From assembly GCF_023243045.1 (NCBI RefSeq), contig NZ_JALKFX010000030.1:1-64000 (forward strand): a stretch of DNA of 64,000 nt. The letters run 5' to 3'. The stretch comes from Frankia sp. AgB32 (lineage in GTDB: Bacteria > Actinomycetota > Actinomycetes > Frankiales > Frankiaceae). Positions 1 through 64,000 of this stretch are shown here, piece by piece. Position numbers and translations under genes: made by a program. Numbering within the stretch: position 1 is the first letter of the stretch; the number at the start of each line of letters is the position of its first letter. Under the pieces are notes generated by a model. It was given only the letters and a program-made list of their open reading frames with translations, was not told where the DNA came from and made no database searches.

Positions 1-70
1 CGCCCCTCCCCTTCGCGCGCGCGTGCGCCGGCCGGGCGCCCGGGGGGCTGGCGGCCGACCCGGCATCGGC

Positions 71-973
71 CTACTGCCGTGCCGGGGTGAGCGCGTCCAG
101 CGCCCGGTTGAGGTTCAGCACGTTGACCGCCGGTTCTCCGAGGAAGCCCAGCGCGCGCCCGCTCGTGTGCGCCTTCACCAGCGACTGGACGCGGGCCGGC
201 GCCAGTCCGCGGGCCCGGGCAACCCGGGCGACCTGAAGGTCAGCGTAGGCGGTACTGATCTGCGGGTCGAGACCGCTGCCGCTGGCGGTCACCGCGTCGG
301 CGGGGACGGCCGGACGCGCGGGCGCGTCACCACGGATCAGCACCTGTCGGCCGGCGGTGATGTCGTCGGCCAGCGTGCGGCAGCTCACCGGCACGCCGGC
401 GTAGGTGACGAGGAACGGCCGCGTCGGGCACAGCTCGTTCACGCTGACCACCTTCGTCACCCGGCCGGTGAACCCGGGCCCGGCGTGGTAGACGGCGAGC
501 ACGGCACCGACACCGCTGGCGGTGCAGTACGGCCGCCGGCCGTCGGCGCCGTCGAACGCGCCGATGTCGTGGCTGCGGGTGCAGACCTGGGTGAGCAGGC
601 TCTGCCGGCTCTCGTCGACACCCCGGGTGGCCGGGTCGTCGAAGCTGTCGGCGACGTCCTCGGGCCCCAGGTTCGACGCCGAGGTGGACGTCGGGTCGTA
701 GCCGCCACCGGCCGCCGACGGGCGGGACTGGAAGTAGCCCGGCACCGGGTTGCCCGACGCGTCGGTGAAGTCCTGGCCGATGAGCGAGGAGCCGACCCGG
801 TGGCCGGCCGCGTCCGTGACGAAGGAGCCCTCGGCCCGGCCATGCAGCCCGGGTAGCTGGGCGATGGCGAGGATCGCCAGCGGGTAGGCGAGCCCGACGA
901 CGACGGTGAACACGAGCAGGATCCGCAGGGCGGCCAGGTGCTGGCGGGCCCAGCCGGGAAGTCGCGCGAACAT
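71..973 (-). CDS. kdpC: KdpC, potassium-transporting ATPase subunit C
   Basis: Periplasmic-side accessory subunit of the Kdp high-affinity K+ pump, thought to stabilise the KdpA-KdpB complex. The 300-residue product has one N-terminal membrane anchor (about residues 16-39) and the family's [12 protein letters not shown]-type segment followed by SNLGP near residue 100. The C-terminal half carries the LDPQIS segment and ends in [11 protein letters not shown]. It is about 100 residues longer than the usual KdpC (about 190). The extra sequence lies between residues 115 and 215 and contains four cysteines (VCTRS, YCTAS, LCPTR, SCRTL). It starts three bases after the kdpB stop and is the last gene of the operon. 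Confidence 0.95.
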
Positions 974-976
974 GGG

Positions 977-3304
977 TCAGCCCACTCCCGGGATGAACTG
1001 GATCAACAGGTCGATGATCTTGATGCCGACGAACGGGGCGATGATGCCGCCGACGCCGTAACGGGACAGGTTGCGCGACAGCAACGCCGAGGCGCTGCTC
1101 GGCACGTACTGCACGCCGCGCAGCGCCAGCGGGATCAGGGCGACGATGACGAGCGCGTTGAAGATGACCGCGGACAGGATCGCCGACTCCGGCGTGGCCA
1201 GCCGCATGATGTTGAGCCGGTCCAGGCCGCCGTACACCCCGGCGAACATCGCCGGGATGATCGCGAAGTACTTCGCCACGTCGTTCGCGATGGAGAACGT
1301 GGTCAGCGCCCCGCGGGTGATGAGCAGCTGCTTGCCGATCTCGACGATCTCGATCAGCTTCGTCGGGTCGCTGTCGAGGTCGACCATGTTCCCGGCCTCC
1401 TTGGCGGCCGACGTGCCGGTGTTCATCGCCACGCCGACGTCCGCCTGGGCCAGCGCCGGGGCGTCGTTCGTGCCGTCGCCGGTCATCGCGACGAGGTGAC
1501 CCTTGGCCTGCTCGGCGCGGATGAGGGCGAGCTTGTCCTCGGGGGTCGCCTCGGCGAGGAAGTCATCGACGCCGGCCTCCTCGGCGATCGCCTTCGCGGT
1601 CAGCGGGTTGTCGCCCGTGATCATCACGGTGCGGATGCCCATCCGGCGCATCTCGTCGAAGCGGTCCCGCATGCCGGTCTTGACCACGTCCGCGAGTTCG
1701 ATGACTCCAAGGACCCGGGCGCGCGTCGCGACCGGCCCGCCGGCGCTGCTGGTGCTGGTCCGGGTCGTCTCGGCGACGACAAGCGGGGTGCTGCCAGCCG
1801 CGGAGATGCCGTCGACGATCTCGCCGAGCTGCGGGGGCACGGGTGCGCCCGTCGCGCGCACCCAGGCGACGACCGCGCTGGCCGCGCCCTTGCGGATCTG
1901 GCGGCGCGGCATGCCTTCCTCACTGCCAGGATCCGCCCTGCCAGGATCCGCGTCCGGGTCGGCCAGGTCGACCCCGGACATCCTGGTCTGCGCCGTGAAC
2001 GGCACGAACGTCGCCGCGCGCAGCTCACCCGGCGAGCGTTCCCGCAGGCCGTGGCGTTCCTTCGCGAACACGACCACCGAGCGGCCCTCGGGTGTCTCGT
2101 CGGCGAGGGAGGAGAGCTGCGCGGCGTCGGCGAGCATCGCCTCGTCGATGCCATCGACGGGCAGAAACGCCCGCGCCTGCCGGTTGCCGAACGTGATGGT
2201 GCCGGTCTTGTCGAGCAGCAGGGTGCCGACGTCGCCGGCGGCCTCGACGGCCCGCCCGCTCATCGCCAGGACGTTGCGCTGCACCAGCCGGTCCATCCCG
2301 GCGATACCGATCGCGGACAGCAGCGCCCCGATCGTCGTCGGGATCAGGCAGACGACCAGCGAGACCAGCACGATGCCGGTGATCCCGTGACTGGTCAGCG
2401 CGGCCGAGTCGGGGACGGCGGGCTGCGACGCCTTGGTGTAGACCGCCAGCGGCTGCAGCGTGGCGACGGCGAGCAGGAAGATGACAGTGAGGGCCGCCAG
2501 CAGGATGTTCAGGGCGATCTCGTTGGGGGTGCGGCGCCGGTCGGCGCCCTCGACCAGGCGGATCATCCGGTCGATGAAGCTCTCCCCCGGCTGCTGGGTG
2601 ATCCGCACGACGATCCGGTCGGAGAGCACCTTCGTCCCGCCGGTCACCGAGGACCGGTCGCCGCCGGACTCCCGGATCACCGGCGCCGACTCGCCGGTGA
2701 TCGCCGACTCGTCCACGCTGGCGATGCCCTCCACGATGTCGCCGTCGCCGGGGATGAGCTCCCCCGCGACCACGACGACGTAGTCGCCGCGGGCAAGCTG
2801 GGGCGCCGGCACCTCGGCAACCTCCACCCCGCTCACGGCTGTCCCCACGCTGCCGCTGCCGCTGCCGGAACCGGTGCCCTGCCCGGTGTGGGTGGCCGCG
2901 TCCAGCGGATCGCCGGGCGACCAGCCGGTGAGCCGGCGGGCGATCGTGTCCGTGCGGGTCCGGCGCAGTGCCGCCGCCTGGGCCTTGCCACGGCCCTCGG
3001 CGACCGCTTCGGCCAGGTTCGCGAAGACCACCGTCAGCCAGAGCCAGCCGGTGATCAGCCAGCCGAACACCGACGGGTTGCCGACCGCCAGCACGGTGGT
3101 GAACACCGCGCCGACCTCGACGATGAACATGACCGGGTTGTGCCAGAGCGTCCGCGGGTCGAGCTTGCGCAGCGCGTCCGGCAGGCCACGCAGCAGCTGG
3201 CGCGGGTCGAGCAGCCCGCCGCCGACCCGCCGCGGGCCGGCACCGGGCCGGGAGTCGCGCGGCGCGCCACCGGCGCCGGGCGGGGCGATCAGGGTGGTAC
3301 TCAC
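977..3304 (-). CDS. kdpB: KdpB, P-type ATPase catalytic subunit of K+ pump
   Basis: Catalytic subunit that hydrolyses ATP to drive K+ uptake through KdpA. The 775-residue protein shows the P-type ATPase hallmarks in order: actuator motif TGES in [10 protein letters not shown], the phosphorylated aspartate in [12 protein letters not shown] (about residue 360), and the hinge [18 protein letters not shown]. Membrane helices are grouped before the actuator domain, around 220-330 and at the C terminus. A Gly/Ser-rich stretch near residue 150 ([12 protein letters not shown]) and an Asp/Pro-rich stretch near 450 are insertions. The start codon overlaps the kdpA stop by four bases, implying translational coupling. 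Confidence 0.97.
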
Positions 3305-5079
3305 GAGTGGATCCCTTCCGCGAGCGGACCGAGCGCGAGAGCCGGGAAGAACGTCAGCGCGACGAGGACCACCGCGACGGCGGCGAGCATCCCGGCGAAC
3401 TGCGGGCGGTGCGTGGGCAGGGTGCCCGCGGTCACCGGCACCGGTTCCTGTCTGGCGAACGAGCCGGCCATGCCCAGGACGAACAGCATCGGCAACAGGC
3501 GGCCGAACAGCATCACGAGACCCAGCGCGGTGTTGTACCAGGTGGTGTTCACGCCGATTCCGGCGAATGCCGAGCCGTTGTTGTTCGCCGCCGAGGTGAA
3601 CGCGTAGAGCACCTCGGAAAGGCCGTGCGCCCCGGAGTTGAGCATGCCGGCCCGTTCACCGGGCAGCCCCATCGCAATTCCGGTGCCGAGCAGCGCGAGA
3701 ATCGGGGTGATGAGAAAGTAGAGCGCGGCGAACCGGATCTCCCGCGAGCCGATCCGCTTTCCGAGGTATTCGGGTGTCCGTCCGATCATCAGGCCGGCCA
3801 CGAACACGGTGACGACGGCCAGCACCAGCATTCCGTAAAGGCCCGAGCCGGTACCGCCGGGGGCGACCTCACCAAGCATCATGTTGAACAGCAGGGTGGC
3901 GCCGCCGAGGCTGGTGTAGGAGTCGTGGAACGAGTTGACCGCGCCGGTCGAGGTAAGGGTCGTCGCGCTGGCGAACAACGACGAGTTCGGCACGCCGAAG
4001 CGGGTCTCGGTGCCCTCCGTGGCGGCGCCGACCGCCGTGGGCACGGTGCCGTGGTGCACGGCCTGGAACGCGGCGCCGATGGCGAAGCTGCCCAGCGCCA
4101 GCACGGCCATCACGGAGACGATCGCGAGGCCCTGTCGGCGGTCGCCGGCCATCCGACCGAAGGCCCGCGGCAGCGAGAACGCGATGGCGAGCAGCAGGTA
4201 GATCTCGAACAGGTTCGTCCAGGACGTCGGGTTCTCGAACGGATGCGCCGAGTTGACGTTGTAGAAGCCGCCGCCGTTGGTGCCGAACTCCTTGATCGCC
4301 TCCTGGCTGGCGACCGGGCCGCCGGTGATCGTCTGGTGTCCGCCGGCGAGGGTGGCGACGACGCGGTCGCCGTGCAGGTTCTGGATCGCCCCGCCGGCGA
4401 TCAGCACGATCGCGGCCAGCACACAGACCGGCAGCAGGATGCGGATCACCGTGCGCGTCAGGTCGACCCAGAAGTTCCCCAGCTCGTCACCGGTGCTGCC
4501 CGGGCCGCCGCCGCCGGCAGCACCACCCGCGCGGCCCGCCGCTCCCCCGCGGCTCGGCCGTCCCGGGTCGCCCGACCGTCCCGGGTCGCCTGCGCTGGCC
4601 AAGGCCCGGCGCCGCGTGAGGCCGCGGACCACGGCGATCGCCACCGAGATGCCGACCGCGGCGGACAGGAAGTTCTGCACGGCCAGGCCGGCCATCTGCA
4701 CGAGGTGGCCCATGGTCGACTCGCCGGAGTACGCCTGCCAGTTCGTGTTCGTCATGAAGCTGACCGCGGTGTTCCAGGCCAGCGGCGGGGCCACCCCGGC
4801 AAACCCGAGACCGAGCGGCAGATGCGACTGCACTCGTTCCAGCAGGTACAGCAACAGCACGCTGACCAGTGAGAACGCCAGTACGCCGCGGGCGTAGACC
4901 GGCCAGCGCTGACCGGAGTCCGGGTGCACGCCGGTGAGCCGGTAGATCGCCCGCTCGATCCGCAGATGCCGTCGGTCCGTATACACCCGGTACATGTGGT
5001 CGCCGAGCGGGCGATAGGTGATCACAAGCGCCGCGACCAACAGCGCCACCGCCAGCGCACCTGCGACGTTCGTGGACAT
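3301..5079 (-). CDS. kdpA: KdpA, potassium-translocating subunit
   Basis: Membrane channel-like subunit that binds and moves K+ in the Kdp complex; belongs to the superfamily of K+ transporters. The 592-residue product is hydrophobic throughout, with the [18 protein letters not shown] selectivity-loop segment in the middle and the second pore-like segment [13 protein letters not shown] near the C terminus. An unusual Gly/Ala/Arg-rich stretch of about 40 residues lies in a cytoplasmic loop (around residues 160-200). The ATG overlaps the kdpF stop by one base. Length is close to the usual 560 plus this loop. Confidence 0.97.
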
Positions 5080-5168
5080 CAGAACCGTTCCGGAAACAGC
5101 AGTGCGGCAAGCACGAATATCCCGAGTCCGATCGACAGCACCAGGCCGGCGATGTTCTCCGCGTTCAC
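5079..5168 (-). CDS. kdpF: KdpF, small stabilising subunit
   Basis: A 29-residue single-span membrane peptide beginning GTG and reading [19 protein letters not shown], then ending LFPERF. The length, the single hydrophobic span and the position directly before kdpA match KdpF, which stabilises the Kdp complex. Its GTG start overlaps the stop of the preceding small ORF (GTGA) and its TGA shares one base with the kdpA ATG, so the three genes look translationally coupled. Confidence 0.85.
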
Positions 5169-5248
5169 AGCCTTTCTACCCCTCGCAGGACAAGCGCCAG
5201 CAGCGCGAAACAACCCAGCGTCAGCAGGACGTACACCACGTCTTGCAT
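5165..5248 (-). CDS. Small hydrophobic ORF at the head of the kdp operon
   Basis: A 27-codon reading frame, starting [14 protein letters not shown] and ending LVLRGVERL. It has one predicted membrane span and a strong Shine-Dalgarno (AGGAGGGGG) about 4 bases before the ATG. Its stop overlaps the kdpF start in a GTGA arrangement. I recall similar tiny ORFs before kdpF in other actinomycete kdp operons, but I could not check this. It could be a further small Kdp subunit or a translational leader for kdpF; function is unproven. Confidence 0.6.
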
Positions 5249-5313
5249 GCGCCCCCTCCTTCACCCCGACAGGGCTCCAAGTAAAGCGCGAAGAAAGCCG
5301 AAACGGACGTTCG

Positions 5314-5352
5314 CTCACAGGGTTCTCACGGTCCCCCGTCCGATTCTCACAG
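5314..5352. promoter_or_regulatory. Phased CTCAC direct repeats in the kdpFABC-kdpD intergenic region
   Basis: Three CTCAC copies begin at 5314, 5325 and 5346; the last two are extended to TTCTCAC. Spacing is 11 and 21 bases, about one and two helical turns, on the same face of the DNA. Direct repeats with 11-base phasing are typical of OmpR-family response regulator sites such as KdpE. The location between the divergent pump operon and kdpD fits such a site. This is inference from pattern only. Confidence 0.4.
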
Positions 5353-5428
5353 CCCACTAACATCGATCTAGGAAAACCGGTGGGTCCGGGCGTTCCGGCG
5401 GTTCCCGCGCAGGCCGGACGGGTGCACC

Positions 5429-8185
5429 ATGGTTGGCGTGGGACGAGGAACTCTGCGCATCTACCTGGGGGCGGCGCCCGGGGTCGGCAAGACGTACGCC
5501 GCGCTCGACGAGGCACGCCGCCGCCGCGACCGGGGCACCGACGTCGTTGTCGGGCTGGTCGAAACGCACGGCCGGCACCAGACCGCGGCCATGCTCGACG
5601 ATCTGGAGGTCGTCCCCCGGCGGTTCCTGGACCATCGCGGCGCGACCTTCACCGAGATGGACCTCGACGCGGTGCTGGCCCGCGCCCCGCAGGTGGCGGT
5701 CGTCGACGAGCTCGCGCACACCAACGTCCCGGGCAGCCGCAACGCCAGGCGCTGGCAGGACGTCGAGGAGCTGCTCGCCGCCGGCATCGACGTCATCTCC
5801 ACCGTCAACGTCCAGCACCTGGAGTCCCTCAACGACGTCGTCGCGACGATCACGAAGGTCCAGCAGCGGGAGACCGTGCCTGACGCGGTGGTCCGCCAGG
5901 CCGACCAGGTCGAGCTCGTCGACATGGCGCCCGAGGCGCTGCGGCGCCGGATGGCGCACGGCAACATCTACGCCGCGGAGAGGATCGACGCGGCGCTGGC
6001 GAACTACTTCCGCCCCGGCAACCTCACCGCGCTGCGCGAACTCGCCCTGCTGTGGCTCGCCGGCAAGGTCGACGACCAGCTCGACCGCTACCGCGCCGAG
6101 CACGGCATCGGCGGCGTCTGGGAGACCCGGGAACGGGTCGTCGTCGCGCTCACCGGCGGCCCCGAGGGCGACACGCTGATCCGCCGCGCCGCCCGCATCG
6201 CCGCCCGCGGCAGGGGCGCGGAGCTGCTCGCCGTGCACGTCGTCCGCTCCGACGGGCTCACCGGAGCCGACCCCGCGGCCCTGACCCGCCAGCGCGCCCT
6301 GGTCGAGCGCCTCGGCGGCAGTTTCCACCAGGTCGTCGGCGACGATGTACCGGCGGCGCTGCTCGACTTCGCCCGCGCGTCGAACACCACCCAGCTCGTG
6401 CTCGGCGCGAGCCGCCGCAGCCGCCTCGCCCGGATCCTGAGCCCCGGCATCGGCGTGACGACCACGAACCGGTCCGGTCCGATCGACGTGCACATGGTCA
6501 CCCACGCCGAGGTCGGCTCCGGCTGGCGGCTGCCCCGGGTCCGCCGCAGCGGTCTGGCGCCGCGCCGCCGGCTCATCGCCACGGCGCTCACACTCGCGCT
6601 GCTGCCGGCGCTGACCGCGCTGCTCGTCCAAGGCCGCGACACCGTCAACCTGGCCATCGACATCCTCGGCTACCTGATCGTCGTGGTGGCCGCGTCGATC
6701 GTCGGCGGCTTCTGGCCCGCCCTGCTGTCCGCGCTGGCCAGTGCCCTGCTGCTGAACTACTACTTCGCGCCGCCACTGCACCACTGGTCGATCTCGGACA
6801 CCAACGACGCGCTCGCCGTCGCCGGCTTCGTCCTCGTCGCCGCCATGGTCAGCCGCGTCGTCGACACCTCCGCCCGCCGCTACGGCCAGGCCGTACGCGC
6901 CTCCGCGGAGGCGGCGACGCTGTCCATGCTCGCCGGCAGCGTGCTGCGCGGCGAGGACGCGCTGCCGGCCCTGCTCGACCGCGCCCGGGAGACCTTCGGC
7001 ATGACGTCGGCGACCCTTCTCGAACGCTCGCCAGCTGGCGCGGTCGCAGCCGTGCGAGCAGAGGAAGCCGGCAGCGGCGGGCACGGCGACGAAGATCCCC
7101 GTCTGGGTGGGGAGGACGGTTGGCGAACTGTGCTGTCCGTCGGGCAGGATCCGTGCCGGCGGCCGGAGGACGGTGCGGTCGACGTGCCGGTCGGCGACGA
7201 TCTGGCGCTCGTGCTGACCGGCCGGCCGCTGCCGGCCGCCGACCGGCGGATCCTCACCGCGTTCGCCGCCCAGGCCGCCGTTGCCCTGGAACGCCGCCGG
7301 CTGGCCGAGGCCGCCGCGGAGGCCGCGCCGATCGCCGAGGCCGACCGGGTCCGCACCGCCCTGCTCGCCGCCGTCAGTCATGATCTGCGCACGCCGCTGG
7401 CCGCCGCGAAGGCCGCCGTCACCGGACTGCGGGGCGGCAGCGCCCTGCTCGCCGCAGGCGAACGCGACGAGCTGCTCGCCACCGCCGACGAGTCCCTCGA
7501 CCGGCTGACCCGCCTGGTGGAGAACCTGCTGGACATGTCCCGCCTGCAGGCCGGGGCACTGTCCGTGTTCCCCCGCCCGATCGGGCTGGAGGACGTCGTC
7601 CCGCACGCCCTCGACGAGCTCGGCCCGCCGGCCCGCGCCATCCCCATCCGCCTGCCCGACGACCTGCCGACCGTGACCGCCGACCCGGCGCTGCTGGAGC
7701 GGGTGCTGGTCAACCTGGTCGCCAACGCCCTGCGCCACGCCCCCGCCGACCGCCCACCGACGATCACCGCCAGCAGCCTCGCCGACCGGGTCGAGCTGCG
7801 GGTCGTCGATCATGGCCCCGGCATCCCCGCCGCCGCCCGCGAGCGGGTGTTCCAGCCGTTCCAGCGCCTCGGCGACCGCGACAACACCACCGGCGTCGGC
7901 CTCGGCCTCGCTCTGTCCCGCGGCCTCACCGAGGCCATGCACGGCACCCTCACCCCCGAGGAGACCCCAGGCGGCGGTCTCACCATGGTCCTCGCCCTGC
8001 CCGCCGCCGAAGCTCCGCCAGCCCTCGGGCCCATCGCCGAGCCGGACAACGCGGCGGCGCAGCACCTCCCGCCCGGGCCCCACCTCCCTGTCGAGTTCGG
8101 CGAGCCGACGGAGCCGTGTGCTGGTGAGATCGACTCCGGCCAACGCCCGGCCGCCCAGGCGGAGAAGCCGCCCGCCGGGCCCTGA
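5429..8185 (+). CDS. kdpD: KdpD, osmosensitive K+ channel/pump sensor histidine kinase
   Basis: Sensor kinase controlling kdp expression. Residues 1-210 form the KdpD sensor domain with Walker A GAAPGVGKT near residue 15. A universal-stress-like domain follows (about 230-355). Four closely spaced membrane helices (DUF4118, about 385-490) then lead to a GAF-like region. The HisKA box has its His at about residue 651 (AVSHDLRTPLA), followed by the ATPase domain (NLVANALRHAP; GVGLGLALSRG). A Pro/Ala-rich tail of about 60 residues follows the kinase domain. It is divergent from kdpFABC. No kdpE follows, although the two genes are normally adjacent. Confidence 0.95.
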   Translation: MVGVGRGTLRIYLGAAPGVGKTYAALDEARRRRDRGTDVVVGLVETHGRHQTAAMLDDLEVVPRRFLDHRGATFTEMDLDAVLARAPQVAVVDELAHTNVPGSRNARRWQDVEELLAAGIDVISTVNVQHLESLNDVVATITKVQQRETVPDAVVRQADQVELVDMAPEALRRRMAHGNIYAAERIDAALANYFRPGNLTALRELALLWLAGKVDDQLDRYRAEHGIGGVWETRERVVVALTGGPEGDTLIRRAARIAARGRGAELLAVHVVRSDGLTGADPAALTRQRALVERLGGSFHQVVGDDVPAALLDFARASNTTQLVLGASRRSRLARILSPGIGVTTTNRSGPIDVHMVTHAEVGSGWRLPRVRRSGLAPRRRLIATALTLALLPALTALLVQGRDTVNLAIDILGYLIVVVAASIVGGFWPALLSALASALLLNYYFAPPLHHWSISDTNDALAVAGFVLVAAMVSRVVDTSARRYGQAVRASAEAATLSMLAGSVLRGEDALPALLDRARETFGMTSATLLERSPAGAVAAVRAEEAGSGGHGDEDPRLGGEDGWRTVLSVGQDPCRRPEDGAVDVPVGDDLALVLTGRPLPAADRRILTAFAAQAAVALERRRLAEAAAEAAPIAEADRVRTALLAAVSHDLRTPLAAAKAAVTGLRGGSALLAAGERDELLATADESLDRLTRLVENLLDMSRLQAGALSVFPRPIGLEDVVPHALDELGPPARAIPIRLPDDLPTVTADPALLERVLVNLVANALRHAPADRPPTITASSLADRVELRVVDHGPGIPAAARERVFQPFQRLGDRDNTTGVGLGLALSRGLTEAMHGTLTPEETPGGGLTMVLALPAAEAPPALGPIAEPDNAAAQHLPPGPHLPVEFGEPTEPCAGEIDSGQRPAAQAEKPPAGP

Positions 8186-8690
8186 CCGCAGTCGTCCAGA
8201 TGCCCGGGAACGTCGCCTCCGCCCGGCGGGCAACCGCCACGGATACTCCGTCAGCCTGCCGCCGACCAGCTCACCGATCACCGCCAGCCGCGCGGCCAGT
8301 CCACTCCCGACCGCGCCGCTGACACCGTCGTCCCCGTCCATGACCATGGGCGAACCGTAGGTCGCCGCGCACTCGGATGTCGAACTCATGTTCGACTCCT
8401 GTGGACGGCACAGCTCCTGTGGACAGAGCAGCCCCTCACGGCACGGCATCCAGGACGTCGGCGGGGTGCGGGTACGTGCGTCAGCCCGGACGGCGGGTGA
8501 TCACGATTCTGTCGGGCAGTAAGGGGCCGCTGGCCAGCAGGACGGCGGTAATGCACCATTACCAGGATTTCGCCGCACGCAGGCCAGCCCTGGCCTCAAC
8601 CTCGCCGTCAACCGCATCCGCGGCCACGTGGAAGCATGAGCCCGGGGGCCGCCTGGACAGATCAGCGCCGGTGCCGCGGCCGGTTGCCGG
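8186..8690. other. Intergenic region, no gene recognised (site where kdpE would be expected)
   Basis: About 505 bases between kdpD and the convergent response regulator. No response-regulator sequence is visible in any frame. An 11-base direct repeat CTCCTGTGGAC occurs at 8396-8406 and 8414-8424. A minus-strand frame opens with ATG at 8389 after AGGAG, but it runs antisense into kdpD, so I did not call it. Confidence 0.5.
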
Positions 8691-9332
8691 TCAGCCGAGG
8701 ATGCCGCGTTCGTAGGCGACGGCCACGGCGGCGGCGCGGTCGCGGACGCCGAGTTTGTTGTACAGGTGGATGAGATGCGTCTTGATCGTGGCCTCGCTGA
8801 CCATGAGTTCGCGGGCGGCGGCCTGGTTGGTGGCACCGGCGGCGACCAGGCGCAGCACGTCGCGTTCGCGGGGGCTGAGGCTGTCGGGTTCGCGGGCGCC
8901 GACCCGGCCCATCAGCGTGCCGGCGACGGACGGGGCGAGCACCGACTGTCCCGCGTGGGCCGCCCGCACGGCGCGGATGAGCTCGTCGCGGCGGGCGTCC
9001 TTGAGCAGGTAGCCGGTGGCGCCGGCCTCGATCGCCGGCAGGACGTCCCGATCGCTGTCGAACGTGGTGAGCACCAGCACGCGGGCGGGATTGCCCAGTG
9101 CCCGTAGGCGGGTGATGGCCTCGACGCCGCCCATCCCGGGCATCCGGAGGTCCATCAGGATCACGTCGACCTCGACGGCCTCGGCGCGCGTGACGGCTTC
9201 GGCGCCGTCTGCGGCCTCCGCGACGACGGCGAAGTCCGGGTCGCCGGCGAACACCCCGCGCAGCCCGTCACGGACGATCGGATGGTCGTCGACGATCAGC
9301 AGCCGGATCGGCCCGGCCGCCGCCCCGCTCAT
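8691..9332 (-). CDS. NarL/FixJ-family (LuxR-type) response regulator
   Basis: Two-component transcription factor of 213 residues. The N-terminal receiver has the acidic pair in IVDDHP and the phosphoacceptor Asp61 in VILMDLRMPGMGG. The C-terminal LuxR helix-turn-helix is LSPRERDVLRLVAAGATNQA, then VSEATIKTHLIHLYNKLGV. The start overlaps the stop of the histidine kinase gene by four bases, so they are a cognate pair. It probably controls the adjacent ABC exporter, as DesR-like systems do, which is inference. Confidence 0.93.
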   Translation of the reverse strand: MSGAAAGPIRLLIVDDHPIVRDGLRGVFAGDPDFAVVAEAADGAEAVTRAEAVEVDVILMDLRMPGMGGVEAITRLRALGNPARVLVLTTFDSDRDVLPAIEAGATGYLLKDARRDELIRAVRAAHAGQSVLAPSVAGTLMGRVGAREPDSLSPRERDVLRLVAAGATNQAAARELMVSEATIKTHLIHLYNKLGVRDRAAAVAVAYERGILG

Positions 9333-10771
9333 CGGGCCGGCTCCGCGCCGCGGGTCGGCGGGTCCGTGAGGGGGGTCGACGGGTCTGTTAGGGGGAAGGT
9401 GGCGTTGATCGTGGTGCCCTCGCCCGGGGTGGACTCGACACTGAGGGTTCCGGCGAGCGACTCGGCGCGGCGGCGCATGCCGGTCAGGCCGAAGCGGCCG
9501 GGTGGTGGGCCGGCCGACGGGTGGAAGCCGCTGCCGTCGTCGGCGACATCGAGCAGCAGCGTGTCGTCGAGGTAGGTGAGGGTGAGTCGGGCGCGGGTGG
9601 CCTGGGCGTGGCGGGCGACGTTGGCGAGGGCCTCCTGGGCGATGCGGAACACCGCGGTCTCGATCTCGGCGGCGGCGCGGACGGTCTCGCCGGTGGTGAC
9701 CACGTCCGCCGGGAGCTGCGCCCGCAGCGTCCAGTCGCGAGTCAGTTTCGCCAGGGCCTCGGGGAGGCTGGCCTGCTCGAGCTGCTCGGGACGCAGGGCC
9801 CGCACCGAGCGACGGGCCTCGGTGAGGTTGTCCCGGGCGAGGCCGTCGGCGAGCTCCAGGTGCCGGTCGTGCTCGGCCGGGTCGACGCCGGCGCGCCGGG
9901 CGGCCTCAAGCTGGGTGATGATGCCGGCGAAGCCCTGGGCAAGGGTGTCGTGGATCTCCCCGGCCAGCCGGCTGCGCTCCTCGGCGACGCCGGCCTCGCG
10001 GGCCTGGGTGAGCAGCTGGGCGTGCAGACCGACGTTCTCGTCCATCGTCGTCCGCAGCCGGTCGTTCGCCTCGGCGAGTTCGGCGATCATGTGGCCGCGT
10101 TCGATGTTCTGCTCCAGCACCCGGTTCATCAGGCGGACCATGCTGAGCACGGCCACCACGTTGAAACCGCCCATGATCAGGTAGGTGACGGTGTGGGCGA
10201 CGGAGCCGTTCGGGTAGCCGGCGGTCTGCGAGCCGGCGAGGACGAGCGCGGTCGCGGTGAAGCCGATGATCCGGCCGCGCCGGCCGAGCTCATCGGCGAA
10301 GAAGTAGCCGGTGAAGGCGAACACGCCGAACCACGGGTCCGCCCAGACGAGCACCGCGGCCAGCGCCAGGTGGACGCTGAACACGATCCGCCTGGTCCGC
10401 AGCGGCACGCCGACGACCGGATAGCCAAGCAGCCCCAGCGACCACACCACGGCCACGACCGCCACCGGGACGCCGACCCGCAGGTGGGACCGGTAGGCAT
10501 CCAGCTCGGGCAGGGTGATCACGGTGAGCAGCACCGAGACGGCCAGCGTCGGCAGCACCAGCCGGCGGGCGATCCGGTCGGACCGGGTCTGCCAGGCCAC
10601 CGCCGCCGGCGAGACCATCGAGCCCGCCGCCGCCTGTCCCGACCGCACAGCCTCGGCCGCCGACAGCACCGTGCCCGCGACCGCCGACCGGGCCGGGGCC
10701 ACAGCCGGCGGCGGGGCCGGGGCCGGTATCGACACGGCGTCGGTGGGGGTCTCGACGCTCATACCGACCAT
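9329..10771 (-). CDS. Sensor histidine kinase (HisKA_3 / DesK-like)
   Basis: Membrane sensor kinase of about 480 residues. An Ala/Pro-rich cytosolic N terminus precedes about six membrane helices (to residue 220). A coiled region and the HisKA_3 box follow (LAGEIHDTLAQGFAG, His near 275). The ATPase end reads DDGSGFHPS and FGLTGMRRRAESLAG. I chose the ATG at 10771, five bases after the permease stop, over a longer frame to 10903 that would overlap the permease by about 130 bases; the ATG at 10762 is equally possible. It is operonic with the ABC exporter upstream and the response regulator downstream. Confidence 0.9.
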   Translation of the reverse strand: MVGMSVETPTDAVSIPAPAPPPAVAPARSAVAGTVLSAAEAVRSGQAAAGSMVSPAAVAWQTRSDRIARRLVLPTLAVSVLLTVITLPELDAYRSHLRVGVPVAVVAVVWSLGLLGYPVVGVPLRTRRIVFSVHLALAAVLVWADPWFGVFAFTGYFFADELGRRGRIIGFTATALVLAGSQTAGYPNGSVAHTVTYLIMGGFNVVAVLSMVRLMNRVLEQNIERGHMIAELAEANDRLRTTMDENVGLHAQLLTQAREAGVAEERSRLAGEIHDTLAQGFAGIITQLEAARRAGVDPAEHDRHLELADGLARDNLTEARRSVRALRPEQLEQASLPEALAKLTRDWTLRAQLPADVVTTGETVRAAAEIETAVFRIAQEALANVARHAQATRARLTLTYLDDTLLLDVADDGSGFHPSAGPPPGRFGLTGMRRRAESLAGTLSVESTPGEGTTINATFPLTDPSTPLTDPPTRGAEPAR

Positions 10772-10775
10772 CGTG

Positions 10776-11594
10776 TCACTGCCACCGGAACCGGCGGGCC
10801 GCGATCGCGCCGCAGCCGACCGCGTAGGCGAGGAGAACCAGCAGCGGCGAGGCAGCCGGAAAGTGCCCTTCCAGGGACGCCCCGACCGCGCGGACGCCGG
10901 CACCGAGCGGGCTGAAGTCGCTGATCGTGCGCAGGAGGTGCGGCATCGTCGGGCGGGGGATCCACATGCCGGCGAAGAACAGCATCGGGAAGAACACCAC
11001 CATGCCCAGCGCGCTCGCGATCCGCTCGGTCCGGGCGAACGCCGTGATCAGCATCCCGATGCCCAGGGTCGCCGCGGCCACCAGCAGCATCGAGAGCACG
11101 AAGCCGGGCAGCTGGCGCGGCACCGGGACACCACAGCAGATCGCGACCACGAGCAGGACGATGTCGATGGCGACCCCTACGCCGAGGTAGATCAGGCCCT
11201 GCGCGCCGAGCAGGCGCGACGGCGGCACCGGTGTGGTCGACAGCCGGCGCAGGATGCCTCTCTCCCGGTAGCTGGACAGCACCGCCGGCAGCAGGTTCGC
11301 CGCCGACAGCAGGAGCACGTACATCATCAGGATCGGCAGGTAGACCCGCAGCGGGCTGAGGCCGCCGAGGGAGCCGCTCGGGCGCCTGGTCCCGGGCACG
11401 ACCCCCAGCACGATGATCGCGGCGATGGGCAGCAGCGCCGTCCAGACCACGGCGGCGGGCGACCGGGCGAACAGCCGCGCCTCGACCCGAACGAGCTGCC
11501 AGAACGGGTGTGGACGCGCCGGCGAGGTCGACGAGGTCGGCGAGGCTGACGAGGTCGGCGAGGCTGACGGCACAGGATGAGTGGTCGAGGTCAT
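10776..11594 (-). CDS. ABC-2 type transporter permease
   Basis: Membrane component (272 residues) of a drug/lipid-type ABC exporter. A Ser/Thr/Pro-rich N terminus with three short repeats (ASPTSS) precedes a cytosolic segment and six hydrophobic segments. The usual ABC-2 loop YRERGILRRLSTTPVPPSRLL lies in the middle and the conserved FFPMLFFAGMWIP near residue 200. It follows the ATPase gene by 49 bases. The kinase and regulator genes follow, a common arrangement for DesKR-like control of an exporter. Confidence 0.92.
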   Translation of the reverse strand: MTSTTHPVPSASPTSSASPTSSTSPARPHPFWQLVRVEARLFARSPAAVVWTALLPIAAIIVLGVVPGTRRPSGSLGGLSPLRVYLPILMMYVLLLSAANLLPAVLSSYRERGILRRLSTTPVPPSRLLGAQGLIYLGVGVAIDIVLLVVAICCGVPVPRQLPGFVLSMLLVAAATLGIGMLITAFARTERIASALGMVVFFPMLFFAGMWIPRPTMPHLLRTISDFSPLGAGVRAVGASLEGHFPAASPLLVLLAYAVGCGAIAARRFRWQ

Positions 11595-11643
11595 CGGATC
11601 CTCCTGAGTTCGATGTGGGCCGGGCCGTTGACGGGTTCGCGGT

Positions 11644-12549
11644 TCAGGACGCGTGGGTCGACGTCAGCGCGAGGTAGGCGTCGTCGAGGCTGGGCTGTTC
11701 GACGCGCAGCCGGTGGGCGAGCACGCCGGCCCGGGCCAGGTACGTGGTGAGCACCGACAGCGCGTCGGCGTCGCCGACGACCAGCAGTTCGTCGCCGTGC
11801 CGGCTGACGGACTCGACGCCGGGCAGCGCGGCGAGCTGGGCGTCGTCGAGCGGCGCGGACGGCACGAAGCGGATGCGCTGCTGTGCGTCGAGGCGGGTGG
11901 TCAGCGCGGACGGCGAGTCGCAGGCGACGACCCGGCCGGCGTCGATGACCGCGACCCGGTCGCACAGCCGCTCGGCCTCGGCCATGAAGTGGGTGACGAG
12001 CAGGACCGTGACGCCCCGGTCACGCACCGCGGAGATGAGCTCCCAGGTGTCGCGGCGGCCCGCCGGGTCCAGGCCGGTCGTCAGCTCGTCGAGGATCGCC
12101 ACCTTCGGCTGGCCGATCAGCGCCAGCGCGATGGACAGCCGCTGGCGCTGCCCGCCGGACAGCTTCCCGAACCGGACGCCGGCCTGCGCGCCGAGGCCGA
12201 GGACGTCGAGCAGCTCGTCCGGGTCGGCGGGCCGCGGGTAGAAGGAGGCGAACAGCGCCAGCGCCTCGCGGACCCGCAGGTTCGGCTGCAGGTCGCTGTC
12301 CTGGAGCTGGACACCGAGGCTCGCCGTCACCGCCGCACGGTCGCGCGCCGGGTCGTGCCCGAGCACCCGCACCGCGCCGCCGTCGGGCCGGCGCAGCCCC
12401 GCGACGCATTCCACCGTCGTCGTCTTCCCCGCGCCATTCGGCCCGAGCAGGCCGAAGATCTCGCCTTCGGCGACGGAGAAGGAGATGTCGCGCACGGCGA
12501 CGCGTGCGCCATACGCCTTGTGCAGCCGAGCCACCTCGACGACCGTCAT
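11644..12549 (-). CDS. ABC transporter ATP-binding protein (DrrA-like exporter family)
   Basis: ATPase subunit of 301 residues paired with the next permease. Walker A is GPNGAGKTT, the signature is LSGGQRQRLSIA and Walker B is VAILDELTTGLDPAGR, followed by the switch His in LLVTHFMAEAERL. The C-terminal extension after residue 215 is typical of daunorubicin/DrrA-type exporters. The substrate cannot be told from sequence. It heads the four-gene unit ATPase-permease-kinase-regulator. Confidence 0.95.
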   Translation of the reverse strand: MTVVEVARLHKAYGARVAVRDISFSVAEGEIFGLLGPNGAGKTTTVECVAGLRRPDGGAVRVLGHDPARDRAAVTASLGVQLQDSDLQPNLRVREALALFASFYPRPADPDELLDVLGLGAQAGVRFGKLSGGQRQRLSIALALIGQPKVAILDELTTGLDPAGRRDTWELISAVRDRGVTVLLVTHFMAEAERLCDRVAVIDAGRVVACDSPSALTTRLDAQQRIRFVPSAPLDDAQLAALPGVESVSRHGDELLVVGDADALSVLTTYLARAGVLAHRLRVEQPSLDDAYLALTSTHAS

Positions 12550-12797
12550 CGGATCCGTCCTTCCGCGTGTACCGCTGTCGTGGACGGTTTCGACGATCCC
12601 GCAGGAACGCCGCCCGCAATATCGCCCCGCCGGCTACAGGTGCGGGCCACGCGGTGGAGGGCCCGCATCAACCGATCGGTGGAGGTAACGACGAAACCGC
12701 TGGTAGGCCGCTCGTGGAATGGAGTCATCCCCTGACTCGTCGACGAGGTCGGCCTTTTTGCGGCGCGCGCGCCGCCGGTGGAGGAGAATGTTGCATT

Positions 12798-14426
12798 ATG
12801 TCGGGGGTTGACTTAGCAGGCGAGAGCTCGGGGGCGACCGGGTGGGACTTCTTCGTCTCCTACACCGCTCAGGATGAGCCGTGGGCGGTGTGGATCGCCT
12901 GGACGTTGGAGGAGGCGGGTTTCACCACGCTGATCCAGGCATAGGACTTCGTGCCCGGCTCGGACTGGCAGGTCCAGATGGCGGAAGGTATGTCCCGCGC
13001 CACCCGGACAATTTCGGTGCTGTCGAGCGCCTACCTGCAATCCTTCTACGCCGGGGAGGAATGGCATGCCGCGCAGGCGGCCGACCCGAACGGGTTCGAA
13101 CGCAAACTGCTGCCCGTCCAGATCGGGCATTGCGAGCCGCCGAGGCTCCTGCGCGCCCGCGTCACAGTCGATCTGGTCGGCCTCGACGAGGACAGAGTCC
13201 GCCGCCGGCTACTCGCGGCGGTGAGGGCAGCGGTGGATGGCCGGAGGAAACCAGAGAACAAGCCAGCGTTCCCGCCTCAGATCCAGCCTCGCAATCAACC
13301 CCCGGTAAATGATGTGCCCTTCCCCGGCTCCCGAGCCGTCCCCCAGCCGGCGCCCCAACCCGCGACCCAACCCGCACCCCAGCCGGCGCCCCAACCCGCG
13401 ACCCAACCCGCACCCCAGCCGGCGCCCCACCTCGTGCCCCAGCCGACGGTCCGGCCCGTACCCCGGCTGATCCCCCGTTTCCTCACCGGCCACGACGGCT
13501 GGGTGGCGTCGGCACGGTTCTCCCCGAACGGCTCCACCTTGGCCGCGGCCGGAGCCAAGGCGGTGGTCCGACTGTGGGATGTCAGCGACCCCGCTGAACC
13601 TCTGCTGATCAGCGACCTCAAGCGGCATCATCACCGCGGGATCCAGCAGTTGGCGTTCTCACCAGACGGAGACCTCCTCGCCACCGCCAGCGAGGACCAC
13701 TCGGTGCAACTGTGGGATGTCAGCAAGCCGGAACAGGCCCGCGCCGTCGGTGCTCCGCTGTCCGGGCACAGCCGCGGGGTCTGGTCGGTGGCGTTCTCAC
13801 CAGTCGGACGCCTCCTCGCGACCGCGAGCGACGACCACACGGTGCGGCTCTGGGACGTCACCGATCCGGACCACGGCCATCCGGTCGGCTCCCCGCTCAC
13901 CAGGCACACCAACTCGGTGCGCTCCGTCGCCTTCGCGCCGGACGGACGCACTCTCGCCACCGCCGGCGACGACCATTCGGTCCTGCTGTGGGACGTCACT
14001 GACCCGGGTCAGGTCCGACCCCTCGGTGAACCCTTCACGCACCACATGCTCATCTGGTCGGTCGCGTTCGCGCCCGACGGGCGCACCCTTGCCGCCGGCG
14101 CGGGCGGCAAGGACCACTCGGTAATCCTGTGGGACGTCAGCGACCCCCGGCGGCCGCAGCCGCTCGGCACCCCGCTGACCGGCCACGGCGCCTGGGTGGG
14201 GTCGGTGGCATTCGCGCCGGACGGAGGCACCCTCGCCACCGCCAGCGGCGATCACACCGTGCGGCTGTGGGATGTCAGCGACCTCCGGCAGCCGCGGCCG
14301 CTGGGCACTCCGCTGACCGGCCACACCGGCACCGTGATGTCGGTGGCGTATGCGCCGCAGGGCCACATCCTCGCCAGCGCCAGCAACGACAAGACCGTCC
14401 GTCTCTGGGACCTCAGCTCCAACTGA
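12798..14426 (+). pseudogene. TIR domain-WD40 beta-propeller protein, interrupted by one in-frame TAG
   Basis: The frame encodes WDFFVSYTAQDEPWAVW and continues LEEAGFTTLIQA. TAG at 12942-12944 (codon 49) follows, then DFVPGSDWQVQ in the same frame. Related TIR_2 proteins read QAWDFVPGS, so TGG appears to have become TAG. The rest is intact: the putative NADase glutamate E88 in YAGEEW, a Pro/Gln/Ala linker, then seven WD40 repeats (HDGWV...RLWD to RLWDLSSN), enough for one closed propeller. GGAGGAG lies 12 bases before the ATG. Such proteins are suspected immune effectors. It may be a pseudogene, a suppressed amber codon, or a sequencing error; GTG at 12951 could restart a headless protein. 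Confidence 0.85.
13344..13430 (+). repeat. 36-base in-frame tandem repeat coding the Pro/Gln/Ala linker
   Basis: Units start at 13344, 13380 and 13416 (the last partial), each coding QPAPQPATQPAP. The repeat forms the flexible linker between the TIR half and the WD40 propeller. Copy number is likely to vary between strains. Confidence 0.85.
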
Positions 14427-14475
14427 TCCACAGCTCCCACTGATCCACGCCGCGGGGACGGTCGCCGCACTGGTG

Positions 14476-15096
14476 TCAGCGTGCGGGGTGCGGTCGGGCC
14501 GGCAGCGGGCCCAACAGCGCGGTGCGCATCGCGGGGCCCAGAGCCCGGACGATTTCATCGGCGGTCATCGACGCGAGCGGATCCGCGGCGATGACGTAGC
14601 GGGTGAGGATGAGTCCGCCGACCTGGGCGACGAAGGCGCCGGCCCGGCGGTGGGCGTCGGCGCCGCCGATCCGGTCGGCGAGGCGTTCGACCATCTGGCC
14701 GTGGATCCCGTCGCGCAGCATCGCCGCGAACTGGGGATCGCTTGCCGCCGCGCGCATGGCGGCCAGCAGCGGCACCCCGGTGTCGGGGTTGTCCCACGTT
14801 TTCACCAGGGTGGGGATGAGCCGCTGTGGCAGCGTCTCCAGGTCTCCCTGCAGCAGGCTCGCCAGCAGGTCCGCCGGGCTGAGGGTGAGTTCGAGGACCG
14901 CCGCGAACAGGCCGGCCTTGGAACCGAAGTAGTAGCTGATCAGCGCCGCGTCGACGCCCGCGTCCGCAGCAAGGGAACGCATCGTGACCGCGTCGAAGCC
15001 CTCCCGACGGAACCGGGCTCGCGCCACGGCGAGGATCTCGGCGCGCACGTCCGGGCTACCGGGCCGCCGCCCGCGCCGCGACGAAGAATTCATCAC
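14476..15096 (-). CDS. TetR-family transcriptional regulator
   Basis: A 206-residue one-component repressor. The N-terminal helix-turn-helix is ILAVARARFRREGFDAVTMR, then VDAALISYYFGSKAGLFAAV, a textbook TetR DNA-binding domain. The C-terminal domain resembles the TetR_C 'PsrA/SACE' type (LLASLLQGDLE). It is divergent from the MFS exporter gene with 67 bases between them, so it very likely represses that pump. A second ATG directly follows the first; either could be used. Confidence 0.93.
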   Translation of the reverse strand: MMNSSSRRGRRPGSPDVRAEILAVARARFRREGFDAVTMRSLAADAGVDAALISYYFGSKAGLFAAVLELTLSPADLLASLLQGDLETLPQRLIPTLVKTWDNPDTGVPLLAAMRAAASDPQFAAMLRDGIHGQMVERLADRIGGADAHRRAGAFVAQVGGLILTRYVIAADPLASMTADEIVRALGPAMRTALLGPLPARPHPAR

Positions 15097-15163
15097 GGTT
15101 GAACTACGTTAGCCGCAGCGCCCACGGTGAGTCCAGCCGCACCGAAGCTGGAGGACCCTCGAG

Positions 15164-16783
15164 ATGACCCCACCGACCACCCCACCCACGCCACTCGCCG
15201 TACCTACCAAGCCCGACGGGCGGCCCACCAAGCCCGACGGGCAGCCCGCCACGTACGACGAGCGCGACGAGCAGCTGCCAGCGGGAGCCGCGGATCGGCG
15301 GACCGCGGCACCGGGCGCGGGCCACACCAGGGTGCTGGTGGTCACGTGCCTCGCCCTGGCCACCGTCGTGTCCGCCATGTCGTCGCTGAACGTCGCGCTG
15401 CCGTCGATCGCCGCGGACACCCACGCCTCGCAGACCCGACTCTCCTGGATCATTGACGCGTACAGCCTGTTCTTCGCCGCGCTGCTGCTGCCGGCGGGCG
15501 CGCTCGGCGACCGGTTCGGGCGACGCCGCGCCCTGCTCGCCGGCCTGGTCATCTTCGGCGCCGCCGCGGCGGCGGCGCCGTTCACCAGCAGTGCGTCGGC
15601 GCTGATCGGGCTGCGCTGCGGGCTCGGCCTCGGCGGCGCGCTGGTGATGCCGGCGACCCTGTCGACGATCACCGGGACGTTCCCGCGGGAACGGCGGGCG
15701 GCGGCGGTCGGTGTCTGGGCGGCGGTCGCCGGGTCGAGCGCCATCCTCGGCGTGCTCGCCTCCGGCCTGCTGCTGGAGGCGTTCTCGTGGCGGGCCGTGT
15801 TCGTCCTCGGTGTCGGGCTCGCTGCCGTCTCGATCGCCGGGACCTGGCGGTTCGTCCCCGACTCGGCCGACACCGACACCCCGCCGATCGACGTCGTAGG
15901 TGCCCTGCTGTCGGTCGCGGGCCTCGGCGCGCTCGTCTACTCGATCATCGAGGCGCCGGAGCACGGCTGGCTGTCCGCAGCGACCCTGACCGGGCTCGGC
16001 ATCGGCCTGGCGCTGCTGGTCGGGTTCGTCGCCTGGGAGCTGCGCACGACCTCGCCGCTGCTGGACCCGCGGCTGTTCACCCGGGCGCGGTTCGCGGCCG
16101 GGACGCTGTCGATCTTCCTGCAGTTCTTCGCCTTCTTCGGCATGATCTTCGTCGCGATGCAGTACCTCCAGCTCGTCCGCGGCGACAGCCCGCTGGTCGC
16201 CGCGGTCAGCGTGCTGCCGCTGACCGCGGGCCTGATGCCCGCCGCCCGGCTCGCCCCGAAGATCGTGGCCAGGGTCGGCGCCCGCGTCTGCTGCGTCGCC
16301 GGGCTGGTACTCGCGACCGTCGGCCTGGTGGTGCTGTCCCGGCTGACGCAGGACAGCTCGTACCTGCTCGTCGCGGCCGGGCTGTACCCGCTCGGCCTCG
16401 GCATGGGGCTCGCGATGACGCCCGCCACGACCGCGATCACCGACAGCCTGCCCGCCCGGCTGCAGGGCGTCGGCTCGGCCGTCAACGACCTGTCCCGCGA
16501 GCTCGGCGGCGCGCTCGGCATCGCCGTGCTCGGCAGCCTGCTCGGCTCGGCCTACCGTTCGCACCTGGCGCTGCCCGCCGCCGTGCCGCCGGCCGTCGCC
16601 GAGAAGGCCCGCTCGTCGTTCGGCCTGGCCGCCCACCTGGGCGAGCCGATCCGCGGCCACGCGCAGGCGGCGTTCGTCGACGGCATGGGCGTCGCCCTGC
16701 TCGGCGGCGCCGCCGCGACCGCCCTGGCCGCGCTCGCCGTGGCCGCACTCCTGCGACACCCGTCCCGTCCCGCCGAGGGCTGA
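15164..16783 (+). CDS. MFS drug efflux transporter (EmrB/QacA, DHA2 type)
   Basis: A 539-residue transporter with about 14 membrane helices. Motif A appears as GALGDRFGRRRALL after helix 2 and the DHA2 helix-5 motif as VWAAVAGSSAILG. The cytosolic N terminus has a duplicated TKPDG segment. A Shine-Dalgarno GGAGGACCC precedes the ATG. The adjacent divergent TetR gene suggests ligand-induced expression. Substrates are unknown; family members expel lipophilic drugs and dyes by proton antiport. Confidence 0.93.
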   Translation: MTPPTTPPTPLAVPTKPDGRPTKPDGQPATYDERDEQLPAGAADRRTAAPGAGHTRVLVVTCLALATVVSAMSSLNVALPSIAADTHASQTRLSWIIDAYSLFFAALLLPAGALGDRFGRRRALLAGLVIFGAAAAAAPFTSSASALIGLRCGLGLGGALVMPATLSTITGTFPRERRAAAVGVWAAVAGSSAILGVLASGLLLEAFSWRAVFVLGVGLAAVSIAGTWRFVPDSADTDTPPIDVVGALLSVAGLGALVYSIIEAPEHGWLSAATLTGLGIGLALLVGFVAWELRTTSPLLDPRLFTRARFAAGTLSIFLQFFAFFGMIFVAMQYLQLVRGDSPLVAAVSVLPLTAGLMPAARLAPKIVARVGARVCCVAGLVLATVGLVVLSRLTQDSSYLLVAAGLYPLGLGMGLAMTPATTAITDSLPARLQGVGSAVNDLSRELGGALGIAVLGSLLGSAYRSHLALPAAVPPAVAEKARSSFGLAAHLGEPIRGHAQAAFVDGMGVALLGGAAATALAALAVAALLRHPSRPAEG

Positions 16784-16795
16784 CCACGGACGTCG

Positions 16796-17452
16796 TCAGG
16801 CGGTCGGGATCCGCGCCGCGAGCCGGGCCACTCCCGGTCCGTCGAGGTCGGCGAGGGCCGCGGGGCGCCCGGTGAGGGCCATACCCAACGCCTCGGCGGG
16901 GCCGGTGACGAGGGTGCCCGCGCCGTGTTCCCAGTCCGTGTCGGTGGCCCTCAGCCGCAGGCCGGCGGTCGTACCAGGGACGATCAGCGCGCGGGCGGCA
17001 CGCGGGGCGACAAGGTGGGTGAGCAGCAGACGCCAGTGCTGCGCCGGCACGTCGACGGACAGGGCGAGGGGGCGGGCGATGTCCCGCAGGTGGATGCAGG
17101 TCTCGGCGAACGGGCCGATCGGGCCGACCCGCGGCGGGTTGGTCCGATCGGCCGCGTGCCGGCGGAGGTCCTCGACGGTCTGGCTGCGGGGTCGCCCGGC
17201 GAGCTGGCGGGCGAGGTGGTCGACGGTGCGATTCGTGTCTCCCCGGTGGCGCAGTGCGACGCGAACGAACTGGCCGAACCCGACGAGCATGGGTTGGAGC
17301 AGGTGGGCGGCGAGCGTGCCGACCGTCCACCCGGCGCACAGACTCGGGGCCTGCCACTGGGCATCGTCCAGCCCCGCCAGCACGTCCGCGATCATGAGCC
17401 GGTTGCCCCTGGTCAGCGCGGCGAGTTCGGTCTCATCAGGCATGGGCGGCAC
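16796..17452 (-). CDS. Maleylpyruvate isomerase-family, mycothiol-dependent-type protein
   Basis: A 218-residue protein with the DinB-like four-helix N domain of the mycothiol-dependent maleylpyruvate isomerase family: LCAGWTVGTLAAHLLQPM includes the conserved metal-binding His. A second conserved His is in ETCIHLRDIARPL near residue 135. The C-terminal half has the sterol-carrier-like GPAEALGMALTGRPAAL. The family includes real isomerases and many detoxification enzymes of unknown substrate. Its start overlaps the MarR gene by 17 bases, so it is probably controlled by that regulator. Confidence 0.85.
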   Translation of the reverse strand: MPPMPDETELAALTRGNRLMIADVLAGLDDAQWQAPSLCAGWTVGTLAAHLLQPMLVGFGQFVRVALRHRGDTNRTVDHLARQLAGRPRSQTVEDLRRHAADRTNPPRVGPIGPFAETCIHLRDIARPLALSVDVPAQHWRLLLTHLVAPRAARALIVPGTTAGLRLRATDTDWEHGAGTLVTGPAEALGMALTGRPAALADLDGPGVARLAARIPTA

Positions 17453-17924
17453 TCCCCGCGTCGGCGGCCCGGACCAGCGGGTGCGCCCGGTCCCGGACGC
17501 TCTCCTCGACGGCCCGCAGCACCCGGGTGGCGACGGCGATCTCGTCCGCCGAGCAGCCCGGCGCGAGCGTGGCCAGGTCCCGCAGCTCGTCGCGGCGGAT
17601 CAGCGCGAACACGGCCGCCCCGGCGGAGGTGGGCACGATCAGCGACGACCGGCGGTGCGCCGGATTCACCCGGCTCTCGACATAGCCGAGCGCGAGCAGC
17701 TCGTTGACGTGGCGCTGCACGCCCTGGCGGGCGAGATCCAGCCTGGCCGCGATGGCCGGCGCGGTCATGGGGCCACGGTCGACGAGCATCTCCAGCACCG
17801 CCCGGCCGCCCACCGTCAGCCCGTGCGGCCGCAGCGCGGCCTCGACCACCCGCGCGGAGTTCAGCACCAGCGGCCGGACGCACCTCAGCAGCTCGTAGAG
17901 GGCAGATCCGCGTTCCTGGGACAT
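17436..17924 (-). CDS. MarR-family transcriptional regulator
   Basis: A 162-residue winged-helix repressor. The DNA-binding helices are MTAPAIAARLDLARQGVQRH, then VNELLALGYVES, with the wing in NPAHRRSSLIVPT. It is followed by an overlapping mycothiol-type enzyme gene. Its own start codon lies inside a perfect inverted repeat (17923-17941), which argues for autorepression. Confidence 0.92.
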   Translation of the reverse strand: MSQERGSALYELLRCVRPLVLNSARVVEAALRPHGLTVGGRAVLEMLVDRGPMTAPAIAARLDLARQGVQRHVNELLALGYVESRVNPAHRRSSLIVPTSAGAAVFALIRRDELRDLATLAPGCSADEIAVATRVLRAVEESVRDRAHPLVRAADAGSAAHA

Positions 17925-17941
17925 GACAACAATGTTGTCAT
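17923..17941. promoter_or_regulatory. Inverted repeat at the marR start, likely operator
   Basis: ATGACAAC-AAT-GTTGTCAT: perfect 8-base arms around a 3-base centre. It covers the start codon of the MarR gene and lies between this gene and the divergent reductase gene. The size and symmetry fit a MarR dimer. It could control both directions; this is inference. Confidence 0.6.
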
Positions 17942-18057
17942 AGCGACGGGCGGGATGTCATCGCGGCGCACGACCGCGGGCGCGTCGCGATGAGATCCAC
18001 GGCTGCGCGTTGTCCAAGGTGGTGATGCGGCCCGGCACCCCGACCTGGGAGATCGAC

Positions 18058-18681
18058 ATGCGACTCACCCTGCACACCTTCCTCACCCTCGACGGCGTCA
18101 TGCAGGCCCCCGGCGGCCCGGACGAGGACCGCTCCAGCGGCTTCGAGCACGGCGGCTGGTCGTTCGACCACGGCGACGAGGACTTCGGCGCGGCGATCGA
18201 CGGCTGGTTCGCCCAGGCCGACGCCTTCCTGCTGGGCCGGCGGACCTACGAGATCTTCGCCGGGCACTGGCCGCGGGTGACCGAGCCGGACAACCCGGTC
18301 GCGAGGGCACTGAACACGCTGCCCAAGCACGTCGCGTCGACGACGCTGGCCGGCGTCGACTGGCCCGGCGCGCGTCTGCTGGCGGGCGACGTCCCCGCCG
18401 CCGTGACCGAGCTCAAGCGCCAGCCGGGTCGGGAGCTGCAGGTCCATGGCAGCGGCCGGCTCGCGCACACGCTCATCGAGCACGACCTCGTCGACGAGTA
18501 CCGCCTGATGATCTTCCCGGTGCACCTCGGCACCGGCCTGAAACTCTTCGCCGACGGCCTGGCGCCGGCGAAGCTGCGCCTCACCGGCACCAGCACCACC
18601 AGCGCCGGAGTGATCATCGCAACCTACGTGCCTGCCGGGCCCGTCACCTACGGTTCCTACGCCCTCGACGACGATCAGTAG
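18058..18681 (+). CDS. Dihydrofolate reductase-family protein (RibD C-terminal type)
   Basis: A 207-residue NADPH-type reductase of the RibD_C/DHFR-like family: LTLHTFLTLDGVMQAPGGPDE at the start, LLGRRTYEIFAGHWP near residue 60, LQVHGSGRLAHTLIEHDLVD and YRLMIFPVHLGTGLKLF near the end. I chose the ATG at 18058 because homology begins there and GGGAG precedes it; the open frame extends to 18010. The true substrate is unknown, as these proteins are rarely true DHFRs. Confidence 0.9.
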   Translation: MRLTLHTFLTLDGVMQAPGGPDEDRSSGFEHGGWSFDHGDEDFGAAIDGWFAQADAFLLGRRTYEIFAGHWPRVTEPDNPVARALNTLPKHVASTTLAGVDWPGARLLAGDVPAAVTELKRQPGRELQVHGSGRLAHTLIEHDLVDEYRLMIFPVHLGTGLKLFADGLAPAKLRLTGTSTTSAGVIIATYVPAGPVTYGSYALDDDQ

Positions 18682-18704
18682 GTGCTGCTGGTGGTCCGGT
18701 GGTG

Positions 18705-20354
18705 TCACTCGGCGGGATCGTCCGTCTGGGCGGCCACGAGAGCCCGGACCCGTTCGGCCGGCAGGACACTGCGCACGGCCAGTTCATAGCAGCCGAGGCT
18801 GAAGGCGACCACGACGGCGATGTCCCACCAGAACGGGATGACGCCGCGCCCGTCGAACTGGCCGAGCCAGGAGATCAGCGCCATCCCGCCGAGCCACGGC
18901 ACGAGCCAGGCTGCGGCCCGCCACTCGAGGTCGTCGCGGCTGGCGCGGCCACGGGTCGCCTGGTAGCCGCCGAACAGCGCGAGGCCGGCGAGGACCGCGA
19001 GGAACAGGCGCGCGTTCGTCCGCCAGCCCGCCCAGTAGACGATCAGGTTCGCGGCGGCGAAGGCCGCAGGCGCGAGCAGGCTGGCCGCCGGCATCCGGTA
19101 CGGCCGCGGATGGTCGGGGTCGGCGCGGCGCAGCGCCGTCAGGCAGATCGGACCGAACGCGTACATCAGGAACGTGGCCGAGCTGATCAGCGTGACGAGG
19201 TTCTGCCAGCTCGGGAACGGCAGGAACATCAGCAGCCCGACGACGAACGCCAGCAGGATCGAGACGGTCGGCGTTCCGCGCCGGTCGAGGGCGTCCAGGC
19301 GGCCGGGCAGGTACCTGGTCCGGCCGAGGGAGTACGACAGCCGCGACGAGGTGCCCACGTAGATCAGCGCCGTGCCGCCGGGCGAGATCACCGCGTCGAT
19401 GTAGAGCAGGACGGCCAGCCAGCCCAGGCCGAGGTTGGTGGCGAGGGTGGCGAACGGCCCGTAGTCCCCCAGCCCGACCGGGTGGGCCCAGCCATGGGCG
19501 ATCCGGGCCGGGTCCAGGGAGCCCAGGAAGGCGACCTCGAGCAGCAGGTAGAGGGCCGTCCCGATCAGCGTCGCGCAGATGATGGCCCGCGGCAGGTGGC
19601 GGCGCGGATCGCGGGCCTCCCCGCCGAGCTGGACGGCCTGCTCGAAACCCTGCAACGCGAAAACGACGCCGGCGGGCAGCGCGGAGAAAACACCCCGGGC
19701 GCCGAACGGCGCGAATCCGCCGCCAGCGGTGAAATTCGAGGTGCGGAACGACACCGATACCAACGCGATCACCGTGATCGTCGGAATCAGGAACTTCCAG
19801 ATCACGGTGATGGAGTTCGTGTGGGCCAGCCAGTGCACCCCGAGAATGTTCACCACCGTGCACACCAGCATCGCGGCGACGGCGATGGCGAGCCCTTCCC
19901 GGGTGAGCGTGCCGTCCGTATGGACCAGTCCGGACCATCTGTTGTTCAGGTAGGACAGCGCCGCCTCGACCTCGACCGGCGCCAGCGCGACGGCCTGCAG
20001 CCAGGCCAGCCAGCCGGCGGTGAAGCCGCCGAGCGGCCCGAAGACCAGATGGGTGTAGCGGGCAGTTCCACCCGAGACCGGGTAGGCCGCGCCGAGTTCC
20101 GCGTGCACCAGGGCGAGAACCGTGATGAGCACGCCGGCCATCACCCAGGAGAGCAGCGACGCCGGGCCGGCGGCCTGCGCGGCGGTCAGCGCACCGAGCA
20201 GCCAGCCGGACCCGATGATGGAGCCGAGCGAGACGAACGTCAGCCCGGCGAAGCCGATATGGCGGCGCAGCACCCGTTCGCTGGCCGGCCCGTCGGCAAC
20301 GACGAATCCTTCCCCCGCGGGGTGGGTGTTTTCGGCGGTCGCGTCCGATGCCAT
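18705..20354 (-). CDS. APC-superfamily amino-acid permease
   Basis: A 549-residue transporter with about 12-14 membrane helices. The conserved first-helix break is FVSLGSIIGSGWLLG, and AAYPVSGGTARYTH follows. The next conserved segment is FALQGFEQAVQLGGEARDP. It resembles the aspartate/basic amino-acid branch of APC carriers; substrate is unproven. The ATG at 20354 has GGGAGG seven bases upstream and replaces a longer frame with a low-complexity N terminus. It is convergent with the reductase gene. Confidence 0.9.
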   Translation of the reverse strand: MASDATAENTHPAGEGFVVADGPASERVLRRHIGFAGLTFVSLGSIIGSGWLLGALTAAQAAGPASLLSWVMAGVLITVLALVHAELGAAYPVSGGTARYTHLVFGPLGGFTAGWLAWLQAVALAPVEVEAALSYLNNRWSGLVHTDGTLTREGLAIAVAAMLVCTVVNILGVHWLAHTNSITVIWKFLIPTITVIALVSVSFRTSNFTAGGGFAPFGARGVFSALPAGVVFALQGFEQAVQLGGEARDPRRHLPRAIICATLIGTALYLLLEVAFLGSLDPARIAHGWAHPVGLGDYGPFATLATNLGLGWLAVLLYIDAVISPGGTALIYVGTSSRLSYSLGRTRYLPGRLDALDRRGTPTVSILLAFVVGLLMFLPFPSWQNLVTLISSATFLMYAFGPICLTALRRADPDHPRPYRMPAASLLAPAAFAAANLIVYWAGWRTNARLFLAVLAGLALFGGYQATRGRASRDDLEWRAAAWLVPWLGGMALISWLGQFDGRGVIPFWWDIAVVVAFSLGCYELAVRSVLPAERVRALVAAQTDDPAE

Positions 20355-20818
20355 CGGCAGCCTCCCGAATGTGCGTCCGCCGGTGCCCGCCCGGTTCCCC
20401 GCTGCCTTTCCCCCGCCGGCCGGACACACTCCCCCGACCGCCAACCGGGAGACACCGGTGGCACCCACGTGCCGGCCCGGGATCGGGCCTCACCCCACCG
20501 GGCGCCGCCGCGCACCCCGCCTGAACAGTGGCGACCCGGAGCCGTGGCGACACAGCGTCGTCGGGGCGGCGGCCTGGCTCACACCACCTGAACGCGCCCG
20601 TCGCGGGGCGATGTACCGTACGCCGGTCCCGGGCGATCGCGCGTCGGAGTTCCGGGGCCGCCGTCGGGTCGGAGCATCGGACAAGATCTCCCGAGCCGGA
20701 ACGGAACCGCGGCCGGACCGGCCCGCGGGGCCGGCCTGGACCCGGTGGCGCGCCGGCGGCGACGTACCCCGCCCCGGCGCATCCCTGCCCCCGGTGCGCA
20801 CCTTGGGAGTGACTGTAC
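20355..20818. other. Intergenic region between divergent permease and lysyltransferase genes
   Basis: About 460 bases with no convincing coding frame, RNA gene or clear sigma70-type promoter. It presumably contains the promoters of both flanking genes. Confidence 0.5.
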
Positions 20819-22666
20819 GTGACGCGTCGCAAGGATGGGGCGGCGCCCAGCGCCGAGACCCGCTGGCGTCGTCTGCCCGCCCCTGCCCTGATCGCCGTGC
20901 TCACGGCGCTCGTCGGCCTCATCGACATCGTCACCGCGATCAGCCACCGGCCGATCGGCTGGACGTGGATCGGCCGGCTCATCCCCGGCATGGTGACCGA
21001 CGCGGCGGCCGGCACGAGCGTCGGCGCGGGCCTGCTGCTCGTCGCCCTGGCCCACGGTCTGCGCCGGCGCAAGCGGCGGGCCTGGCGGGCCGCGGTGGCC
21101 CTGTCCGGCGCGGCGGTGCTGCTCGACCTCGCCCGCGGTATCGCCGTGGTGCCGGCGCTGGTCGACCTCGTCCCGTTCACGGTCCTGCTCGCGACCCGAC
21201 GGCACTTCCACGCCGCCGGCGACCCGCGGACCCGCTGGCGGGCGCTCGGCGCGCTGGCCGCGCTGAGCGCCGCGGACCTGCTCATCGGCCTGTCCCTGAT
21301 CCGCTTACGCCACGGCCACGGCGGCGCGGCCGACCGGGTCCTGCACATCCTCGCCGGGCTGATCGGCATCACCGGCCCCGTCCGGTTCGGCCCCGGCGAC
21401 GGTGATCTCGTCGGCTCGGTGCTGCTGGCGCTCGGTGTGGTCACCGTCGGCGTCACCGGCTACCTGGCGCTGCGCCCGGCCCGCCCGGTCGCCGCGCTCA
21501 CCGGCGACGACTGCACCCGGCTGCGCGCGCTGCTCACCCGCCACGGCGGCCGCGACTCGCTCAGCTACGCCGCCCTGCGCCAGGACAACAGCGTGCTCTG
21601 GTCCCCGACAGGCAAGGCGGCGATCACCTACCGGGTCGTCGGCGGGGTCGCGCTGGCCTGCGGCGACCCGATCGGCGACCCGGAGGCCTGGCCCGGCGCG
21701 ATCGGCCCGTTCCTCGACCTCGCCGCCGCCCACGCCTGGGTACCCGCCGCGGTCGGCTGCGGCCCCGACGGCGGACGCGCCTGGCAGCGCGCCGGCCTGC
21801 GCGTCCTCGAACTCGGCGATGAGGCGGTCGTGCACCCCGGCGAGTTCTGCCTCGACAGCCCGCTGACCCTCGGCGTGCGCCAGGCCGTCGACCGGGTCGA
21901 ACGCGCCGGCCACACCATGCGGATCGACCGCATCGCCGACCTCACCGACGACGAGCGCGCCACTCTCGCCGACCGGGCATCGGCCTGGCGCGCCCGCGGC
22001 GCCATCCGCGGCTGCGCCACGGCGCTCGGCCGCGTCGGCGCCACCCAGGACGCCGAGTGCGTGGTCGTCCGGGCCTTCCACGACAACCGGCTGTGCGGGC
22101 TGGTGACCTTCCTGCCCTGGGGACGCGACGGGCTGTCCCTCGACGTGGTGCGCATCGACCGCGCCGCCACGGCGGGTCTGACCGAGTTCATGCTCGTCGC
22201 ACTGCTCCAGGACGCGAAACGGCTCGGCATCACCAAAATCTCGCTGACCTTCGCGGCGTTCCGCGCGACCCTGGCCCGCGGCGCGCGCCTGGGCGCGCGC
22301 CCCGCCCTGCGGGTGTGGCGGCGCATGCTGCTCGCCGCGTCCTACTGGTTCCAGATCGAGTCGCTCTACCGCTTCAACGCCCGCTTCGACCCGGCCTGGC
22401 ATCCCCGATACGTCTGCTGGCCGGCCACCCGCGACCTGCCCCGCGTCCTCGTCGCCGCCGTCCGCGCCGAGATCCTCCTCCCCCACCCGACCTTCCCCCG
22501 CCTCGCCCTGCGCAGCCGCCGGACGTCCCTGGACGTGGACCGGTCCGACGGTGTCGGGAACGCCGACAGCGCCTGGAGCGACGACAACCTCGACAGCAGA
22601 GGCCTCCTCTCGCTGAGCGCGGCCGCGCGCACGGCCGCGCGCACGGCGCACGACGGCCGGTCCTAG
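20819..22666 (+). CDS. MprF-like phosphatidylglycerol lysyltransferase-domain membrane protein (DUF2156)
   Basis: A 615-residue protein with an N-terminal membrane part (about six helices to residue 220) and a C-terminal DUF2156/GNAT-like aminoacyl-transferase domain. Diagnostic segments are YRVVGGVALACGDPIGDP, FHDNRLCGLVTFLPWGRDGLSLDVVR, and YRFNARFDPAWHPRYVC near the end. MprF and LysX-type enzymes attach amino acids to membrane lipids, reducing negative charge and sensitivity to cationic peptides. It starts with GTG. Its 3' end overlaps the convergent kinase gene by four bases. The amino acid donor is unknown. Confidence 0.85.
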   Translation: MTRRKDGAAPSAETRWRRLPAPALIAVLTALVGLIDIVTAISHRPIGWTWIGRLIPGMVTDAAAGTSVGAGLLLVALAHGLRRRKRRAWRAAVALSGAAVLLDLARGIAVVPALVDLVPFTVLLATRRHFHAAGDPRTRWRALGALAALSAADLLIGLSLIRLRHGHGGAADRVLHILAGLIGITGPVRFGPGDGDLVGSVLLALGVVTVGVTGYLALRPARPVAALTGDDCTRLRALLTRHGGRDSLSYAALRQDNSVLWSPTGKAAITYRVVGGVALACGDPIGDPEAWPGAIGPFLDLAAAHAWVPAAVGCGPDGGRAWQRAGLRVLELGDEAVVHPGEFCLDSPLTLGVRQAVDRVERAGHTMRIDRIADLTDDERATLADRASAWRARGAIRGCATALGRVGATQDAECVVVRAFHDNRLCGLVTFLPWGRDGLSLDVVRIDRAATAGLTEFMLVALLQDAKRLGITKISLTFAAFRATLARGARLGARPALRVWRRMLLAASYWFQIESLYRFNARFDPAWHPRYVCWPATRDLPRVLVAAVRAEILLPHPTFPRLALRSRRTSLDVDRSDGVGNADSAWSDDNLDSRGLLSLSAAARTAARTAHDGRS

Positions 22667-24159
22667 AACATCGACCACACCCAGCCCGCGAAGGTCAGGA
22701 CGACGGGCAGCGTCAGAGCGACCCAGCCCTGTCGTCGGGGGAGATCGAACGCGACAGCACCGGTCACCGAGCCCACGGATCCAACAAGCAGCCCGAACAG
22801 CGGGAACGAGTGGACGATGAACAGCGCCGCGACGGCCAGCACCGCGGCCGCCAGGCGCAACCACCGGATCTCGTCCTCCGCCAGCCCCGACGACCTCGGC
22901 GCGGTGGCGGTGACCGGCGTGGGCGGCCCGGTCCGCCCCGACGCCGCCGGGGCTGTCCACCCCCGGGAGGGTGACGTCCTCCCGATCGGCGGCGGTGACG
23001 GTGGTGGCGGTGGTGGCGGCGGCGGCGCGGACGGGACGTTGGTAGTGGCATCCGTAGAGCCATGGGACGAACCGCGCCGCGGCACGAACGGATCGTGAAA
23101 GCCGTTGTCGCGCTGGCGGCACCACGGGCAACGTTGCCCCGCCAGCGCGCTGAAGACGTGACGCGACTCGTTCACACAGGTGGTCAGTGCCTCGAGGGTG
23201 CTGTCCAGCCGGGAGGCCCAGACGGCCGCCGGCGGGCGGTCGGCCGGGTCGCGCAGGCCCGGGCCGAACGCGCGGCGGGCGAGGTCGAGCAGATCGACAG
23301 GCAGCACGTCCACGGGCAGCGTCCGAGCCGGCACGATGACCAGGTCGTCGCCGGCGAACCTGCACAGGCCACGTTGGATCAGCTCCGCGGGCGTGTCCGC
23401 CTGCACCGTGTCGTCCGCCGGGACGCCGACGTACGGATGTGTCCCGCACATCAGCAACTCGCACAGGACGACCGCGAGGGAGAAGTCGTCCGTCGCAGCC
23501 GAATGGTCCGCCGGGGGATCTGCGGCGAGTTCCGGGGCGGCGTACTCACGGGTCAGCCCAACCGCGTGGACAATCCGTCCGTCCAGCCGAAACTGAAACG
23601 AGTCGCAATCGATCAGGCTGGGCAGACCACCGGGTCCGATCATGATGTTGCGGGGGGAGACATCTCCGATCACCAGCCCGGCCTCATGGACCATAGCGAC
23701 GAGCGTGGCGGTGAAATAGGCGGTGTGCACCAGGAATCGCCAGTCAGCGTCGGGCACGTGCCGAAGCAGGGCCGCGCGGCTGTAGAGCTCGTCGAGCCGT
23801 GCGTAGCCAGGTGGCAGCCTCGGCATCAGATAGCCGACCTCGTCCGACTGGTCGTCGACGACGATGGTCACCGGCCAGGTCAGAAAGACGTGGTCAGGCA
23901 GGTCAGCCAGTTCCAGCGCCGGGTCCAGCGGGCGACCCAGCCTGATCAGCTGACGGGTCCGGCGGACGTTGTCGCGACGCCTCCCACCTCGGAAGATCTT
24001 GACCGCGTCGCCCGGCCGTCCCTCGACCGCGAACACCGCGGCCTGCCCACCGGCACCCAGGCGATCGCCCAGAACGATCGCCTTCCTGCTGTCGACCCGG
24101 ACAAGCCGATCTCCGGGGCCGAACTGCCGTTGCACCCCGCCGCCATCACCTGTCGTCAT
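22663..24159 (-). CDS. Membrane-anchored serine/threonine protein kinase (TerY-P-type triad)
   Basis: A 498-residue protein. The kinase domain (about 20-340) has the Gly-rich loop LGAGGQAAVFAV (35-38), Lys54 in AVKIF, a catalytic loop written VIGDVSPRNIMI (Asp166, Asn171; GDV replaces HRD), the metal Asp184 in LIDCDSF, and YAAPELA. A CPWCRQ zinc-finger-like pair near 375, a run of nine prolines and two to three C-terminal membrane spans follow. It overlaps the PP2C gene by 14 bases; the VWA gene lies just upstream. Kinase, PP2C and VWA together match the TerY-P/YegIKL-like phosphorylation triad described for Ter-linked systems. Confidence 0.88.
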   Translation of the reverse strand: MTTGDGGGVQRQFGPGDRLVRVDSRKAIVLGDRLGAGGQAAVFAVEGRPGDAVKIFRGGRRRDNVRRTRQLIRLGRPLDPALELADLPDHVFLTWPVTIVVDDQSDEVGYLMPRLPPGYARLDELYSRAALLRHVPDADWRFLVHTAYFTATLVAMVHEAGLVIGDVSPRNIMIGPGGLPSLIDCDSFQFRLDGRIVHAVGLTREYAAPELAADPPADHSAATDDFSLAVVLCELLMCGTHPYVGVPADDTVQADTPAELIQRGLCRFAGDDLVIVPARTLPVDVLPVDLLDLARRAFGPGLRDPADRPPAAVWASRLDSTLEALTTCVNESRHVFSALAGQRCPWCRQRDNGFHDPFVPRRGSSHGSTDATTNVPSAPPPPPPPPPSPPPIGRTSPSRGWTAPAASGRTGPPTPVTATAPRSSGLAEDEIRWLRLAAAVLAVAALFIVHSFPLFGLLVGSVGSVTGAVAFDLPRRQGWVALTLPVVLTFAGWVWSMF

Positions 24160-24991
24160 CGGAGACCGCCACCACGATTGTCTTGTCGTCCTGGGTGTAC
24201 TGCCGGAACTGCGGGCTGTACAGAAAGTCGCCCAGCGCCGCGTCCGGCTGCTGGGGCTGCTCATCGAAGTACTCCATGACGGACCGGACGATGGACTCGG
24301 TCACCTGCGGATCACGGCCGCTGTTCCGCACGAACGGCGACTCGAGGCCATCGGTGGACAACAGCACACCGGTAACTCGCGGATCGTCCATGGCATAGTT
24401 CCGCAACGTTTCCAGGCAGCGATCGGACGTCACGAAAGCCGTCTCGTCCGCGGCGGCGCCGTAACGGGACTTCGGCTCCAGATCCACCAGCGCGAACGAC
24501 GCGTCCAGGCCGCGCTTGGCTCGCACCACGAGAAAGCAGTCGCCCACCGCCGCCCACGCGACGTAGTGCCGGTGCAGGATGGCGAGCGTCAGCGTCGTCG
24601 CGAAGTCCGCCGGATCGCCGTAGGCGCGGAAGAGCCCGAGAAGCGTCCGGTGCGCATCGCGAAACGCCTCGCCCGCGAGGTACCCCCAGTCAGCCGCACC
24701 CGCCGGACACGGTCCCGCGGCCAGCAGCCTTTCCACTGCCTGCGTGCCCACTCTGACCGCGTGATCGGCGCCCTCCCCGGACCGGCGCCGGCTGCCCGCA
24801 CCGTCCGCGACCGCCAGCACGTACGTCGGCGCGGAGCCCTCGGTCGCGGACACCTCGGCGAAATGGAACGCGTCCTGGCAGGGCATCCCGAGCCGTCGGT
24901 GCGAGTCCCCCTGCGCCTTCGCGCCACGCACCCGCCAGTGGACCTGGCCGACCGGCGCCCGGCACGACCGATGTCCCTCGTCGACGCTCAC
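24146..24991 (-). CDS. PP2C-family protein phosphatase of the kinase-VWA triad
   Basis: A 281-residue phosphatase. Motifs are GDSHRRLGMPCQDAF near the start, the metal Asp in VLAVADGAGSRRRSGEGAD, VGDCFLVV, and LLSTDGLESPF, with a final QDDKTIVVAVSDDDR. This is the PPM/PP2C_2 type that pairs with VWA proteins. GTG at 24991 overlaps the VWA stop in a GTGA arrangement, so I chose this start over a longer frame to 25258. It is expected to reverse the partner kinase's phosphorylation. Confidence 0.88.
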   Translation of the reverse strand: MSVDEGHRSCRAPVGQVHWRVRGAKAQGDSHRRLGMPCQDAFHFAEVSATEGSAPTYVLAVADGAGSRRRSGEGADHAVRVGTQAVERLLAAGPCPAGAADWGYLAGEAFRDAHRTLLGLFRAYGDPADFATTLTLAILHRHYVAWAAVGDCFLVVRAKRGLDASFALVDLEPKSRYGAAADETAFVTSDRCLETLRNYAMDDPRVTGVLLSTDGLESPFVRNSGRDPQVTESIVRSVMEYFDEQPQQPDAALGDFLYSPQFRQYTQDDKTIVVAVSDDDR

Positions 24992-25716
24992 GGCCGCCGT
25001 CGCCAGTTGGTGGTCTGGTCCCGGCCGCGAACCTGGTCGATGCTGTCGGTCATACGCGCCAGCAGCCCCTCGATGTTCACGTTCAGCTCGTAGTTCCGCG
25101 CCGGCGAGAGTGCCTCGAGCACCCGGCGCCGCTCGCCACTCGCGCCGGCACCCACCCCCACCGCGTGCAGTTGGAGATGACCGTTGCGCTCGGCGTCCGC
25201 AATGCGCTGGATCAACGGTTCCCACGGATCGGTGGGAGCGCCATCCGTCACCAGCCACAGAAGCGGGCGGTAAACCTGCTCGGCATGACGGCGCAGAAAC
25301 TTCTTGCGCTGGTCGATGAGATCGATCGAGCGGCGCAGCGCCTCACCCATCGGCGTGTTGCCGTCCGCCCGCAGCTGCGGCGGACGGAACTCCGAAAGCG
25401 GGACGAACGTACCGGGGCCGGCATCCCGGTAGGCAACGCGTTCCGGGCCCCGCCACGCGCAGACACCACCCTCACCGAAGGTGACCAATGCGACTTCCAG
25501 AGCCCGGGCATAGTAGGGGTTGCGGCGCAGCTCGGCGAACCAGGTACCTAGCTTGTCGTTCACCTCCTGAATGGATCGGCCACGCATGGATCCCGAGGTG
25601 TCGAGGCACAGCAGCAACACAAGCCGCCGCTCAACCGGATCCTCGTCATCGAGATCATCCGGGAAGGGAATTACACTCCTGGGCTGCACGGTGATTCGGT
25701 CGTGAATGTTCGTCAT
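24988..25716 (-). CDS. VWA-domain protein (TerY/YegL-like)
   Basis: A 242-residue von Willebrand A-domain protein. The MIDAS metal site is DTSGSM (Asp39, Ser41, Ser43), with the third ligand probably in NTPMGEALRRSIDLI and the Asp in LLWLVTDGAPTDPW. It is a cytosolic metal-dependent adhesion module that probably scaffolds the neighbouring kinase and phosphatase. ATG at 25716 is chosen; a GTG at 25758 is possible. The gene starts about 50 bases after the membrane protein gene. Confidence 0.88.
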   Translation of the reverse strand: MTNIHDRITVQPRSVIPFPDDLDDEDPVERRLVLLLCLDTSGSMRGRSIQEVNDKLGTWFAELRRNPYYARALEVALVTFGEGGVCAWRGPERVAYRDAGPGTFVPLSEFRPPQLRADGNTPMGEALRRSIDLIDQRKKFLRRHAEQVYRPLLWLVTDGAPTDPWEPLIQRIADAERNGHLQLHAVGVGAGASGERRRVLEALSPARNYELNVNIEGLLARMTDSIDQVRGRDQTTNWRRRP

Positions 25717-25763
25717 GCCCCCGCCCTGACGGTTCTGATTTTGTCCTGTGACGCGCACACGGG

Positions 25764-27119
25764 TTACTCCGCGGCCCCTTGCGCATCATCCGCAGCTGTC
25801 ACGACAGAAATGATGTGAAGCTCGCCGGCCCTGTTCCCGACACGGGCGGTGACGACCTCGCCGACCGCCGGCGGACGCACCGGGTCACCCAGCCAGAACG
25901 CCGGCCGGAGCACTCCGTCCGCTTCGAGGTATCCCCGCGACCCCGCGAGCGAGCTGTGCACCCGGTACTGCTGCCAGGCCGGTATCGGGTCGCCGCCAGC
26001 GGAACCGTCGGCGATAGTGCTGTCAGCGGGCATCGCGTCGAGAGCCTCCGTATCGACCGGCACGGTGTCGGGGGCCACGGCACCGACCGTTCCGGCGCCA
26101 GCAGGCATGCTGCCGATCTGCGTGCCGCCGGCGGAGGTGCTGCCGGTGAGCACGACCGCGGAGGTGACGTCGTCGCTGGCGCCGCCCTCGTCGTCCTCGT
26201 CGTCCTCGCGCACTCCCTGGCTGGGACCAAGCAGGCGACGGACATGGCCCCTGAACCGGACAGCCCGACCCTCGACGTCATCCGGTCGCAGCGAGATCTC
26301 CGTGTCGTCGTCCGACACGCGGCGGCGATAGAACAGGTACAGGAGCACAGGAACAACGACGATGACGAGCACGAGGCCCAGTGGCCACAGCAGGTCGGCC
26401 ACTCCGTTGCCGGCGGAGCCGTTCCTGTCGGTGTCCGTCCGACCCGCGCCATCAGCGGTCGGCGACGATCCGTCAGCCGGCCGACCCGATGCCGACGAGG
26501 GTGAGCTACCCGGGGTGGCTGGCGTGCGTGCGGGTGCCAGCGGCGGCAGTCCCATCCCGGCGAGTTCCTCGGTCGCGCCCGCGTCCACCTGGGGATCATC
26601 CTTGACGAGACGATCCAGCGACCTCCGGCAGACCTCGTCGCACCACTTCCTGGCGGCAGGTCTCCTGGCCACGTCCGACTTGATCTGCCTGATTGTGTCG
26701 GCTGCCTGCTGCTGGGTCGAAGGCGACGCGATCCGGTGGCTGGCGAGCGAGAACATCAGGGCCGACGCCTCACCGCCGCCGGCACCGTCATCCAGGACGA
26801 CGGTGAGGCGATCGCCGTTTCGGTCCCCGAGCCGCGAGAAATCGTTCCAGTCAAACTTCGACGCAAAGGAAATCGGCGCGGCGAAACGGACTGCAAACCT
26901 GCCCTGCGCGAGGCCGTCCAGGATGGCCTTCACCTGCGGTTCGCCAAGTTCAGGCGCGACGGCAGGCAGCTCGAGAGTCGGGATGGGAGCGCTCTCGGCC
27001 GGTGCCGCGAGCGCGGGCGCACCGAAAAACAGGAAGGCGAGGGCGCATAGCAGGGCTACATGAAGACCATGGCGCGACGCCGTTCGCCCAGGCCAGCCAA
27101 CCACAACATGGTGGGCCAA
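25764..27119 (-). CDS. Secreted-then-membrane-anchored protein of unknown function, first gene of the kinase operon
   Basis: About 451 residues. An N-terminal signal peptide (hydrophobic core LHVALLCALAFLFFGAPALA) leads to an extracytoplasmic domain of about 200 residues with two cysteines close together (WCDEVCRR). A Pro/Ser/Thr linker, one membrane span (LLWPLGLVLVIVVVPVLLYL) and an acidic cytosolic tail with a segment reminiscent of surface-exposed beta domains follow. No family is recognised. It could be the sensor or client of the kinase/PP2C/VWA triad downstream. The start is uncertain: TTG at 27119, or GTG at 27104. Confidence 0.75.
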   Translation of the reverse strand: MAHHVVVGWPGRTASRHGLHVALLCALAFLFFGAPALAAPAESAPIPTLELPAVAPELGEPQVKAILDGLAQGRFAVRFAAPISFASKFDWNDFSRLGDRNGDRLTVVLDDGAGGGEASALMFSLASHRIASPSTQQQAADTIRQIKSDVARRPAARKWCDEVCRRSLDRLVKDDPQVDAGATEELAGMGLPPLAPARTPATPGSSPSSASGRPADGSSPTADGAGRTDTDRNGSAGNGVADLLWPLGLVLVIVVVPVLLYLFYRRRVSDDDTEISLRPDDVEGRAVRFRGHVRRLLGPSQGVREDDEDDEGGASDDVTSAVVLTGSTSAGGTQIGSMPAGAGTVGAVAPDTVPVDTEALDAMPADSTIADGSAGGDPIPAWQQYRVHSSLAGSRGYLEADGVLRPAFWLGDPVRPPAVGEVVTARVGNRAGELHIISVVTAADDAQGAAE

Positions 27120-27557
27120 GATGTACCGTCTCTCCCCCCGGAGCGGCCACGATTCGCGCAGATCGTACCAGGAAGACCCTCAACCGGCGTCCAACGGGCA
27201 CCGGAACCGCCGTATGCACCCGAAGTTGAGTGGAGGTGAAACTTATGAATCTACCTTTTGTTCCAATTTGACGGCTCGCCACCCACGTCCGAACGTGGCG
27301 GCGGAGTACGTCCGATGTCGTACAGAGCGGGGAGGCCGGGATCTCCCCGCTGGTCCTCCCACGTCCCGCACTGCGCAGCCGCCGGACACTGCTGGCACTG
27401 GGACGGTTCCGGCGACCCGGACGACGACGAAACCGCCGGGCGCGCCTCGCGCCCGGTACCGCCGGCCGATCACCGTACGGCGTCGGCGAGCCCGACTGGC
27501 CCCGTCCGGACAAGGCCCGGCGTTGACAGCGCCGGTCGGGATTGATTCCCTCAGCGC
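27120..27557. other. Intergenic region with an 8-codon mini-ORF and a hairpin
   Basis: About 440 bases between divergent genes. It contains an AT-richer patch at 27230-27270 with GGAGGTG followed by ATG at 27245 and eight codons (MNLPFVPI, stop at 27271). A perfect 8-base inverted repeat GCGGGGAG/CTCCCCGC follows (27327-27350, 8-base loop, no T-tract). No larger gene is convincing. Confidence 0.45.
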
Positions 27558-28184
27558 GTGACCACGCGGCGGAGCGTCCGGTTGGCCATCGTCAGTGTCG
27601 CGCCGACGCCCGCGCTGCGGGCCGCGCGCTTCGCCGACGACGAGGGCCTTGACGCCGACGGGCTGCGCCGCGCCGCCTCCGCGTCCCGGGCGCTGGCGGC
27701 GGGCGCCCTGCCGCGACGGGCCCGGGTGCTCGTCGACGGCTCCATGCGGGCGCGGCAGACCGCGCGTGCGCTCGGTCTCGGCGCGCTGGCCGGCGAGGCG
27801 GGCGTCCAGGTCGACCCGGCGCTGCGCGACCTCGACGTCGGCGCCTGGCGGGGCCGCGACCTCGCCGAGCTTTCCCTCGACGAGCTGCGCCGCTGGCACG
27901 AGGAGCCCGACATGGTGCCCCCTGGCGGCGAGTCCCGGATCGACCTGTGCGCCCGGGTCGAGGCCTGGCTCGGCGAGATCGGCGAGGCGGAGCACGTCAT
28001 CGCGGTCAGCCACCCGGCGGTCGTGCGCGCCGTGCTGCTCCACGCCCTGGGCTGCCCGCAGGAGGTCTTCTGGCGCATCGACGTCGCCCCGCTCACCGCG
28101 ACCCTGCTGCATCGCCCGGCCGCCGGCGGCAACCCGGGGTCGCCCACCCACTGGACACTCACCCACGCCTGCCGACCGCTGTAG
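27558..28184 (+). CDS. Histidine phosphatase-superfamily protein lacking the RHG motif
   Basis: A 208-residue protein of phosphoglycerate-mutase-like fold: ARQTARALGLG near residue 65, LRDLDVGAWRGRDLAEL near 95, PPGGES near 125, and the second conserved His in VIAVSHPAVVRAVLL near 155. The N-terminal catalytic RHG(E/Q)T is replaced by VSVAPTPA, so the nucleophilic histidine is missing. Either it lost activity or has a binding or regulatory role. It starts with GTG. Confidence 0.8.
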   Translation: MTTRRSVRLAIVSVAPTPALRAARFADDEGLDADGLRRAASASRALAAGALPRRARVLVDGSMRARQTARALGLGALAGEAGVQVDPALRDLDVGAWRGRDLAELSLDELRRWHEEPDMVPPGGESRIDLCARVEAWLGEIGEAEHVIAVSHPAVVRAVLLHALGCPQEVFWRIDVAPLTATLLHRPAAGGNPGSPTHWTLTHACRPL

Positions 28185-28251
28185 CGCTGTTCCTCGCGCA
28201 AGGTGTCTCGCCGTAGGCAGGACGAGAAGTGCCTCGGACCTGTAGGCGTGC

Positions 28252-29523
28252 TCAGAGCTGGCCGTGGCGGGGCGGGAGTGTGTCGGTGAGCAGCCAGCGG
28301 CCGATGTGCTGGACCTTCCAGCGGCTCGGGTCGTGCAGGGTGTGGGTGCGTCCGTCGCGCCAGTAGCGGTTGAGGTTGACGGCGCCGGCGGCGCTGCGGG
28401 TACCGCCGAGTTCGAACAGGTCAGACGCGGCCCGCACCACCGCTCTCGCGCCCGCGACCTTCGCGACGGCGGTGGCGATCGAGGCGCGGGCGGTGCTGTC
28501 CTCGGTGGGGTCGAGTTCGGCCGCGTCGATGGCCGCCGCCGCCTCGCGCAGCAGCGCCTCCGCGGCCCGGACGTCGATCTCCAGTTCGCCGGCCTGCTGG
28601 ATGAGCAGCGGGTCGTCGGCGGCCCGGTCGACGCCGGCCTCGAACCACGGCCGCGCCTTCGTGACCGCCTCGACGGCGGCGTCGAGCGCGCCGCGGGCGA
28701 TCCCGGTGTCCAGCGCCGCGTGCAGGACCTGGGCACGGGCGCCGTAGGTGGTCGGGCTGTCGAAGATCGAGGTGAAGGCGACGATCTGGTCGGCGTCGAC
28801 GGCCACGTCGTCGAGGTGGACGGTGCCGCTGGCGGTGGTGCGCTGACCCATGCCGTCCCAGTCGTCGTCGACGGTGACCCCGGGGGTGTCGCGGCGGATG
28901 TAGGCCAACGCCTTGCCGCGCGCACCATCGGGGCCGGGCGGCTCGTCGGCGAGGACGGCACGCACAACCAGCCAGTGCGCGAACAACGCGCCGGTGGCGT
29001 AGTACTTCTCGCCACGCAGCACGTACCCGCCGTCCGGCCGGCGGCACAGGGTCGTGGCGTCCTCGGCGATGGTCCGGCCACCGCGCTCGGTCTGCGCGTT
29101 GGCGAAGCGCCGGCCGGCGAGGGCCTCGGCGAAGAAGCGGCGCTGCTGGTTCTCGTCGCCCTGGCGGCGCAGCGCGTCGAGGAAGACGAAGTGGCTGTGC
29201 GGGATCTGGGCGAGACTCGCGTCGGCAGTGGCCAGCACCCGGAAGACCTCGGTGAGGGTCGCGACCGACACATCGGCCCCACCGAGCCGTGCCGGGACGG
29301 TGACGCCGAGCAACCCGGAGGCGGACAGCTGCTCGACCTGCTCGAACGGCAGAACCCGGCCCGCGTCCCGCGCGGCGGCGCCGACGGCGAACCGGGCCGC
29401 GAGCCCGCGGGCAGCCACGACCGCCTCTGCGTCGGAGCGCGGCACCGGCACCGGCGCCGGCACCGGCGGCTGGTCGGCGGGGACGGTCGCGGTTGTCCCG
29501 GCGGCGGACGGGTGATCGGACAC
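28252..29523 (-). CDS. Acyl-CoA dehydrogenase-fold flavoprotein, SfnB/DszC-like
   Basis: A 423-residue flavin enzyme of the SfnB sulfur-acquisition / DszC monooxygenase branch. Characteristic segments are LTEVFRVLATADASLAQIPHSHF (residues 80-105), FANAQTERGGRT and LRGEKYYATGALFAHWLVV, with WDGMGQRTTASGTV and a C-terminal LFELGGTRSA. It is expected to oxygenate or oxidise an organosulfur compound with reduced flavin from a separate reductase. GTG at 29523 is preceded by GGGAG at eight bases and gives the family length. Together with the TauD gene at 58 kb it suggests use of organic sulfur. Confidence 0.8.
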   Translation of the reverse strand: MSDHPSAAGTTATVPADQPPVPAPVPVPRSDAEAVVAARGLAARFAVGAAARDAGRVLPFEQVEQLSASGLLGVTVPARLGGADVSVATLTEVFRVLATADASLAQIPHSHFVFLDALRRQGDENQQRRFFAEALAGRRFANAQTERGGRTIAEDATTLCRRPDGGYVLRGEKYYATGALFAHWLVVRAVLADEPPGPDGARGKALAYIRRDTPGVTVDDDWDGMGQRTTASGTVHLDDVAVDADQIVAFTSIFDSPTTYGARAQVLHAALDTGIARGALDAAVEAVTKARPWFEAGVDRAADDPLLIQQAGELEIDVRAAEALLREAAAAIDAAELDPTEDSTARASIATAVAKVAGARAVVRAASDLFELGGTRSAAGAVNLNRYWRDGRTHTLHDPSRWKVQHIGRWLLTDTLPPRHGQL

Positions 29524-29757
29524 GGCAACATCTCCCAGGTCGGCGTTCGTGCCGGCCGACGCGAACGGAAACAGGTGGCGGGCCCGTCGACCAGATTCGG
29601 CCTGGCAATTCGAAGGGGACGGACACGCGTCGGTCATCATGACCGGCATGCGTCCGCCACGTCGACGTCCGCTGCCCGACATCGATCCGCCTCCGGACGG
29701 CCCGCCACGGACCACTGTGAGTGGCAGGCATGTCAGGCCGGCTCCCGCGGCCGTACC

Positions 29758-30456
29758 TCAGCCGAGGTCGAGGAGTTGCTCGTGGAAGCCGCCGAACCCG
29801 CGGCCGCGGTCGACGAGGTGGATCTCCAGGATCCAGTGACAGACGCGGCCGTCGTGGTCGAGGCGGCGCATCGGCTGGTCGCTGTCCGGGGCGACGTAGT
29901 ACTCGATCTTGTTGCCGGGGATGCGGGCGTGTGGGAACTCGCCGACGAGATGGCCGGCGATCGGGCCGCCGAACGACCAGCCGGCCTGCTCGGCCAGGTG
30001 GCCGACGGCGGCGTACAGCTCGGCGCCGGTGATGTCGGGATGGGCCTCGAAGTGGCGCCGGCCAGCGTCGAAGATCCTGGGCAGGTCGGCGAGCAGGCGG
30101 TCTTTGACCGGGTCGTCGCCGAGGACGAGCGTGCGGCCGAAGTCGGCCTCCCAGCCCTCGAACACCGGGCCGAAGTCGGCGAAGACGATGTCGTCAGCGT
30201 CGATCACACGGTCGGGCGGGTTGTCGTCGTAGGGGTACAGGGTGTTCAGACCGGCGCGGACGATCCGCTTGTGCCAGTGCCGCTCGACGCCGAACATCTC
30301 GTGGGCCAGGTCACGGATGGCGTCGCTGACCTGCCGTTCCGTGCGGCCGGGAGCGACCAGCCCGCGGGCTTCCACCTCGTCGAACAGCGCCCGCGCCCGC
30401 GACTGCGCGGCGAGCAGGCGTTCCGCCCGTCTGGTCTCTGGCTCCACGCCGCCCAT
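29758..30456 (-). CDS. M24-family metallopeptidase-like protein
   Basis: A 232-residue single-domain protein of the creatinase/aminopeptidase fold. Metal ligands are visible as the two aspartates in IVFADFGPVFEGWEADFGRT, a His in GPIAGHLVGEFPH, and glutamates in WILEIHLVD and FHEQLL near the end. The N-terminal domain usual in prolidases is absent. Substrate is unknown (peptide or small-molecule hydrolysis). It is divergent from the ECF sigma gene. Confidence 0.85.
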   Translation of the reverse strand: MGGVEPETRRAERLLAAQSRARALFDEVEARGLVAPGRTERQVSDAIRDLAHEMFGVERHWHKRIVRAGLNTLYPYDDNPPDRVIDADDIVFADFGPVFEGWEADFGRTLVLGDDPVKDRLLADLPRIFDAGRRHFEAHPDITGAELYAAVGHLAEQAGWSFGGPIAGHLVGEFPHARIPGNKIEYYVAPDSDQPMRRLDHDGRVCHWILEIHLVDRGRGFGGFHEQLLDLG

Positions 30457-30603
30457 CGTAGGTGGCAGTCGAGTCGCCCCGACGCCAGCGCCCGTCGGCC
30501 CGGCAGGGGTCCCCGACCCGCTGTCCCCCACCGCCGCGCGAGCGGAAACAATGCGGGCGGACCTGAGCCGGCCGGGCCGGCGTGACGCGAGGAGGCCCAG
30601 CAC

Positions 30604-31713
30604 ATGGACACCGCGGATCCGGCCACCGCTCGCCCGGAACCCGACGAGGCAGCCCTCGTCGCCGCCGCCCGGGCGGGGGACGCCGACGCCTTCCGCCGGC
30701 TGGTGACGCCGCTGCAGCCGCGGCTGCGCGCGCACTGCTACCGGATGCTCGGCTCGCTGTTCGACGCCGAGGACGCGCTTCAGGACACCCTGCTCAAGGC
30801 GTGGCAGAACCTCGACGGTTTCGACGGCCGGGCGAAGATCAGCACCTGGCTGCACCGGATCGCGACGACCACGTGCCTGAACGCGATCCGCAGCCGGTCG
30901 CGGCGCGCGCTGCCGGTCGACACCGGGTTCCGGGCGGCCGGCCCGTCCGATGCCGCGACCGCGCCGGTCGCCGAGTCGGCGTGGCTCGAGCCCTTCCCGG
31001 ACGCCGCCCTCGGGCTCACCGCGGAGCCGGACCCGCAGGAGTCCTACGAGCTGCGCGAAAGCGTCGAGCTGGCGCTGGTCGCGGCCTGGCAGCACCTGCC
31101 GGCGAACCAGCGGGCGGCGCTGATCCTCACCGACGTGCTCGGCTACCCGGCGCGCGACGCCGCGAGCCTGCTCGACACGAGCACCGGTGCGCTCAACAGC
31201 GCGCTGCAACGCGCCCGCGCCCTGGTCGCCGAGAAGGTGCCGGCGCAGTCGCAGCAGGCCACGCTGCGCCAGGTCGGCGACAGTGCGATCGACGCGGCCG
31301 TCGAACGGTTCCGCACCGCGATGGACGCCGCCGACGTCGACGCCGTCGTCCAGCAGCTACGCGAGGATGCGACGTGGTCGATGCCGCCGCAGCCGGCGTG
31401 GTTCGCCGGGCACGACGCGATCGCCGCGTTCCTCGTCGCCAACCCGTTCCAGTACTTCCGCTGGCGCAGCGTGGTGACCCGGGCGAACGGCCAGCCGGCG
31501 CTGGCCGCCTACTCGGTGCTGGCCACCGACCCGCCAGGCACCCCGTACCTGCCGCACGCGATCAACGTGCTCACCTTCGACGGCGACCGCATCGCCGAGG
31601 TCACGACCTTCCTCGACGTCACCCGCCGCGGCATCACCGGCCCCGGCTTCCGCCCCTTCACCGAGACCGGCCTGTTCACCCGCTTCGGTCTGCCCCCGTC
31701 CCTTCCGGCCTGA
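30604..31713 (+). CDS. ECF RNA polymerase sigma factor with SnoaL-like C-terminal domain (SigG-like)
   Basis: A 369-residue sigma factor. The sigma-2 region includes YRMLGSLFDAEDALQDTLLKAW, then FDGRAKISTWLHRIATTTCLNAIR. The sigma-4 region is LPANQRAALILTDVLGYPARDAASLL. After about residue 215 a SnoaL_2/NTF2-like domain follows (AVERFRTAMDAADVDAVVQQL). Such fused domains are thought to sense ligands or restrain sigma activity in place of an anti-sigma factor, and none is encoded nearby. Its 3' end overlaps the convergent MFS gene by 38 bases. Confidence 0.92.
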   Translation: MDTADPATARPEPDEAALVAAARAGDADAFRRLVTPLQPRLRAHCYRMLGSLFDAEDALQDTLLKAWQNLDGFDGRAKISTWLHRIATTTCLNAIRSRSRRALPVDTGFRAAGPSDAATAPVAESAWLEPFPDAALGLTAEPDPQESYELRESVELALVAAWQHLPANQRAALILTDVLGYPARDAASLLDTSTGALNSALQRARALVAEKVPAQSQQATLRQVGDSAIDAAVERFRTAMDAADVDAVVQQLREDATWSMPPQPAWFAGHDAIAAFLVANPFQYFRWRSVVTRANGQPALAAYSVLATDPPGTPYLPHAINVLTFDGDRIAEVTTFLDVTRRGITGPGFRPFTETGLFTRFGLPPSLPA

Positions 31714-33553
31714 CGGGCGCTCCGCCCTCGGTGCCGGTGGACGAGCCGGCGGCGGTGGACACGTCAGCGCTGGTCGTCGAGCCAGCGGCGGTGAACGGAT
31801 CGGCCGCGGAGAGCGGGCTGGCGGCGTGGGCCTGGGCGGGGACGGCGGAGCGGCCGGGAGCCGCGGGGGTGGCGCCACGCAGCAGGGAGGACAGGCCGGC
31901 GAGCAGGCCGAGGCCGGCGGCGACGCCGAAGACGATCAGCAGGCCGTGGTGGAACGGGCCGGCGAGCAGTCGCGGGAAGAAGCCGTGGCCGCTGACGGTG
32001 GCCCGGTGGGCGGCGGGCACCGCGGCCAGGCCGCCGTCGGGGGCCAGCAGGTGTTCGACCGGGTTCACGCCGAGCACGGTGGCGAACAGCGAGGAGACGG
32101 GCGGCAGCGAGCTCGCGTGCCGGGCGACGGTCGCCGACACGCCCTGGGCGCGCAGGCCGTCGAACAGGGCGTCCGGCAGGGTCGCGGCCAGGCCGGCGAT
32201 CATCAGGGAGAAGAACACGCCGATGGACAGGGCGGTGCCGGAGTTCTGGAACGTCGCGCGCATGCCGGAGGCGACGCCACGCTGCTCGGCCGGCACCGCC
32301 CCCATGATCGCTGAGGAGTTCGGCGCGGCGAACATCCCGGCGCCGATCCCGTTGGCCGCGATGAGCAGCGCGAACATCCAGTAGGAGAACATGACGGGCA
32401 GCACCATCAGGCCGACGAAGCTCGCCGAGAAGACCGCCATTCCGGTGGTGGCGATGCCGCGGGCGCCGAAGCGGTCGGACAGGTAGCCGGACACCGGCCC
32501 GGCGAGCAGGACCCCGGCGGTCAGCGGCAGCAGGTAGATGCCGGCCCACAGCGGGGTGTCGTCGTAGTCGTAGCCGTGCAGCGGCAGCCAGATCCCCTGC
32601 AACCACATGATCATCATGAACTGCAGGCCGCCGCGGGCGACGGAGACCGCGAGGCCCGCGAGGTTGCCGGCGGTGAACGCGCGCGAGCGGAACAGGCCGA
32701 GGGAGAACATCGGCTCCGGATGGCGTCGCTCGACGCCGACGAACGCGACGAGCAGCACCACTCCCCCGATCAGCAGCCCGATGACCCTCGGGTTCGTCCA
32801 GCCCATGGCGTGCCCCTGGTAGGGCTGCAGGCCTTCGGTGACGGCGGTCAGCACCGCGGCGAGACCGATCGCGAACGTGACGTTGCCCCACCAGTCGACG
32901 CGCGGCCGCGGCCGGCGCCGGGGGGCCGAGGTCTCGCGCAGCCGCCGGTACGCCCACAGCGTCCCGAACACGCCGACGGGCACGTTCACCCAGAACACCG
33001 CCCGCCAGTCCAGGACAGCGAGCAGGCCACCGGCGACGAGTCCGACGAACTGGCCGGCGAGCGCGGCGACCTGGTTCACCCCGAGGGCGAAGCCGCGCCG
33101 CTCGGCGGGGAACGCGTCGGTGAGGATCGCGGCGGAGTTCGCCGTGAGCATCGACCCGCCGACCGCCTGCAGCACCCGCCAGCCGATCAGCCACAGCGCG
33201 CCGTGCCCGCCGTCGAACGGGTCGAAGGACAGCAGGACGGACGCGGCGGTGAACACCGCGAACCCCAGGTTGTAGATCCTGACGCGGCCGAAGATGTCCC
33301 CGAACCGGCCGAGCGCGACGACCAGCACCGCCTGCACCAGCCGGTAGCCCATGATCATCCACAGCAGGTAGCCGACGTTGCCGGGCGCCAGCGGGTCGAG
33401 GTGGATGCCGCGGAAGATCGGTGGCATCGCGATGAGGACGATCGACCCGTCCAGGGCGGACATGAACACCGCCGCGGTGGTGTTCGCCAGCACAACCCGC
33501 CGGTAACCGGCCTCGCCGGGCCCGCGCTCCACCGCCTGGTCGGCCGGCGGCAT
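31676..33553 (-). CDS. MFS drug efflux transporter (DHA2/EmrB type)
   Basis: A 625-residue pump with about 14 membrane helices. Motif A appears as VALGRFGDIFGRVRIYNLG and the helix-5 region as LGVNQVAALAGQFVGLVAGG. The C-terminal tail is long and Ala/Thr-rich. It shares one base with the upstream MarR gene and is therefore cotranscribed with it, a standard MarR-controlled efflux arrangement. Substrate unknown. Confidence 0.92.
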   Translation of the reverse strand: MPPADQAVERGPGEAGYRRVVLANTTAAVFMSALDGSIVLIAMPPIFRGIHLDPLAPGNVGYLLWMIMGYRLVQAVLVVALGRFGDIFGRVRIYNLGFAVFTAASVLLSFDPFDGGHGALWLIGWRVLQAVGGSMLTANSAAILTDAFPAERRGFALGVNQVAALAGQFVGLVAGGLLAVLDWRAVFWVNVPVGVFGTLWAYRRLRETSAPRRRPRPRVDWWGNVTFAIGLAAVLTAVTEGLQPYQGHAMGWTNPRVIGLLIGGVVLLVAFVGVERRHPEPMFSLGLFRSRAFTAGNLAGLAVSVARGGLQFMMIMWLQGIWLPLHGYDYDDTPLWAGIYLLPLTAGVLLAGPVSGYLSDRFGARGIATTGMAVFSASFVGLMVLPVMFSYWMFALLIAANGIGAGMFAAPNSSAIMGAVPAEQRGVASGMRATFQNSGTALSIGVFFSLMIAGLAATLPDALFDGLRAQGVSATVARHASSLPPVSSLFATVLGVNPVEHLLAPDGGLAAVPAAHRATVSGHGFFPRLLAGPFHHGLLIVFGVAAGLGLLAGLSSLLRGATPAAPGRSAVPAQAHAASPLSAADPFTAAGSTTSADVSTAAGSSTGTEGGAPVRPEGTGADRSG

Positions 33554-33993
33554 CAGATGCGCTCCGCGAGGCGGGCGAGCAACGGGACCGCGGCGGCGAG
33601 CTGGTCGAGCTCGGCCGGGGTGAAGCCGGCGTCGAGCGCGCCGGCGATCAGCTCGGTACGCGCGTCGCGGCGGCTGTTCAGGGCCGCGATGCCGGCCTCG
33701 GTCGGCGAGAGGATCACCTGCCGACCATCGCCCGGATCGCGGCGGCGCTCGACGAGGCCGCGGGATTCCAGGGCCGCGAGGGTGACACCCATCGCCTGCG
33801 GGCTGATCTGCTCGACGCGGGCGAGCGCCGCCGAGGTGGCCGGGCCGCCGCGGTCGAGCCGGGCCAGCGCCGCCGACTCGGGGATCGTCAGCCCACCCGC
33901 CGACGTGGACTGGCGCAGCCGGCGCACCAGCATCCCCACGCTGAGGCGCAGCGCGGCGGCGAGCTGCCGGACGTCAGGTTCTTCGGAGGACAT
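33553..33993 (-). CDS. MarR-family transcriptional regulator
   Basis: A 146-residue regulator with winged-helix segments GLTIPESAALARLDRGGPAT, VEQISPQAMGVTLAALESRG, and the wing DPGDGRQVILSP. It is the first gene of the pair with the MFS pump. An 8-base inverted repeat just upstream (33999-34024) is a likely operator, so it probably represses itself and the pump. Confidence 0.92.
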   Translation of the reverse strand: MSSEEPDVRQLAAALRLSVGMLVRRLRQSTSAGGLTIPESAALARLDRGGPATSAALARVEQISPQAMGVTLAALESRGLVERRRDPGDGRQVILSPTEAGIAALNSRRDARTELIAGALDAGFTPAELDQLAAAVPLLARLAERI

Positions 33994-33998
33994 CTCGT

Positions 33999-34024
33999 CA
34001 GCCTAGATTGATAAACCTAGGCTG
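33999..34024. promoter_or_regulatory. Inverted repeat upstream of marR-MFS, likely operator
   Basis: CAGCCTAG and CTAGGCTG flank a 10-base AT-rich spacer, directly before the MarR start at 33993. The perfect 8-base arms and centre-to-centre spacing of about 18 bases fit a MarR dimer. It lies outside the end of the upstream gene. Confidence 0.6.
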
Positions 34025-34036
34025 ACAACATGGTGA

Positions 34037-35053
34037 TCACGGCCGAGAGCGGCGGGTCTCCTCGAGGACGCGGATGAGCAACGCGGCGGCGTAGCGGTCG
34101 ATCGGCGGCACCTGCTCCGCCGGCAGCAGGCCGCGCTCGACGATGAGCCGGGTCACCCGGGCGGCGAGCAGCGTGTGGCGCGCCGAGGCGAACAGCAGGT
34201 AGGCGTCCATGTCCGCCAGCGGCCGCCCGAGCAGGTCGGCGTAGCGCGCCTCGGTGGCGGCGCGCCCGGGCAGCCCCGCCAGGCGGGCGATCCCCACACC
34301 CTCGCTGAGATGGCGGTCGAGGTGCAGGTACCAGGCGAGATCCGTCTCCGGCTGGCCGAGGGACATCATCTCCCAGTCGAGCACCGCCGTGACCCGCTCG
34401 CCGGCAGCGAAGATCAGGTTGCCGAGCCGCGCGTCGCCCCAGAGCAGCCGCGGCGGGTGCCGCTCGGCCGGCGGATGCGCGCGCAGCCAGGCGAAGGCCG
34501 CGCCGACGGTCTCGGCGGTGTTGTCGGCCGGGGCGAAGAAGTCCAGGTGCCGCTCGTAGGCGGCGAGCTGCTGGGCCAGGCCGGTCGGGCCGTACTCCGG
34601 CTGGCCGGCGAACGTGACGCCGAGCGCGGCCGGGTCCAGCCGGTGCACCCGCGCCATCGCGGCAAGCCCGGAGTCCCACACCCGGGCCTGGCCGGCAGGG
34701 TCGAGCTCCGCCGGGAAGCCGCCCAGATGGTAGGGCGGGATGTCGGGGGGCACCTGCCCGTCGACCAGTCCGAGGACGACGAACGGAACTCCGAGCACCG
34801 CCGGGTCCAGCTCGTAGCCGTACACCGGCGCGACGCCGACCCGGCCGTCGCGGGCAAGGATCTCCATCAGCCGGCACTCGTCGGCGAACCGGTCCCACGG
34901 GTAGAGCCGGTAACGCTGCGGCGCGAAGCGCACCACCAGCGGCCGGGACACCCGCTGCCCGTCCGCGCCGATCCGAACCGCCGGCAGCCGCACGAGCTCC
35001 GCCGAGAGCCCCTGCCCGCGGGGCGTGCTCGGCTCCCCGAGCTCCCAGCGCAC
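34037..35053 (-). CDS. Aminoglycoside phosphotransferase (APH)-family protein
   Basis: A kinase-like phosphotransferase of at least 338 residues. The catalytic loop is LLWGDARLGNLIF (GD, N) and the metal motif is AVLDWEMMSLGQPETDLAW. The GQGLSAELVRL near residue 14 corresponds to the nucleotide-binding loop. The called GTG leaves almost no N-terminal region. The frame stays open upstream, reading RLRSRLAAWLARRPPGPG, with no ATG, GTG or TTG as far as I traced it (about 35,260) and a CTG at 35173, so the true start may be a rare CTG. Small-molecule substrate unknown. Confidence 0.8.
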   Translation of the reverse strand: MRWELGEPSTPRGQGLSAELVRLPAVRIGADGQRVSRPLVVRFAPQRYRLYPWDRFADECRLMEILARDGRVGVAPVYGYELDPAVLGVPFVVLGLVDGQVPPDIPPYHLGGFPAELDPAGQARVWDSGLAAMARVHRLDPAALGVTFAGQPEYGPTGLAQQLAAYERHLDFFAPADNTAETVGAAFAWLRAHPPAERHPPRLLWGDARLGNLIFAAGERVTAVLDWEMMSLGQPETDLAWYLHLDRHLSEGVGIARLAGLPGRAATEARYADLLGRPLADMDAYLLFASARHTLLAARVTRLIVERGLLPAEQVPPIDRYAAALLIRVLEETRRSRP

Positions 35054-35169
35054 GGCGTCACCGGCCGCCGGCCGCTCGCCGCCCGCCCACCCGGGACCGG
35101 GTGGACGCCGCGCGAGCCAGGCCGCCAGCCGGCTACGCAGGCGCCGCGGGTCGGCCGGAGCAGATGAGG

Positions 35170-35340
35170 TCAGGTGCGGTCCTGGATCTCCCGGACCGCT
35201 CTGTCGATGTGCTCGCTGTGCTTGTTGCCGGTGCGGTCGTCGATCACGTCGCCGAGTTTCTCGGCTGCGGCGTCGATCTTGTCGTCGTGTTTCTCCGCCA
35301 GGTCACCGAGCTTGTCGAACGCACCCTTGAAGTCCACCAT
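35170..35340 (-). CDS. MT0933-type antitoxin-like small protein
   Basis: A 56-residue charged protein: MVDFKGAFDKLGDLAEK, then DKIDAAAEKLGDVIDDRTGNK, ending IDRAVREIQDRT. The DKID...GDVIDD.TG.K..EHID pattern is that of the MT0933/Rv0909-like antitoxin family (annotated from a mycobacterial toxin-antitoxin pair). GGAGGGAG lies well placed before the ATG. No cognate toxin gene is adjacent: the next gene downstream on the same strand is the APH-like gene. It may instead act as a small stress protein. Confidence 0.75.
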   Translation of the reverse strand: MVDFKGAFDKLGDLAEKHDDKIDAAAEKLGDVIDDRTGNKHSEHIDRAVREIQDRT

Positions 35341-35534
35341 CGAACGCTCCCTCCGTCGCGGTGCCCCGCCCGCCGGCCGTCGCCCGCAGGCGATCGACGT
35401 CCCGCACGGAGGTCGGCACCGTCACCAGCGCTACCGGCACACACGATACCGATCCCCCGACATCGTTCGGCCGCATAGCGACAGGTCGGCGCCTTGTGCC
35501 GCCCAGGCCGGGAAAGGCCGCGCGACCGTGACCG

Positions 35535-35975
35535 TCAGGTGTCCGTGCCGGGCCGCGCGCCTGGCAACGGCGCTTCCTGTCTCGTACACAGCCCTCGGCG
35601 CCCGATTCGTCCTGTGAAGGAGACAGCGACCCGCTCAGCCACGCACGTCGGGCCGGCGGCGCAGCAGGAGCAGGGTGGCAGTTCCAGCGGCGGCCGACGT
35701 CCGCGCCGTACGAGCCGAAGAACGTCCGGCAACGGCGAACCAGGGCCGGCCAACAAGGCGCCGAGCCTGGGCTCCAACGCGTCACCCAAACCGTGCATCC
35801 GCATGAGAACATCACGGTAGTGGCTTACCGAAAGGTCAGGGTCGGTGAGTTCCAGTGCCTTTTCCAGGCGGAGGTGGGCACTGGCCGTGCGCTGCCGAAG
35901 CACCATCATCACGCCGGCGAACGCCGCCGCGGGCGCGCCGCCATCCAGGTTTACGCCGTGCACCCCATTACCCAT
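35535..35975 (-). pseudogene. Truncated biliverdin-producing heme oxygenase
   Basis: A 146-residue frame whose first 85 residues resemble the N terminus of bacterial heme oxygenases: LRQRTASAHLRLEKALELT includes the proximal haem-binding His, followed by SHYRDVLMRMHGLGDALEPRL. After that the expected conserved parts (the distal-helix Gly-rich YVLEG...GG region) are missing and the tail is low-complexity. I read it as a 3'-truncated remnant. The identification is moderate. Confidence 0.5.
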
Positions 35976-36149
35976 CGCATCGATATTGCCGCGCTACGTG
36001 GATACCCGTACAGCCCGCCGGCCCGGGAAGTCGGCATACCGGGGGTGGGCGCTCTCCGACATGCTCGTGGAATCAGCGCACATCCCGCGGGGGATGGATT
36101 CGGCCGGGCGGCCGCGGCGCGCGGGTGGGACCGGCCTGGCGCTCAGCGC

Positions 36150-36437
36150 GGCTCGTCGGCGCTGGCGCGGGCGGCCTCGGTGTCGCCGCGGGCAGGGCGT
36201 CGAAGGCGCCCGGGTCTGCCGCGTCGGCCGTCTCGTCTACGTCGAAGTGGTCGCCGCGGTCGAGGTGGTGAAACGCCTGGAGTGGAACGCCTGGACCTGT
36301 CCGGGCCGGGTGGACACGGGCACCGGCTCGCCACCGGCGTCACGCACCGCGGCCCAGGGCTCGGTGAGCTCGACCTGTCCGGCGCCGTCGGGCGCGACCA
36401 GGAACGCGACACGGGTGCCCGCGAGATCACTCGCCAC
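36150..36437 (-). pseudogene. DJ-1/PfpI-family protein remnant, frameshifted and truncated
   Basis: From GTG at 36437 (GAGGAG upstream) the frame reads VASDLAGTRVAFLVAPDG, then VELTEPWAAVRDAGGEPVPV, and STRPGQVQAFHS: a good match to PfpI/DJ-1 N termini. A 14-base near-duplication (36268-36295) then shifts the frame. In the next frame the family sequence resumes as QAFHHLDRGDHFDVDETADA and AADPGAFDAL, then stops matching. The catalytic Cys region is absent. It is a clear pseudogene. Confidence 0.75.
36268..36295. repeat. 14-base tandem duplication inside the PfpI remnant
   Basis: GTGAAACGCCTGGA (36268-36281) is followed directly by GTGGAACGCCTGGA (36282-36295), 13 of 14 bases identical. The extra 14 bases move the reading frame and explain the loss of the PfpI frame. 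Confidence 0.8.
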
Positions 36438-36735
36438 CTGACTGCACTCCTCTGACCTGCTTCGGCTGTGCTGGACACCCCCGGCCCTGCCCCGCATCGG
36501 CTCGGTTACCCGGATCCCTCCCCACACCCAGAACGTCACCCTGGGCAGTTACATGAACACGCATCACGGATGATCCCGGCCGGCGTGGGCGGCAGACGGC
36601 ACGCAATGCAACACATCCCTCCCTGTCAGAATGAGGACTTATCCCGGAGCGACGGTCACCGAAGGGCGCCACATACCATTTCGTACCGACCGGGACATGG
36701 GATCGTGCGTCGCCACCACCGACGGCGCACCGGCC

Positions 36736-37917
36736 ATGTCCGCCGTTCCAGGGAGGCATCCGATCGACCGCTACGAGCTCATCGACCTGACTCGACGGGC
36801 ACTCAAAATCGCAACGGACCGGACCACGGACATGACTGCGTCGGAGCGCCGTCAGCCCGCCGCCGCATATACCGACCGCGATCGATTCGACCGCGAACGG
36901 GAACTCGTCCGGCGCGCTCCGCAACTGGTCGGTTATCGTTCCGAGCTGCCGACGCCGGGCACCTTCTGCACAAAGACCGTGATGGACGTTCCGGTACTGC
37001 TCACCCGTGCCGCGGACGGCCAGGTACGTGCTTTCCAGAACGTGTGCGCGCACCGGCAGGCGCCGGTCGCCCAGGGCTGCGGCGAGGCCGAGCGGTTCGT
37101 CTGCCCGTTCCACGCGTGGGTCTACAACAACGAGGGCCAGTACGTCGGCGGCCCCGGCCAGGACGGCTTCCCGCAGACGCTGAGGCCCGGTGTCGGCCTC
37201 ACCGAGCTGCCCGCCGCCGAGCATTCCGGCTTCCTCTGGGTCGGCCTGGACCCGGCCGCCGGCCCGCTGGACATCGCCGATCACCTCGGTGATCTCGGTC
37301 CGGAGCTGGAGTCCTGGAACATCGGGAACTGGGCGCCGATCGGCGAGAAGGTGCTCGACACCCAGATCAACTGGAAGTTCGCGCTGGACACGTTCGCGGA
37401 GAACTACCATTTCGCGTCCGTCCACAAGGACACGTTCGGTCTGATCGCCCGCAGCAACTGCGCGCTGTTCGACTCGTTCGGGCCGCACCACCGGTTGGTT
37501 TTTCCGCTCCGACACATCACGGATATCGCGGAGCAACCAGAGGACTCGTGGGAGCCGCTGCACAACCTCGCGGTGATCTACGCGCTCTACCCGAACATCG
37601 TGCTGTCGGCCACCGTGGCCAATGGCGAGGTATTCCGGGTCTACCCGGGCCGTGAGCCGGGCCACTCGGTGACCTACCATCAGAACGCCACACCGATGGA
37701 CCTCAGCGACGAGGCCACCAGAAAGGGCGCCGGCGAGATCTTCGAATACGCCCACGCCACCGTCCGTGACGAGGACTATCGCCTCGCGGCGGAGATCCAG
37801 CGTGCCATGGCCTCCGGCGCCCGCGCCGAACTGGTCTTCGGGCGCAACGAGCCGGGCCTGCACCACCGGCACCTCGCTTTCGACGCGGCCCTCGGCGACC
37901 CGCTGCTGCACGACTGA
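36736..37917 (+). CDS. Rieske-type aromatic-ring-hydroxylating dioxygenase, alpha subunit
   Basis: About 393 residues from ATG 36736. The Rieske [2Fe-2S] motif is NVCAHRQAP...FVCPFHAWVY (CxH and CxxH). The mononuclear iron site is DTFAENYHFASVHKDTF, with the third carboxylate expected in the C-terminal part. It would insert oxygen into an aromatic or other compound, with electrons from a separate reductase. No beta subunit, ferredoxin or reductase gene is adjacent. The frame is open to 36631 and ATG 36697 is another start; homology begins near YELIDL, so I chose 36736. Confidence 0.85.
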   Translation: MSAVPGRHPIDRYELIDLTRRALKIATDRTTDMTASERRQPAAAYTDRDRFDRERELVRRAPQLVGYRSELPTPGTFCTKTVMDVPVLLTRAADGQVRAFQNVCAHRQAPVAQGCGEAERFVCPFHAWVYNNEGQYVGGPGQDGFPQTLRPGVGLTELPAAEHSGFLWVGLDPAAGPLDIADHLGDLGPELESWNIGNWAPIGEKVLDTQINWKFALDTFAENYHFASVHKDTFGLIARSNCALFDSFGPHHRLVFPLRHITDIAEQPEDSWEPLHNLAVIYALYPNIVLSATVANGEVFRVYPGREPGHSVTYHQNATPMDLSDEATRKGAGEIFEYAHATVRDEDYRLAAEIQRAMASGARAELVFGRNEPGLHHRHLAFDAALGDPLLHD

Positions 37918-37987
37918 TTCACGTCATGCGATCCGAGCCGCGCCCGCGCGGGCGGACCCTCAGAGCCCGCCCGCGCCACGGCTCCCG

Positions 37988-38005
37988 CCGGCGTCGAGAC
38001 GCCGG
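37988..38005. terminator. Possible rho-independent-like hairpin after the Rieske gene
   Basis: CCGGCGTC-GA-GACGCCGG is a perfect 8-base stem about 70 bases after the Rieske stop. There is no T-tract, so it may only be an RNA-stabilising hairpin. Confidence 0.3.
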
Positions 38006-38109
38006 ACCGGCCCTCGGACCGGCCCCCGGGCCGGCGTGACCTCGCGGAAACCGGAGTCCTCTACGGTTCTGGTCGGCCGAGATGCCGACGCGAGCCGAGG
38101 TGACGACCG

Positions 38110-39270
38110 ATGACCGACGACGCGACGACCGTCAGCGCGAGGGCCGGCAACGCGACGGCCGGCAACGCGAGGGCCAGCGAGGACGCGACGACCACCAGGC
38201 CCGCGGCGTTCGGGTCGGCGGGCGGCGGGCTCGTGCCGGTCGTCGACGTCTCGGCGTGGACCGGACCGGACGGCGCGGGACGGGCGGACGAGCGGCGGGC
38301 GGTGGCTCGCCGTCTCGACGAGGTGTGCGCCGCGGTCGGCTTCACCCAGATCGTCGGGCACGGTGTGCCGGACGATCTGATCGCCGACATGCTCGCCGTC
38401 ACCACGGAGTTCTTCGACCGTCCCGTCGAGGAGAAGCTGGCGTTGCGGCCGTCGTCGCCGGAGGTCAACCGCGGGTACGCGCCGTACGGCAGTGAGGCGC
38501 TCGCCTACAGTCTTGGCGCCGAGCAGTCGCTGCCGGACCTGTTCGAGGCGTTCAACATCGGTGTCGACACCTGGCCGGCGGGTGAGGCGTACTACGAGCG
38601 CGAGGCGCACCGGATGTTCGCGCCGAACCTGTGGCCGGCGGAGCCGGCGCGGATGCGGTCGGTGTGGGTGACGTACTTCGACGCGCTCAGCCGGCTCGCC
38701 GCCCGGCTCATGGCCGCGTTCGCCTGCGCGCTCGACCTGCCGGCGGACTACTTCGCCGACCGCACCGGCCGGGCGCCGAACGTCATGCGCGCCAACCGCT
38801 ACCTGCGCCAGCCCGGCTCACCCGACCCGGCGCCCGGCCAGCTGCGGATGGGCGCCCACACCGACTACGGGGCGTGCACGATCCTGCTCGCTGACGACGT
38901 GCCCGGCCTGGAAATCCTCGGTCCGGACGGGGCGTGGTACCCGGTGCGGCCGGTGCCGGGCGCGTTCATCGTCAACATCGGGGATCTGCTGGCCCGTTGG
39001 ACGAACGACCGGTGGCGCTCGACACTGCACCGGGTCGTCCCGCCGCCGCCGGCGCGGCGCGGCCCGGCGTTGCGCCGCTCGATCGCGTTCTTCCGCGAGG
39101 GCAACCACGACGCGATCGTCGAGTGCCTGCCCACGTGCGTGTCCGCGGCGAACCCGGCCCGCTACCCGGCCGAGACCGTCGCCGCGCACCTGATGGCGAA
39201 ACTCCTCGGCCCCCGCACGCTCACCACGTCGACCGCCACGTCGACGACCACCGGCCGCGCCGGCGCCTGA
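38110..39270 (+). CDS. 2-oxoglutarate/Fe(II)-dependent oxygenase, isopenicillin N synthase family
   Basis: A 386-residue non-haem iron oxygenase. The N-terminal domain is VVDVSAWTGPDGAG..., with VGFTQIVGHGVPDDLI. The iron triad is HTDYG (His, Asp) and the His in STLHRVVPPP, with 2-oxoglutarate-binding RRSIAFF. The N terminus (NATAGNARASEDATTT) is low complexity. GAGGTGA precedes the ATG. Substrate unknown; family members hydroxylate or desaturate small molecules. It is a stand-alone gene. Confidence 0.9.
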   Translation: MTDDATTVSARAGNATAGNARASEDATTTRPAAFGSAGGGLVPVVDVSAWTGPDGAGRADERRAVARRLDEVCAAVGFTQIVGHGVPDDLIADMLAVTTEFFDRPVEEKLALRPSSPEVNRGYAPYGSEALAYSLGAEQSLPDLFEAFNIGVDTWPAGEAYYEREAHRMFAPNLWPAEPARMRSVWVTYFDALSRLAARLMAAFACALDLPADYFADRTGRAPNVMRANRYLRQPGSPDPAPGQLRMGAHTDYGACTILLADDVPGLEILGPDGAWYPVRPVPGAFIVNIGDLLARWTNDRWRSTLHRVVPPPPARRGPALRRSIAFFREGNHDAIVECLPTCVSAANPARYPAETVAAHLMAKLLGPRTLTTSTATSTTTGRAGA

Positions 39271-39509
39271 CCGGCCGCTGCCGCCCGGCGGACGGCGCCC
39301 TCGGTGGCACGTTCCCTCTACCTCTCCTCGGGCGTCCCGCCGCCCGCCCGGCGGCCGCCCGGCGGCCACGGCGCCGCCGTGATCGGGCAGCCCCGCGAGC
39401 TCGACCTGCGGCCGGCCGCCCGGGCCGTGCCGGCAGGGACCAGCGGGCCCGCCGGGGGCGACGTTGGGCCTCGCCCGCCCGCCCCGATCCGGGCGTAGCC
39501 TCCGTGGTC

Positions 39510-39824
39510 ATGGCATCGCTACCTACCGCGCCCGTCGTCGCCGCAAGCCTCATCGGCGGGTACTCCGCCGCTCGTCTGAGCGGGCGCCGCGAGCTGGCCG
39601 GTGTCGTCCTGGCTGTCGGCGGGACCGTCTGCGGGCGGTCCTGGCTGCGCAGCCGTGGCCCGGTGCTGACCGGCGTGCTGCTCGGCACCTACACCGCGGC
39701 GTTCGGCGTGGCCCACCCCCTCGCGAAGAAGCTCGGCGCCTGGCCGTCGGTGTTCACCGTCAGCGCGGCCGCCGCGGCCGCCACCTACGTCCTCGCCGAC
39801 CGCCCCACCGACCGCCGGACCTGA
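39510..39824 (+). CDS. Small membrane protein of unknown function
   Basis: A 104-residue hydrophobic protein starting MASLPTAPVVAASLIGGYSA. It has about three to four membrane spans and a conserved-looking GTYTAAFGVAHPLAKKLGAWP. I recall similar small proteins in other actinomycetes, annotated as hypothetical. No function is proposed. Confidence 0.7.
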   Translation: MASLPTAPVVAASLIGGYSAARLSGRRELAGVVLAVGGTVCGRSWLRSRGPVLTGVLLGTYTAAFGVAHPLAKKLGAWPSVFTVSAAAAAATYVLADRPTDRRT

Positions 39825-40028
39825 CCCGACCATCCGTTCACGGCCGGCTACGCGGCCTCCACCGTCCTCAGGCCACGCCGCCCGCGACGCGCGGTCGCGG
39901 CCATCAGCCCCGTCGCGCCGCCCCGCCGTGTGCGGGGCGGCGCTCGCCGTCTGGACGCTCGGTTGTACCGGTGCTCGGTGTTGCCCGTGCTCGGTGTTGC
40001 CGGTGCTCGGTGACGCCGATGCGGGCGC

Positions 40029-40442
40029 TCAGACCGTGCCAACAGTGGCGGTCACGGCGCGCAGCAGGTCGGCGAGGCGTTCCCACGCGGCGCGGGCCGC
40101 GGCGGCGTTCTGCTCGTTGGGCGGCGCCGAGGCGAGCAGCTGCACCGTCTTGACCGCCGCGTACAGGTACAGGGGGCGGCCGCGCCAGACGGTGAGCAGC
40201 GGATAGGTCTCGGCCAGCGCGCGGTGCACGACCCGCCGCAGCGGGATGTCCGGGCTGCGCTGCCCGATGTCCATGCGGTGCAGGATCGTCACGGCCGCGT
40301 CGATCTCGTCCATGTCCGGCATCCAGACACCGATCGTCAGCGCCGCAATGGCCTCCTCGTACGCGTCCAGGGCGGCCACCACCGGATACCCGCCGCCGTG
40401 GTGCACGGGCGGCGGAGCCCAGTCGTCGTCATCGTCGGTCAC
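40029..40442 (-). CDS. Hypothetical cytosolic protein
   Basis: A 137-residue protein (GTG start at 40442; an ATG at 40496 would add 18 residues). An acidic N terminus VTDDDDDW precedes a helical body with many Ala and Leu, for example YPVVAALDAYEEAIAALTIG. It has no recognisable family. The gene stands alone, convergent with the small membrane protein. Confidence 0.6.
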   Translation of the reverse strand: MTDDDDDWAPPPVHHGGGYPVVAALDAYEEAIAALTIGVWMPDMDEIDAAVTILHRMDIGQRSPDIPLRRVVHRALAETYPLLTVWRGRPLYLYAAVKTVQLLASAPPNEQNAAAARAAWERLADLLRAVTATVGTV

Positions 40443-40716
40443 TCGACCACCGTCCCTCACCGGAACCACTCTGGGACGAACAGTGGCCAGACCCATATCG
40501 TTTGATGAATTTATTTCGCTAGACGTCGATCAGACGAACAAAAAAGCGCGCACATCGGATTATCGCCGAAGACCGGCCATGCTTCCTTCGGCGGCCCGCG
40601 CCAGCCCGGCGCGGGGTGGGGGTACCGCCGCGGGGAAGCCCCACCCCCGGTGGCACCAGCCGGCGGCCGCAGGCCCCCCGATCGGGTGGACGGCGTCGGC
40701 TGGGAACATCGCCGCC

Positions 40717-41565
40717 ATGGGACCGAGCCGGCGGACACTGCTGCTCGCCGGGCTGACCGCTGGCTGCGCCGTCGGCGGCAGCCCCGCCACCCCCGCCCCC
40801 GGCCCGAGCGCCGGCACCCACGAAGCGCTGACCGCCGCCGCGGCGGCAACCGGGCCCGCGACGGTCACCACCACGACGTTCCGCAGCGCCGCGCGCCGCC
40901 GCCAGGTGGCGATGTCGGTCGTCACCCCGGCGGGTGGCGGGCGGGGGCTGCCCGTCTGTCTGGTGCTGCACGGGCGTGGTGACGATGCCCGCGGCGCGGT
41001 CGGTCTGCTCGGGCTCGACGGCCTGCTCCCGGCGGCGATCCGCGCGGGCACGGCGCCGTTCGTTCTCGTCACCCTGGACGGCGGCACGACCTACTGGCAC
41101 CGGCGCTCCTCCGGCGACGACCCGGAGACGATGATTCTCGGTGAGGTCCTTCCCCGGTTGGCCGCCGCCGGCCTGCGCACCGGCCGGTTCGCGGTGCTGG
41201 GCTGGTCGATGGGGGGCTACGGCGCGCTGCTGCTCGCCCGCCGTCATCCCGAGCTGGTGGTCGCCGCCGCCGCGAGCAGCCCGGCGATGTGGCACACCTA
41301 CGGCGCCAGCGCCCCCGGCGCCTTCGACTCGGCCGCCGACTTCGCCGCGCACGAGGTGCTCGGCACCCCGCCCGCGCCCGGCGTCGCCTACCGCATCGAC
41401 TGCGGCGCCGCCGACCCCTTCGCCGCGGTCTCCCGCCAGGCCGTCGCACAGCTGCACCCGAGCGAGTACAGCCTCGGTACGGGCGGCCACACCCCCGCCT
41501 ACTGGCGTTCGGTCGCCCCCGCCCAGCTCGCCTTCCTCGGCACCGCCCTGGCCCGCGCGGTCTGA
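40717..41565 (+). CDS. Secreted esterase / alpha-beta hydrolase lipoprotein
   Basis: A 282-residue hydrolase of the esterase D / antigen-85-like group. The N terminus has a twin-Arg and lipobox-like signal (GPSRRTLLLAGLTAGC). The nucleophile elbow is LGWSMGGYGALLLARR. The catalytic Asp is probably in IDCGAADPF and the His in GTGGHTPAYW. LPVCLVLHGRGDD provides the oxyanion-hole strand. It would act outside the cell on esters or acyl groups. An AT-rich patch (40498-40560) upstream probably contains the promoter. Confidence 0.85.
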   Translation: MGPSRRTLLLAGLTAGCAVGGSPATPAPGPSAGTHEALTAAAAATGPATVTTTTFRSAARRRQVAMSVVTPAGGGRGLPVCLVLHGRGDDARGAVGLLGLDGLLPAAIRAGTAPFVLVTLDGGTTYWHRRSSGDDPETMILGEVLPRLAAAGLRTGRFAVLGWSMGGYGALLLARRHPELVVAAAASSPAMWHTYGASAPGAFDSAADFAAHEVLGTPPAPGVAYRIDCGAADPFAAVSRQAVAQLHPSEYSLGTGGHTPAYWRSVAPAQLAFLGTALARAV

Positions 41566-41854
41566 TGTCCCGCCGCCCGCGGTCGCGCGGCGCCGGACGG
41601 ACGGTCCCGCGGCGTCGCGCGGCGATTCCACCGGTCCGCTGTCCGACGGTGGACGAGGAAAGCCGACTTTGCCGGAAACCCCGCGCGGTCCTTCCCCAGT
41701 TGCGAGCATGGCCGGGTACGACAGCGGGCGCCGGGGCGATCACCGTCAGTCCGATTCACCAGCGCGGCCTTCGGGGGAAGCCGGCGGGCGTGAACGTTCC
41801 ACGGAGCCGGGTGTCGTGTGTTGTCCGACCTGTCCACCTCGATGTGGAGGCCCC

Positions 41855-42133
41855 GTGTCCACGATCATCAACACCGATCCGAAAGACCTGGAGGAGTTCG
41901 CCAACCTCGTCGTGGGTTTCGGCGAGACGGTGACCGAACAACTCCGGGGCCTGCAGACGCGCTTCGATCAGCTGCACTGGCAGGACATCCAGAAGGAGAA
42001 GTTCCGGGACCTGGTCACGGAGCACGCGCAGCATCTTCACTCGCTGCTTGAGGCCGTCGTCCAGGTGGCGCCCGAACTGCGCGGCAAGAGCGCGAAGCTG
42101 CACGAGTACCTCGACGGCGGGCCCGGCCTCTAG
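41855..42133 (+). CDS. WXG100-like small helical protein
   Basis: A 92-residue protein of two predicted helices around LHWQDIQKEKFRD, a W-x-D variant of the WXG turn of ESX/type VII substrates. The helices are LEEFANLVVGFGETVTEQLRGL before and HLHSLLEAVVQVAPELR after. GTG start with GGAGG four bases upstream. It is followed by a coiled-coil protein and an FtsK/EccC-like ATPase; EsxA-like proteins are the substrates that such ATPases bind. It probably forms an antiparallel hairpin dimer. Confidence 0.75.
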   Translation: MSTIINTDPKDLEEFANLVVGFGETVTEQLRGLQTRFDQLHWQDIQKEKFRDLVTEHAQHLHSLLEAVVQVAPELRGKSAKLHEYLDGGPGL

Positions 42134-42172
42134 GCGGCCGACCGGTAGCGAGACGGCGTCGAAGGACGCGCC

Positions 42173-43162
42173 ATGGTGGTCGTCGTCGATCCCACCGTGC
42201 TCACGGCGCACCTGGGTCTGCTGGTGAGCACCGCGGCCCAGCTCGGTTCCGCGGCCCTGGAGATCACCGGCTGCCTCACCGAGACGGCCGGGCGGGCGGA
42301 CCGCAACCTGGCCAGCCACCGGGCGAGGCTGGACGCGGCGACCCGTGCCCGTCACCTCGCCGAGACGGAGGTCGAACGCGCGCAGCGTGAGATCGAGGCC
42401 GCCCAGCGCTCCGTCGCCGAGGCGCAGGCCGCGCTGGACCGAGCCCGCTCGCAGACCTGGCGGGATGCCGACGGAACCGAGCACCACCCTGACACGAGCG
42501 CCGAGCAGGCGGCGGTGTCGCGGGCGCGGGAGCGGGTCACCGTCGCCCGCCGCGCGCTCGCCCGGGTGCAGGCGGAACTGGAGAAGGCGATCGCCGCCGT
42601 GCTGGGCGCCGAGCGCGGCACCCGGGCCGCCGGCGCCCTGTGCGGCCGCGTCGGCGAACAGGTGGCGAACGCCGCCGCCGTCGCCGAGTGGATCAGCATG
42701 TTCCAGCAGCTCGCGACCGATGCGTCGTTCCTGCTCACCATCAAGACCGACCTGTTGGACCAGTATCTCGGCGACCTGCCCGCGCAGGCGTCCATCGCCC
42801 GGGCCGCCGCCCCCGCGGCGGCGCTCGCCGTCGCGCTGTCCGGCCTCGGCGGCGGCCTCGTCGGGCCGTTGGGTCTCGCGACGCAGCTCGGCCTCAGCGC
42901 CAGCGGGGTCACCGGAGTCGCCGGAGTCGCCGCGAGCCTGATCGACCTGAGCTCGGCGTTCGGCGGCGGCCTCGGCCTTCTCGCCGAGCACTGGGCCGAC
43001 GACGTCGGCCACCGCTACCGCAACGCGTTCGCCGAGCCGCTCGCCGAGCGGCTGCGCGGCATCGCCCACGCCGCCGATGACGTCAGCACGGCCGTCGGCG
43101 GGATCACTCGCGACCTCGAAGGTTCCGAACGAGACAGCACCCGGAGGACCGAGGATGGATGA
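42173..43162 (+). CDS. Coiled-coil protein of the WXG100-FtsK cassette
   Basis: A 329-residue protein of unknown family. A short N-terminal helical region leads to a long charged coiled coil (about residues 40-150, rich in Ala/Arg/Glu, for example EVERAQREIEAAQRSVAEAQ). A hydrophobic Gly/Ala segment (about 215-265) could be a membrane or oligomerisation helix (LAVALSGLGGGLVGPLGLA), with a further helix after it. It overlaps the FtsK gene by eight bases. In this context it may be a secretion adaptor or substrate. Confidence 0.7.
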   Translation: MVVVVDPTVLTAHLGLLVSTAAQLGSAALEITGCLTETAGRADRNLASHRARLDAATRARHLAETEVERAQREIEAAQRSVAEAQAALDRARSQTWRDADGTEHHPDTSAEQAAVSRARERVTVARRALARVQAELEKAIAAVLGAERGTRAAGALCGRVGEQVANAAAVAEWISMFQQLATDASFLLTIKTDLLDQYLGDLPAQASIARAAAPAAALAVALSGLGGGLVGPLGLATQLGLSASGVTGVAGVAASLIDLSSAFGGGLGLLAEHWADDVGHRYRNAFAEPLAERLRGIAHAADDVSTAVGGITRDLEGSERDSTRRTEDG

Positions 43163-46100
43163 GCCAGCCCCCCTCATCGACCGCCTGGACAGACTGCGCG
43201 GCCAGATCGACGCCGCCCAACGGGAGGCGACGCGGGCCACCGAGACGGCGGACGCGCGCCTCACCGCGCAGCGCACGAAGATCAGTGCGGCCCGTTCCGC
43301 CGAGCAGCGGGACAACGCCCGCTGGCGCGACGCGAACGTCCGCCCGCTGGTCGCCCAGGCGCACGAGGCCCTCGGCTCGCGCGTTCACCTGTGGGAACGG
43401 GCCGAACAGCAGCGGCACGCGCCGCGACGACCGCCCGCGTCGATGGACACCCTCGACCTGCCCGACACCCTCGACCTGTTGGCGGAGGCCGCGAACAAGC
43501 TGGGCTCGATCTGGCGCAGCAGGCGCTACTGGGTCGCCATGGCGGTGGCCGCCGTCCGGCGCGCCGACCAGCTCATCGCCGACAGCGACGCGCAGGCCGA
43601 ACGGCAGGCGCGGCTCGCCGGCCAGCAGGCGGTCGACGATCACCATCAGGCCATCACCGCCGCACGGCGGCGCTGGCAGGCCCAGTTCGCCCGGCTGCGC
43701 GCGGAGCTCGCGGCCACCGTCGCCGAGCTGGACGAGATCGACCGGCCCGCGGACACGGACTGGAGTGACTGGCGGACACCCGCGCGGCCACTCGGTGCCG
43801 TGCGCCTGGGCGACCACACCCGGCAGGGCTTCGCCGACGAGCCGATCGCGGTGCCGGCACTGTTCCGCTTCCCAGCGGCGACAAACCTGGTCATCCGGAC
43901 CGTCCGGGACAACGCGGAGCACACCGACGCGATCCTCGGCGTGATCTGCCGGCTGCTCGCCGCGGTGCCGCCCGGGCAGCTGCGGCTGACCGTCATCGAC
44001 CCGCGTTCGCTCGGCGGCAGCGTCCGCACCCTGGCCGGGCTCAACTCCGACGACGTGAAGCTGCTGGACAAGCCGCTCACCGAATCGATCGACATCGAGC
44101 GCAGGCTCGCCGCCCTGGTCGGACGGATCATGCGCGTGCACGGCGAGATGCTCGGCCCCAACGGGCTGGACACCCTGACCGAGTACAACGATCGGGTCGC
44201 CGCCCGCCCGGAGCCCTACCACCTGGTGGTGCTGTTCGACTTCCCCAGCGGCTTCACCACCGCGGACAGCCGCATCCGCGTCGATCAGGTGATGTCCAAC
44301 GGCCCGGCCTGCGGCGTCTACACCGTGCTCGCCATCAACGACGAGGACCCGGACCATCAGCACCACCTGGAGCTCACCGCCGACGGCCGGGTGCTGCCCG
44401 GGCCCGCCGCGTTCGGCCCGGCGAGCGCCGGAGCGTGGGGCCTGGAACTCGCCCGCCCCCGGGAAGGCCGGTGGGAGCGGTCGGCGGCGCTGCGCACCGT
44501 CGTGGAGCGGGTTGCCGACGCCGCCCGCGACGCGGGGTTGGTCGTCGTCTCGGTGGAACGGATGTTCGCGCTGCTGCCGGCGACGGCGCGGCCCGAGCAC
44601 GGCGGCGTCCCGGGCGCCACCACGGCGATCAGCCCGCAGGAGCCGGCCACCTGGTGGCAGGGCGACGCCGGCGGCCTGCTCGTCGCGCCGCTGGGCCTCT
44701 ACGGCCTCGACGACGTGCAGGCACTACGGCTCGGCGAGGACACCTGGCAGCATGCCCTGATCGCCGGTACGACCGGGTCCGGCAAGTCGACGCTGCTGCA
44801 CACGCTCATCATCTCCGCCGCGACCGTCTACTCCCCCGACGAGCTGGAGCTCTACCTGATCGATCTCAAGGGCGGCGTCGAGTTCTCCGAGTACGCGGTG
44901 CGCCGCCTCCCGCACGCCCGGGTGGTGTCCATGCACAGCGAGCGCGAGTTCGGCCTGGAGACCATGCAGGGCCTGCTCGCCGAGTCCCGCCGCCGCGAGC
45001 TGCTGTTCGCCCAGCACGGGGTGCAGGACCTCGCCGACTACCGCCGGGCGTGGGATGCCGCGCCGGCCGACGATCCGCTGCGGGCCGAGCCGCGCTTCGC
45101 CCGCGCACTACTGATCATCGACGAGTACCACGTGCTGTTCGAGGGCGACGACCACATCGCCCGGGCGGCGCGGGCCTGCCTGAGCTCCCTGGTTCGCCAG
45201 GGCCGGGCGTTCGGCATCGGCACGCTGATGGCCTCGCAGACCCCGAGCAGCCCCGTCCAGCTCGGTGAGGGCGTCCCGAGCCAGATGGCGGTGCGGATCG
45301 CGCTGCGCTGCCCGGAGAACATCAGCCGGCGCATCCTGGCCGAGAACAATGTCGCCGCGAGCCTGCTCACCGCCCGCGGCGAGGCGATCTACAACCCGGA
45401 GTACGGCCAGGTCGGCCGGGACACGACGTTCCAGGTCGCCTTCCAGGACCGGCTGGCGCGGGCGGACGCGCTGGATCGGATGAGCCGGCTCGCGCACGCC
45501 CGGGGATTCACCCGCGAGCCCATGGTGTACGACGGCCACCGGCCGGGCGATCTCACCCGCGACGGGGTCTTCGAGGCCCACGCGGGCGCGGAGTACCGCC
45601 GGGCCGGGCGCGGGCCGACCGATCCGGTCCGGGTCTGGCTGGGCGAGCCGATGGGCCTGACGGCTCCCGTGTCGGTGGCGTTCTCCGCGAGCCCCCGCCG
45701 AAGCCTGCTGGCGATCGGCGACGACGAGGCGAACGTGGGCGTGCTCGTCGCGGTCGTCACCGCCCTCGCCGCCGCCGGCCTCGGGCGCACAGCCGCGACC
45801 GCCGACGCCGTCACGGTGATCGACTTCACCGGCGCGGCCTCCCATTCCCGCTATCCGGGTGTGCAGGCCGAACTGGAGGTACTCCTGCCCGGTCTGCGCC
45901 GCATCGCGGTGCGCGACGCCGAGGAGCATCTGGTCGCGCTCGCCGACGAGGTGCGCCGGCGCCTGGCGGACGACGCCTTCCCGGCCGGCCGCGCGCAGGA
46001 CGCCCGGTTCGTCCTGCTCAACGGTCTGCGTCCGGCCCAGGGTCTGGCGGACTCGCCGCGGTTCCGCCCGGCCGGACTCGGGATGGCGCTCGACGTGCTG

Positions 46101-46418
46101 CTGTCGCAGGGTTCGGAGGTCGGTGTCTTCGTCGTCGCGACGATGGATCCGAGCGCGGAGCGGCGCATCCACAGCGAATATCTCAACGAGTTCGGCCCGG
46201 TGCTCACCCGCTGGCAGCCGCACACCTACGACCATCGCATCCAGAGCCTGGTCGGGCGGCGGACCGACAGCCTGCGCGACGGTCAGGCGCTGCTGATCGA
46301 CGAGGACACCGAGGCGCGCCTGCGGCCGTACCAGATTCCACGGCCCGGCTGGCTGACGGAACTCGCCGCGCGACTGCCCGCCGGGGACGCGCCGTCCACC
46401 GAGCTGCCCACGGTCTGA
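43155..46418 (+). CDS. FtsK/SpoIIIE (EccC-like) ATPase with three tandem modules
   Basis: About 1087 residues with no clear membrane span. Residues 1-200 form a coiled coil. Three FtsK-like modules follow. The first (about 225-480) has a degenerate P-loop and VIDPRSLGGSVRTLAGL. The second (about 510-770) is complete: Walker A IAGTTGSGKST near 535, LIDLKGGVEF, Walker B LLIIDEYHVLF near 652, and LMASQTPSSPVQLGEGVPSQ. The third (about 820-1050) lacks Walker A (AIGDDEANVG). Only the middle module looks catalytic, unlike classical EccC, where the first is. GGAGGACCGAGG precedes the ATG. It likely recruits the WXG100-like protein. Confidence 0.88.
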   Translation: MDEPAPLIDRLDRLRGQIDAAQREATRATETADARLTAQRTKISAARSAEQRDNARWRDANVRPLVAQAHEALGSRVHLWERAEQQRHAPRRPPASMDTLDLPDTLDLLAEAANKLGSIWRSRRYWVAMAVAAVRRADQLIADSDAQAERQARLAGQQAVDDHHQAITAARRRWQAQFARLRAELAATVAELDEIDRPADTDWSDWRTPARPLGAVRLGDHTRQGFADEPIAVPALFRFPAATNLVIRTVRDNAEHTDAILGVICRLLAAVPPGQLRLTVIDPRSLGGSVRTLAGLNSDDVKLLDKPLTESIDIERRLAALVGRIMRVHGEMLGPNGLDTLTEYNDRVAARPEPYHLVVLFDFPSGFTTADSRIRVDQVMSNGPACGVYTVLAINDEDPDHQHHLELTADGRVLPGPAAFGPASAGAWGLELARPREGRWERSAALRTVVERVADAARDAGLVVVSVERMFALLPATARPEHGGVPGATTAISPQEPATWWQGDAGGLLVAPLGLYGLDDVQALRLGEDTWQHALIAGTTGSGKSTLLHTLIISAATVYSPDELELYLIDLKGGVEFSEYAVRRLPHARVVSMHSEREFGLETMQGLLAESRRRELLFAQHGVQDLADYRRAWDAAPADDPLRAEPRFARALLIIDEYHVLFEGDDHIARAARACLSSLVRQGRAFGIGTLMASQTPSSPVQLGEGVPSQMAVRIALRCPENISRRILAENNVAASLLTARGEAIYNPEYGQVGRDTTFQVAFQDRLARADALDRMSRLAHARGFTREPMVYDGHRPGDLTRDGVFEAHAGAEYRRAGRGPTDPVRVWLGEPMGLTAPVSVAFSASPRRSLLAIGDDEANVGVLVAVVTALAAAGLGRTAATADAVTVIDFTGAASHSRYPGVQAELEVLLPGLRRIAVRDAEEHLVALADEVRRRLADDAFPAGRAQDARFVLLNGLRPAQGLADSPRFRPAGLGMALDVLLSQGSEVGVFVVATMDPSAERRIHSEYLNEFGPVLTRWQPHTYDHRIQSLVGRRTDSLRDGQALLIDEDTEARLRPYQIPRPGWLTELAARLPAGDAPSTELPTV

Positions 46419-46502
46419 CCCGGTCCGGTCTGACCCGGTCCGTACGGTCTGACCCGGTCCGTACGGTCTGACCCGGTCCGTACGGTCTGACCCGGTCCGT
46501 GT
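46413..46502 (+). repeat. 19-base tandem repeats starting at the FtsK stop codon
   Basis: Units GTCTGACCCGGTCCGTACG: a short first copy (46413-46427), three full copies (46428-46484) and a divergent last copy to about 46502. The FtsK stop TGA (46416-46418) lies inside the first unit, so each copy duplicates the end of the gene. Confidence 0.85.
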
Positions 46503-46518
46503 GGCCGGTCGGCCGGCG

Positions 46519-47424
46519 TCAGGGCGGCGCGTCGACCGAGCGGATGGCGTCGGTGACGGCGGCGAGGGCGAGCAGGCGGACGAGGTCGACGTCGGCCTCG
46601 ACCTGCCCGGTCGCGGCGGCGACGAAGGCGTCGCCGTCCACCCGGGTGTGCGGCGGCATGATCGCCCGAGCCAGGCCGTCGTGGGCGCCCTGGGCGACGA
46701 TCAGGCAGCCGGCCTTGTCCAGGCGGGCGTTGGTGACGACGACGCCGATGGTCGTGTCACCCCGGCCGCCCGCGAGGGCCAGCGGGCGCCATGCGCGCGC
46801 CGCCGCGTCGAGGTCGGCCAGGCCGTCGCCGTGGTCGATGTCGCCGTGGGCGTTCACGGCGCACAGCGCGGCGACGGCGAGCGTGCCGACCCGGCGGACC
46901 GCGTGGCCGAGCCCACCGGGCCGAAGCGGCGTGCGGCCACGCCACTTTCCCGTGCGCGCCCCCGTCCCGGCGCCGACGGCCCCGCGCAGCGCCGGCCGCT
47001 CGCCGCCGAACGTCTCGCCGGCGAACGTCTCGCCGGCGAAGGCGGCGGCGGCGGCGAGGTAGCCGGACTCGGCGGTCGGCCGCGCGTCGGGATCGCCGAC
47101 CGCCAGGTCGAACAGGGCCAGCGCCGGGACGATCGGGACCGGCCCGGCGGCGGTGACCACCCCACGGCCGCGCTCGGCGAGATGGCGCATCACCCCGTCG
47201 GCGGCGGCCAGCCCGAACGCGGAACCGCCGGTGAGCAGCACGGCGTCGACAGCGGCGACCAGCATCCCCGGCGCGAGCACGTCGAGCTCCCGCGATGCCG
47301 GCGCCCCGCCGCGCACCTCCCCCGAGGCCACCGTCCCCGCCGGCAGCTCCACGACCGTGCAGCCGGTCAGCCCCACCGGATCGGTCCAGTGCCCGACCCG
47401 CACCCCGTCGACTCCGATCGTCAC
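46519..47424 (-). CDS. P1-family peptidase (DmpA/L-aminopeptidase-D-esterase type)
   Basis: A 301-residue autocatalytic hydrolase. The start is VTIGVDGVRVGHWTDPVGLTGC. The self-cleavage/nucleophile region is GRGDTTIGVVVTNARL, corresponding to the N-terminal Ser/Thr of the beta chain. LTGGSAFGLAAADGVMRHLAERG is conserved. Such enzymes cleave themselves into alpha and beta chains and remove N-terminal amino acids or amides. GTG at 47424 is the family start; longer frames are open. A short duplicated segment (AGETFAGETFGGE) lies near residue 140. Confidence 0.88.
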   Translation of the reverse strand: MTIGVDGVRVGHWTDPVGLTGCTVVELPAGTVASGEVRGGAPASRELDVLAPGMLVAAVDAVLLTGGSAFGLAAADGVMRHLAERGRGVVTAAGPVPIVPALALFDLAVGDPDARPTAESGYLAAAAAFAGETFAGETFGGERPALRGAVGAGTGARTGKWRGRTPLRPGGLGHAVRRVGTLAVAALCAVNAHGDIDHGDGLADLDAAARAWRPLALAGGRGDTTIGVVVTNARLDKAGCLIVAQGAHDGLARAIMPPHTRVDGDAFVAAATGQVEADVDLVRLLALAAVTDAIRSVDAPP

Positions 47425-47711
47425 GGCTTCGCCACACCGACGATCTCGTCGACCTGAACGCTGGAATGGATCGGACCCAGAACGCTCCACCAGCTCACGT
47501 CGGCCTCCTGGCTCGCGGCGCCCGATATGCCGTCGAACGCCTGGCCGTCCCAGTCTCCTCAGGCCGGCCACCCAGAGCCACCCGTCCACGGCGCCAGCCG
47601 ATCAGCCAATGTTGTCACCTCACGCAAACAGGACGTGATAATGTCATTAAGCGGCCATTTCGTAACTCTCTGAATAAAATCGGGGGAGAATAAAATGGGG
47701 GATCACGCCTG

Positions 47712-49046
47712 GTGCGTCATACCACTCGGCTGTTGACAGCGGCGACATCACTGCTGTTCCTGCTGGCTGCCTGCGGCAGCGGCTCCGGCCCGCTGATTCC
47801 CGATCTCCCCGCCACGAGCGCCAGCGCCGGGGGACCGGCGACGAAGACCCTGCCTCCGGCCCGGAACTACGACCCGCCGGTTCATTTCAGCCAGACGGGT
47901 GCGGTGCCGATGCCACCCGAGACCGGGCAGGGCCTCATCGGGCTCGACGGCAGTGCTCGGCGGCCCCTGCCGGTGGTGCTCGTCGGCACCCTCGCCTACA
48001 TCGCCGCCACCGACCGTCTCCTGGCAGTAGACACTCGTACCGGCCAGCAGCTCGACTCGCCGATCACCCCACGGTCAGGACAGAGCGAGCCCTACCAGCC
48101 CTCCGGATTCGTCGGTGACAATCCCGCGCAGCGGCCCCTGTCCACGACGGTTGGCGGCCACCGGCGGCTCTATACCGCCTTCGTCGTCGACATGCCGGGC
48201 AGCGGCACGACACCAAAGCAGCCCGCTCTCGAGCTCGTCGGGGTCGAGGTGCCAGGCCTGCGTGCTGCCGCACGCGCGGTGGTGCCACTGGAGAAGTGGG
48301 TCAGCGAGCCGCCTTACGGGGTGGTGGCAGCGCCAGTGTTCAGCGACGAGCACACCGTCGTCGTCCGTGTCACCGACGACTCATCCGACGCCACGACTTA
48401 CGCCATCGACGCGACCAGCGGAAAGGTCCTCTGGAAGCAGGACGACTTCGCCGCGCGTGCCGTCGTCGGCTCCACCGTCGTCGGCGAACTCCCGGGCGAG
48501 TCCTATCCGGCGAAGACCTCCGGACTGTCGCTTTCCGACGGCAGCATCCGCTGGACGAAATCCGACGAAGCCCGCTCGGTGACGATCCTTCCCGGTGGTC
48601 CCACGACTGTGGTCGCCTACGGCGAGACCGCGGGACGGGCGAACTTTCTCAATCTCATCGACCCGGCGACCGGTGCGGTCCTCGACAGCAGCAGCGGCGC
48701 CGTCTCCGACGTCACCTGCGAGTACGACGGCACGTCCGTGACCGTGTGTTCGCAGCCGGCCGTATACGGCGATGCGTGGGCCGCGGCCTTCGACGCCACC
48801 ACACACGCGTGGCTGTGGAGCCTTCCGGACGACAAGGCGAACCGGGTGGCACCCACCGTCACCACCGTGTGGCACGGCGCAGTCTACGGATACACCAGGA
48901 GCGGACCGGTCATTCTCGACGCGCGAACAGGAGCGGACCGCGCCACCGCGCCAGGGACCGCTCCCTTTGTCGTCGATGGCGATGTCGGTATCGCGGACAC
49001 CCCGGACACGTCCGGGGTCCTTGCCGCCTACCCCGCCGACGGCTGA
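47712..49046 (+). CDS. Lipoprotein with PQQ-like beta-propeller repeats
   Basis: A 444-residue exported protein. The signal peptide ends in a lipobox (LLFLLAACGSG). Repeats such as LAYIAATDRLLAVDTRTGQQL and TYAIDATSGKVLWKQDDF are beta-propeller blades with the PQQ/YVTN-like WxxD pattern. It probably binds an extracellular partner or ligand; enzymatic function is not shown. GTG start with GGGGGAT upstream. A 13-codon frame (MGDHAWCVIPLGC) begins at 47695 with GGGGGAG upstream and overlaps this start. No operon partner is evident. Confidence 0.8.
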   Translation: MRHTTRLLTAATSLLFLLAACGSGSGPLIPDLPATSASAGGPATKTLPPARNYDPPVHFSQTGAVPMPPETGQGLIGLDGSARRPLPVVLVGTLAYIAATDRLLAVDTRTGQQLDSPITPRSGQSEPYQPSGFVGDNPAQRPLSTTVGGHRRLYTAFVVDMPGSGTTPKQPALELVGVEVPGLRAAARAVVPLEKWVSEPPYGVVAAPVFSDEHTVVVRVTDDSSDATTYAIDATSGKVLWKQDDFAARAVVGSTVVGELPGESYPAKTSGLSLSDGSIRWTKSDEARSVTILPGGPTTVVAYGETAGRANFLNLIDPATGAVLDSSSGAVSDVTCEYDGTSVTVCSQPAVYGDAWAAAFDATTHAWLWSLPDDKANRVAPTVTTVWHGAVYGYTRSGPVILDARTGADRATAPGTAPFVVDGDVGIADTPDTSGVLAAYPADG

Positions 49047-49197
49047 CGGTCCGCCGGGACGTACTGCGGATCCCGGAACATGGGCAGCCGTGCCTTTCGG
49101 TTGTGGCAAGGGGTGCTGAACGCCTTCCGGGGGCATCGCACGGTGGACGGGGACGGCCGGTGCCGCAGGGGCACGGCGCCCGGACGCGGGAGGCTCC

Positions 49198-49891
49198 ATG
49201 CGGATTGGTGTGCACGGTCTGAACATGGGCGTGGCGGCGACCGGGGCGGACACCGCCGCGTTGGCGCGCCGGGCGGAACAGCTCGGGTATGACTCGTGGT
49301 GGACCGGTGACCACGTCGTCGTACCGACGCCGACCGGGCCGGCGTCGGCGACGGATCCCGTCGAGTCGATTCTCGATCCGATTGTCGACCTGGCCTATGT
49401 GGCCGCGTCGACCGAACGGCTGGAACTGGGCACCGGCATTCTTGTTCTCCCGTTGCGCAATCCGCTGGTTCTCGCGAAGCAGGCGGCGAGCCTGGACGTG
49501 CTCAGCGGTGGCCGGCTGCTGCTCGGGGTCGGCGCCGGCTGGCTGGAACCGGAGATGCGCGCCATCGGCATCGACCCGTCCGGCCGTGGTGCCCGCGTCG
49601 ACGAGTACCTCGACGCGATGACGTCGTTGTGGACCGATCCGGCGCCGGAATACCACGGGAAGTACGTGGACTTCGCCGGCGTGGTGTCCCGCGCGGGACG
49701 TCGAGCGGCCCGCCAGGCTGGGCCGCCTGGAGATCACCTACATGTTTCCCGACCCCGCCGAGGTGAGCGTCGAGACGACGCGTGCGGTCGCCGACCTCGG
49801 TGTGGACCGCTTTCTGCTGTTCGGGCTGCCGCTCGGCACCGCGGCCGCGGCCGGGGAGTTCCTCGAACGCCACGCGGACCTTCCCCGCTGA
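49198..49891 (+). pseudogene. F420-dependent LLM-class oxidoreductase, internal deletion and frameshift
   Basis: The first frame matches LLM-class F420 oxidoreductases: MRIGVHGLNMGVAATGADTA, YDSWWTGDHVVVP and GTGILVLPLRNPLVLAKQAA, as far as YVDFAGVV near residue 163. The frame then shifts at 49686-49699; the next frame resumes with ARDVERPARLGRLEIT and later VADLGVDRFLLFGLPL, ending at 49891. The conserved segment expected between these parts (roughly 50-65 residues) is missing. A perfect palindrome GTCCCGCGCGGGAC sits at the junction. The product cannot be functional. Confidence 0.8.
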
Positions 49892-50037
49892 CGGCCGCGC
49901 CGGCCGCGCCGGCGGCGCCGGGCTGGGCCGGCGCCGCCGGAGACTTGCGAAAGCGAATACGGAGCATCGATCGGATTGGTACGGTCGGCCGGCACCTGGA
50001 GGTATTCGGTCCGCCATCCTGATGGAGCAGACGCCTC

Positions 50038-50511
50038 GTGAGCCTGAGCAAACGTGCCCGGCAGTTCCAGGAATTCCTTGAACAACGCGGTCTGGGGTTG
50101 ACGGTCACCGAGCTGCCGGACTCCACGCACACGGCGGACGAGGCCGCGCGGGCCCTCGGCTGCCTGAAGGGGCAGATCGTCAAGTCCCTGGTCTTTCGGA
50201 ACACGGCGACCGACGCGCCCGTCGTCGTGCTCGCCAGCGGATCGAACCGGGTGGACGTGGCGCGGGTCGGCGCGGCCCTGGGCCATCCGATCGCCATGGC
50301 GGACGTCGCGTTCGTGCGGCGGGTGACCGGTTTCCCGATCGGCGGCGTTCCGCCGCTGGGTCACCGGGAGTCGTCCGACCTGTTCGTCGACGAGGACCTG
50401 CTCGACTTCGACGAGGTATGGGCCGCCGCCGGCACCCCGCACGCGGTCTTCCGCATCCCCGGGAAGATCACCGAGATCCTGCCCGAGCACACGGTCCTCA
50501 CCATCGCCTGA
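50038..50511 (+). CDS. YbaK/EbsC-family aminoacyl-tRNA deacylase
   Basis: A 157-residue protein of the YbaK family, which edits mischarged tRNA such as Cys-tRNA(Pro). It contains GCLKGQIVKSLVFR (conserved catalytic Lys region), VVLASGSNRVDV, and FPIGGVPPLGHRE, a family-typical loop, near residue 100. GTG start. It is convergent with the HxlR remnant. Given the Cys-sensing leaders later in the window, a link to cysteine metabolism is possible but not shown. Confidence 0.9.
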   Translation: MSLSKRARQFQEFLEQRGLGLTVTELPDSTHTADEAARALGCLKGQIVKSLVFRNTATDAPVVVLASGSNRVDVARVGAALGHPIAMADVAFVRRVTGFPIGGVPPLGHRESSDLFVDEDLLDFDEVWAAAGTPHAVFRIPGKITEILPEHTVLTIA

Positions 50512-50518
50512 GCGTCGC

Positions 50519-50811
50519 TCAGGCCGGCGGCGCCGGGTCGGCCGAAACCTGACCGGCGCGGCGGTCGTCGGCGTCGCGGGCCGCCTCGACCTCGTCGACG
50601 TGGGCGTAGCCCACCGGCGCAGCCCGGAGATCTGCGCGGACAGCGTGCGCCCGAGCGGGGTCAGCGCGTAGTCCGCACAAGGTGGGACGGCGGCGTGCAC
50701 GGTCCGCTCGACGAGCCCGTCGCGCGCCAGGGCGCGCACGGTCCGGGTGAGCATCTTCTGGCTGACGCCGCCCACCGCGCGGCGCAGCTCCTGGTGGCCG
50801 ACCACGCCGGG
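50519..50811 (-). pseudogene. HxlR-family regulator remnant, headless and frameshifted
   Basis: The frame GHQELRRAVGGVSQKMLTRT, then VRALARDGLVERTV, and DYALTPLGRTL is a good match to the HxlR winged helix. The N-terminal 50-60 residues, including the conserved Cys and start, are missing. Near 50590 the frame shifts by one base: after GLRRWA the other frame reads YAHVDEVEAARDADDRRAGQ to a stop at 50519. Confidence 0.7.
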
Positions 50812-50857
50812 CTCCCGCTCGGCACGGTCGTCTGAACGTCGTCACGGACCCCGCGTC

Positions 50858-51715
50858 TCAGGGTTTGCGGCCGACGGCGGCGTAGTTGCTGACCAGGGCG
50901 TCGGTGAGGTCCGGCGGCACGGCGTCGTCGGGCCGCCACCGGTGCGCGACGGTGACGCCCGGTTCGACGAGGTCCAGCCCGGCGAAGAAACGGCCGAACT
51001 CGTCGCGGTCGCGGGACTGCAGATGGATGCCCCGCGCCCGGTAGGCCTCGTACAGGCGGCGTGCGCCCGGGTCGAAGTCCGCGGTGCCGTGGGTGGCGAC
51101 GAGGTAGCTGCCGGCCGGCACCGCGTCGAGGAGCCGGCCGACGATGTCGTAGGGCTGGTCGTCCGCGCTGAGGAAGTGCAGCACGGCGACCAGCGAGATG
51201 GCCACGGGACGGGTGAGGTCGAGGGCCCCGCGCAGGGCCGGCGCGGTCAGGATGCGCTCGACGTCGCGGATGTCGGCGTCGAGGTAGGCGGTGTGCCCGC
51301 GCGCGTCGCCGGTGAGCAGCGCGCGGGCGTGGGCGAGCACGATGGGGTCGTTGTCGGCGTAGACGACCGTGCTGTCGGCGGCGACGCTCTGGGCGACCTC
51401 GTGCAGGTTCGGCGAGGTGGGGATGCCGGTGCCGATGTCGAGGAACTGGCGGATGCCGAGTTCGCCGGCCAGGTGACGGGTGGCGCGGACCATGAAGGCA
51501 CGGTTCTGCTGGGAGACCAGGCGCGCGTTCGGGAAGACCGTCAGCGCCCGTTCGGCCGCCTCCCGGTCGGCGGGGAAGTGGTCCTTCCCGCCGAGGTAGT
51601 AGTCGTACATCCGGGCCGAATGCGCCTGGTCGGTTTTCAGATCCACCGGTACGGGCCGCGCGGCGAGGGACTTCCACCACTGACCTGACGGCTGCTCTCC
51701 GATGGAACTCGTCAC
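50858..51715 (-). CDS. SAM-dependent methyltransferase, DUF574 family
   Basis: A 285-residue protein of the actinobacterial DUF574 (Methyltransf_19) family. The N terminus has AHSARMYDYYLGGKDHFPAD. The SAM-binding motif is FLDIGTGIPTSPNLHEVAQ near residue 95, followed by YADNDPIVLAHARALL. The substrate is unknown. Members of this family are very numerous in actinomycetes. It is monocistronic as seen here. Confidence 0.9.
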   Translation of the reverse strand: MTSSIGEQPSGQWWKSLAARPVPVDLKTDQAHSARMYDYYLGGKDHFPADREAAERALTVFPNARLVSQQNRAFMVRATRHLAGELGIRQFLDIGTGIPTSPNLHEVAQSVAADSTVVYADNDPIVLAHARALLTGDARGHTAYLDADIRDVERILTAPALRGALDLTRPVAISLVAVLHFLSADDQPYDIVGRLLDAVPAGSYLVATHGTADFDPGARRLYEAYRARGIHLQSRDRDEFGRFFAGLDLVEPGVTVAHRWRPDDAVPPDLTDALVSNYAAVGRKP

Positions 51716-51774
51716 CCTGTTCAGCCCCCTCTTTCGACTATCAACCGGGTGAGCCTATCTATTCGGTTTTGCCG

Positions 51775-53031
51775 TCAGGCGGACTGGCGCTCCGCGTAGA
51801 GGCGTGCCCACTCCTTGCGGGAGCGGATGGCGGTGTCCACATCGGTCGCGGTGGCCCGCAGGGCACCGACCGTCGCCTGGGACTTCGGCAGCTCGACGAA
51901 CGGGTCCCAGCCGAAGAACCGGCAGGCGTTCCGCCAGGTGATCTTGTCGATCTCCGCGTCGGTGGCGCCGGCGTTCGTCAGCTCGTTGTGGACGAACTCC
52001 GGGGCCGTCGGCCAGATCGAGTCCGAATGCGGGTAGTCGCACTCCCACGCGATGTTGTCGATGCCGATCTCCCGGCGCAGCCGTAGCGACGTCGGGTCGG
52101 TGACGTAGCAGGCCAGGGCGTGCTCCCGGAACACCTCGCTCGGCAGCTTGCCGCCGAAGTCCCGGCGCAGCCAGCGCTGGTTCGTGTAATGCCGGTCGCA
52201 GCGGTCCAGGTAGAACGGAATCCAGCCGATCCCGCCCTCCGAGAAGGCGAACTTGAGATGCGGGTAGGTGCGCATCGCCGGGCCCCACAGCAGGTCCTGC
52301 GCGCTCAGCGAGGAGACCTGGGTAGCAAGGATGATCATGTTGTCGATCGGCGCGTCCGGCGCGAGCTTCAGCGCGCCGAATCCGGTGCCGATGTGCAGGC
52401 ACATCACCATCCCGTGGTCGGACAGCGCCTGGAAGACCGGGCCCCAGAAATCCAGGTCGTGGTAGCTCGGCAGCCCCTCCAGGTACGGAAGCTCGGGCAG
52501 GGTGACCGCCCGGCAGCCCTTCGCCGCGACCCGGCGGATCTCGTTGACCATGAGCTGCGGATCCCAGGTCGGCAGCAGCGCCAGCGGGATGAACCGGCCC
52601 GGGTGGGCGCCCGCCCACTCGTCGATGTGCCAGTTGTTGTACGCCTGGATCATGACGACGGTGGTGTCGGTCTTGTAGTGGTTGAGATGGCCCGCGCTGA
52701 ACCCGGCGAACGTCGGGAAGCACATCGAGGCGAGAATGCCGTTGCGGTCCATGTCGCGGACCCGGTCGTGGACGTCGTACGCCCCAGGCCGCATCTCGGC
52801 GAACCCGGCCGGCTCGAACCCCCACTCCTCCGCCGGCCAGGACACCACCGCGTTCAGCCCGCTGACGCCGGTCACCCGGCCCTGGTAGATCCACTCGTCG
52901 ATGCCCTGGTCGTTGGTGACGACATGCGGGGCCTGGTCGGCCAGCCGCGCCGGGACGTGGTTGCGGAACATGTCGGGCGGCTCGACCACGTGGTCGTCGA
53001 TGCTCACCAGCACCATGTCGTCGATGTTCAT
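51775..53031 (-). CDS. Amidohydrolase-family metal-dependent hydrolase/decarboxylase
   Basis: A 418-residue TIM-barrel enzyme of the amidohydrolase-2 family (ACMSD / 2-amino-3-carboxymuconate decarboxylase-like). The first metal pair is SIDDHVVEPPDMF (D and H). Further ligands are in CLHIGTGFG, FSEGGIGWIPFYLDR and ECDYPHSDSIWP. ATG at 53031 has GAGGAG ideally placed; GTG at 53037 is an alternative. It is divergent from the AraC-family gene, which may control it. Substrate unknown. Confidence 0.88.
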   Translation of the reverse strand: MNIDDMVLVSIDDHVVEPPDMFRNHVPARLADQAPHVVTNDQGIDEWIYQGRVTGVSGLNAVVSWPAEEWGFEPAGFAEMRPGAYDVHDRVRDMDRNGILASMCFPTFAGFSAGHLNHYKTDTTVVMIQAYNNWHIDEWAGAHPGRFIPLALLPTWDPQLMVNEIRRVAAKGCRAVTLPELPYLEGLPSYHDLDFWGPVFQALSDHGMVMCLHIGTGFGALKLAPDAPIDNMIILATQVSSLSAQDLLWGPAMRTYPHLKFAFSEGGIGWIPFYLDRCDRHYTNQRWLRRDFGGKLPSEVFREHALACYVTDPTSLRLRREIGIDNIAWECDYPHSDSIWPTAPEFVHNELTNAGATDAEIDKITWRNACRFFGWDPFVELPKSQATVGALRATATDVDTAIRSRKEWARLYAERQSA

Positions 53032-53120
53032 CGCCACTCCTCGTTCGTCGTCTCTCGTCGCGGCCGGCGCGCCGTGGATCCGCGTAATACGCCGCTAACT
53101 CCGTTGTACGCTGACGAGAT

Positions 53121-54149
53121 ATGACCGTCTCCGCAGCTCCGGCCAGAAACCATGCACGAACGGCCACGCGTGGACCTGCCGCGGCCGGTCCGGCCGGCCC
53201 CGAACCGGTCCGGCCCGCACCAGGCCGCACCGAACCCGTCCGGCATGGCCTGGTCGACATGCGCCAGGGCGGCCACGGCCTCGGCGGCAGCTACCTGTTC
53301 GAGGGCAGCGACCTGGTCACCGGCTGGCACTCGCACGACCTGCACCAGATCGAGTACGCCGTCAACGGCGTGATCGAGGTCGAGACGGCGGCCGCCCACT
53401 ACCTGCTGCCGCCCCAGCAGGCCGCCTGGATCCCGGCCGGCCTGGAGCACACCACGACGATGAAGGCCGCCGTGCGCTCGATCGCCGTGCTGTTCGACCC
53501 CGCGCTCATCGCGCAGCCCGGCGACCGGGCCCGCATCCTCGCCGTGCCGCCACTGATCCGCGAGATGATGATCTACGCCCAGCGCTGGCCGATCGTCGGC
53601 GCGCGGGCCGACCCGATGGCCGACGGCTTCTTCCGCGCCCTCGGCGGCCTCGTCGCCGAGGCCCTCGACCACGAGGCCCCGCTCAGCCTGCCCACCGCCA
53701 CCGACCCGATCGTCGCCGCCGCCGCCGCGTACACCCGGGAGCACCTCGCCACGGTCACCGCGGACGAGGTCGCGCGGGCCGTCGGGGTCTCCGAGCGCAC
53801 GCTGCGCCGCCAGTTCCGCGCCTCGCTCGGCGTCTCCTGGCGCTCCTATCTGCTGCGGGCCCGGCTGCTGCGCGCCATGGCGCTGCTCGCCGAGCCCGGG
53901 CCGACGGTCCTCGACGTGTCCACCGCGGTCGGGTTCGACAGCGCCAGCGCCTTCGCCCGGGCCTTCGCCGAACGCTGCGGCGAGAGCCCGTCGGCCTACC
54001 GACGCCGGGCGGCCGCACAGCCGCAGCCGCCCGGACCGCCGCCGCCAGCCGGCCGCGTGATCCCCACCGCGCCCTCCGGCCGACCCGACGCGTCGGGCTG
54101 GGCCGCCGCGGGCCTCACCCCGCCGGACGGCACGCCCGGCCCGGGGTAG
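53121..54149 (+). CDS. AraC-family transcriptional regulator with cupin domain
   Basis: A 342-residue regulator. After a Pro/Ala-rich N terminus, a cupin-like sensor domain (residues 45-180) has VTGWHSHDLHQIEYAVNG. The HTH_18 domain (about 200-295) has VTADEVARAVGVSERTLRRQ and VLDVSTAVGFDSASAFARAF. The C terminus is low complexity. It is divergent from the amidohydrolase gene with about 90 bases between, so it probably regulates that gene. Confidence 0.9.
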   Translation: MTVSAAPARNHARTATRGPAAAGPAGPEPVRPAPGRTEPVRHGLVDMRQGGHGLGGSYLFEGSDLVTGWHSHDLHQIEYAVNGVIEVETAAAHYLLPPQQAAWIPAGLEHTTTMKAAVRSIAVLFDPALIAQPGDRARILAVPPLIREMMIYAQRWPIVGARADPMADGFFRALGGLVAEALDHEAPLSLPTATDPIVAAAAAYTREHLATVTADEVARAVGVSERTLRRQFRASLGVSWRSYLLRARLLRAMALLAEPGPTVLDVSTAVGFDSASAFARAFAERCGESPSAYRRRAAAQPQPPGPPPPAGRVIPTAPSGRPDASGWAAAGLTPPDGTPGPG

Positions 54150-54325
54150 GCCCACCCGACGAAGGCCTGGCAGCGCGCCATGGTGGGCCTAAGCCCCCTG
54201 TCGCACAGCGGATTCAGGCGGCTCGTCGCGAAGCCGGCGCTCGCCGAGGCTGAGAGCCATGACCGAGACCTCCACCGCGACACCGGCCCGCCCCTTCGCC
54301 GGCACCGAGCCGTCCACGCGGACCA

Positions 54326-54568
54326 GTGCGGCGCGGCGAACGCGCGCTCGCCCCCGATCTCACCCGCGGCGCGATGACCCCGCGAGAGCGGGAGGTGCTG
54401 GCACACATGGCCCAGGGCCGCTCCAACGCCGCCATCGGCGCCGCCATGGTGATCACGGAGAAGGCGGTGGGCAAACTCACCAACAGCATCTTCGCCAGGC
54501 TCGGGCTGACGCCGTCGGAGGACGACAACCGCCGGGTGCTCGTCGTCCTCGCCTGTCTCGAAGGCTGA
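54326..54568 (+). pseudogene. C-terminal LuxR helix-turn-helix remnant of a response regulator
   Basis: An 80-residue frame: MTPREREVLAHMAQGRSNAA, then VITEKAVGKLTNSIFARLGL and DDNRRVLVVLACLEG. This is the DNA-binding domain and tail of a NarL-type regulator. The receiver domain is missing, and the sequence just upstream (GERALAPDL) looks like the linker. It may be a relic or a stand-alone DNA-binding peptide. Confidence 0.65.
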
Positions 54569-54655
54569 CCGGCCGCACCCGTCAGCACGCGTCGGCAGGC
54601 AGACAGCCTCGCTGTCGCGTCCGTTGCCGCGCCGGACACGACGAACCGGCAGTAT

Positions 54656-55420
54656 ATGGCCGTGATCAGGAATCCTCGGCGGGCCGTCGCGATGCTCGGA
54701 CTGCTGGGCCTCGGCCTGGTCGCGACGCCGCTGGCTGCCGGCTGTGGATCCGCGTCCGCCGCGACGGCCACGGCCACGGCGACGGCCCGCCCGGCGACGT
54801 CGACCGGCGACACGACCGCGCCAGCCGCGGCGCCCTATCGGGTGACGACCCGCACCGAGCGGGGGACGCTGCGCCCGGGTGCCGACTACACGATCACCAT
54901 TCCGGTGCTCGCCGGCCCGGACCAGAACGTGGTGCGCCGGGTGAACCGTGCCGTCCTCGCGTACGTGAACGAGGAGAGGAACCAGACGGCCGACGCGACC
55001 CTGACCCTGACGGCCGGCTCGCCGCACGTGGGCACGACGGTGCTGGCGCTGTCGTTCGGTGGGGACCGCTACCCGCCGGGCGCCGCCCATCCGACCGAGC
55101 TCGCCACCGGGCTCGTCTTCGACCTGCGGACCGGCGACCGCATCCGGATCGAGGACGTGTTCACCTCGACCGACGCCGGGCTGCGCCGGCTGGCGGCGAT
55201 CGTCCGGCCGGAGCTCGACCGGCGGTTCCCAGGTGGGCCGACGGGCGGGGTCGCCGATCCCGTGTCGGCGAACTACGAGCAGTTCGTCGTCACCCCACGC
55301 GGGCTGGTGGTGATCGTCAGCGACCTGCCGTACGTGCTCGGGCCGCAGAGCGTGCTGGCCCCCTGGGAACGGCTGGGCGACCTCGTCCGTCCGGATCTCG
55401 CCGCCGCCCTGCGTTCCTGA
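54656..55420 (+). CDS. Lipoprotein with DUF3298/RsiV-like domain
   Basis: A 254-residue exported protein. The signal peptide ends in a lipobox (PLAAGCGS). A Thr/Ala-rich linker leads to the DUF3298-like domain found in RsiV-type extracellular proteins, with LATGLVFDLRTGDRIRIEDVF and a C-terminal VVTPRGLVVIVSDLPYVLGP. RsiV's domain binds lysozyme in Bacillus, but no function is claimed here. Its 3' end runs into tandem repeats. Confidence 0.75.
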   Translation: MAVIRNPRRAVAMLGLLGLGLVATPLAAGCGSASAATATATATARPATSTGDTTAPAAAPYRVTTRTERGTLRPGADYTITIPVLAGPDQNVVRRVNRAVLAYVNEERNQTADATLTLTAGSPHVGTTVLALSFGGDRYPPGAAHPTELATGLVFDLRTGDRIRIEDVFTSTDAGLRRLAAIVRPELDRRFPGGPTGGVADPVSANYEQFVVTPRGLVVIVSDLPYVLGPQSVLAPWERLGDLVRPDLAAALRS

Positions 55421-55474
55421 GTGACGCCGTTCCTGAGTGACGCCGTTCCTGAGCGACGCCGTTCCTGAGTGGCG
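55413..55474 (+). repeat. 16-base tandem repeats starting at the lipoprotein stop codon
   Basis: GTTCCTGAGTGACGCC at 55413-55428 and 55429-55444, a one-base variant at 55445-55460, then a partial copy to 55474. The lipoprotein stop TGA (55418-55420) is within the first unit, so the end of the gene is repeated. Confidence 0.85.
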
Positions 55475-55584
55475 GGCCGGCGCCGACAGGTCAGTGGGGC
55501 ATGACCGCGGCCCGATGGCCGCTGGACGCGGGCTCGGCACTCGACCCGCCGCGGGCGAGCCCCGCGCTGGCGGCGGTCTGAGCC

Positions 55585-56574
55585 TCACGCCGAGTCGCTC
55601 ACGGGTATCAGCGCACTCACGGGTTTCAGTGCCGGTGCGGCGACGGCCGCCGCCGCGCGCACGAAGGCGGCGACAGCCGCCGACCGGAGCTGACGCGGCC
55701 AGGCGACGCAGAGCGTGCTCGGGCCGAGATCGCGGACCTCGCGGTAGGCGATGCCGGAACGGGGATGGCGGCGGGCGACCGACTCCGGCGGGAACCACAC
55801 GATCGCGCCAAGCTCGACGAGGGTGAAGATCTGCGCCAGGTCCCGGTAGCGCTGCTGCGATCCGGCCGGCGGCGGCCCGGCCACCCCGGTCGGAACCGTC
55901 GGCAGCCGCCGGGGCTGGGGCGCGGTACCCAGGCCGCGCAGCGGTTGCGGGTCGGCGAGGTGCGCCGCGGCGCCGTCGGGCAGCACCCGGCCGACCAGAT
56001 CGGCCAGGACCAGCGACGGACGGGCGGCCAGCGGGTCGGCCGCCGCGAGCGCGGCCAGGCGCGGTTCGGTCACCAGCGGCTCGTGGTCGAGGTCCCGATC
56101 GTCAAAGGGTGCCGGGAGCAGAGCGACGTCCGCCAGGCCGGCACGCAGGGCCGGTGCCTGCTCGCCGCGCCCGCCCATCAGCAGGTCCACCGGGACGGCG
56201 GCGTCCTCCCGGTGGTAGGCGTCGAGGATGCGCGGCAGCAGCCCGGCGTCGTAGTCGGCCTTCATCGCCAGGCGCAGGCCAGGTTCGGGCCGCCCGGCGT
56301 GCCGGGCCCGCTGTTCGGCGGCGGTGACCGCTTCCAGTGCCACCCGGGCGTCGCGGAGGAACGCCCGCCCCGCGGCGGTGAGCGTGACCCGGCGCGTGGT
56401 GCGTTCCAGCAGCGTGACGCCCAGGCGGCGTTCCAGCTCCCGGATCGACCGGGACAGTGGCGGCTGCGCCATGCCGAGTCGCTCGGCGGCGCGCCCGAAG
56501 TGCAGCTCCTCGGCGACGGCCACGAAATATCGCAGCTCCCGTACCTCGATGTCACCGCTCATCGGTGCCGCCAT
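55585..56574 (-). CDS. LysR-family transcriptional regulator
   Basis: A 329-residue regulator. The winged helix is VRELRYFVAVAEELHFGRAA, then MAQPPLSRSIRELERRLG. The C-terminal ligand-binding domain includes LADVALLPAPFDD. It is divergent from the NAD(P)-binding oxidoreductase gene with about 130 bases between them, the standard LysR-target arrangement. ATG 56574 or 56562 are both possible starts. Confidence 0.92.
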   Translation of the reverse strand: MAAPMSGDIEVRELRYFVAVAEELHFGRAAERLGMAQPPLSRSIRELERRLGVTLLERTTRRVTLTAAGRAFLRDARVALEAVTAAEQRARHAGRPEPGLRLAMKADYDAGLLPRILDAYHREDAAVPVDLLMGGRGEQAPALRAGLADVALLPAPFDDRDLDHEPLVTEPRLAALAAADPLAARPSLVLADLVGRVLPDGAAAHLADPQPLRGLGTAPQPRRLPTVPTGVAGPPPAGSQQRYRDLAQIFTLVELGAIVWFPPESVARRHPRSGIAYREVRDLGPSTLCVAWPRQLRSAAVAAFVRAAAAVAAPALKPVSALIPVSDSA

Positions 56575-56705
56575 TCATACCACCAGGGTATGAGTCGGGA
56601 CCGTAATGGTCCTTCATGCCCGCTCTCGCTGCGCGTTGAGTGGATGACACGGCGCCACCAGACGCCCAGGCCGCGCAGCGGTCCGCAGCCACCCCGGAGA
56701 CGCAC

Positions 56706-57590
56706 ATGATCGTGGTCACCACGCCCACCGGCACCATCGGCAGCCAGGTGCTCGACCGCCTCCTCGCGGCCGGCGAGCCCGTCCGCGTGATCGCCCGCAG
56801 GCCCGAGCGGCTCCCCGACCGGGTCCGCGACAGCGTCGAGGTCGTGGCCGGCTCGCACGGCGACCCCGACGTCGTCACCAAGGCGTTCGCCGGCGCCGAC
56901 GCGGTGTTCTGGCTGGCGCCGCCGAACCCGGCAGCCGCGACGGTGAACGCCCCTTACCTGGACTTCGCCCGGCCCGCCGCCGAGGCGATCAGGAGCCAGG
57001 GCGTGCGCCGGGTCGTCAGCGTCTCCGCCCTCGGGCGCGGGACGCCGATGGCCGCCAACGCCGGCCTGGTGACGGCGTCGCTGGCCATGGACGACCTGAT
57101 CGCGAGCACCGGCGTGGCCTTCCGGGCGCTGGCGCTGCCCGGGTTCATGGACAACATGCTCCGGCAGGTCACGTCGATCCGCGGCCAGGGGATGTTCGTC
57201 TCGACGTTCCCCGGCGAGCGGCGCCTGCCGACCTGTGCCACCCGCGACATCGCCGCCGCCGCGGCCGGCCTGCTGCGTGATGACTCCTGGAGCGGGCAGG
57301 ACAGCGTCGCCGTGCTCGGCCCGGAGGACCTCTCCGGCGAGGACATGGCGCGCATCATGACGGACGTGCTGGGCCGGCCGATCCGCTTCCAGCGGGTCCC
57401 CACCGAGGCCTACCACGGCGTGCTCGTCGCCCAGGGCTGGTCCGCGCCGATGGCCCAGGCCATGATCGACATGGTCGCGGCCAAGGACGCCGGCCTCGAC
57501 GACGCCGAGCCGCGCACGCCCGCGTCCACCAGCCCCACCGGCTTCCGCCAGTGGTGCGAGGAGGTCCTGCGCCCCGCCGTCGAGGGATGA
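56706..57590 (+). CDS. NmrA-like NAD(P)-binding protein
   Basis: A 294-residue Rossmann protein: MIVVTTPTGTIGSQVLDRLL carries the glycine-rich nucleotide motif, and FWLAPPNPAAATVNAPYLDF and VVSVSALGRGTP follow. It resembles the NmrA/quinone oxidoreductase-like group (for example QorB-type redox sensors or reductases). ATG 56706 is preceded by GGAGACGCAC; an upstream ATG at 56640 would add 22 residues without homology. Likely controlled by the divergent LysR protein. Confidence 0.88.
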   Translation: MIVVTTPTGTIGSQVLDRLLAAGEPVRVIARRPERLPDRVRDSVEVVAGSHGDPDVVTKAFAGADAVFWLAPPNPAAATVNAPYLDFARPAAEAIRSQGVRRVVSVSALGRGTPMAANAGLVTASLAMDDLIASTGVAFRALALPGFMDNMLRQVTSIRGQGMFVSTFPGERRLPTCATRDIAAAAAGLLRDDSWSGQDSVAVLGPEDLSGEDMARIMTDVLGRPIRFQRVPTEAYHGVLVAQGWSAPMAQAMIDMVAAKDAGLDDAEPRTPASTSPTGFRQWCEEVLRPAVEG

Positions 57591-57627
57591 CGCCCGGACC
57601 AGCCGGCGCGGTCCCCCCGCAGCCCGG

Positions 57628-58491
57628 CTACAGGTCGGCGTACTGCGGCTCGTCGGCGATGAGGATCCGCTCGAGCAGGCGCGGAGTGTCGCCGTAGTTG
57701 CGCACGGCGTAGTGCACGGCCGCCCGGTTGTCCCAGAACGCCACCGACCCGGGCCGCCAGGAGAAGCGCACCTGGTTCTCCGGCCGGCGGTACTGGTCGA
57801 TGACCGCCGTCAGCAGTTCCCTGCTCTCGGTGCGGTCGAGGCCGATGATCGTCGGCCGCTGGGTGAAGTTCACCCAGGCGATCTGCTCTCCGGTCTCCCG
57901 GTGCACCCGGACGACCGGGTGGGCGACGATCGGGTAGTCGTGCCCGGCCGCGTTCAGCGCGCCGCGGAAGTCGTGCGTCACGTGTAGCCCGGCCAGGCGT
58001 TCCTTCACCTCGTCGGACAGCCGCTGGTAGGCGAGGGCCGCGTCGACCCAGACGGTGTCGCCGCCGACCTCGGGCAGGTGCACGGCCCGCAGCACCGCAC
58101 CCCACGTCGGCACGAGCCGCCAGCTCGTGTCGGTGTGGTACGGGTCCCAGCTGTCATCGCCGGCCTGCGGCGCGTGGGACTTCTCGATCTTCTTGAAGTC
58201 GGCGGAGGAGATCTGGTGGATCGCGCTGACCTGCGTGTCCGCCTTCGGCGCGCCCGGGTGGGTGTAGAGGGGGCCGAACTCGCGGGCGAAGGCCTCGTGA
58301 CGCTCCTGCGTCAGGTCCTGGTCGCGGAAGAAGACGACCTTGTACCTGAGCACGGTGGCCCGGATCTCGTCCCGGGCGGCCGGCGCCAACGGCTGGCTGA
58401 TGTCGACGCCGCTGATCTCGGCGCCGATCGTGGGCTGCAACGGCCGGACGGTGAGCCGCGACTGGACGGGGGTCTCCACGACAGTGGTCAC
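57628..58491 (-). CDS. TauD/TfdA-family 2-oxoglutarate-dependent dioxygenase
   Basis: A 287-residue iron enzyme that typically releases sulfite from taurine or other sulfonates. The iron triad is HTDTSW (His, Asp) and the C-terminal His in RAAVHYAVRNYG; the 2-oxoglutarate Arg is in RLLERILIAD. VDISQPLAPAARDEI and VVFFRDQDLTQERHEAFAREFG are family segments. It lies about 70 bases after the SDR remnant, downstream of a cysteine leader peptide (59140-59226), which supports a sulfur-scavenging role. TfdA- or sulfate-ester-type substrates cannot be excluded. Confidence 0.9.
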   Translation of the reverse strand: MTTVVETPVQSRLTVRPLQPTIGAEISGVDISQPLAPAARDEIRATVLRYKVVFFRDQDLTQERHEAFAREFGPLYTHPGAPKADTQVSAIHQISSADFKKIEKSHAPQAGDDSWDPYHTDTSWRLVPTWGAVLRAVHLPEVGGDTVWVDAALAYQRLSDEVKERLAGLHVTHDFRGALNAAGHDYPIVAHPVVRVHRETGEQIAWVNFTQRPTIIGLDRTESRELLTAVIDQYRRPENQVRFSWRPGSVAFWDNRAAVHYAVRNYGDTPRLLERILIADEPQYADL

Positions 58492-58561
58492 TGGCTGTGT
58501 CCCTTCGGTGGGGTTGGGTGATCGCCGGGCGGGCGATCGGTCGGGATGATCAGGGCACGGA

Positions 58562-58870
58562 TCAGTAGTGGATGGGGCCCGGCGTCCCGCCGCCGGCCGC
58601 GATGGACTCGCCGGTCACGGCGGCGGCGAGCGGCGAGGCGAGGAAGGTCACGACCGCGGCGACCTCCTCGGCGGTGACCGCCCGGCCGATGGAGATGCGC
58701 TCCGCGGCGGCCTGGATCCGTTCGCCGGACAGGACGACGGTCCCGCCGTGGTGCTCGGTGCGGGTCAGGCCGGGGTGCACCACGTTGACGGTCACGCCGT
58801 GCGGGCCCACCTGGCGGGCGGCGAGGCCACCGATGTTGATGATCCGGCCCCACCGCTGCGCGACTGAAGA
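58562..58870 (-). pseudogene. Short-chain dehydrogenase (SDR) remnant
   Basis: The frame RWGRIINIGGLAARQ, then VGPHGVTVNVVHPGL, and VTFLASPLAAAVTGESI is the C-terminal part of an SDR enzyme. The segment that should hold the catalytic YxxxK between LAARQ and VGPHG is deleted, and the N-terminal Rossmann half is absent. It lies between the Cys leader and tauD, so it was probably the first gene of that operon. Confidence 0.75.
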
Positions 58871-59011
58871 TCCACGTGTGCTCCCGTTGGAGGACGACCA
58901 CGAAGCGCATCGCCGCGCTTCGGGTGGGATGGTTGCCGTGCGGTCGACGCCGGAGCTTCACGTGCGGCGCGCCTCGGACTCAGGACGCCTCAGGTGCGGT
59001 GCGCTTCGGAT

Positions 59012-59045
59012 TCGAGGCGCTTCAGGTCGAGGCGCTTCGCCTCGA
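59012..59045 (-). promoter_or_regulatory. Competing hairpins downstream of the minus-strand Cys leader (possible attenuator)
   Basis: In the minus-strand transcript, UCGAGGCG (59045-59038) can pair with either CGCCUCGA at 59034-59027 or an identical CGCCUCGA at 59019-59012. The two pairings are mutually exclusive, as in attenuators. They lie about 95-130 bases after the leader stop. There is no U-run, so whether this terminates transcription is uncertain. Confidence 0.4.
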
Positions 59046-59139
59046 TGGCGGAGCGATCCGGCCGTCGACCGGCCGCCGCGGCCACGGCCGACAGCGGGGA
59101 GGTCGGTGCGTCAGGGGGCGGCGGGTGCGCGCCGGCCGC

Positions 59140-59226
59140 TCAGGCGAGGCGGCGCGGACAGCTCGCGGAGGTGACACGCAGCAGGTCGATGTGCTGGCGC
59201 CTGACCAGATCCGCGGTCCTCAACAC
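59140..59226 (-). CDS. Cysteine-type leader peptide upstream of the SDR remnant and tauD
   Basis: A 28-codon frame beginning GTG TTG and containing RRQHIDLLRVTSASC, then PRRLA and a stop. The [RQ]HIDLLRV.S..C pattern is that of the 'putative leader peptides' seen before actinobacterial sulfur genes, where the terminal Cys codon is thought to sense charged Cys-tRNA. The promoter's -10 (59234-59239) implies transcription starts about 59227, so translation is probably leaderless. The sequence is short, so expression needs testing. Confidence 0.7.
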   Translation of the reverse strand: MLRTADLVRRQHIDLLRVTSASCPRRLA

Positions 59227-59233
59227 ACCCTCG

Positions 59234-59261
59234 ACAGTAGCCTGCTTTGTTCATCGGTCAA
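59234..59261 (-). promoter_or_regulatory. Sigma70-like promoter of the tauD-region leader
   Basis: On the minus strand TTGACC (-35, 59261-59256), 16 bases, TACTGT (-10, 59239-59234). The inferred start is within a base or two of the GTG of the leader peptide. The -35 box is preceded by ACTAC, shared with the plus-strand copy at 59296. Confidence 0.6.
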
Positions 59262-59304
59262 GTAGTAAATGCGGTGTGACCTGATTCACTTCTTCACTAC
59301 TTGA
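59258..59304. promoter_or_regulatory. 9-base inverted repeat in the divergent tauD-aldolase intergenic region
   Basis: TCAAGTAGT at 59258-59266 and ACTACTTGA at 59296-59304 with 29 bases between. Each arm overlaps a TTGAC (-35-like) box in opposite orientation. It may be a regulator site controlling both directions. Confidence 0.5.
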
Positions 59305-59457
59305 CTCGACAATATGGACTTACTCAGAGTGCTCGGTAGTCCGTATCCGGGTCGGCACCGACCACCGTCGCCCGCTCTGCCGCGCGCCCGCGTCTCGGAG
59401 CTCCCCCGCGCGGATCGGCATGCCTCCAGACCCCGAGATGGGAAGGACGGCGACGAC

Positions 59458-60291
59458 ATGACGATCTCCACTCCTGAGTCCCCGCCAACGTCGGTCACCG
59501 CGTCCGGCTGGGCCGGGCAGGTCTCGCCGGCCGAGGGCGGGCCATGGCCCCGGCCCGTGCCGGCACGCGACCTCACCGAGGAGCGGCTGCACCGCCGCCG
59601 CAAGCTCGCGGCGGCCTACCGGATCTTCGCCAAGCTCGGCCTCGCCGAGGGCCTGTCCGGCCACATCACCGCCCGCGACCCGGAACTGACCGACCACTTC
59701 TGGGTCAACCGCTTCGGCCTCGACTTCAGCCGGATCACGGTGTCCAACCTGCTGCTGGTCAACGGCAGGGGCGAGATCGTGCACGGGCAGCCGCCGCTGA
59801 ACACCGCCGCCTTCGCGATCCACGCGCAGATCCACGCCGCGCGCCCGGACGTCGTCGGCGCCGCGCACACCCACTCCCCCTACGGCCGGGCGCTGTCCGC
59901 GCTGGGTGAGCCGCTGCATCCGATCTCGCAGGACGTGTGCACCTTCTACCAGCAGCACGTCGTCTACGACGAGTACAACGGCGTCGTCCTGACCGAGGCG
60001 GAGGGCCGGAAGATCGCCACCGCGCTCGGCCCGCACAAGCTGGCGATCCTGCGCAACCACGGCCTGCTCACCGTCGGCACCACCGTGGAGGCGGCCGCCT
60101 ATCTGTACATCGCGGCGGAGCGGGCAGCCAGGACCCAGCTCCTCGCCGCCGCCGCCGGTCCGCTGCGCCTGCTGGACCACGACATCGCCAGCGCCACCGC
60201 CGGGCCGGGCCGCGGCGACGACGGCGCCCGCTGGGCGTTCGACGCGCTCTACGAGGTCATCGTCGCCGAACAGCCCGACCTGCTCACCTGA
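59458..60291 (+). CDS. Class II aldolase/adducin-family protein
   Basis: A 277-residue zinc-dependent aldolase-like enzyme. Metal-binding histidines are in VGAAHTHSPYGRALS and the later ILRNHGLLTVG; a catalytic Glu is expected in the aldolase fold. GLAEGLSGHITARDPE near residue 55 matches the family. ATG 59458 is preceded by GGGAAGGAC; the frame is open to an ATG at 59314, which would add 48 residues. Its neighbours link it to the sulfur region, but its substrate is unknown. A strong hairpin follows the stop. Confidence 0.88.
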   Translation: MTISTPESPPTSVTASGWAGQVSPAEGGPWPRPVPARDLTEERLHRRRKLAAAYRIFAKLGLAEGLSGHITARDPELTDHFWVNRFGLDFSRITVSNLLLVNGRGEIVHGQPPLNTAAFAIHAQIHAARPDVVGAAHTHSPYGRALSALGEPLHPISQDVCTFYQQHVVYDEYNGVVLTEAEGRKIATALGPHKLAILRNHGLLTVGTTVEAAAYLYIAAERAARTQLLAAAAGPLRLLDHDIASATAGPGRGDDGARWAFDALYEVIVAEQPDLLT

Positions 60292-60296
60292 GCGTC

Positions 60297-60322
60297 AGCC
60301 CGGTCAGCCGCACGACCGGGCT
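60297..60322. terminator. Hairpin terminator-like structure after the aldolase gene
   Basis: AGCCCGGTC-8-base loop-GACCGGGCT: a perfect 9-base, G+C-rich stem starting six bases after the aldolase stop. No T-run follows, so it may act as a rho-assisted or L-shaped (stem only) terminator. Confidence 0.6.
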
Positions 60323-60547
60323 GGACGCGGACGCCACCCCGCGGCGAGGTGACGTCCACCACCTCCCGCGTTCCCGAGCTGTCACCTTCGGCGCCCGAGT
60401 CCCCGCCAACCCGTTACCTTCATTGATCAGGAAGCTACCTTGACAATCGGCAAAAGCGCTGACATCAGGGCGAGAGGCGCAAATCGGGGCACACGCGTCG
60501 AGTACGGTCCGGGCACCGACGGCGGATCCATACACACAGGTCGGATA

Positions 60548-60577
60548 TTGACGTCAGCTCCATCGATCGGGCATTCT
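60548..60577 (+). promoter_or_regulatory. Sigma70-like promoter of the plus-strand Cys leader
   Basis: TTGACG at 60548-60553 and CATTCT at 60572-60577 (18-base spacer). The inferred start, about 60583-60584, coincides with the ATG of the leader peptide, as on the opposite strand. The -10 is weak. Confidence 0.45.
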
Positions 60578-60583
60578 CCACAC

Positions 60584-60658
60584 ATGCGGTCGAGATTCCT
60601 CCTCGTGGCGTGTCGCTACGTGGACTACCTGCGGACGTCCAGCGCCCTCTGTCGCTGA
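60584..60658 (+). CDS. Cysteine-type leader peptide upstream of the Dpp-like ABC operon
   Basis: A 24-codon frame reading MRSRFLLVA, then CRYVDYLRTSSALCR and a stop. The (R/H)xVDxxRxSSALCR ending matches actinobacterial Cys leader peptides, with Cys codons at positions 10 and 23. It lies 328 bases before the substrate-binding protein and directly after a promoter whose start matches its ATG. It probably senses cysteine supply and controls the following transport operon by attenuation. Confidence 0.75.
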   Translation: MRSRFLLVACRYVDYLRTSSALCR

Positions 60659-60985
60659 CACCGTCGGCTGTCACTGACAGCAACACTCTTCGGTGACGCT
60701 GCCGCTGCGAGCGGCACCCACCACACCTCGATCACCGCCCACAATCACTCATTGTGATCGTTAGCGCCTGCCCGCTCCACCGGTCAGGTGCGACGAGAGC
60801 ACGCCTCCCCGCACCCAGGACCGCACCCGGGTGAAGTCCCGTGCACGTCTCGAGGTTGGCCGCTGAAAGCCGCCTGCCCACGCGCCGACACGGGGCTGCG
60901 CCTTCTTTTCGCGCGCCTGTTTTCTGTTTCACGGGTATGCGCCGGCCCGGCCCGACCCGCTTTTCAGGAAGGAACACCGTTCCCA
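60659..60985 (+). other. Leader RNA between Cys peptide and ABC operon, with terminator-like stem
   Basis: About 330 bases without a gene. AGTCCCGTG (60835-60843) can pair with CACGGGGCT (60889-60897; one G-U). This is followed by GCGCC and CTTCTTTTC, a T-rich tract ending at 60910. This long-range stem could be the terminator of an attenuator. No known riboswitch consensus was recognised. Confidence 0.45.
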
Positions 60986-62545
60986 GTGAACGCACAACCA
61001 CGAGCCGAATCGTTGGTCATCGGTCGCCGCGGCTTTCTCGGTCTCGGCGTGCTTGCCGGCTCGTCTGTGCTGCTCGCCGCCTGCGGCAGCGGCGGCGACG
61101 CGGTCTCGTCCACCGGCAAGGAGGGCGGGACGCTGCGGTGGGGCTGGGCGGAGGTCACCTCCTGGGACCCGGTCACCTCGTCCGCCGGGTGGGACGTCCA
61201 CGCGCTGTCGTTGGTGTACGCCGCGCTCACCAAGCTCGACGAGTTGGGCAACCCGGTCCCGGCGGCGGCCGAGTCGTGGAAGTACAACGACAGGGGCGAC
61301 CAGATCACCTTCGTGCTGCGCCCCGGTCTGACCTTCAGCGACGGCACCCCGCTGAACGCCACCGCCGTGAAGAAGAGCCTGGAGCGCGGCCGGGACTTCG
61401 CCGGCTCGCTCGTCGCCGCCCAGCTCGTCAGCATGCAGACGATCACGGCGAACGACGACGCCCGCACCGTCACCATCGGTCTGTCGACCGTCGACTACCA
61501 GATCCCGAGCCTGCTCGCCGGCAAGACCGGCATGATCGTCAGTCCCACCGCGTTCGCGAAGGACGCGAAGGGCCTGGCCACCAAGCCGGTCGGGGCCGGG
61601 CCGTTCAGACTCACCGCGTACGTGCCGAACCAGTCGGCGAAGCTGGTGCGCTTTCCCGGCTACTGGGACAAGGCGAACATCCACCTCGACGCCTTCGAGC
61701 TCTACCCGGCGCCCGAGGCGGCGACCGCCATCGCGGCGCTGCAGTCCGGCCGGCTCGACGTCGCCCAGCTCCCGGGCAGCCAGGTCGCCGCGGCCAAGTC
61801 CGCCGGGCTGGAGGTGCAGGTCATCCCCTCCCTGGTGACCACGGTGCTCGACGTGAACGTCACGAAGGCGCCGTTCGACAACCCGAAGGTCGTCGAGGCG
61901 TTCAAGTACGCCATCGACCGCCAGGCGCTGGTCCAGACCCAGACCTTCGGCCTCGGCACCGTCAACTACCAGCCCTTCCCGCCCGGATACGTCGGTCACG
62001 ACCCGAGCCTGGACAACGCGTTCGGCTACGACCCGGACAAGGCGAAGAAGCTGCTCGCCGAGGCCGGCCACGCCACCGGGCTGTCGGTGGCACTCACCAC
62101 CACCGGCCAGTCCTCCGAGCTCTCCGAGCAGCTGCAGGCGCAGCTCGCCAAGGTCGGCGTGAAGCTCACCATCGACACGATCCCGTTGTCCCAGGCCACG
62201 CAGATCATGTACATCCAGCACTCCCGACCCATCGCGGTGGACGGGTTCGCCGGCCGGGACTCGGCCGTGCAGGCCTTCCAGGTGCTCTTCGGTGACCAGG
62301 GCCTGATGAACCCGGGCCGCAGGACCCCGCCGGAGCTGACCGCGGCGCTGCAGAAGGTCCGGCACACCCCGCTGGACGACCCGTCGTACCCGACGGTCCT
62401 GCAGGCCGCCACGAAGATCGCGGTCGAGCAGATGCCGAACATCTTCCTGTTCACCCAGCCCCGCATCCTCGCCCGCAAGAAGAACGTCTCGCCGCTCGGC
62501 AACTACCTCGCGGTGCAGCGCTTCGAGGGCGTCCGGGTCAGCTGA
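60986..62545 (+). CDS. ABC transporter substrate-binding protein, family 5 (Dpp/Nik-like)
   Basis: A 519-residue lipoprotein. The N terminus has a twin-Arg-like RRGFLGLGVLAGSSVLLAAC signal with a lipobox. The family-5 body shows LTFSDGTPLNATAVKKSLER, GAGPFRLTAYVPNQSAKLVR, and FKYAIDRQALVQ. Family 5 binds peptides, nickel, glutathione and opines. GTG 60986 has AGGAAGGA upstream. It begins the operon with two Dpp-type permeases and follows a cysteine-type leader, so a sulfur-containing ligand is likely (inference). Confidence 0.9.
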   Translation: MNAQPRAESLVIGRRGFLGLGVLAGSSVLLAACGSGGDAVSSTGKEGGTLRWGWAEVTSWDPVTSSAGWDVHALSLVYAALTKLDELGNPVPAAAESWKYNDRGDQITFVLRPGLTFSDGTPLNATAVKKSLERGRDFAGSLVAAQLVSMQTITANDDARTVTIGLSTVDYQIPSLLAGKTGMIVSPTAFAKDAKGLATKPVGAGPFRLTAYVPNQSAKLVRFPGYWDKANIHLDAFELYPAPEAATAIAALQSGRLDVAQLPGSQVAAAKSAGLEVQVIPSLVTTVLDVNVTKAPFDNPKVVEAFKYAIDRQALVQTQTFGLGTVNYQPFPPGYVGHDPSLDNAFGYDPDKAKKLLAEAGHATGLSVALTTTGQSSELSEQLQAQLAKVGVKLTIDTIPLSQATQIMYIQHSRPIAVDGFAGRDSAVQAFQVLFGDQGLMNPGRRTPPELTAALQKVRHTPLDDPSYPTVLQAATKIAVEQMPNIFLFTQPRILARKKNVSPLGNYLAVQRFEGVRVS

Positions 62546-62586
62546 GGCCGCAGGCGGCCCTCGGGCAGAGAGGTGGAAAGCAGCAC

Positions 62587-63630
62587 ATGACGACACTGGA
62601 GATCGAACGACCAGCCGGGCTGGCGGCCCCGCGGGTGGGCAGCCGACCGGGGCGATGGGCGGCCGACCGGGGCGGCCGACTGCTGCGCCTGCTGCGCAGC
62701 CTGCTGTTCGTCGGCGTGCCGGTGGTACTGCTTTCCACCTTCATCACCTATGGGCTCGGTGCCCTCACCGACACCAACCCGGCGGCGCAGGTGCTCGGCG
62801 AGACGGCGACCCCGGCGGACATCAACCGGATGAACCACTACTTCGGTCTGGACCGGCCGTTCCTCGTCCAGTACTTCAGCTGGCTCGGGCACGCCCTCAC
62901 CGGGGATCTCGGGCGGTCGTACTACACCACCCTCCCGGTGACCGACAGCATCAGCCAGGCGCTCCCGGTGAACCTCTCGATCACGATCGTCGCGCTGCTG
63001 ATCGCCATCCTGCTCGGCGGCGCGCTCGGCATCGGGGCGGCGCTGTCCGGCGGTGGCTGGTTCGACCGGGGGGTGACGCTGCTGTGCTCGGCGGCGTCGA
63101 CGGTGCCGCCGTTCGTCATCGGCATCGCCCTGATCGTGCTGTTCTCGGTGACGCTGCCGATCCTGCCCTCGGGCGGCTACGTGCCGTTCACCGAGGATCC
63201 GGCGCGGTGGCTGCGGTTCGCCATCCTGCCGGCGCTCGCCCTCTCGGTGGAGGGAGCCGTGGCCATCGCCCGCCAGCTACGGACCTCCCTCGTCGGGGAG
63301 CTGCAGGAGAACTACGTGACCGGCGCGGACGTGCGCGGCCTGACGAAGCGGCGGGTGGTGTTCGGCCACGCGCTGCGCAACGCCGCCGGGCCCGCGGTCA
63401 CCGTGCTGGGGTACTACGTCCCGCAGATCATCGGGGCGATGGTCGTCGCCGAGGCGGTGTTCAACCTGCCCGGGCTCGGCAAGCTCAGCCTGGACGCCGC
63501 GGGCAAGGGTGACATCCCGGTCATCCAGGGTGCGCTGGTCACCATGATCGGCCTCGTCGTGATCTCCAACCTGCTGGTCAACGCCGCCCTGCTGCGGCTG
63601 ACCCCGCACGCGCGGAAGAAGGAAGCATGA
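62587..63630 (+). CDS. ABC transporter permease, DppB/OppB type
   Basis: A 347-residue inner-membrane protein with six spans. The family C-terminal loop reads EGAVAIARQLRTSLVGELQ, then YVTGADVRGLTKRRVVFGHAL, where the EAA-type motif contacts the ATPase. LGLDRPFLVQYFSWLGHAL is the conserved periplasmic segment. It follows the binding protein by 41 bases and overlaps the next permease by four. Confidence 0.93.
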   Translation: MTTLEIERPAGLAAPRVGSRPGRWAADRGGRLLRLLRSLLFVGVPVVLLSTFITYGLGALTDTNPAAQVLGETATPADINRMNHYFGLDRPFLVQYFSWLGHALTGDLGRSYYTTLPVTDSISQALPVNLSITIVALLIAILLGGALGIGAALSGGGWFDRGVTLLCSAASTVPPFVIGIALIVLFSVTLPILPSGGYVPFTEDPARWLRFAILPALALSVEGAVAIARQLRTSLVGELQENYVTGADVRGLTKRRVVFGHALRNAAGPAVTVLGYYVPQIIGAMVVAEAVFNLPGLGKLSLDAAGKGDIPVIQGALVTMIGLVVISNLLVNAALLRLTPHARKKEA

Positions 63631-64000
63631 GCGGCACGTTGCGCCGGGCCGTGCGGCTACGGTCCACGAAGATCGCGCTGGTGGCCCTCGGGGTGGTCGT
63701 CTTCGTCGGCGTCGCCGGCGGGGCGCTCGCCCCGCAGGACCCGCTCGCCCAGGACACCGCGCACGTGCTGGCCGGGCCCAGCGACGCGCACTGGCTCGGC
63801 ACCGACTACCTCGGCCGGGACGTCCTCAGCCGGCTGATGGACGCCACCGGCCGGTCCATCGTCGGCGCGGCGGAGGCCGTCGCGATCGCCTTCCTGCTCG
63901 GCGTGCCGGCGGGCCTCGGCTCGGTGTTCTTCGGCCGGTTCTTCGACTGGGCGGCCCAACGCGTCGCGGACTCGGTCATGACGCTGCCCTACCTCGTCGT
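63627..64000 (+). CDS. ABC transporter permease, DppC/OppC type (cut by window end)
   Basis: The first 124 codons only. MSGTLRRAVRLRSTKIALVA begins the first membrane helix. The family segment LAPQDPLAQDTAHVLAGPSD, then HWLGTDYLGRDVLSRLMDAT is typical of DppC/OppC. The ATG overlaps the DppB stop (ATGA). The ATP-binding genes are expected just beyond the window. Confidence 0.93.
   Translation, partial: MSGTLRRAVRLRSTKIALVALGVVVFVGVAGGALAPQDPLAQDTAHVLAGPSDAHWLGTDYLGRDVLSRLMDATGRSIVGAAEAVAIAFLLGVPAGLGSVFFGRFFDWAAQRVADSVMTLPYLV

Follow-up and report, generated by a model that had tools for sequence, protein, structure and literature searches.

The cassette at positions 41855-46418 of the window (the whole 64,000-nucleotide stretch of Frankia sp. 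AgB32 DNA that was analysed) comprises three genes, for a small helical hairpin protein, a coiled-coil protein and an EccC-type ATPase. With a probability of roughly 0.55, we read it as a stand-alone protein motor derived from type VII secretion, of the HP0062/HP0066 and Type III-A CoCoNuT kind, in a three-gene fused form. The best reading of its role is that of an ATP-driven motor for Esx-like proteins used in microbial conflict, either by export or by action inside the cell.

Genes and proteins of the cassette

41855..42133, + strand: gene 1, 92-aa HP0062-type W-x-D helical hairpin protein (GTG start; W42-x-D44; C-terminal Y-L motif at 85-86)
42173..43162, + strand: gene 2, 329-aa coiled-coil protein with a WXG-like hairpin at its C-terminus
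42191..42772, + strand: gene 2, long antiparallel coiled-coil hairpin, residues 7-92 and 109-200 (AF2 model, pLDDT mostly >90)
42779..42910, + strand: gene 2, Gly/Ala-rich linker, residues 203-246, predicted disordered (pLDDT <50; hydropathy)
42917..43156, + strand: gene 2, C-terminal helical hairpin, residues 249-273, bend W274-x-D276, residues 277-328 (profile comparison, AF2 model)
43155..46418, + strand: gene 3, 1087-aa EccC-type ATPase without TM segments
43167..43742, + strand: gene 3, N-terminal coiled-coil hairpin, residues 5-85 and 102-196 (structure model)
43782..44339, + strand: gene 3, ATPase domain 1 (D1), residues ~210-395, Walker motifs degenerate
44679..45443, + strand: gene 3, ATPase domain 2 (D2), residues ~509-763, Walker A and B intact
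44766-44789, + strand: gene 3, Walker A of D2, GTTGSGKS
45108-45125, + strand: gene 3, Walker B of D2, LLIIDE
45627..46334, + strand: gene 3, ATPase domain 3 (D3), residues ~825-1060, Walker motifs degenerate

In line with the original prediction, the three genes are tightly packed. All lie on the + strand, and genes 2 and 3 overlap by 8 bp. Orthologues from four genomes (28-66% identity) keep both gene order and spacing, with intergenic gaps of 39, 63, 39 and 40 bp and of -8, -8, 100 and 95 bp, indicating that the cassette genes are real and not chance open reading frames. A scan for promoters and terminators turned up nothing. The neighbouring genes encode an esterase, an S58 peptidase, a PQQ-like protein and metabolic functions; no nuclease, immunity gene, Ter partner, sensor or regulator adjoins the cassette. 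Matches to EccB, EccD and mycosin were found on other contigs and none within the window, as had also been anticipated. Among the curated family cut-offs, that of FtsK_SpoIIIE alone was passed by the cassette proteins.

The product of gene 1 had been described as WXG100-like with a W-x-D variant. The W-x-D motif is present, whereas the match to the Pfam WXG100 model (20.9 bits) lies below the cut-off of 27.3 bits. When a profile of six Frankiaceae gene 1 proteins was compared with the PDB, HP0062 was matched at E=2.9e-12 and the best ESX protein, EsxB, at 6e-4. On these profile comparisons, gene 1 is related far more strongly to HP0062 than to the WXG100 Pfam model. W-x-D is found in 17 of 18 relatives drawn from five phyla, and so is a C-terminal Y-[LG], likewise in 17 of 18.

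For gene 2, the predicted coiled coil was borne out by the model. The Gly/Ala segment, which had been called hydrophobic, is of borderline hydrophobicity (residues ~203-246, best 19-mer mean 1.69), and a role as membrane anchor is not supported, since it is modelled as disordered and not as a membrane helix. In the AF2 model the C-terminus forms a hairpin that bends at W274. Comparison by hhalign with the separate small protein of relatives gave a score of 27.1 (E 5.9e-5), the maximum of 200 column shuffles of the same comparison being 17.6. Because this hairpin matches the separate fourth gene of relatives, which encodes a second hairpin of ~75 aa, the C-terminus of Frankia gene 2 is probably that gene in fused form, as judged from profile and model. 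The match to gene 1 was weaker (hhalign E 1e-3), and direct homology between the two was set aside, the separate small protein being the better match. A domain search detected no nuclease or toxin domain in the coiled-coil protein, and a fold search with the coiled-coil model returned generic coiled coils only, none at E<=0.001.

Gene 3 contains the three ATPase folds expected of it, with intact Walker A and B motifs in the central one only, and no TM segment was found in it, again as predicted. Confidence in the structure model is moderate, with a mean pLDDT of 75. The best PDB fold match is the EccC cytoplasmic domain 4nh0 (E=1.7e-25), and the EccCa model matches the protein at 2.5e-26.

Distribution in Frankiaceae and relatives in other phyla

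The genes travel together, so that the non-conservation named as evidence against the original prediction did not occur: six genomes of the Frankiaceae carry all three, one of them in a decaying copy, and a remnant is present in one more. The cassette is missing from most relatives; its distribution is patchy, and it looks mobile. In the decaying copy (G022) the coiled-coil gene is split and the ATPase interrupted, and the remnant (G003) is fused. The copies of the window, G004, G021 and G030 are open throughout, their codon usage is coding-like and their ATPases share 52-66% identity; they have therefore been kept intact over a long divergence. Weak coiled-coil matches in three further genomes (G007, G020 and G031; E about 1e-4 to 1e-3) were taken as chance. 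No clean empty site was found among cassette-free congeners, in which antiporter, cold-shock and GAF genes occupy the interval between the esterase and S58 peptidase genes. A phylum-wide search with coiled-coil alignment A2, in which the best five candidates per genome were scored, gave no convincing match outside the family; in the corresponding ATPase search the best two candidates per genome were scored. The window also holds vWA, PP2C and kinase genes resembling the TerY-P triad at 22663-25620, 15 kb from the cassette. A functional tie was rejected for want of co-inheritance, as no other genome of the genus that bears the cassette has the vWA gene.

The order W-x-D protein, coiled-coil protein, small hairpin protein, ATPase was recovered in Planctomycetota, Pseudomonadota and Bacillota, including Gemmata (L100), Planctomycetaceae (L101), Pseudomonas (L103/L104), Hominisplanchenecus (L106) and a Caballeronia plasmid (L088). 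Beyond the phylum of Frankia, the kind is thus far found in four phyla or more. This breadth is a lower bound, since the contig scan used very generic peptide patterns; it returned at least seven relatives, none actinobacterial among the matches listed. The same order was recovered in Helicobacter, where a plasmid-encoded coiled-coil protein bears a WHH/colicin-DNase domain (PF14414 1.1e-11; PF12639 9.8e-9) and its gene is followed by a SUKH immunity gene (PF09346 1.6e-6). CoCoNuT, CARF or TerY-P genes neighbour the related modules of Caballeronia, Pseudomonas, Nitrosomonas and Bacillota. The ATPases of planctomycete and Chloroflexi relatives bear a TM hairpin within the coiled coil, so that the kind includes apparently membrane-anchored members. 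The coiled-coil proteins of the planctomycete stand-alone forms have no nuclease domain, and such a domain is therefore not defining for the stand-alone form.

Proposed working and alternative explanations

Sequence and models show gene 1 as a W-x-D helical hairpin and gene 2 as a coiled-coil hairpin with another W-x-D hairpin at its end; in gene 3, an ATPase of EccC fold, one live motor domain lies between two degenerate ones, behind an N-terminal coiled coil. EsxA pairs with EsxB, and FtsK-family ATPases form hexamers. Gene 1 may act as the adaptor and dock on the ATPase through its conserved C-terminal Y-L tail; it could either be dimeric like HP0062 or pair, in the manner of EsxA/EsxB, with the hairpin at the C-terminus of gene 2. 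The ATPase would assemble as a hexamer and, driven by ATP, move or unfold the complex of genes 1 and 2. The coiled-coil protein would finally be delivered as an effector, or effector carrier, against phages or rival bacteria, because relatives carry nuclease domains on the corresponding protein. The conflict role is drawn from these relatives, since neither a nuclease nor a toxin domain is detectable in the Frankia protein and its gene has no immunity gene beside it. The original suggestion of a minimal type VII-like or repurposed ATPase system, perhaps for conflict, fits this evidence and is in part supported by it.

One alternative, which we regard as possible but doubtful, is minimal protein export. 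The ATPase would dock on a channel in the membrane whose genes lie elsewhere, for instance in the genome's own ESX locus, and secrete the gene 1-gene 2 pair. The EccC fold of gene 3, its WXG-like partners, the TM hairpin of planctomycete and Chloroflexi relatives and the toxin-immunity pair of the Helicobacter version are all consistent with export. So is the presence of EccB and EccD in an ESX locus on contig C236, which also has WXG100 genes and an EccC-size ATPase. A full ESX locus with the same ATPase type had been named as evidence against the original prediction; the ATPase type differs, however, since the EccC-type ATPases of this genome are membrane-type and gene 3 branches separately from them (support 100/100). 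This separation also argues against export, as does the absence of a YxxxD/E secretion motif from gene 1. T7SSa-T7SSj (ESX/Ess), moreover, have membrane-bound ATPases of four NTPase domains together with further components (PMC11217815), whereas no cassette protein has a TM segment beyond the borderline Gly/Ala stretch, modelled as disordered. Export is disfavoured because the ATPase is TM-less and no membrane partner is encoded.

The TM-less ATPase would suit phage defence inside the cell, in which infection would trigger the ATPase to remodel or release the coiled-coil protein without export. The corresponding module lies inside CoCoNuT loci with CARF, vWA, PP2C and kinase genes (PMC11090510), and the patchy distribution and decayed copies point the same way. 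However, the Frankia copy lies among metabolic genes with no adjoining sensor, nuclease or regulator, the planctomycete stand-alone relatives look membrane-anchored, and PADLOC models match the cassette solely via the generic FtsK/HerA core; we hold this explanation only tentatively. A DNA translocase, with the small proteins regulating chromosome or plasmid handling, is suggested by the FtsK motor domains matching D2 (2ius E=5e-15; PF01580 1.9e-29). It is nevertheless improbable, as the EccC match spans the whole of gene 3 and beats the FtsK match over D2 alone, the EccCa, EssC and EccCb models each outscore FtsK, and a WXG-like partner is consistently encoded. Least probable is a decaying selfish or relict cassette with no present function, to which the G022 and G003 copies would point and against which the four intact, coding-like copies stand.

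Within the preferred reading of a type VII-derived protein motor, we speculate that the Frankiaceae form might be self-sufficient and soluble. Two W-x-D hairpins, one free and one in the coiled-coil carrier, would load a hexameric EccC-type ATPase with no membrane pore, and type VII machinery would perhaps have become an engine for remodelling or defence inside the cell. The module has so far been met in two settings, attached to defence loci and as isolated genes of H. pylori; the Frankia form, reduced to three genes and free of nuclease and immunity partners, makes the core machine accessible by itself.

Comparison with known systems

The cassette shares an EccC/EssC-type ATPase and a WXG100-family partner with T7SSa-T7SSj, but its ATPase is TM-less and further components are lacking; neither the two-TM EccC of T7SSa (ESX) nor EccB, EccD and MycP alongside were found. 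An otsA-linked FtsK/WXG-like trio of the same genome (L034, 8022-13026) has a homologous ATPase (38%, D2 region) followed by two small-partner genes. It differs in having no N-terminal coiled coil of the cassette kind and a TM-bearing partner, is near-universal in the family and falls in a separate clade.

Two described modules are close to the cassette. The HP0062/HP0066 'WXG100 secretion system' cluster of H. pylori, NCGC-5, has been described as a minimal type VII set (PMC4978471, PMC3397514) in which, as in Frankia, a W-x-D hairpin protein is clustered with an FtsK/SpoIIIE ATPase; the likeness to HP0066 is by description only. The H. pylori clusters additionally encode a homologue of DnaK and a nuclease of the HNH/ENDO VII type (PMC4978471), both absent from the Frankia cassette. 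The CoCoNuT-associated EssC homologues have an N-terminal coiled coil in place of FHA/TM and three ATPase domains, only the central one active (PMC11090510). The III-A module resembles the cassette in its TM-less ATPase and in the order of its genes for a WXG100 protein, a coiled-coil protein and a second WXG-like small protein. Unlike it, the cassette has no CoCoNuT core (CnuB/C/H/E), CARF, vWA, PP2C, kinase or DMP12-like gene beside it, nor a linked TerY-P triad, and the nuclease on the coiled coil, a mark of the CoCoNuT and Helicobacter forms only, is absent. The planctomycete cassettes L100 and L101 have the same order, no CoCoNuT genes and no coiled-coil nuclease, but four separate genes and a two-TM hairpin inside the ATPase coiled coil.

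The original prediction recognised no described system of this content. The cassette nevertheless belongs to an already described kind, reported around H. pylori HP0062 (PMC4978471) and predicted earlier as a stand-alone WXG100/FtsK module: it has the W-x-D hairpin and the EssC-like three-domain ATPase with an N-terminal coiled coil, and its second WXG-like protein is the C-terminal domain of gene 2. New in Frankia are the apparent fusion of the fourth gene to the coiled-coil gene, the lack of an adjoining nuclease, immunity or Ter partner, and an ATPase without the planctomycete TM hairpin. TM-bearing and TM-less ATPases share one gene order, an observation relevant to how type VII machinery passed between roles in secretion and in conflict.

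The cassette and its two end genes

The window, with a GC content of about 73%, lies on contig C198 within a 6.7 Mb draft genome. Three + strand genes were found to be tightly packed at 41855-46418, as proposed in the original prediction, with a spacing of 39 bp and then -8 bp:

41855-42133 (+): gene 1, W-x-D hairpin protein
42173-43162 (+): gene 2, coiled-coil protein (CC)
43155-46418 (+): gene 3, EccC-type ATPase

Gene 1 encodes a helical-hairpin protein of 92 aa with W42-x-D44; its match to Pfam WXG100 fell under the cut-off (20.9 versus 27.3 bits). A profile built from six Frankiaceae orthologues matched H. pylori HP0062 (E=2.9e-12 for 3fx7, 9.3e-12 for 2gts), the best ESX protein being EsxB (6e-4). 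HP0062 forms a dimer of helical hairpins whose bend carries WRD, and its gene clusters with an FtsK/SpoIIIE gene (PMC3397514). When 18 gene 1-type proteins from Actinomycetota, Campylobacterota, Pseudomonadota, Planctomycetota and Bacillota were compared, W-x-D was present in 17, and 17 carried Y-[LG] inside the final eight residues. This conserved C-terminal tail is a candidate ATPase docking signal.

The gene 3 product (1087 aa) matched the EccCa (2.5e-26), EssC (1.2e-24) and EccCb (2e-22) models. Its structure model (mean pLDDT 75), in which three ATPase domains follow a coiled-coil hairpin (residues 5-85 and 102-196), matched the cytoplasmic structure of EccC in 4nh0 (E=1.7e-25). Walker A (GTTGSGKS) and Walker B (LLIIDE) are intact in the second domain only; domains 1 and 3 are degenerate throughout the relatives compared, and in genome G189 the second is degenerate as well. 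No TM segment was found in the gene 3 ATPase. Planctomycete and Chloroflexi relatives have two TM helices within the N-terminal coiled coil of the ATPase, indicating that one kind holds both soluble and apparently membrane-anchored enzymes. In the ATPase tree, five Frankiaceae cassettes formed a single clade (100/100), apart from the EccCs of the window's genome (100/100), from CoCoNuT/Helicobacter ATPases (100/99) and from an otsA-linked paralogue (100/100); the tree supports these groups, and the branching order among them carries no support.

The C-terminal hairpin of gene 2

Comparison of gene 2 (329 aa) with family models gave no match of weight. In its AlphaFold2 model (five orthologues, mean pLDDT 82), residues 7-92 and 109-200 form an antiparallel coiled-coil hairpin, the Gly/Ala linker 203-246 is disordered (pLDDT <50) and the C-terminus is a helical hairpin (249-273 / 277-328) with its bend at W274-x-D276. 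All five orthologues keep W274, D276, G279, Y282 and P289. Relatives have a separate protein of 68-78 aa (small), whose gene mostly sits between the CC and ATPase genes. Profile comparison of this protein with the gene 2 C-terminus scored 27.1 (E 5.9e-5), against a top score of 17.6 in 200 column-shuffled control runs; the N-terminal part of gene 2 gave no match to it. Among the matches listed, Gemmata and a Planctomycetaceae bacterium (L100, L101) have the module alone, in the order WXD-CC-small-ATPase. Taken with the profile match, this order suggests, as the simplest reading, that the CC and small genes became one in the Frankia lineage. For CoCoNuT loci, a further WXG100-like protein, lacking the motif, is described (PMC11090510); we take it to be the small protein.

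Distribution and genomic setting

The ATPase orthologue was found in 6/35 family genomes (this one, G004, G008, G021, G022 and G030), and a 215-aa remnant in G003. The three genes co-occur, CC being present in the same family genomes as the ATPase orthologue. When 395 genomes from across the class were sampled, the members of the family with a match to the W-x-D protein were exactly those seven. The G022 copy, with gene 2 split and the ATPase interrupted, and the fused G003 remnant are decaying. Cassette flanks vary from genome to genome. The closest cassette (G004, 51-62% identity) lies at another genomic position. The G008 cassette adjoins counterparts of the window's esterase and S58 peptidase, at 82% and 73% identity respectively, and sits on the opposite side of the S58 gene; its genes 1 and 2 share only 37-43% identity with those of the window. 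In congeners without the cassette, the esterase-S58 interval is occupied by antiporter, cold-shock and GAF genes. Such a pattern is typical of a locus that is accessory, mobile or recombining. In G003, a 962-aa protein with a TIR-like start (L141 15958-18846) lies beside the same esterase gene, the cassette remnant being elsewhere, which points to a variable site next to the esterase.

On C236, the window's genome also carries an ESX locus (EccD, EccB, two WXG100 genes, EccC-size ATPase), and further EccC-type ATPases are encoded on C77, C264 and C230; the cassette thus adds to ordinary type VII machinery and does not replace it. The otsA-linked paralogue belongs to a trio on C274 (L034 8022-13026), near-universal in the family and paralogous to the cassette: an FtsK/EccC-like ATPase that lacks TM segments (1036 aa), a TM-bearing second protein and a conserved helical one (87 aa), adjoining otsA and a SixA-type phosphatase. 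It possibly serves a core actinobacterial function.

Elsewhere in the window lies:

22663-26933 (-): TerY-P-like triad of protein kinase (PF00069 4e-7), PP2C (1e-31) and vWA (3e-8), accompanied by a 389-aa orphan gene

Within the genus, the triad's vWA recurs in just one further genome, and that genome has no cassette.

Proposed working and related systems

A Helicobacter plasmid (pNHP190012_1, L087 5146-9548) encodes WXD (HP0062-type), CC, a SUKH immunity protein, small and an FtsK ATPase, the CC ending in a WHH/colicin-DNase domain; here the module takes a toxin-immunity form, carried by a plasmid. The same plasmid has an Hsp70-like gene. On Rhodococcus plasmids, the ATPase adjoins Hsp70-TPR-GrpE (L090) or WXD and TerD (L091). 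Hsp70, DnaJ/TPR, GrpE, an FtsK-like ATPase and small hairpin proteins occur together at L095 3026-9566 and L090 4436-10424, a chaperone-linked variant whose ATPases group with the otsA-linked paralogue, with support, in the ATPase tree. A JAB-like protein, a same-superfamily ATPase and a small WXG-like protein in other Actinomycetota (L096, L097, L098) make up a possible ubiquitin-like-linked variant.

With the parts of the cassette, its gene order and its kinship to relatives established, a working can be proposed. The two W-x-D hairpins would be Esx-like adaptors, and the ATPase a hexameric motor, in which a single ring is live, that may move or unfold the gene 1-gene 2 complex. Nucleases loaded on the corresponding CC in relatives, together with the patchy, decaying distribution, point to a probable role in conflict. 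The evidence favours export of proteins and action inside the cell to about the same extent. Export is favoured by descent from EccC, by cousins with TM segments and by the toxin-immunity pair of Helicobacter; action inside the cell, by the missing TM segments, the missing membrane partners and the setting of relatives in CoCoNuT loci.

In a search short of most subscription papers, no description was found of the Frankiaceae form, of the gene 2-small fusion or of the TM-bearing stand-alone planctomycete form. The original prediction had recognised no described system with exactly this content; the kind is, however, already known as a prediction (PMC4978471; Anantharaman 2012, cited in PMC11090510). 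Among the matches listed, the order vWA-WXD-CC-(extra)-small-ATPase was found on a Caballeronia plasmid (L088) and in Pseudomonas (L103/L104), Nitrosomonas (L105) and Hominisplanchenecus (L106), with CARF and/or vWA-PP2C-kinase genes after the ATPase. These five loci are the Type III-A CoCoNuT extension of PMC11090510.

Follow-up and report, generated by a model that had tools for sequence, protein, structure and literature searches.

The open reading frame (ORF) at 60584-60658 on the forward strand of the window, the whole stretch of 64,000 nucleotides of Frankia sp. AgB32 DNA that was analysed, is probably an NF042934-type leaderless, cysteine-responsive attenuator related to those of M. smegmatis. 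It would control a sulfur-scavenging operon through ribosome pausing at a UGU codon, and the importer encoded by that operon would take up an organosulfonate-like C-S compound. The putative target operon would comprise a family-5 binding protein, two permeases, two ATPases and two SsuD-like FMNH2-dependent monooxygenases. The leader would thereby flag a peptide-type importer with two unassigned SsuD-like monooxygenases as a sulfur-scavenging operon that annotation by the binding protein alone would miss.

The leader ORF (MRSRFLLVACRYVDYLRTSSALCR, 24 codons, ATG to TGA) is NF042934-like. On the same strand it is preceded by a -35 hexamer TTGACG (60548-60553), invariant across eight aligned sequences, and by a -10 hexamer CATTCT (60572-60577) that ends 6 nt before the ATG and reads CATTGT in most orthologues, giving the layout TTGACG-N18-CATTCT-N6-ATG with the ATG at 60584. 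The initial annotation had placed a Cys-type leader ORF and its promoter before a Dpp-like importer, at 60548-60658, which corresponds to the -35 hexamer through the leader stop codon; the ORF, both hexamers and their position were confirmed. The spacing of 18 and 6 nt was identical in 8/8 aligned Frankia and Parafrankia sequences, the block GGGCATT(C/G)T was kept across the same alignment, and leaders of Embleya and Streptomyces had the same spacing with other hexamers (TTGACA, CAGGAT). The promoter was not called by a consensus scanner alone, because its -10 hexamer is weak; the support for it comes from conservation instead. The predicted transcript start would lie at or adjoining the leader ATG (60584). 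There is no space for a Shine-Dalgarno sequence between the -10 hexamer and the ATG, so translation from that promoter would be leaderless. Class-wide, a TANNNT starting 12-14 nt ahead of the start codon was seen for 18 of the 134 candidate starts in frame, versus 1 of 113 out-of-frame controls. The predicted geometry, which is kept in relatives, fits the earlier proposal that the promoter start coincides with the ATG.

A position-specific profile built from 63 other leaders and scanned over the whole window scored 30.3 at 60604 (+), in the leader under study, and 40.8 at 59205 (-), in a divergent leader. The third-best place in the window reached 5.0, and 60 order-1 Markov-shuffled windows gave at most 13.2; these two leaders are the only ones of their kind in the window and stand far above the shuffled controls. 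Binding-protein orthologues in named Frankia and Parafrankia records had 83-87% identity, and the orthologous leaders 75-100% residue identity. Codons at conserved residues were, on the whole, more often unchanged in the leader than in the binding-protein gene. In the eight-sequence alignment, conservation ended right after the leader stop codon and resumed at the ribosome-binding site ahead of the binding-protein gene. The leader has Cys codons at Cys10 and Cys23 only, with no run of Cys codons, and Cys23 is next to the end of the ORF (23 of 24). Cys10 was variable (Arg in one orthologue); the Cys aligned to Cys23 was kept in all orthologues.

Against NF042934 (cis_reg_atten, putative leader peptide) the leader scored 16.7 bits, under the cut-off of 27, because RY/DY replaces RH/DL. 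Leaders of relatives scored 29.7, 27.9, 25.0 and 23.6 bits, those of the relatives at 66-68% exceeding the cut-off (29.7) and those of orthologues coming close to it (23.6), and they also matched NF042936 and NF042933, the Ms4527A and Ms5788A Cys-rich leader families. Like NF042934 leaders, the ORF precedes a putative sulfur operon on the same strand. By its putative function the leader is a member of the known cysteine leader class, though formally under the NF042934 cut-off, and the assignment to that class in the initial annotation was borne out by the profile score together with the matches of the relatives. No Rfam family reached its gathering score in the region, and two weak matches were attributed to chance.

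The mycobacterial ORFs that precede nirA/Msmeg_4527 and cysA2/Msmeg_5788 are described as leaderless small ORFs, and ribosome occupancy was demonstrated for the one upstream of cysA2/Msmeg_5788 (PMC4633059). Terminator-less Cys leader peptides before Mycobacterium cys operons were predicted in 2005 (PMC1262725), and a passage in PMC13236596, citing Canestrari 2020, reports cysteine genes of M. smegmatis to be under translation attenuation. The Frankia leader has the same motif and place as NF042934, and the mycobacterial ORFs of Ms5788A (cysA2) and Ms4527A (nirA), families NF042933 and NF042936, are likewise short leaderless-type ORFs before sulfur genes. The common motif with the mycobacterial Cys-rich ORFs is R-x-x-V/I-D-x-x-R-x-x-x-x-x-C, with the Cys near the stop codon and UGU at the aligned Cys. 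The Frankia leader differs from them in having one tail Cys plus the variable Cys10 and no cysteine run, and in its target, an organosulfur importer operon preceded by a long unconserved stretch. Taken with its promoter geometry, this likeness makes a leaderless, cysteine-responsive attenuator the most likely reading of the leader.

The codon at Cys23 (UGU, 60650-60652, +) occupies position +9 of the motif, counted from the invariant Asp. The codon at this position was UGU in 107/107 distinct leaders, and in 65/65 after similar sequences were removed, whereas in these genomes UGU accounted for 10% of the Cys codons of downstream genes; the other Cys codons in those leaders were mostly UGC. At the aligned Cys of the two mycobacterial-type families UGU was found in 29/29 and 21/22 leaders, with one UGC exception. 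The initial leader regex had missed 13 loci, most of which were recovered by other means, and every recovered leader in which the motif was located had UGU at the control position. The codon of Ser20 (AGC, 60641-60643, +; position +6) was also restricted across the class: of the 59 Ser residues at this position in the non-redundant set, 52 were encoded by AGC, against 29% for Ser in downstream genes. The deviation in codon usage was 3.25 bits at Cys +9, 1.12 bits at Ser +6 and at most 0.57 bits elsewhere. This restriction singles out Cys23 as the proposed control codon, and suggests that codon identity, and not the amino acid alone, may matter at +9. No earlier report of the UGU restriction was found in the literature searched, which is not proof of absence; the only codon statement found concerned a different, alphaproteobacterial cysS leader in which UGC is dominant (PMC8632094).

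The same conservation bears on an unlikely alternative, in which the peptide D-x-x-R-x-x-S-A-x-C itself arrests the ribosome and UGU is specially read. The Asp (107/107) and the Arg (106/107) are conserved as strongly as the Cys, and the fixed UGU contrasts with the mostly UGC codons of the other Cys residues in the same leaders, as a nascent-chain or codon-specific device would have it. Mycobacterial relatives are reported to be cysteine-responsive, however, and extra Cys codons, expected of a tRNA sensor, occur in many relatives; both argue against this alternative. A broader proposal, that the whole class is a UGU-specific switch, acting by wobble by tRNA-Cys, tRNA modification or RNA contact, and that the family-5 route to sulfonate-like sulfur was previously unrecognised, is tentative, with the balance slightly against it. 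If functional, the fixed UGU would make it possible to tell tRNA supply and codon-specific decoding apart as bases of attenuation.

Between the leader and the binding-protein gene there is a C-rich, G-poor stretch of 324 nt (60659-60982, +; C 0.39, G 0.27). C exceeded G after the leader stop codon in 8/8 aligned sequences and, class-wide, (C-G)/(C+G) was 0.12 after the leader versus 0.03 before it (p = 2e-5, n = 74), an excess of C that would weakly suit Rho. From leader to gene, no intrinsic terminator (G+C hairpin and U run) was present on the coding strand, and no conserved hairpin or RNA structure was visible in the eight-sequence alignment. An attenuator of the intrinsic-terminator type was accordingly rejected, no hairpin with a U run being on the strand and none conserved. 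A ribosome-binding site sequestered by structure and freed by the stalled ribosome was rejected too, as masking the leader gave no consistent opening.

By the proposed mechanism, a ribosome starting at the 5' AUG would pause at the UGU of Cys23 when charged tRNA-Cys is scarce, and the paused ribosome would allow the downstream message to be made or translated. It could act in one of two ways: by preventing Rho-dependent termination within the C-rich 324 nt, or by altering RNA structure at the start of the binding-protein gene. With ample cysteine, the ribosome would finish and depart, and expression would stay low. The imported C-S compound would be cleaved to sulfite by the monooxygenases.

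The gene that follows encodes a family-5 solute-binding protein (60986-62545, +; SBP_bac_5, PF00496, 1.6e-72) that scored 245.1 bits, above the gathering score of 32.4. It has a twin-arginine-like signal and a lipobox (RRGFLGLGVLAGSSVLLAAC), and its GTG start comes after AGGAAGGAA; start and ribosome-binding site were kept in the aligned orthologues. A Dpp/Opp-type permease B (62587-63630, +; BPD_transp_1 and BPD_transp_1_N) is followed by a second permease (BPD_transp_1; 63627-64000, +) that leaves the window and extends to about 64546 on the contig, and, outside the window, by an ATPase with ABC_tran and oligo_HPY domains (64538-65569, +). The peptide/nickel class given to the transporter in the initial annotation is therefore upheld by SBP_bac_5, the two BPD_transp_1 permeases and the oligo_HPY ATPase. 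The contig (C198) breaks off within the second ATPase, its end at 65718 lying in a poly-C run. This run (about 65650-65718; 5650-5718 in L025) looks like an assembly artefact, which splits the operon from another contig, C248. On C248 there are an ATPase (201-1232) and two SsuD-like genes (1274-2338, 87%; 2409-3500, 92%). In the closest orthologue (L194) the second ATPase is followed by the first and then the second SsuD-like gene. One or two SsuD-like genes were found after the transporter in every orthologue with a long enough contig, and relatives at 66-67%, Embleya included, had the same operon order. On the basis of gene order in relatives, C198 and C248 would join as one operon.

The SsuD-like proteins scored about 202-216 bits against models of alkanesulfonate monooxygenase, TIGR03565 and PRK00719 being the best NCBIfam families of both. 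Against TIGR03565 the pair scored 201.8 and 213.9 bits, below the SsuD equivalog cut-off of 518, so that they may in fact act on a different C-S compound. In the PDB, SsuD structures matched the second protein best. Streptomyces homologues (43-46%) with the leader are followed by NtaA/DmoA, LLM, ssuE and O-acetyl(homo)serine sulfhydrylase genes. Alphaproteobacterial homologues without such a leader also adjoin LLM monooxygenases, and hence the transporter type too, and not the leader alone, tracks C-S oxidation. In Gordonia, growth with organosulfonates as the only source of sulfur induces both NtaA-type FMN monooxygenases and alkanesulfonate monooxygenases (PMC7661421).

Judging from these neighbours, the importer would most likely take up an organosulfonate or some related C-S compound. 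The suggestion of the initial annotation, cysteine-controlled uptake of a sulfur source resembling a peptide or glutathione, is improbable, more so than the arrest peptide considered above. Family-5 transporters classically carry peptides, and both the top NCBIfam match of the binding protein (GsiB, PRK15413) and its best PDB sequence match (YliB, that is, GsiB) point to glutathione, but the GsiB score was 161.8 bits, far from the 594 that the cut-off demands, and binders of nickel, dipeptides and heme matched as well. The genes that follow are for SsuD-like FMNH2 monooxygenases, with which the operon ends, and not for peptidases or glutathione-degrading enzymes. The SsuD-like genes of the orthologues and of C248, with the NtaA/DmoA, ssuE and sulfhydrylase genes of Streptomyces, make a sulfonate-like substrate preferable to a peptide or glutathione. 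The accompanying claim held, namely that a role in sulfur acquisition could not be guessed from the family of the binding protein by itself.

The glutathione importer GsiABCD belongs to the same transporter superfamily and has a family-5 binding protein; the Frankia system differs in falling far under the GsiB cut-off, in being without a glutathione-processing gene and in having two separate ATPases versus the fused GsiA. The ssu and tau operons also combine an importer with an SsuD-type FMNH2 monooxygenase under cysteine or sulfur control. Compared with them, the Frankia importer is family-5 (Dpp/Opp-type) with two ATPases and not of SsuA/TauA type, and there are two SsuD-like enzymes, both under the SsuD cut-off, with no ssuE noticed adjoining.

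That the ORF is untranslated, being a conserved DNA or RNA element or a chance ORF, is very improbable: nucleotide conservation is high, third positions included, but the amino-acid motif is common to the leaders of many families despite many synonymous differences, the profile score is far above those of shuffles, and a relative in M. smegmatis has ribosome occupancy.

At E <= 0.001, NF042934 matches numbered 8 in the Frankia genome and were present in 54/58 related genomes and in 0/14 control genomes; at E <= 1e-5, 91/148 matched across the class. For 110 surveyed leaders, a sample biased to high-scoring leaders and to Frankiaceae, the downstream genes were clustered and read from representative sequences. 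The most frequent were genes for sulfite reductase (26), sulfurtransferase (24) and family-5 binding protein (20), followed by LLM-type monooxygenase (4), TauD (3) and cysteine-synthase-like proteins (3); singletons included metK, ABC binding proteins of other types and PAPS-reductase-like genes. The placement of the same class before genes for sulfite reductase, sulfurtransferase, TauD, cysteine-synthase-like proteins and metK supported the tie to cysteine or sulfur that had been proposed. The initial annotation had considered a family-5 importer unusual behind this leader, the sulfonate type being the usual one. The survey agreed with the association of leader and family-5 binding protein but not with its rarity, as such genes ranked third, at 20 of the 110, and SsuA/TauA-like binding proteins were rare among the targets.

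In this genome, 3/6 family-5 binding proteins had the leader (on contigs C198, C222 and C272), so that the same leader logic would mark half of its family-5 importers. The three belong to different subfamilies, and no SsuD- or NtaA-like gene was found within the stretch read for the C222 and C272 types. No leader was detected for several homologues of the family-5 binding protein (L055, L056, L058-L070, L273-L275, L282 and L284), so the leader seems to have been gained or lost independently of the transporter. Two divergent leaders on C260 (L012, L014) stand before metK and an amidohydrolase-like gene, the former extending the class to methionine/SAM genes in this genome too. On C222, a good-scoring motif at 9036-9089 (L006) had no in-frame ATG, GTG or TTG in the 75 nt before it, which may mean that it uses another start codon, that the leader has decayed or that the assembly is wrong there.

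A palindrome was observed just upstream of the -35 hexamer of the leader in Streptomyces (GACACCAATTGGTGTC) and in Embleya (GACACCAACAGGTGTC), at about 8387-8402 in L270 and about 8366-8381 in L269, and was not seen before the -35 hexamer in Frankia. In Streptomyces, an Rrf2-family regulator is encoded near the leader that bears the palindrome. The palindrome of Streptomyces and Embleya is a possible second layer of control.

The divergent leader of the window, whose motif (containing LVRRQHIDLLRVTSASC) is at 59158-59208 (-), scored 24.9 bits against NF042934. Downstream of it is a gene for a TauD-family dioxygenase (57628-58491, -), and a class II aldolase-like gene (59458-60291, +) is beside the TauD-family gene and its leader. 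In some Frankia orthologues (L188, L189), the TauD-family and class II aldolase-like genes likewise adjoin the importer.
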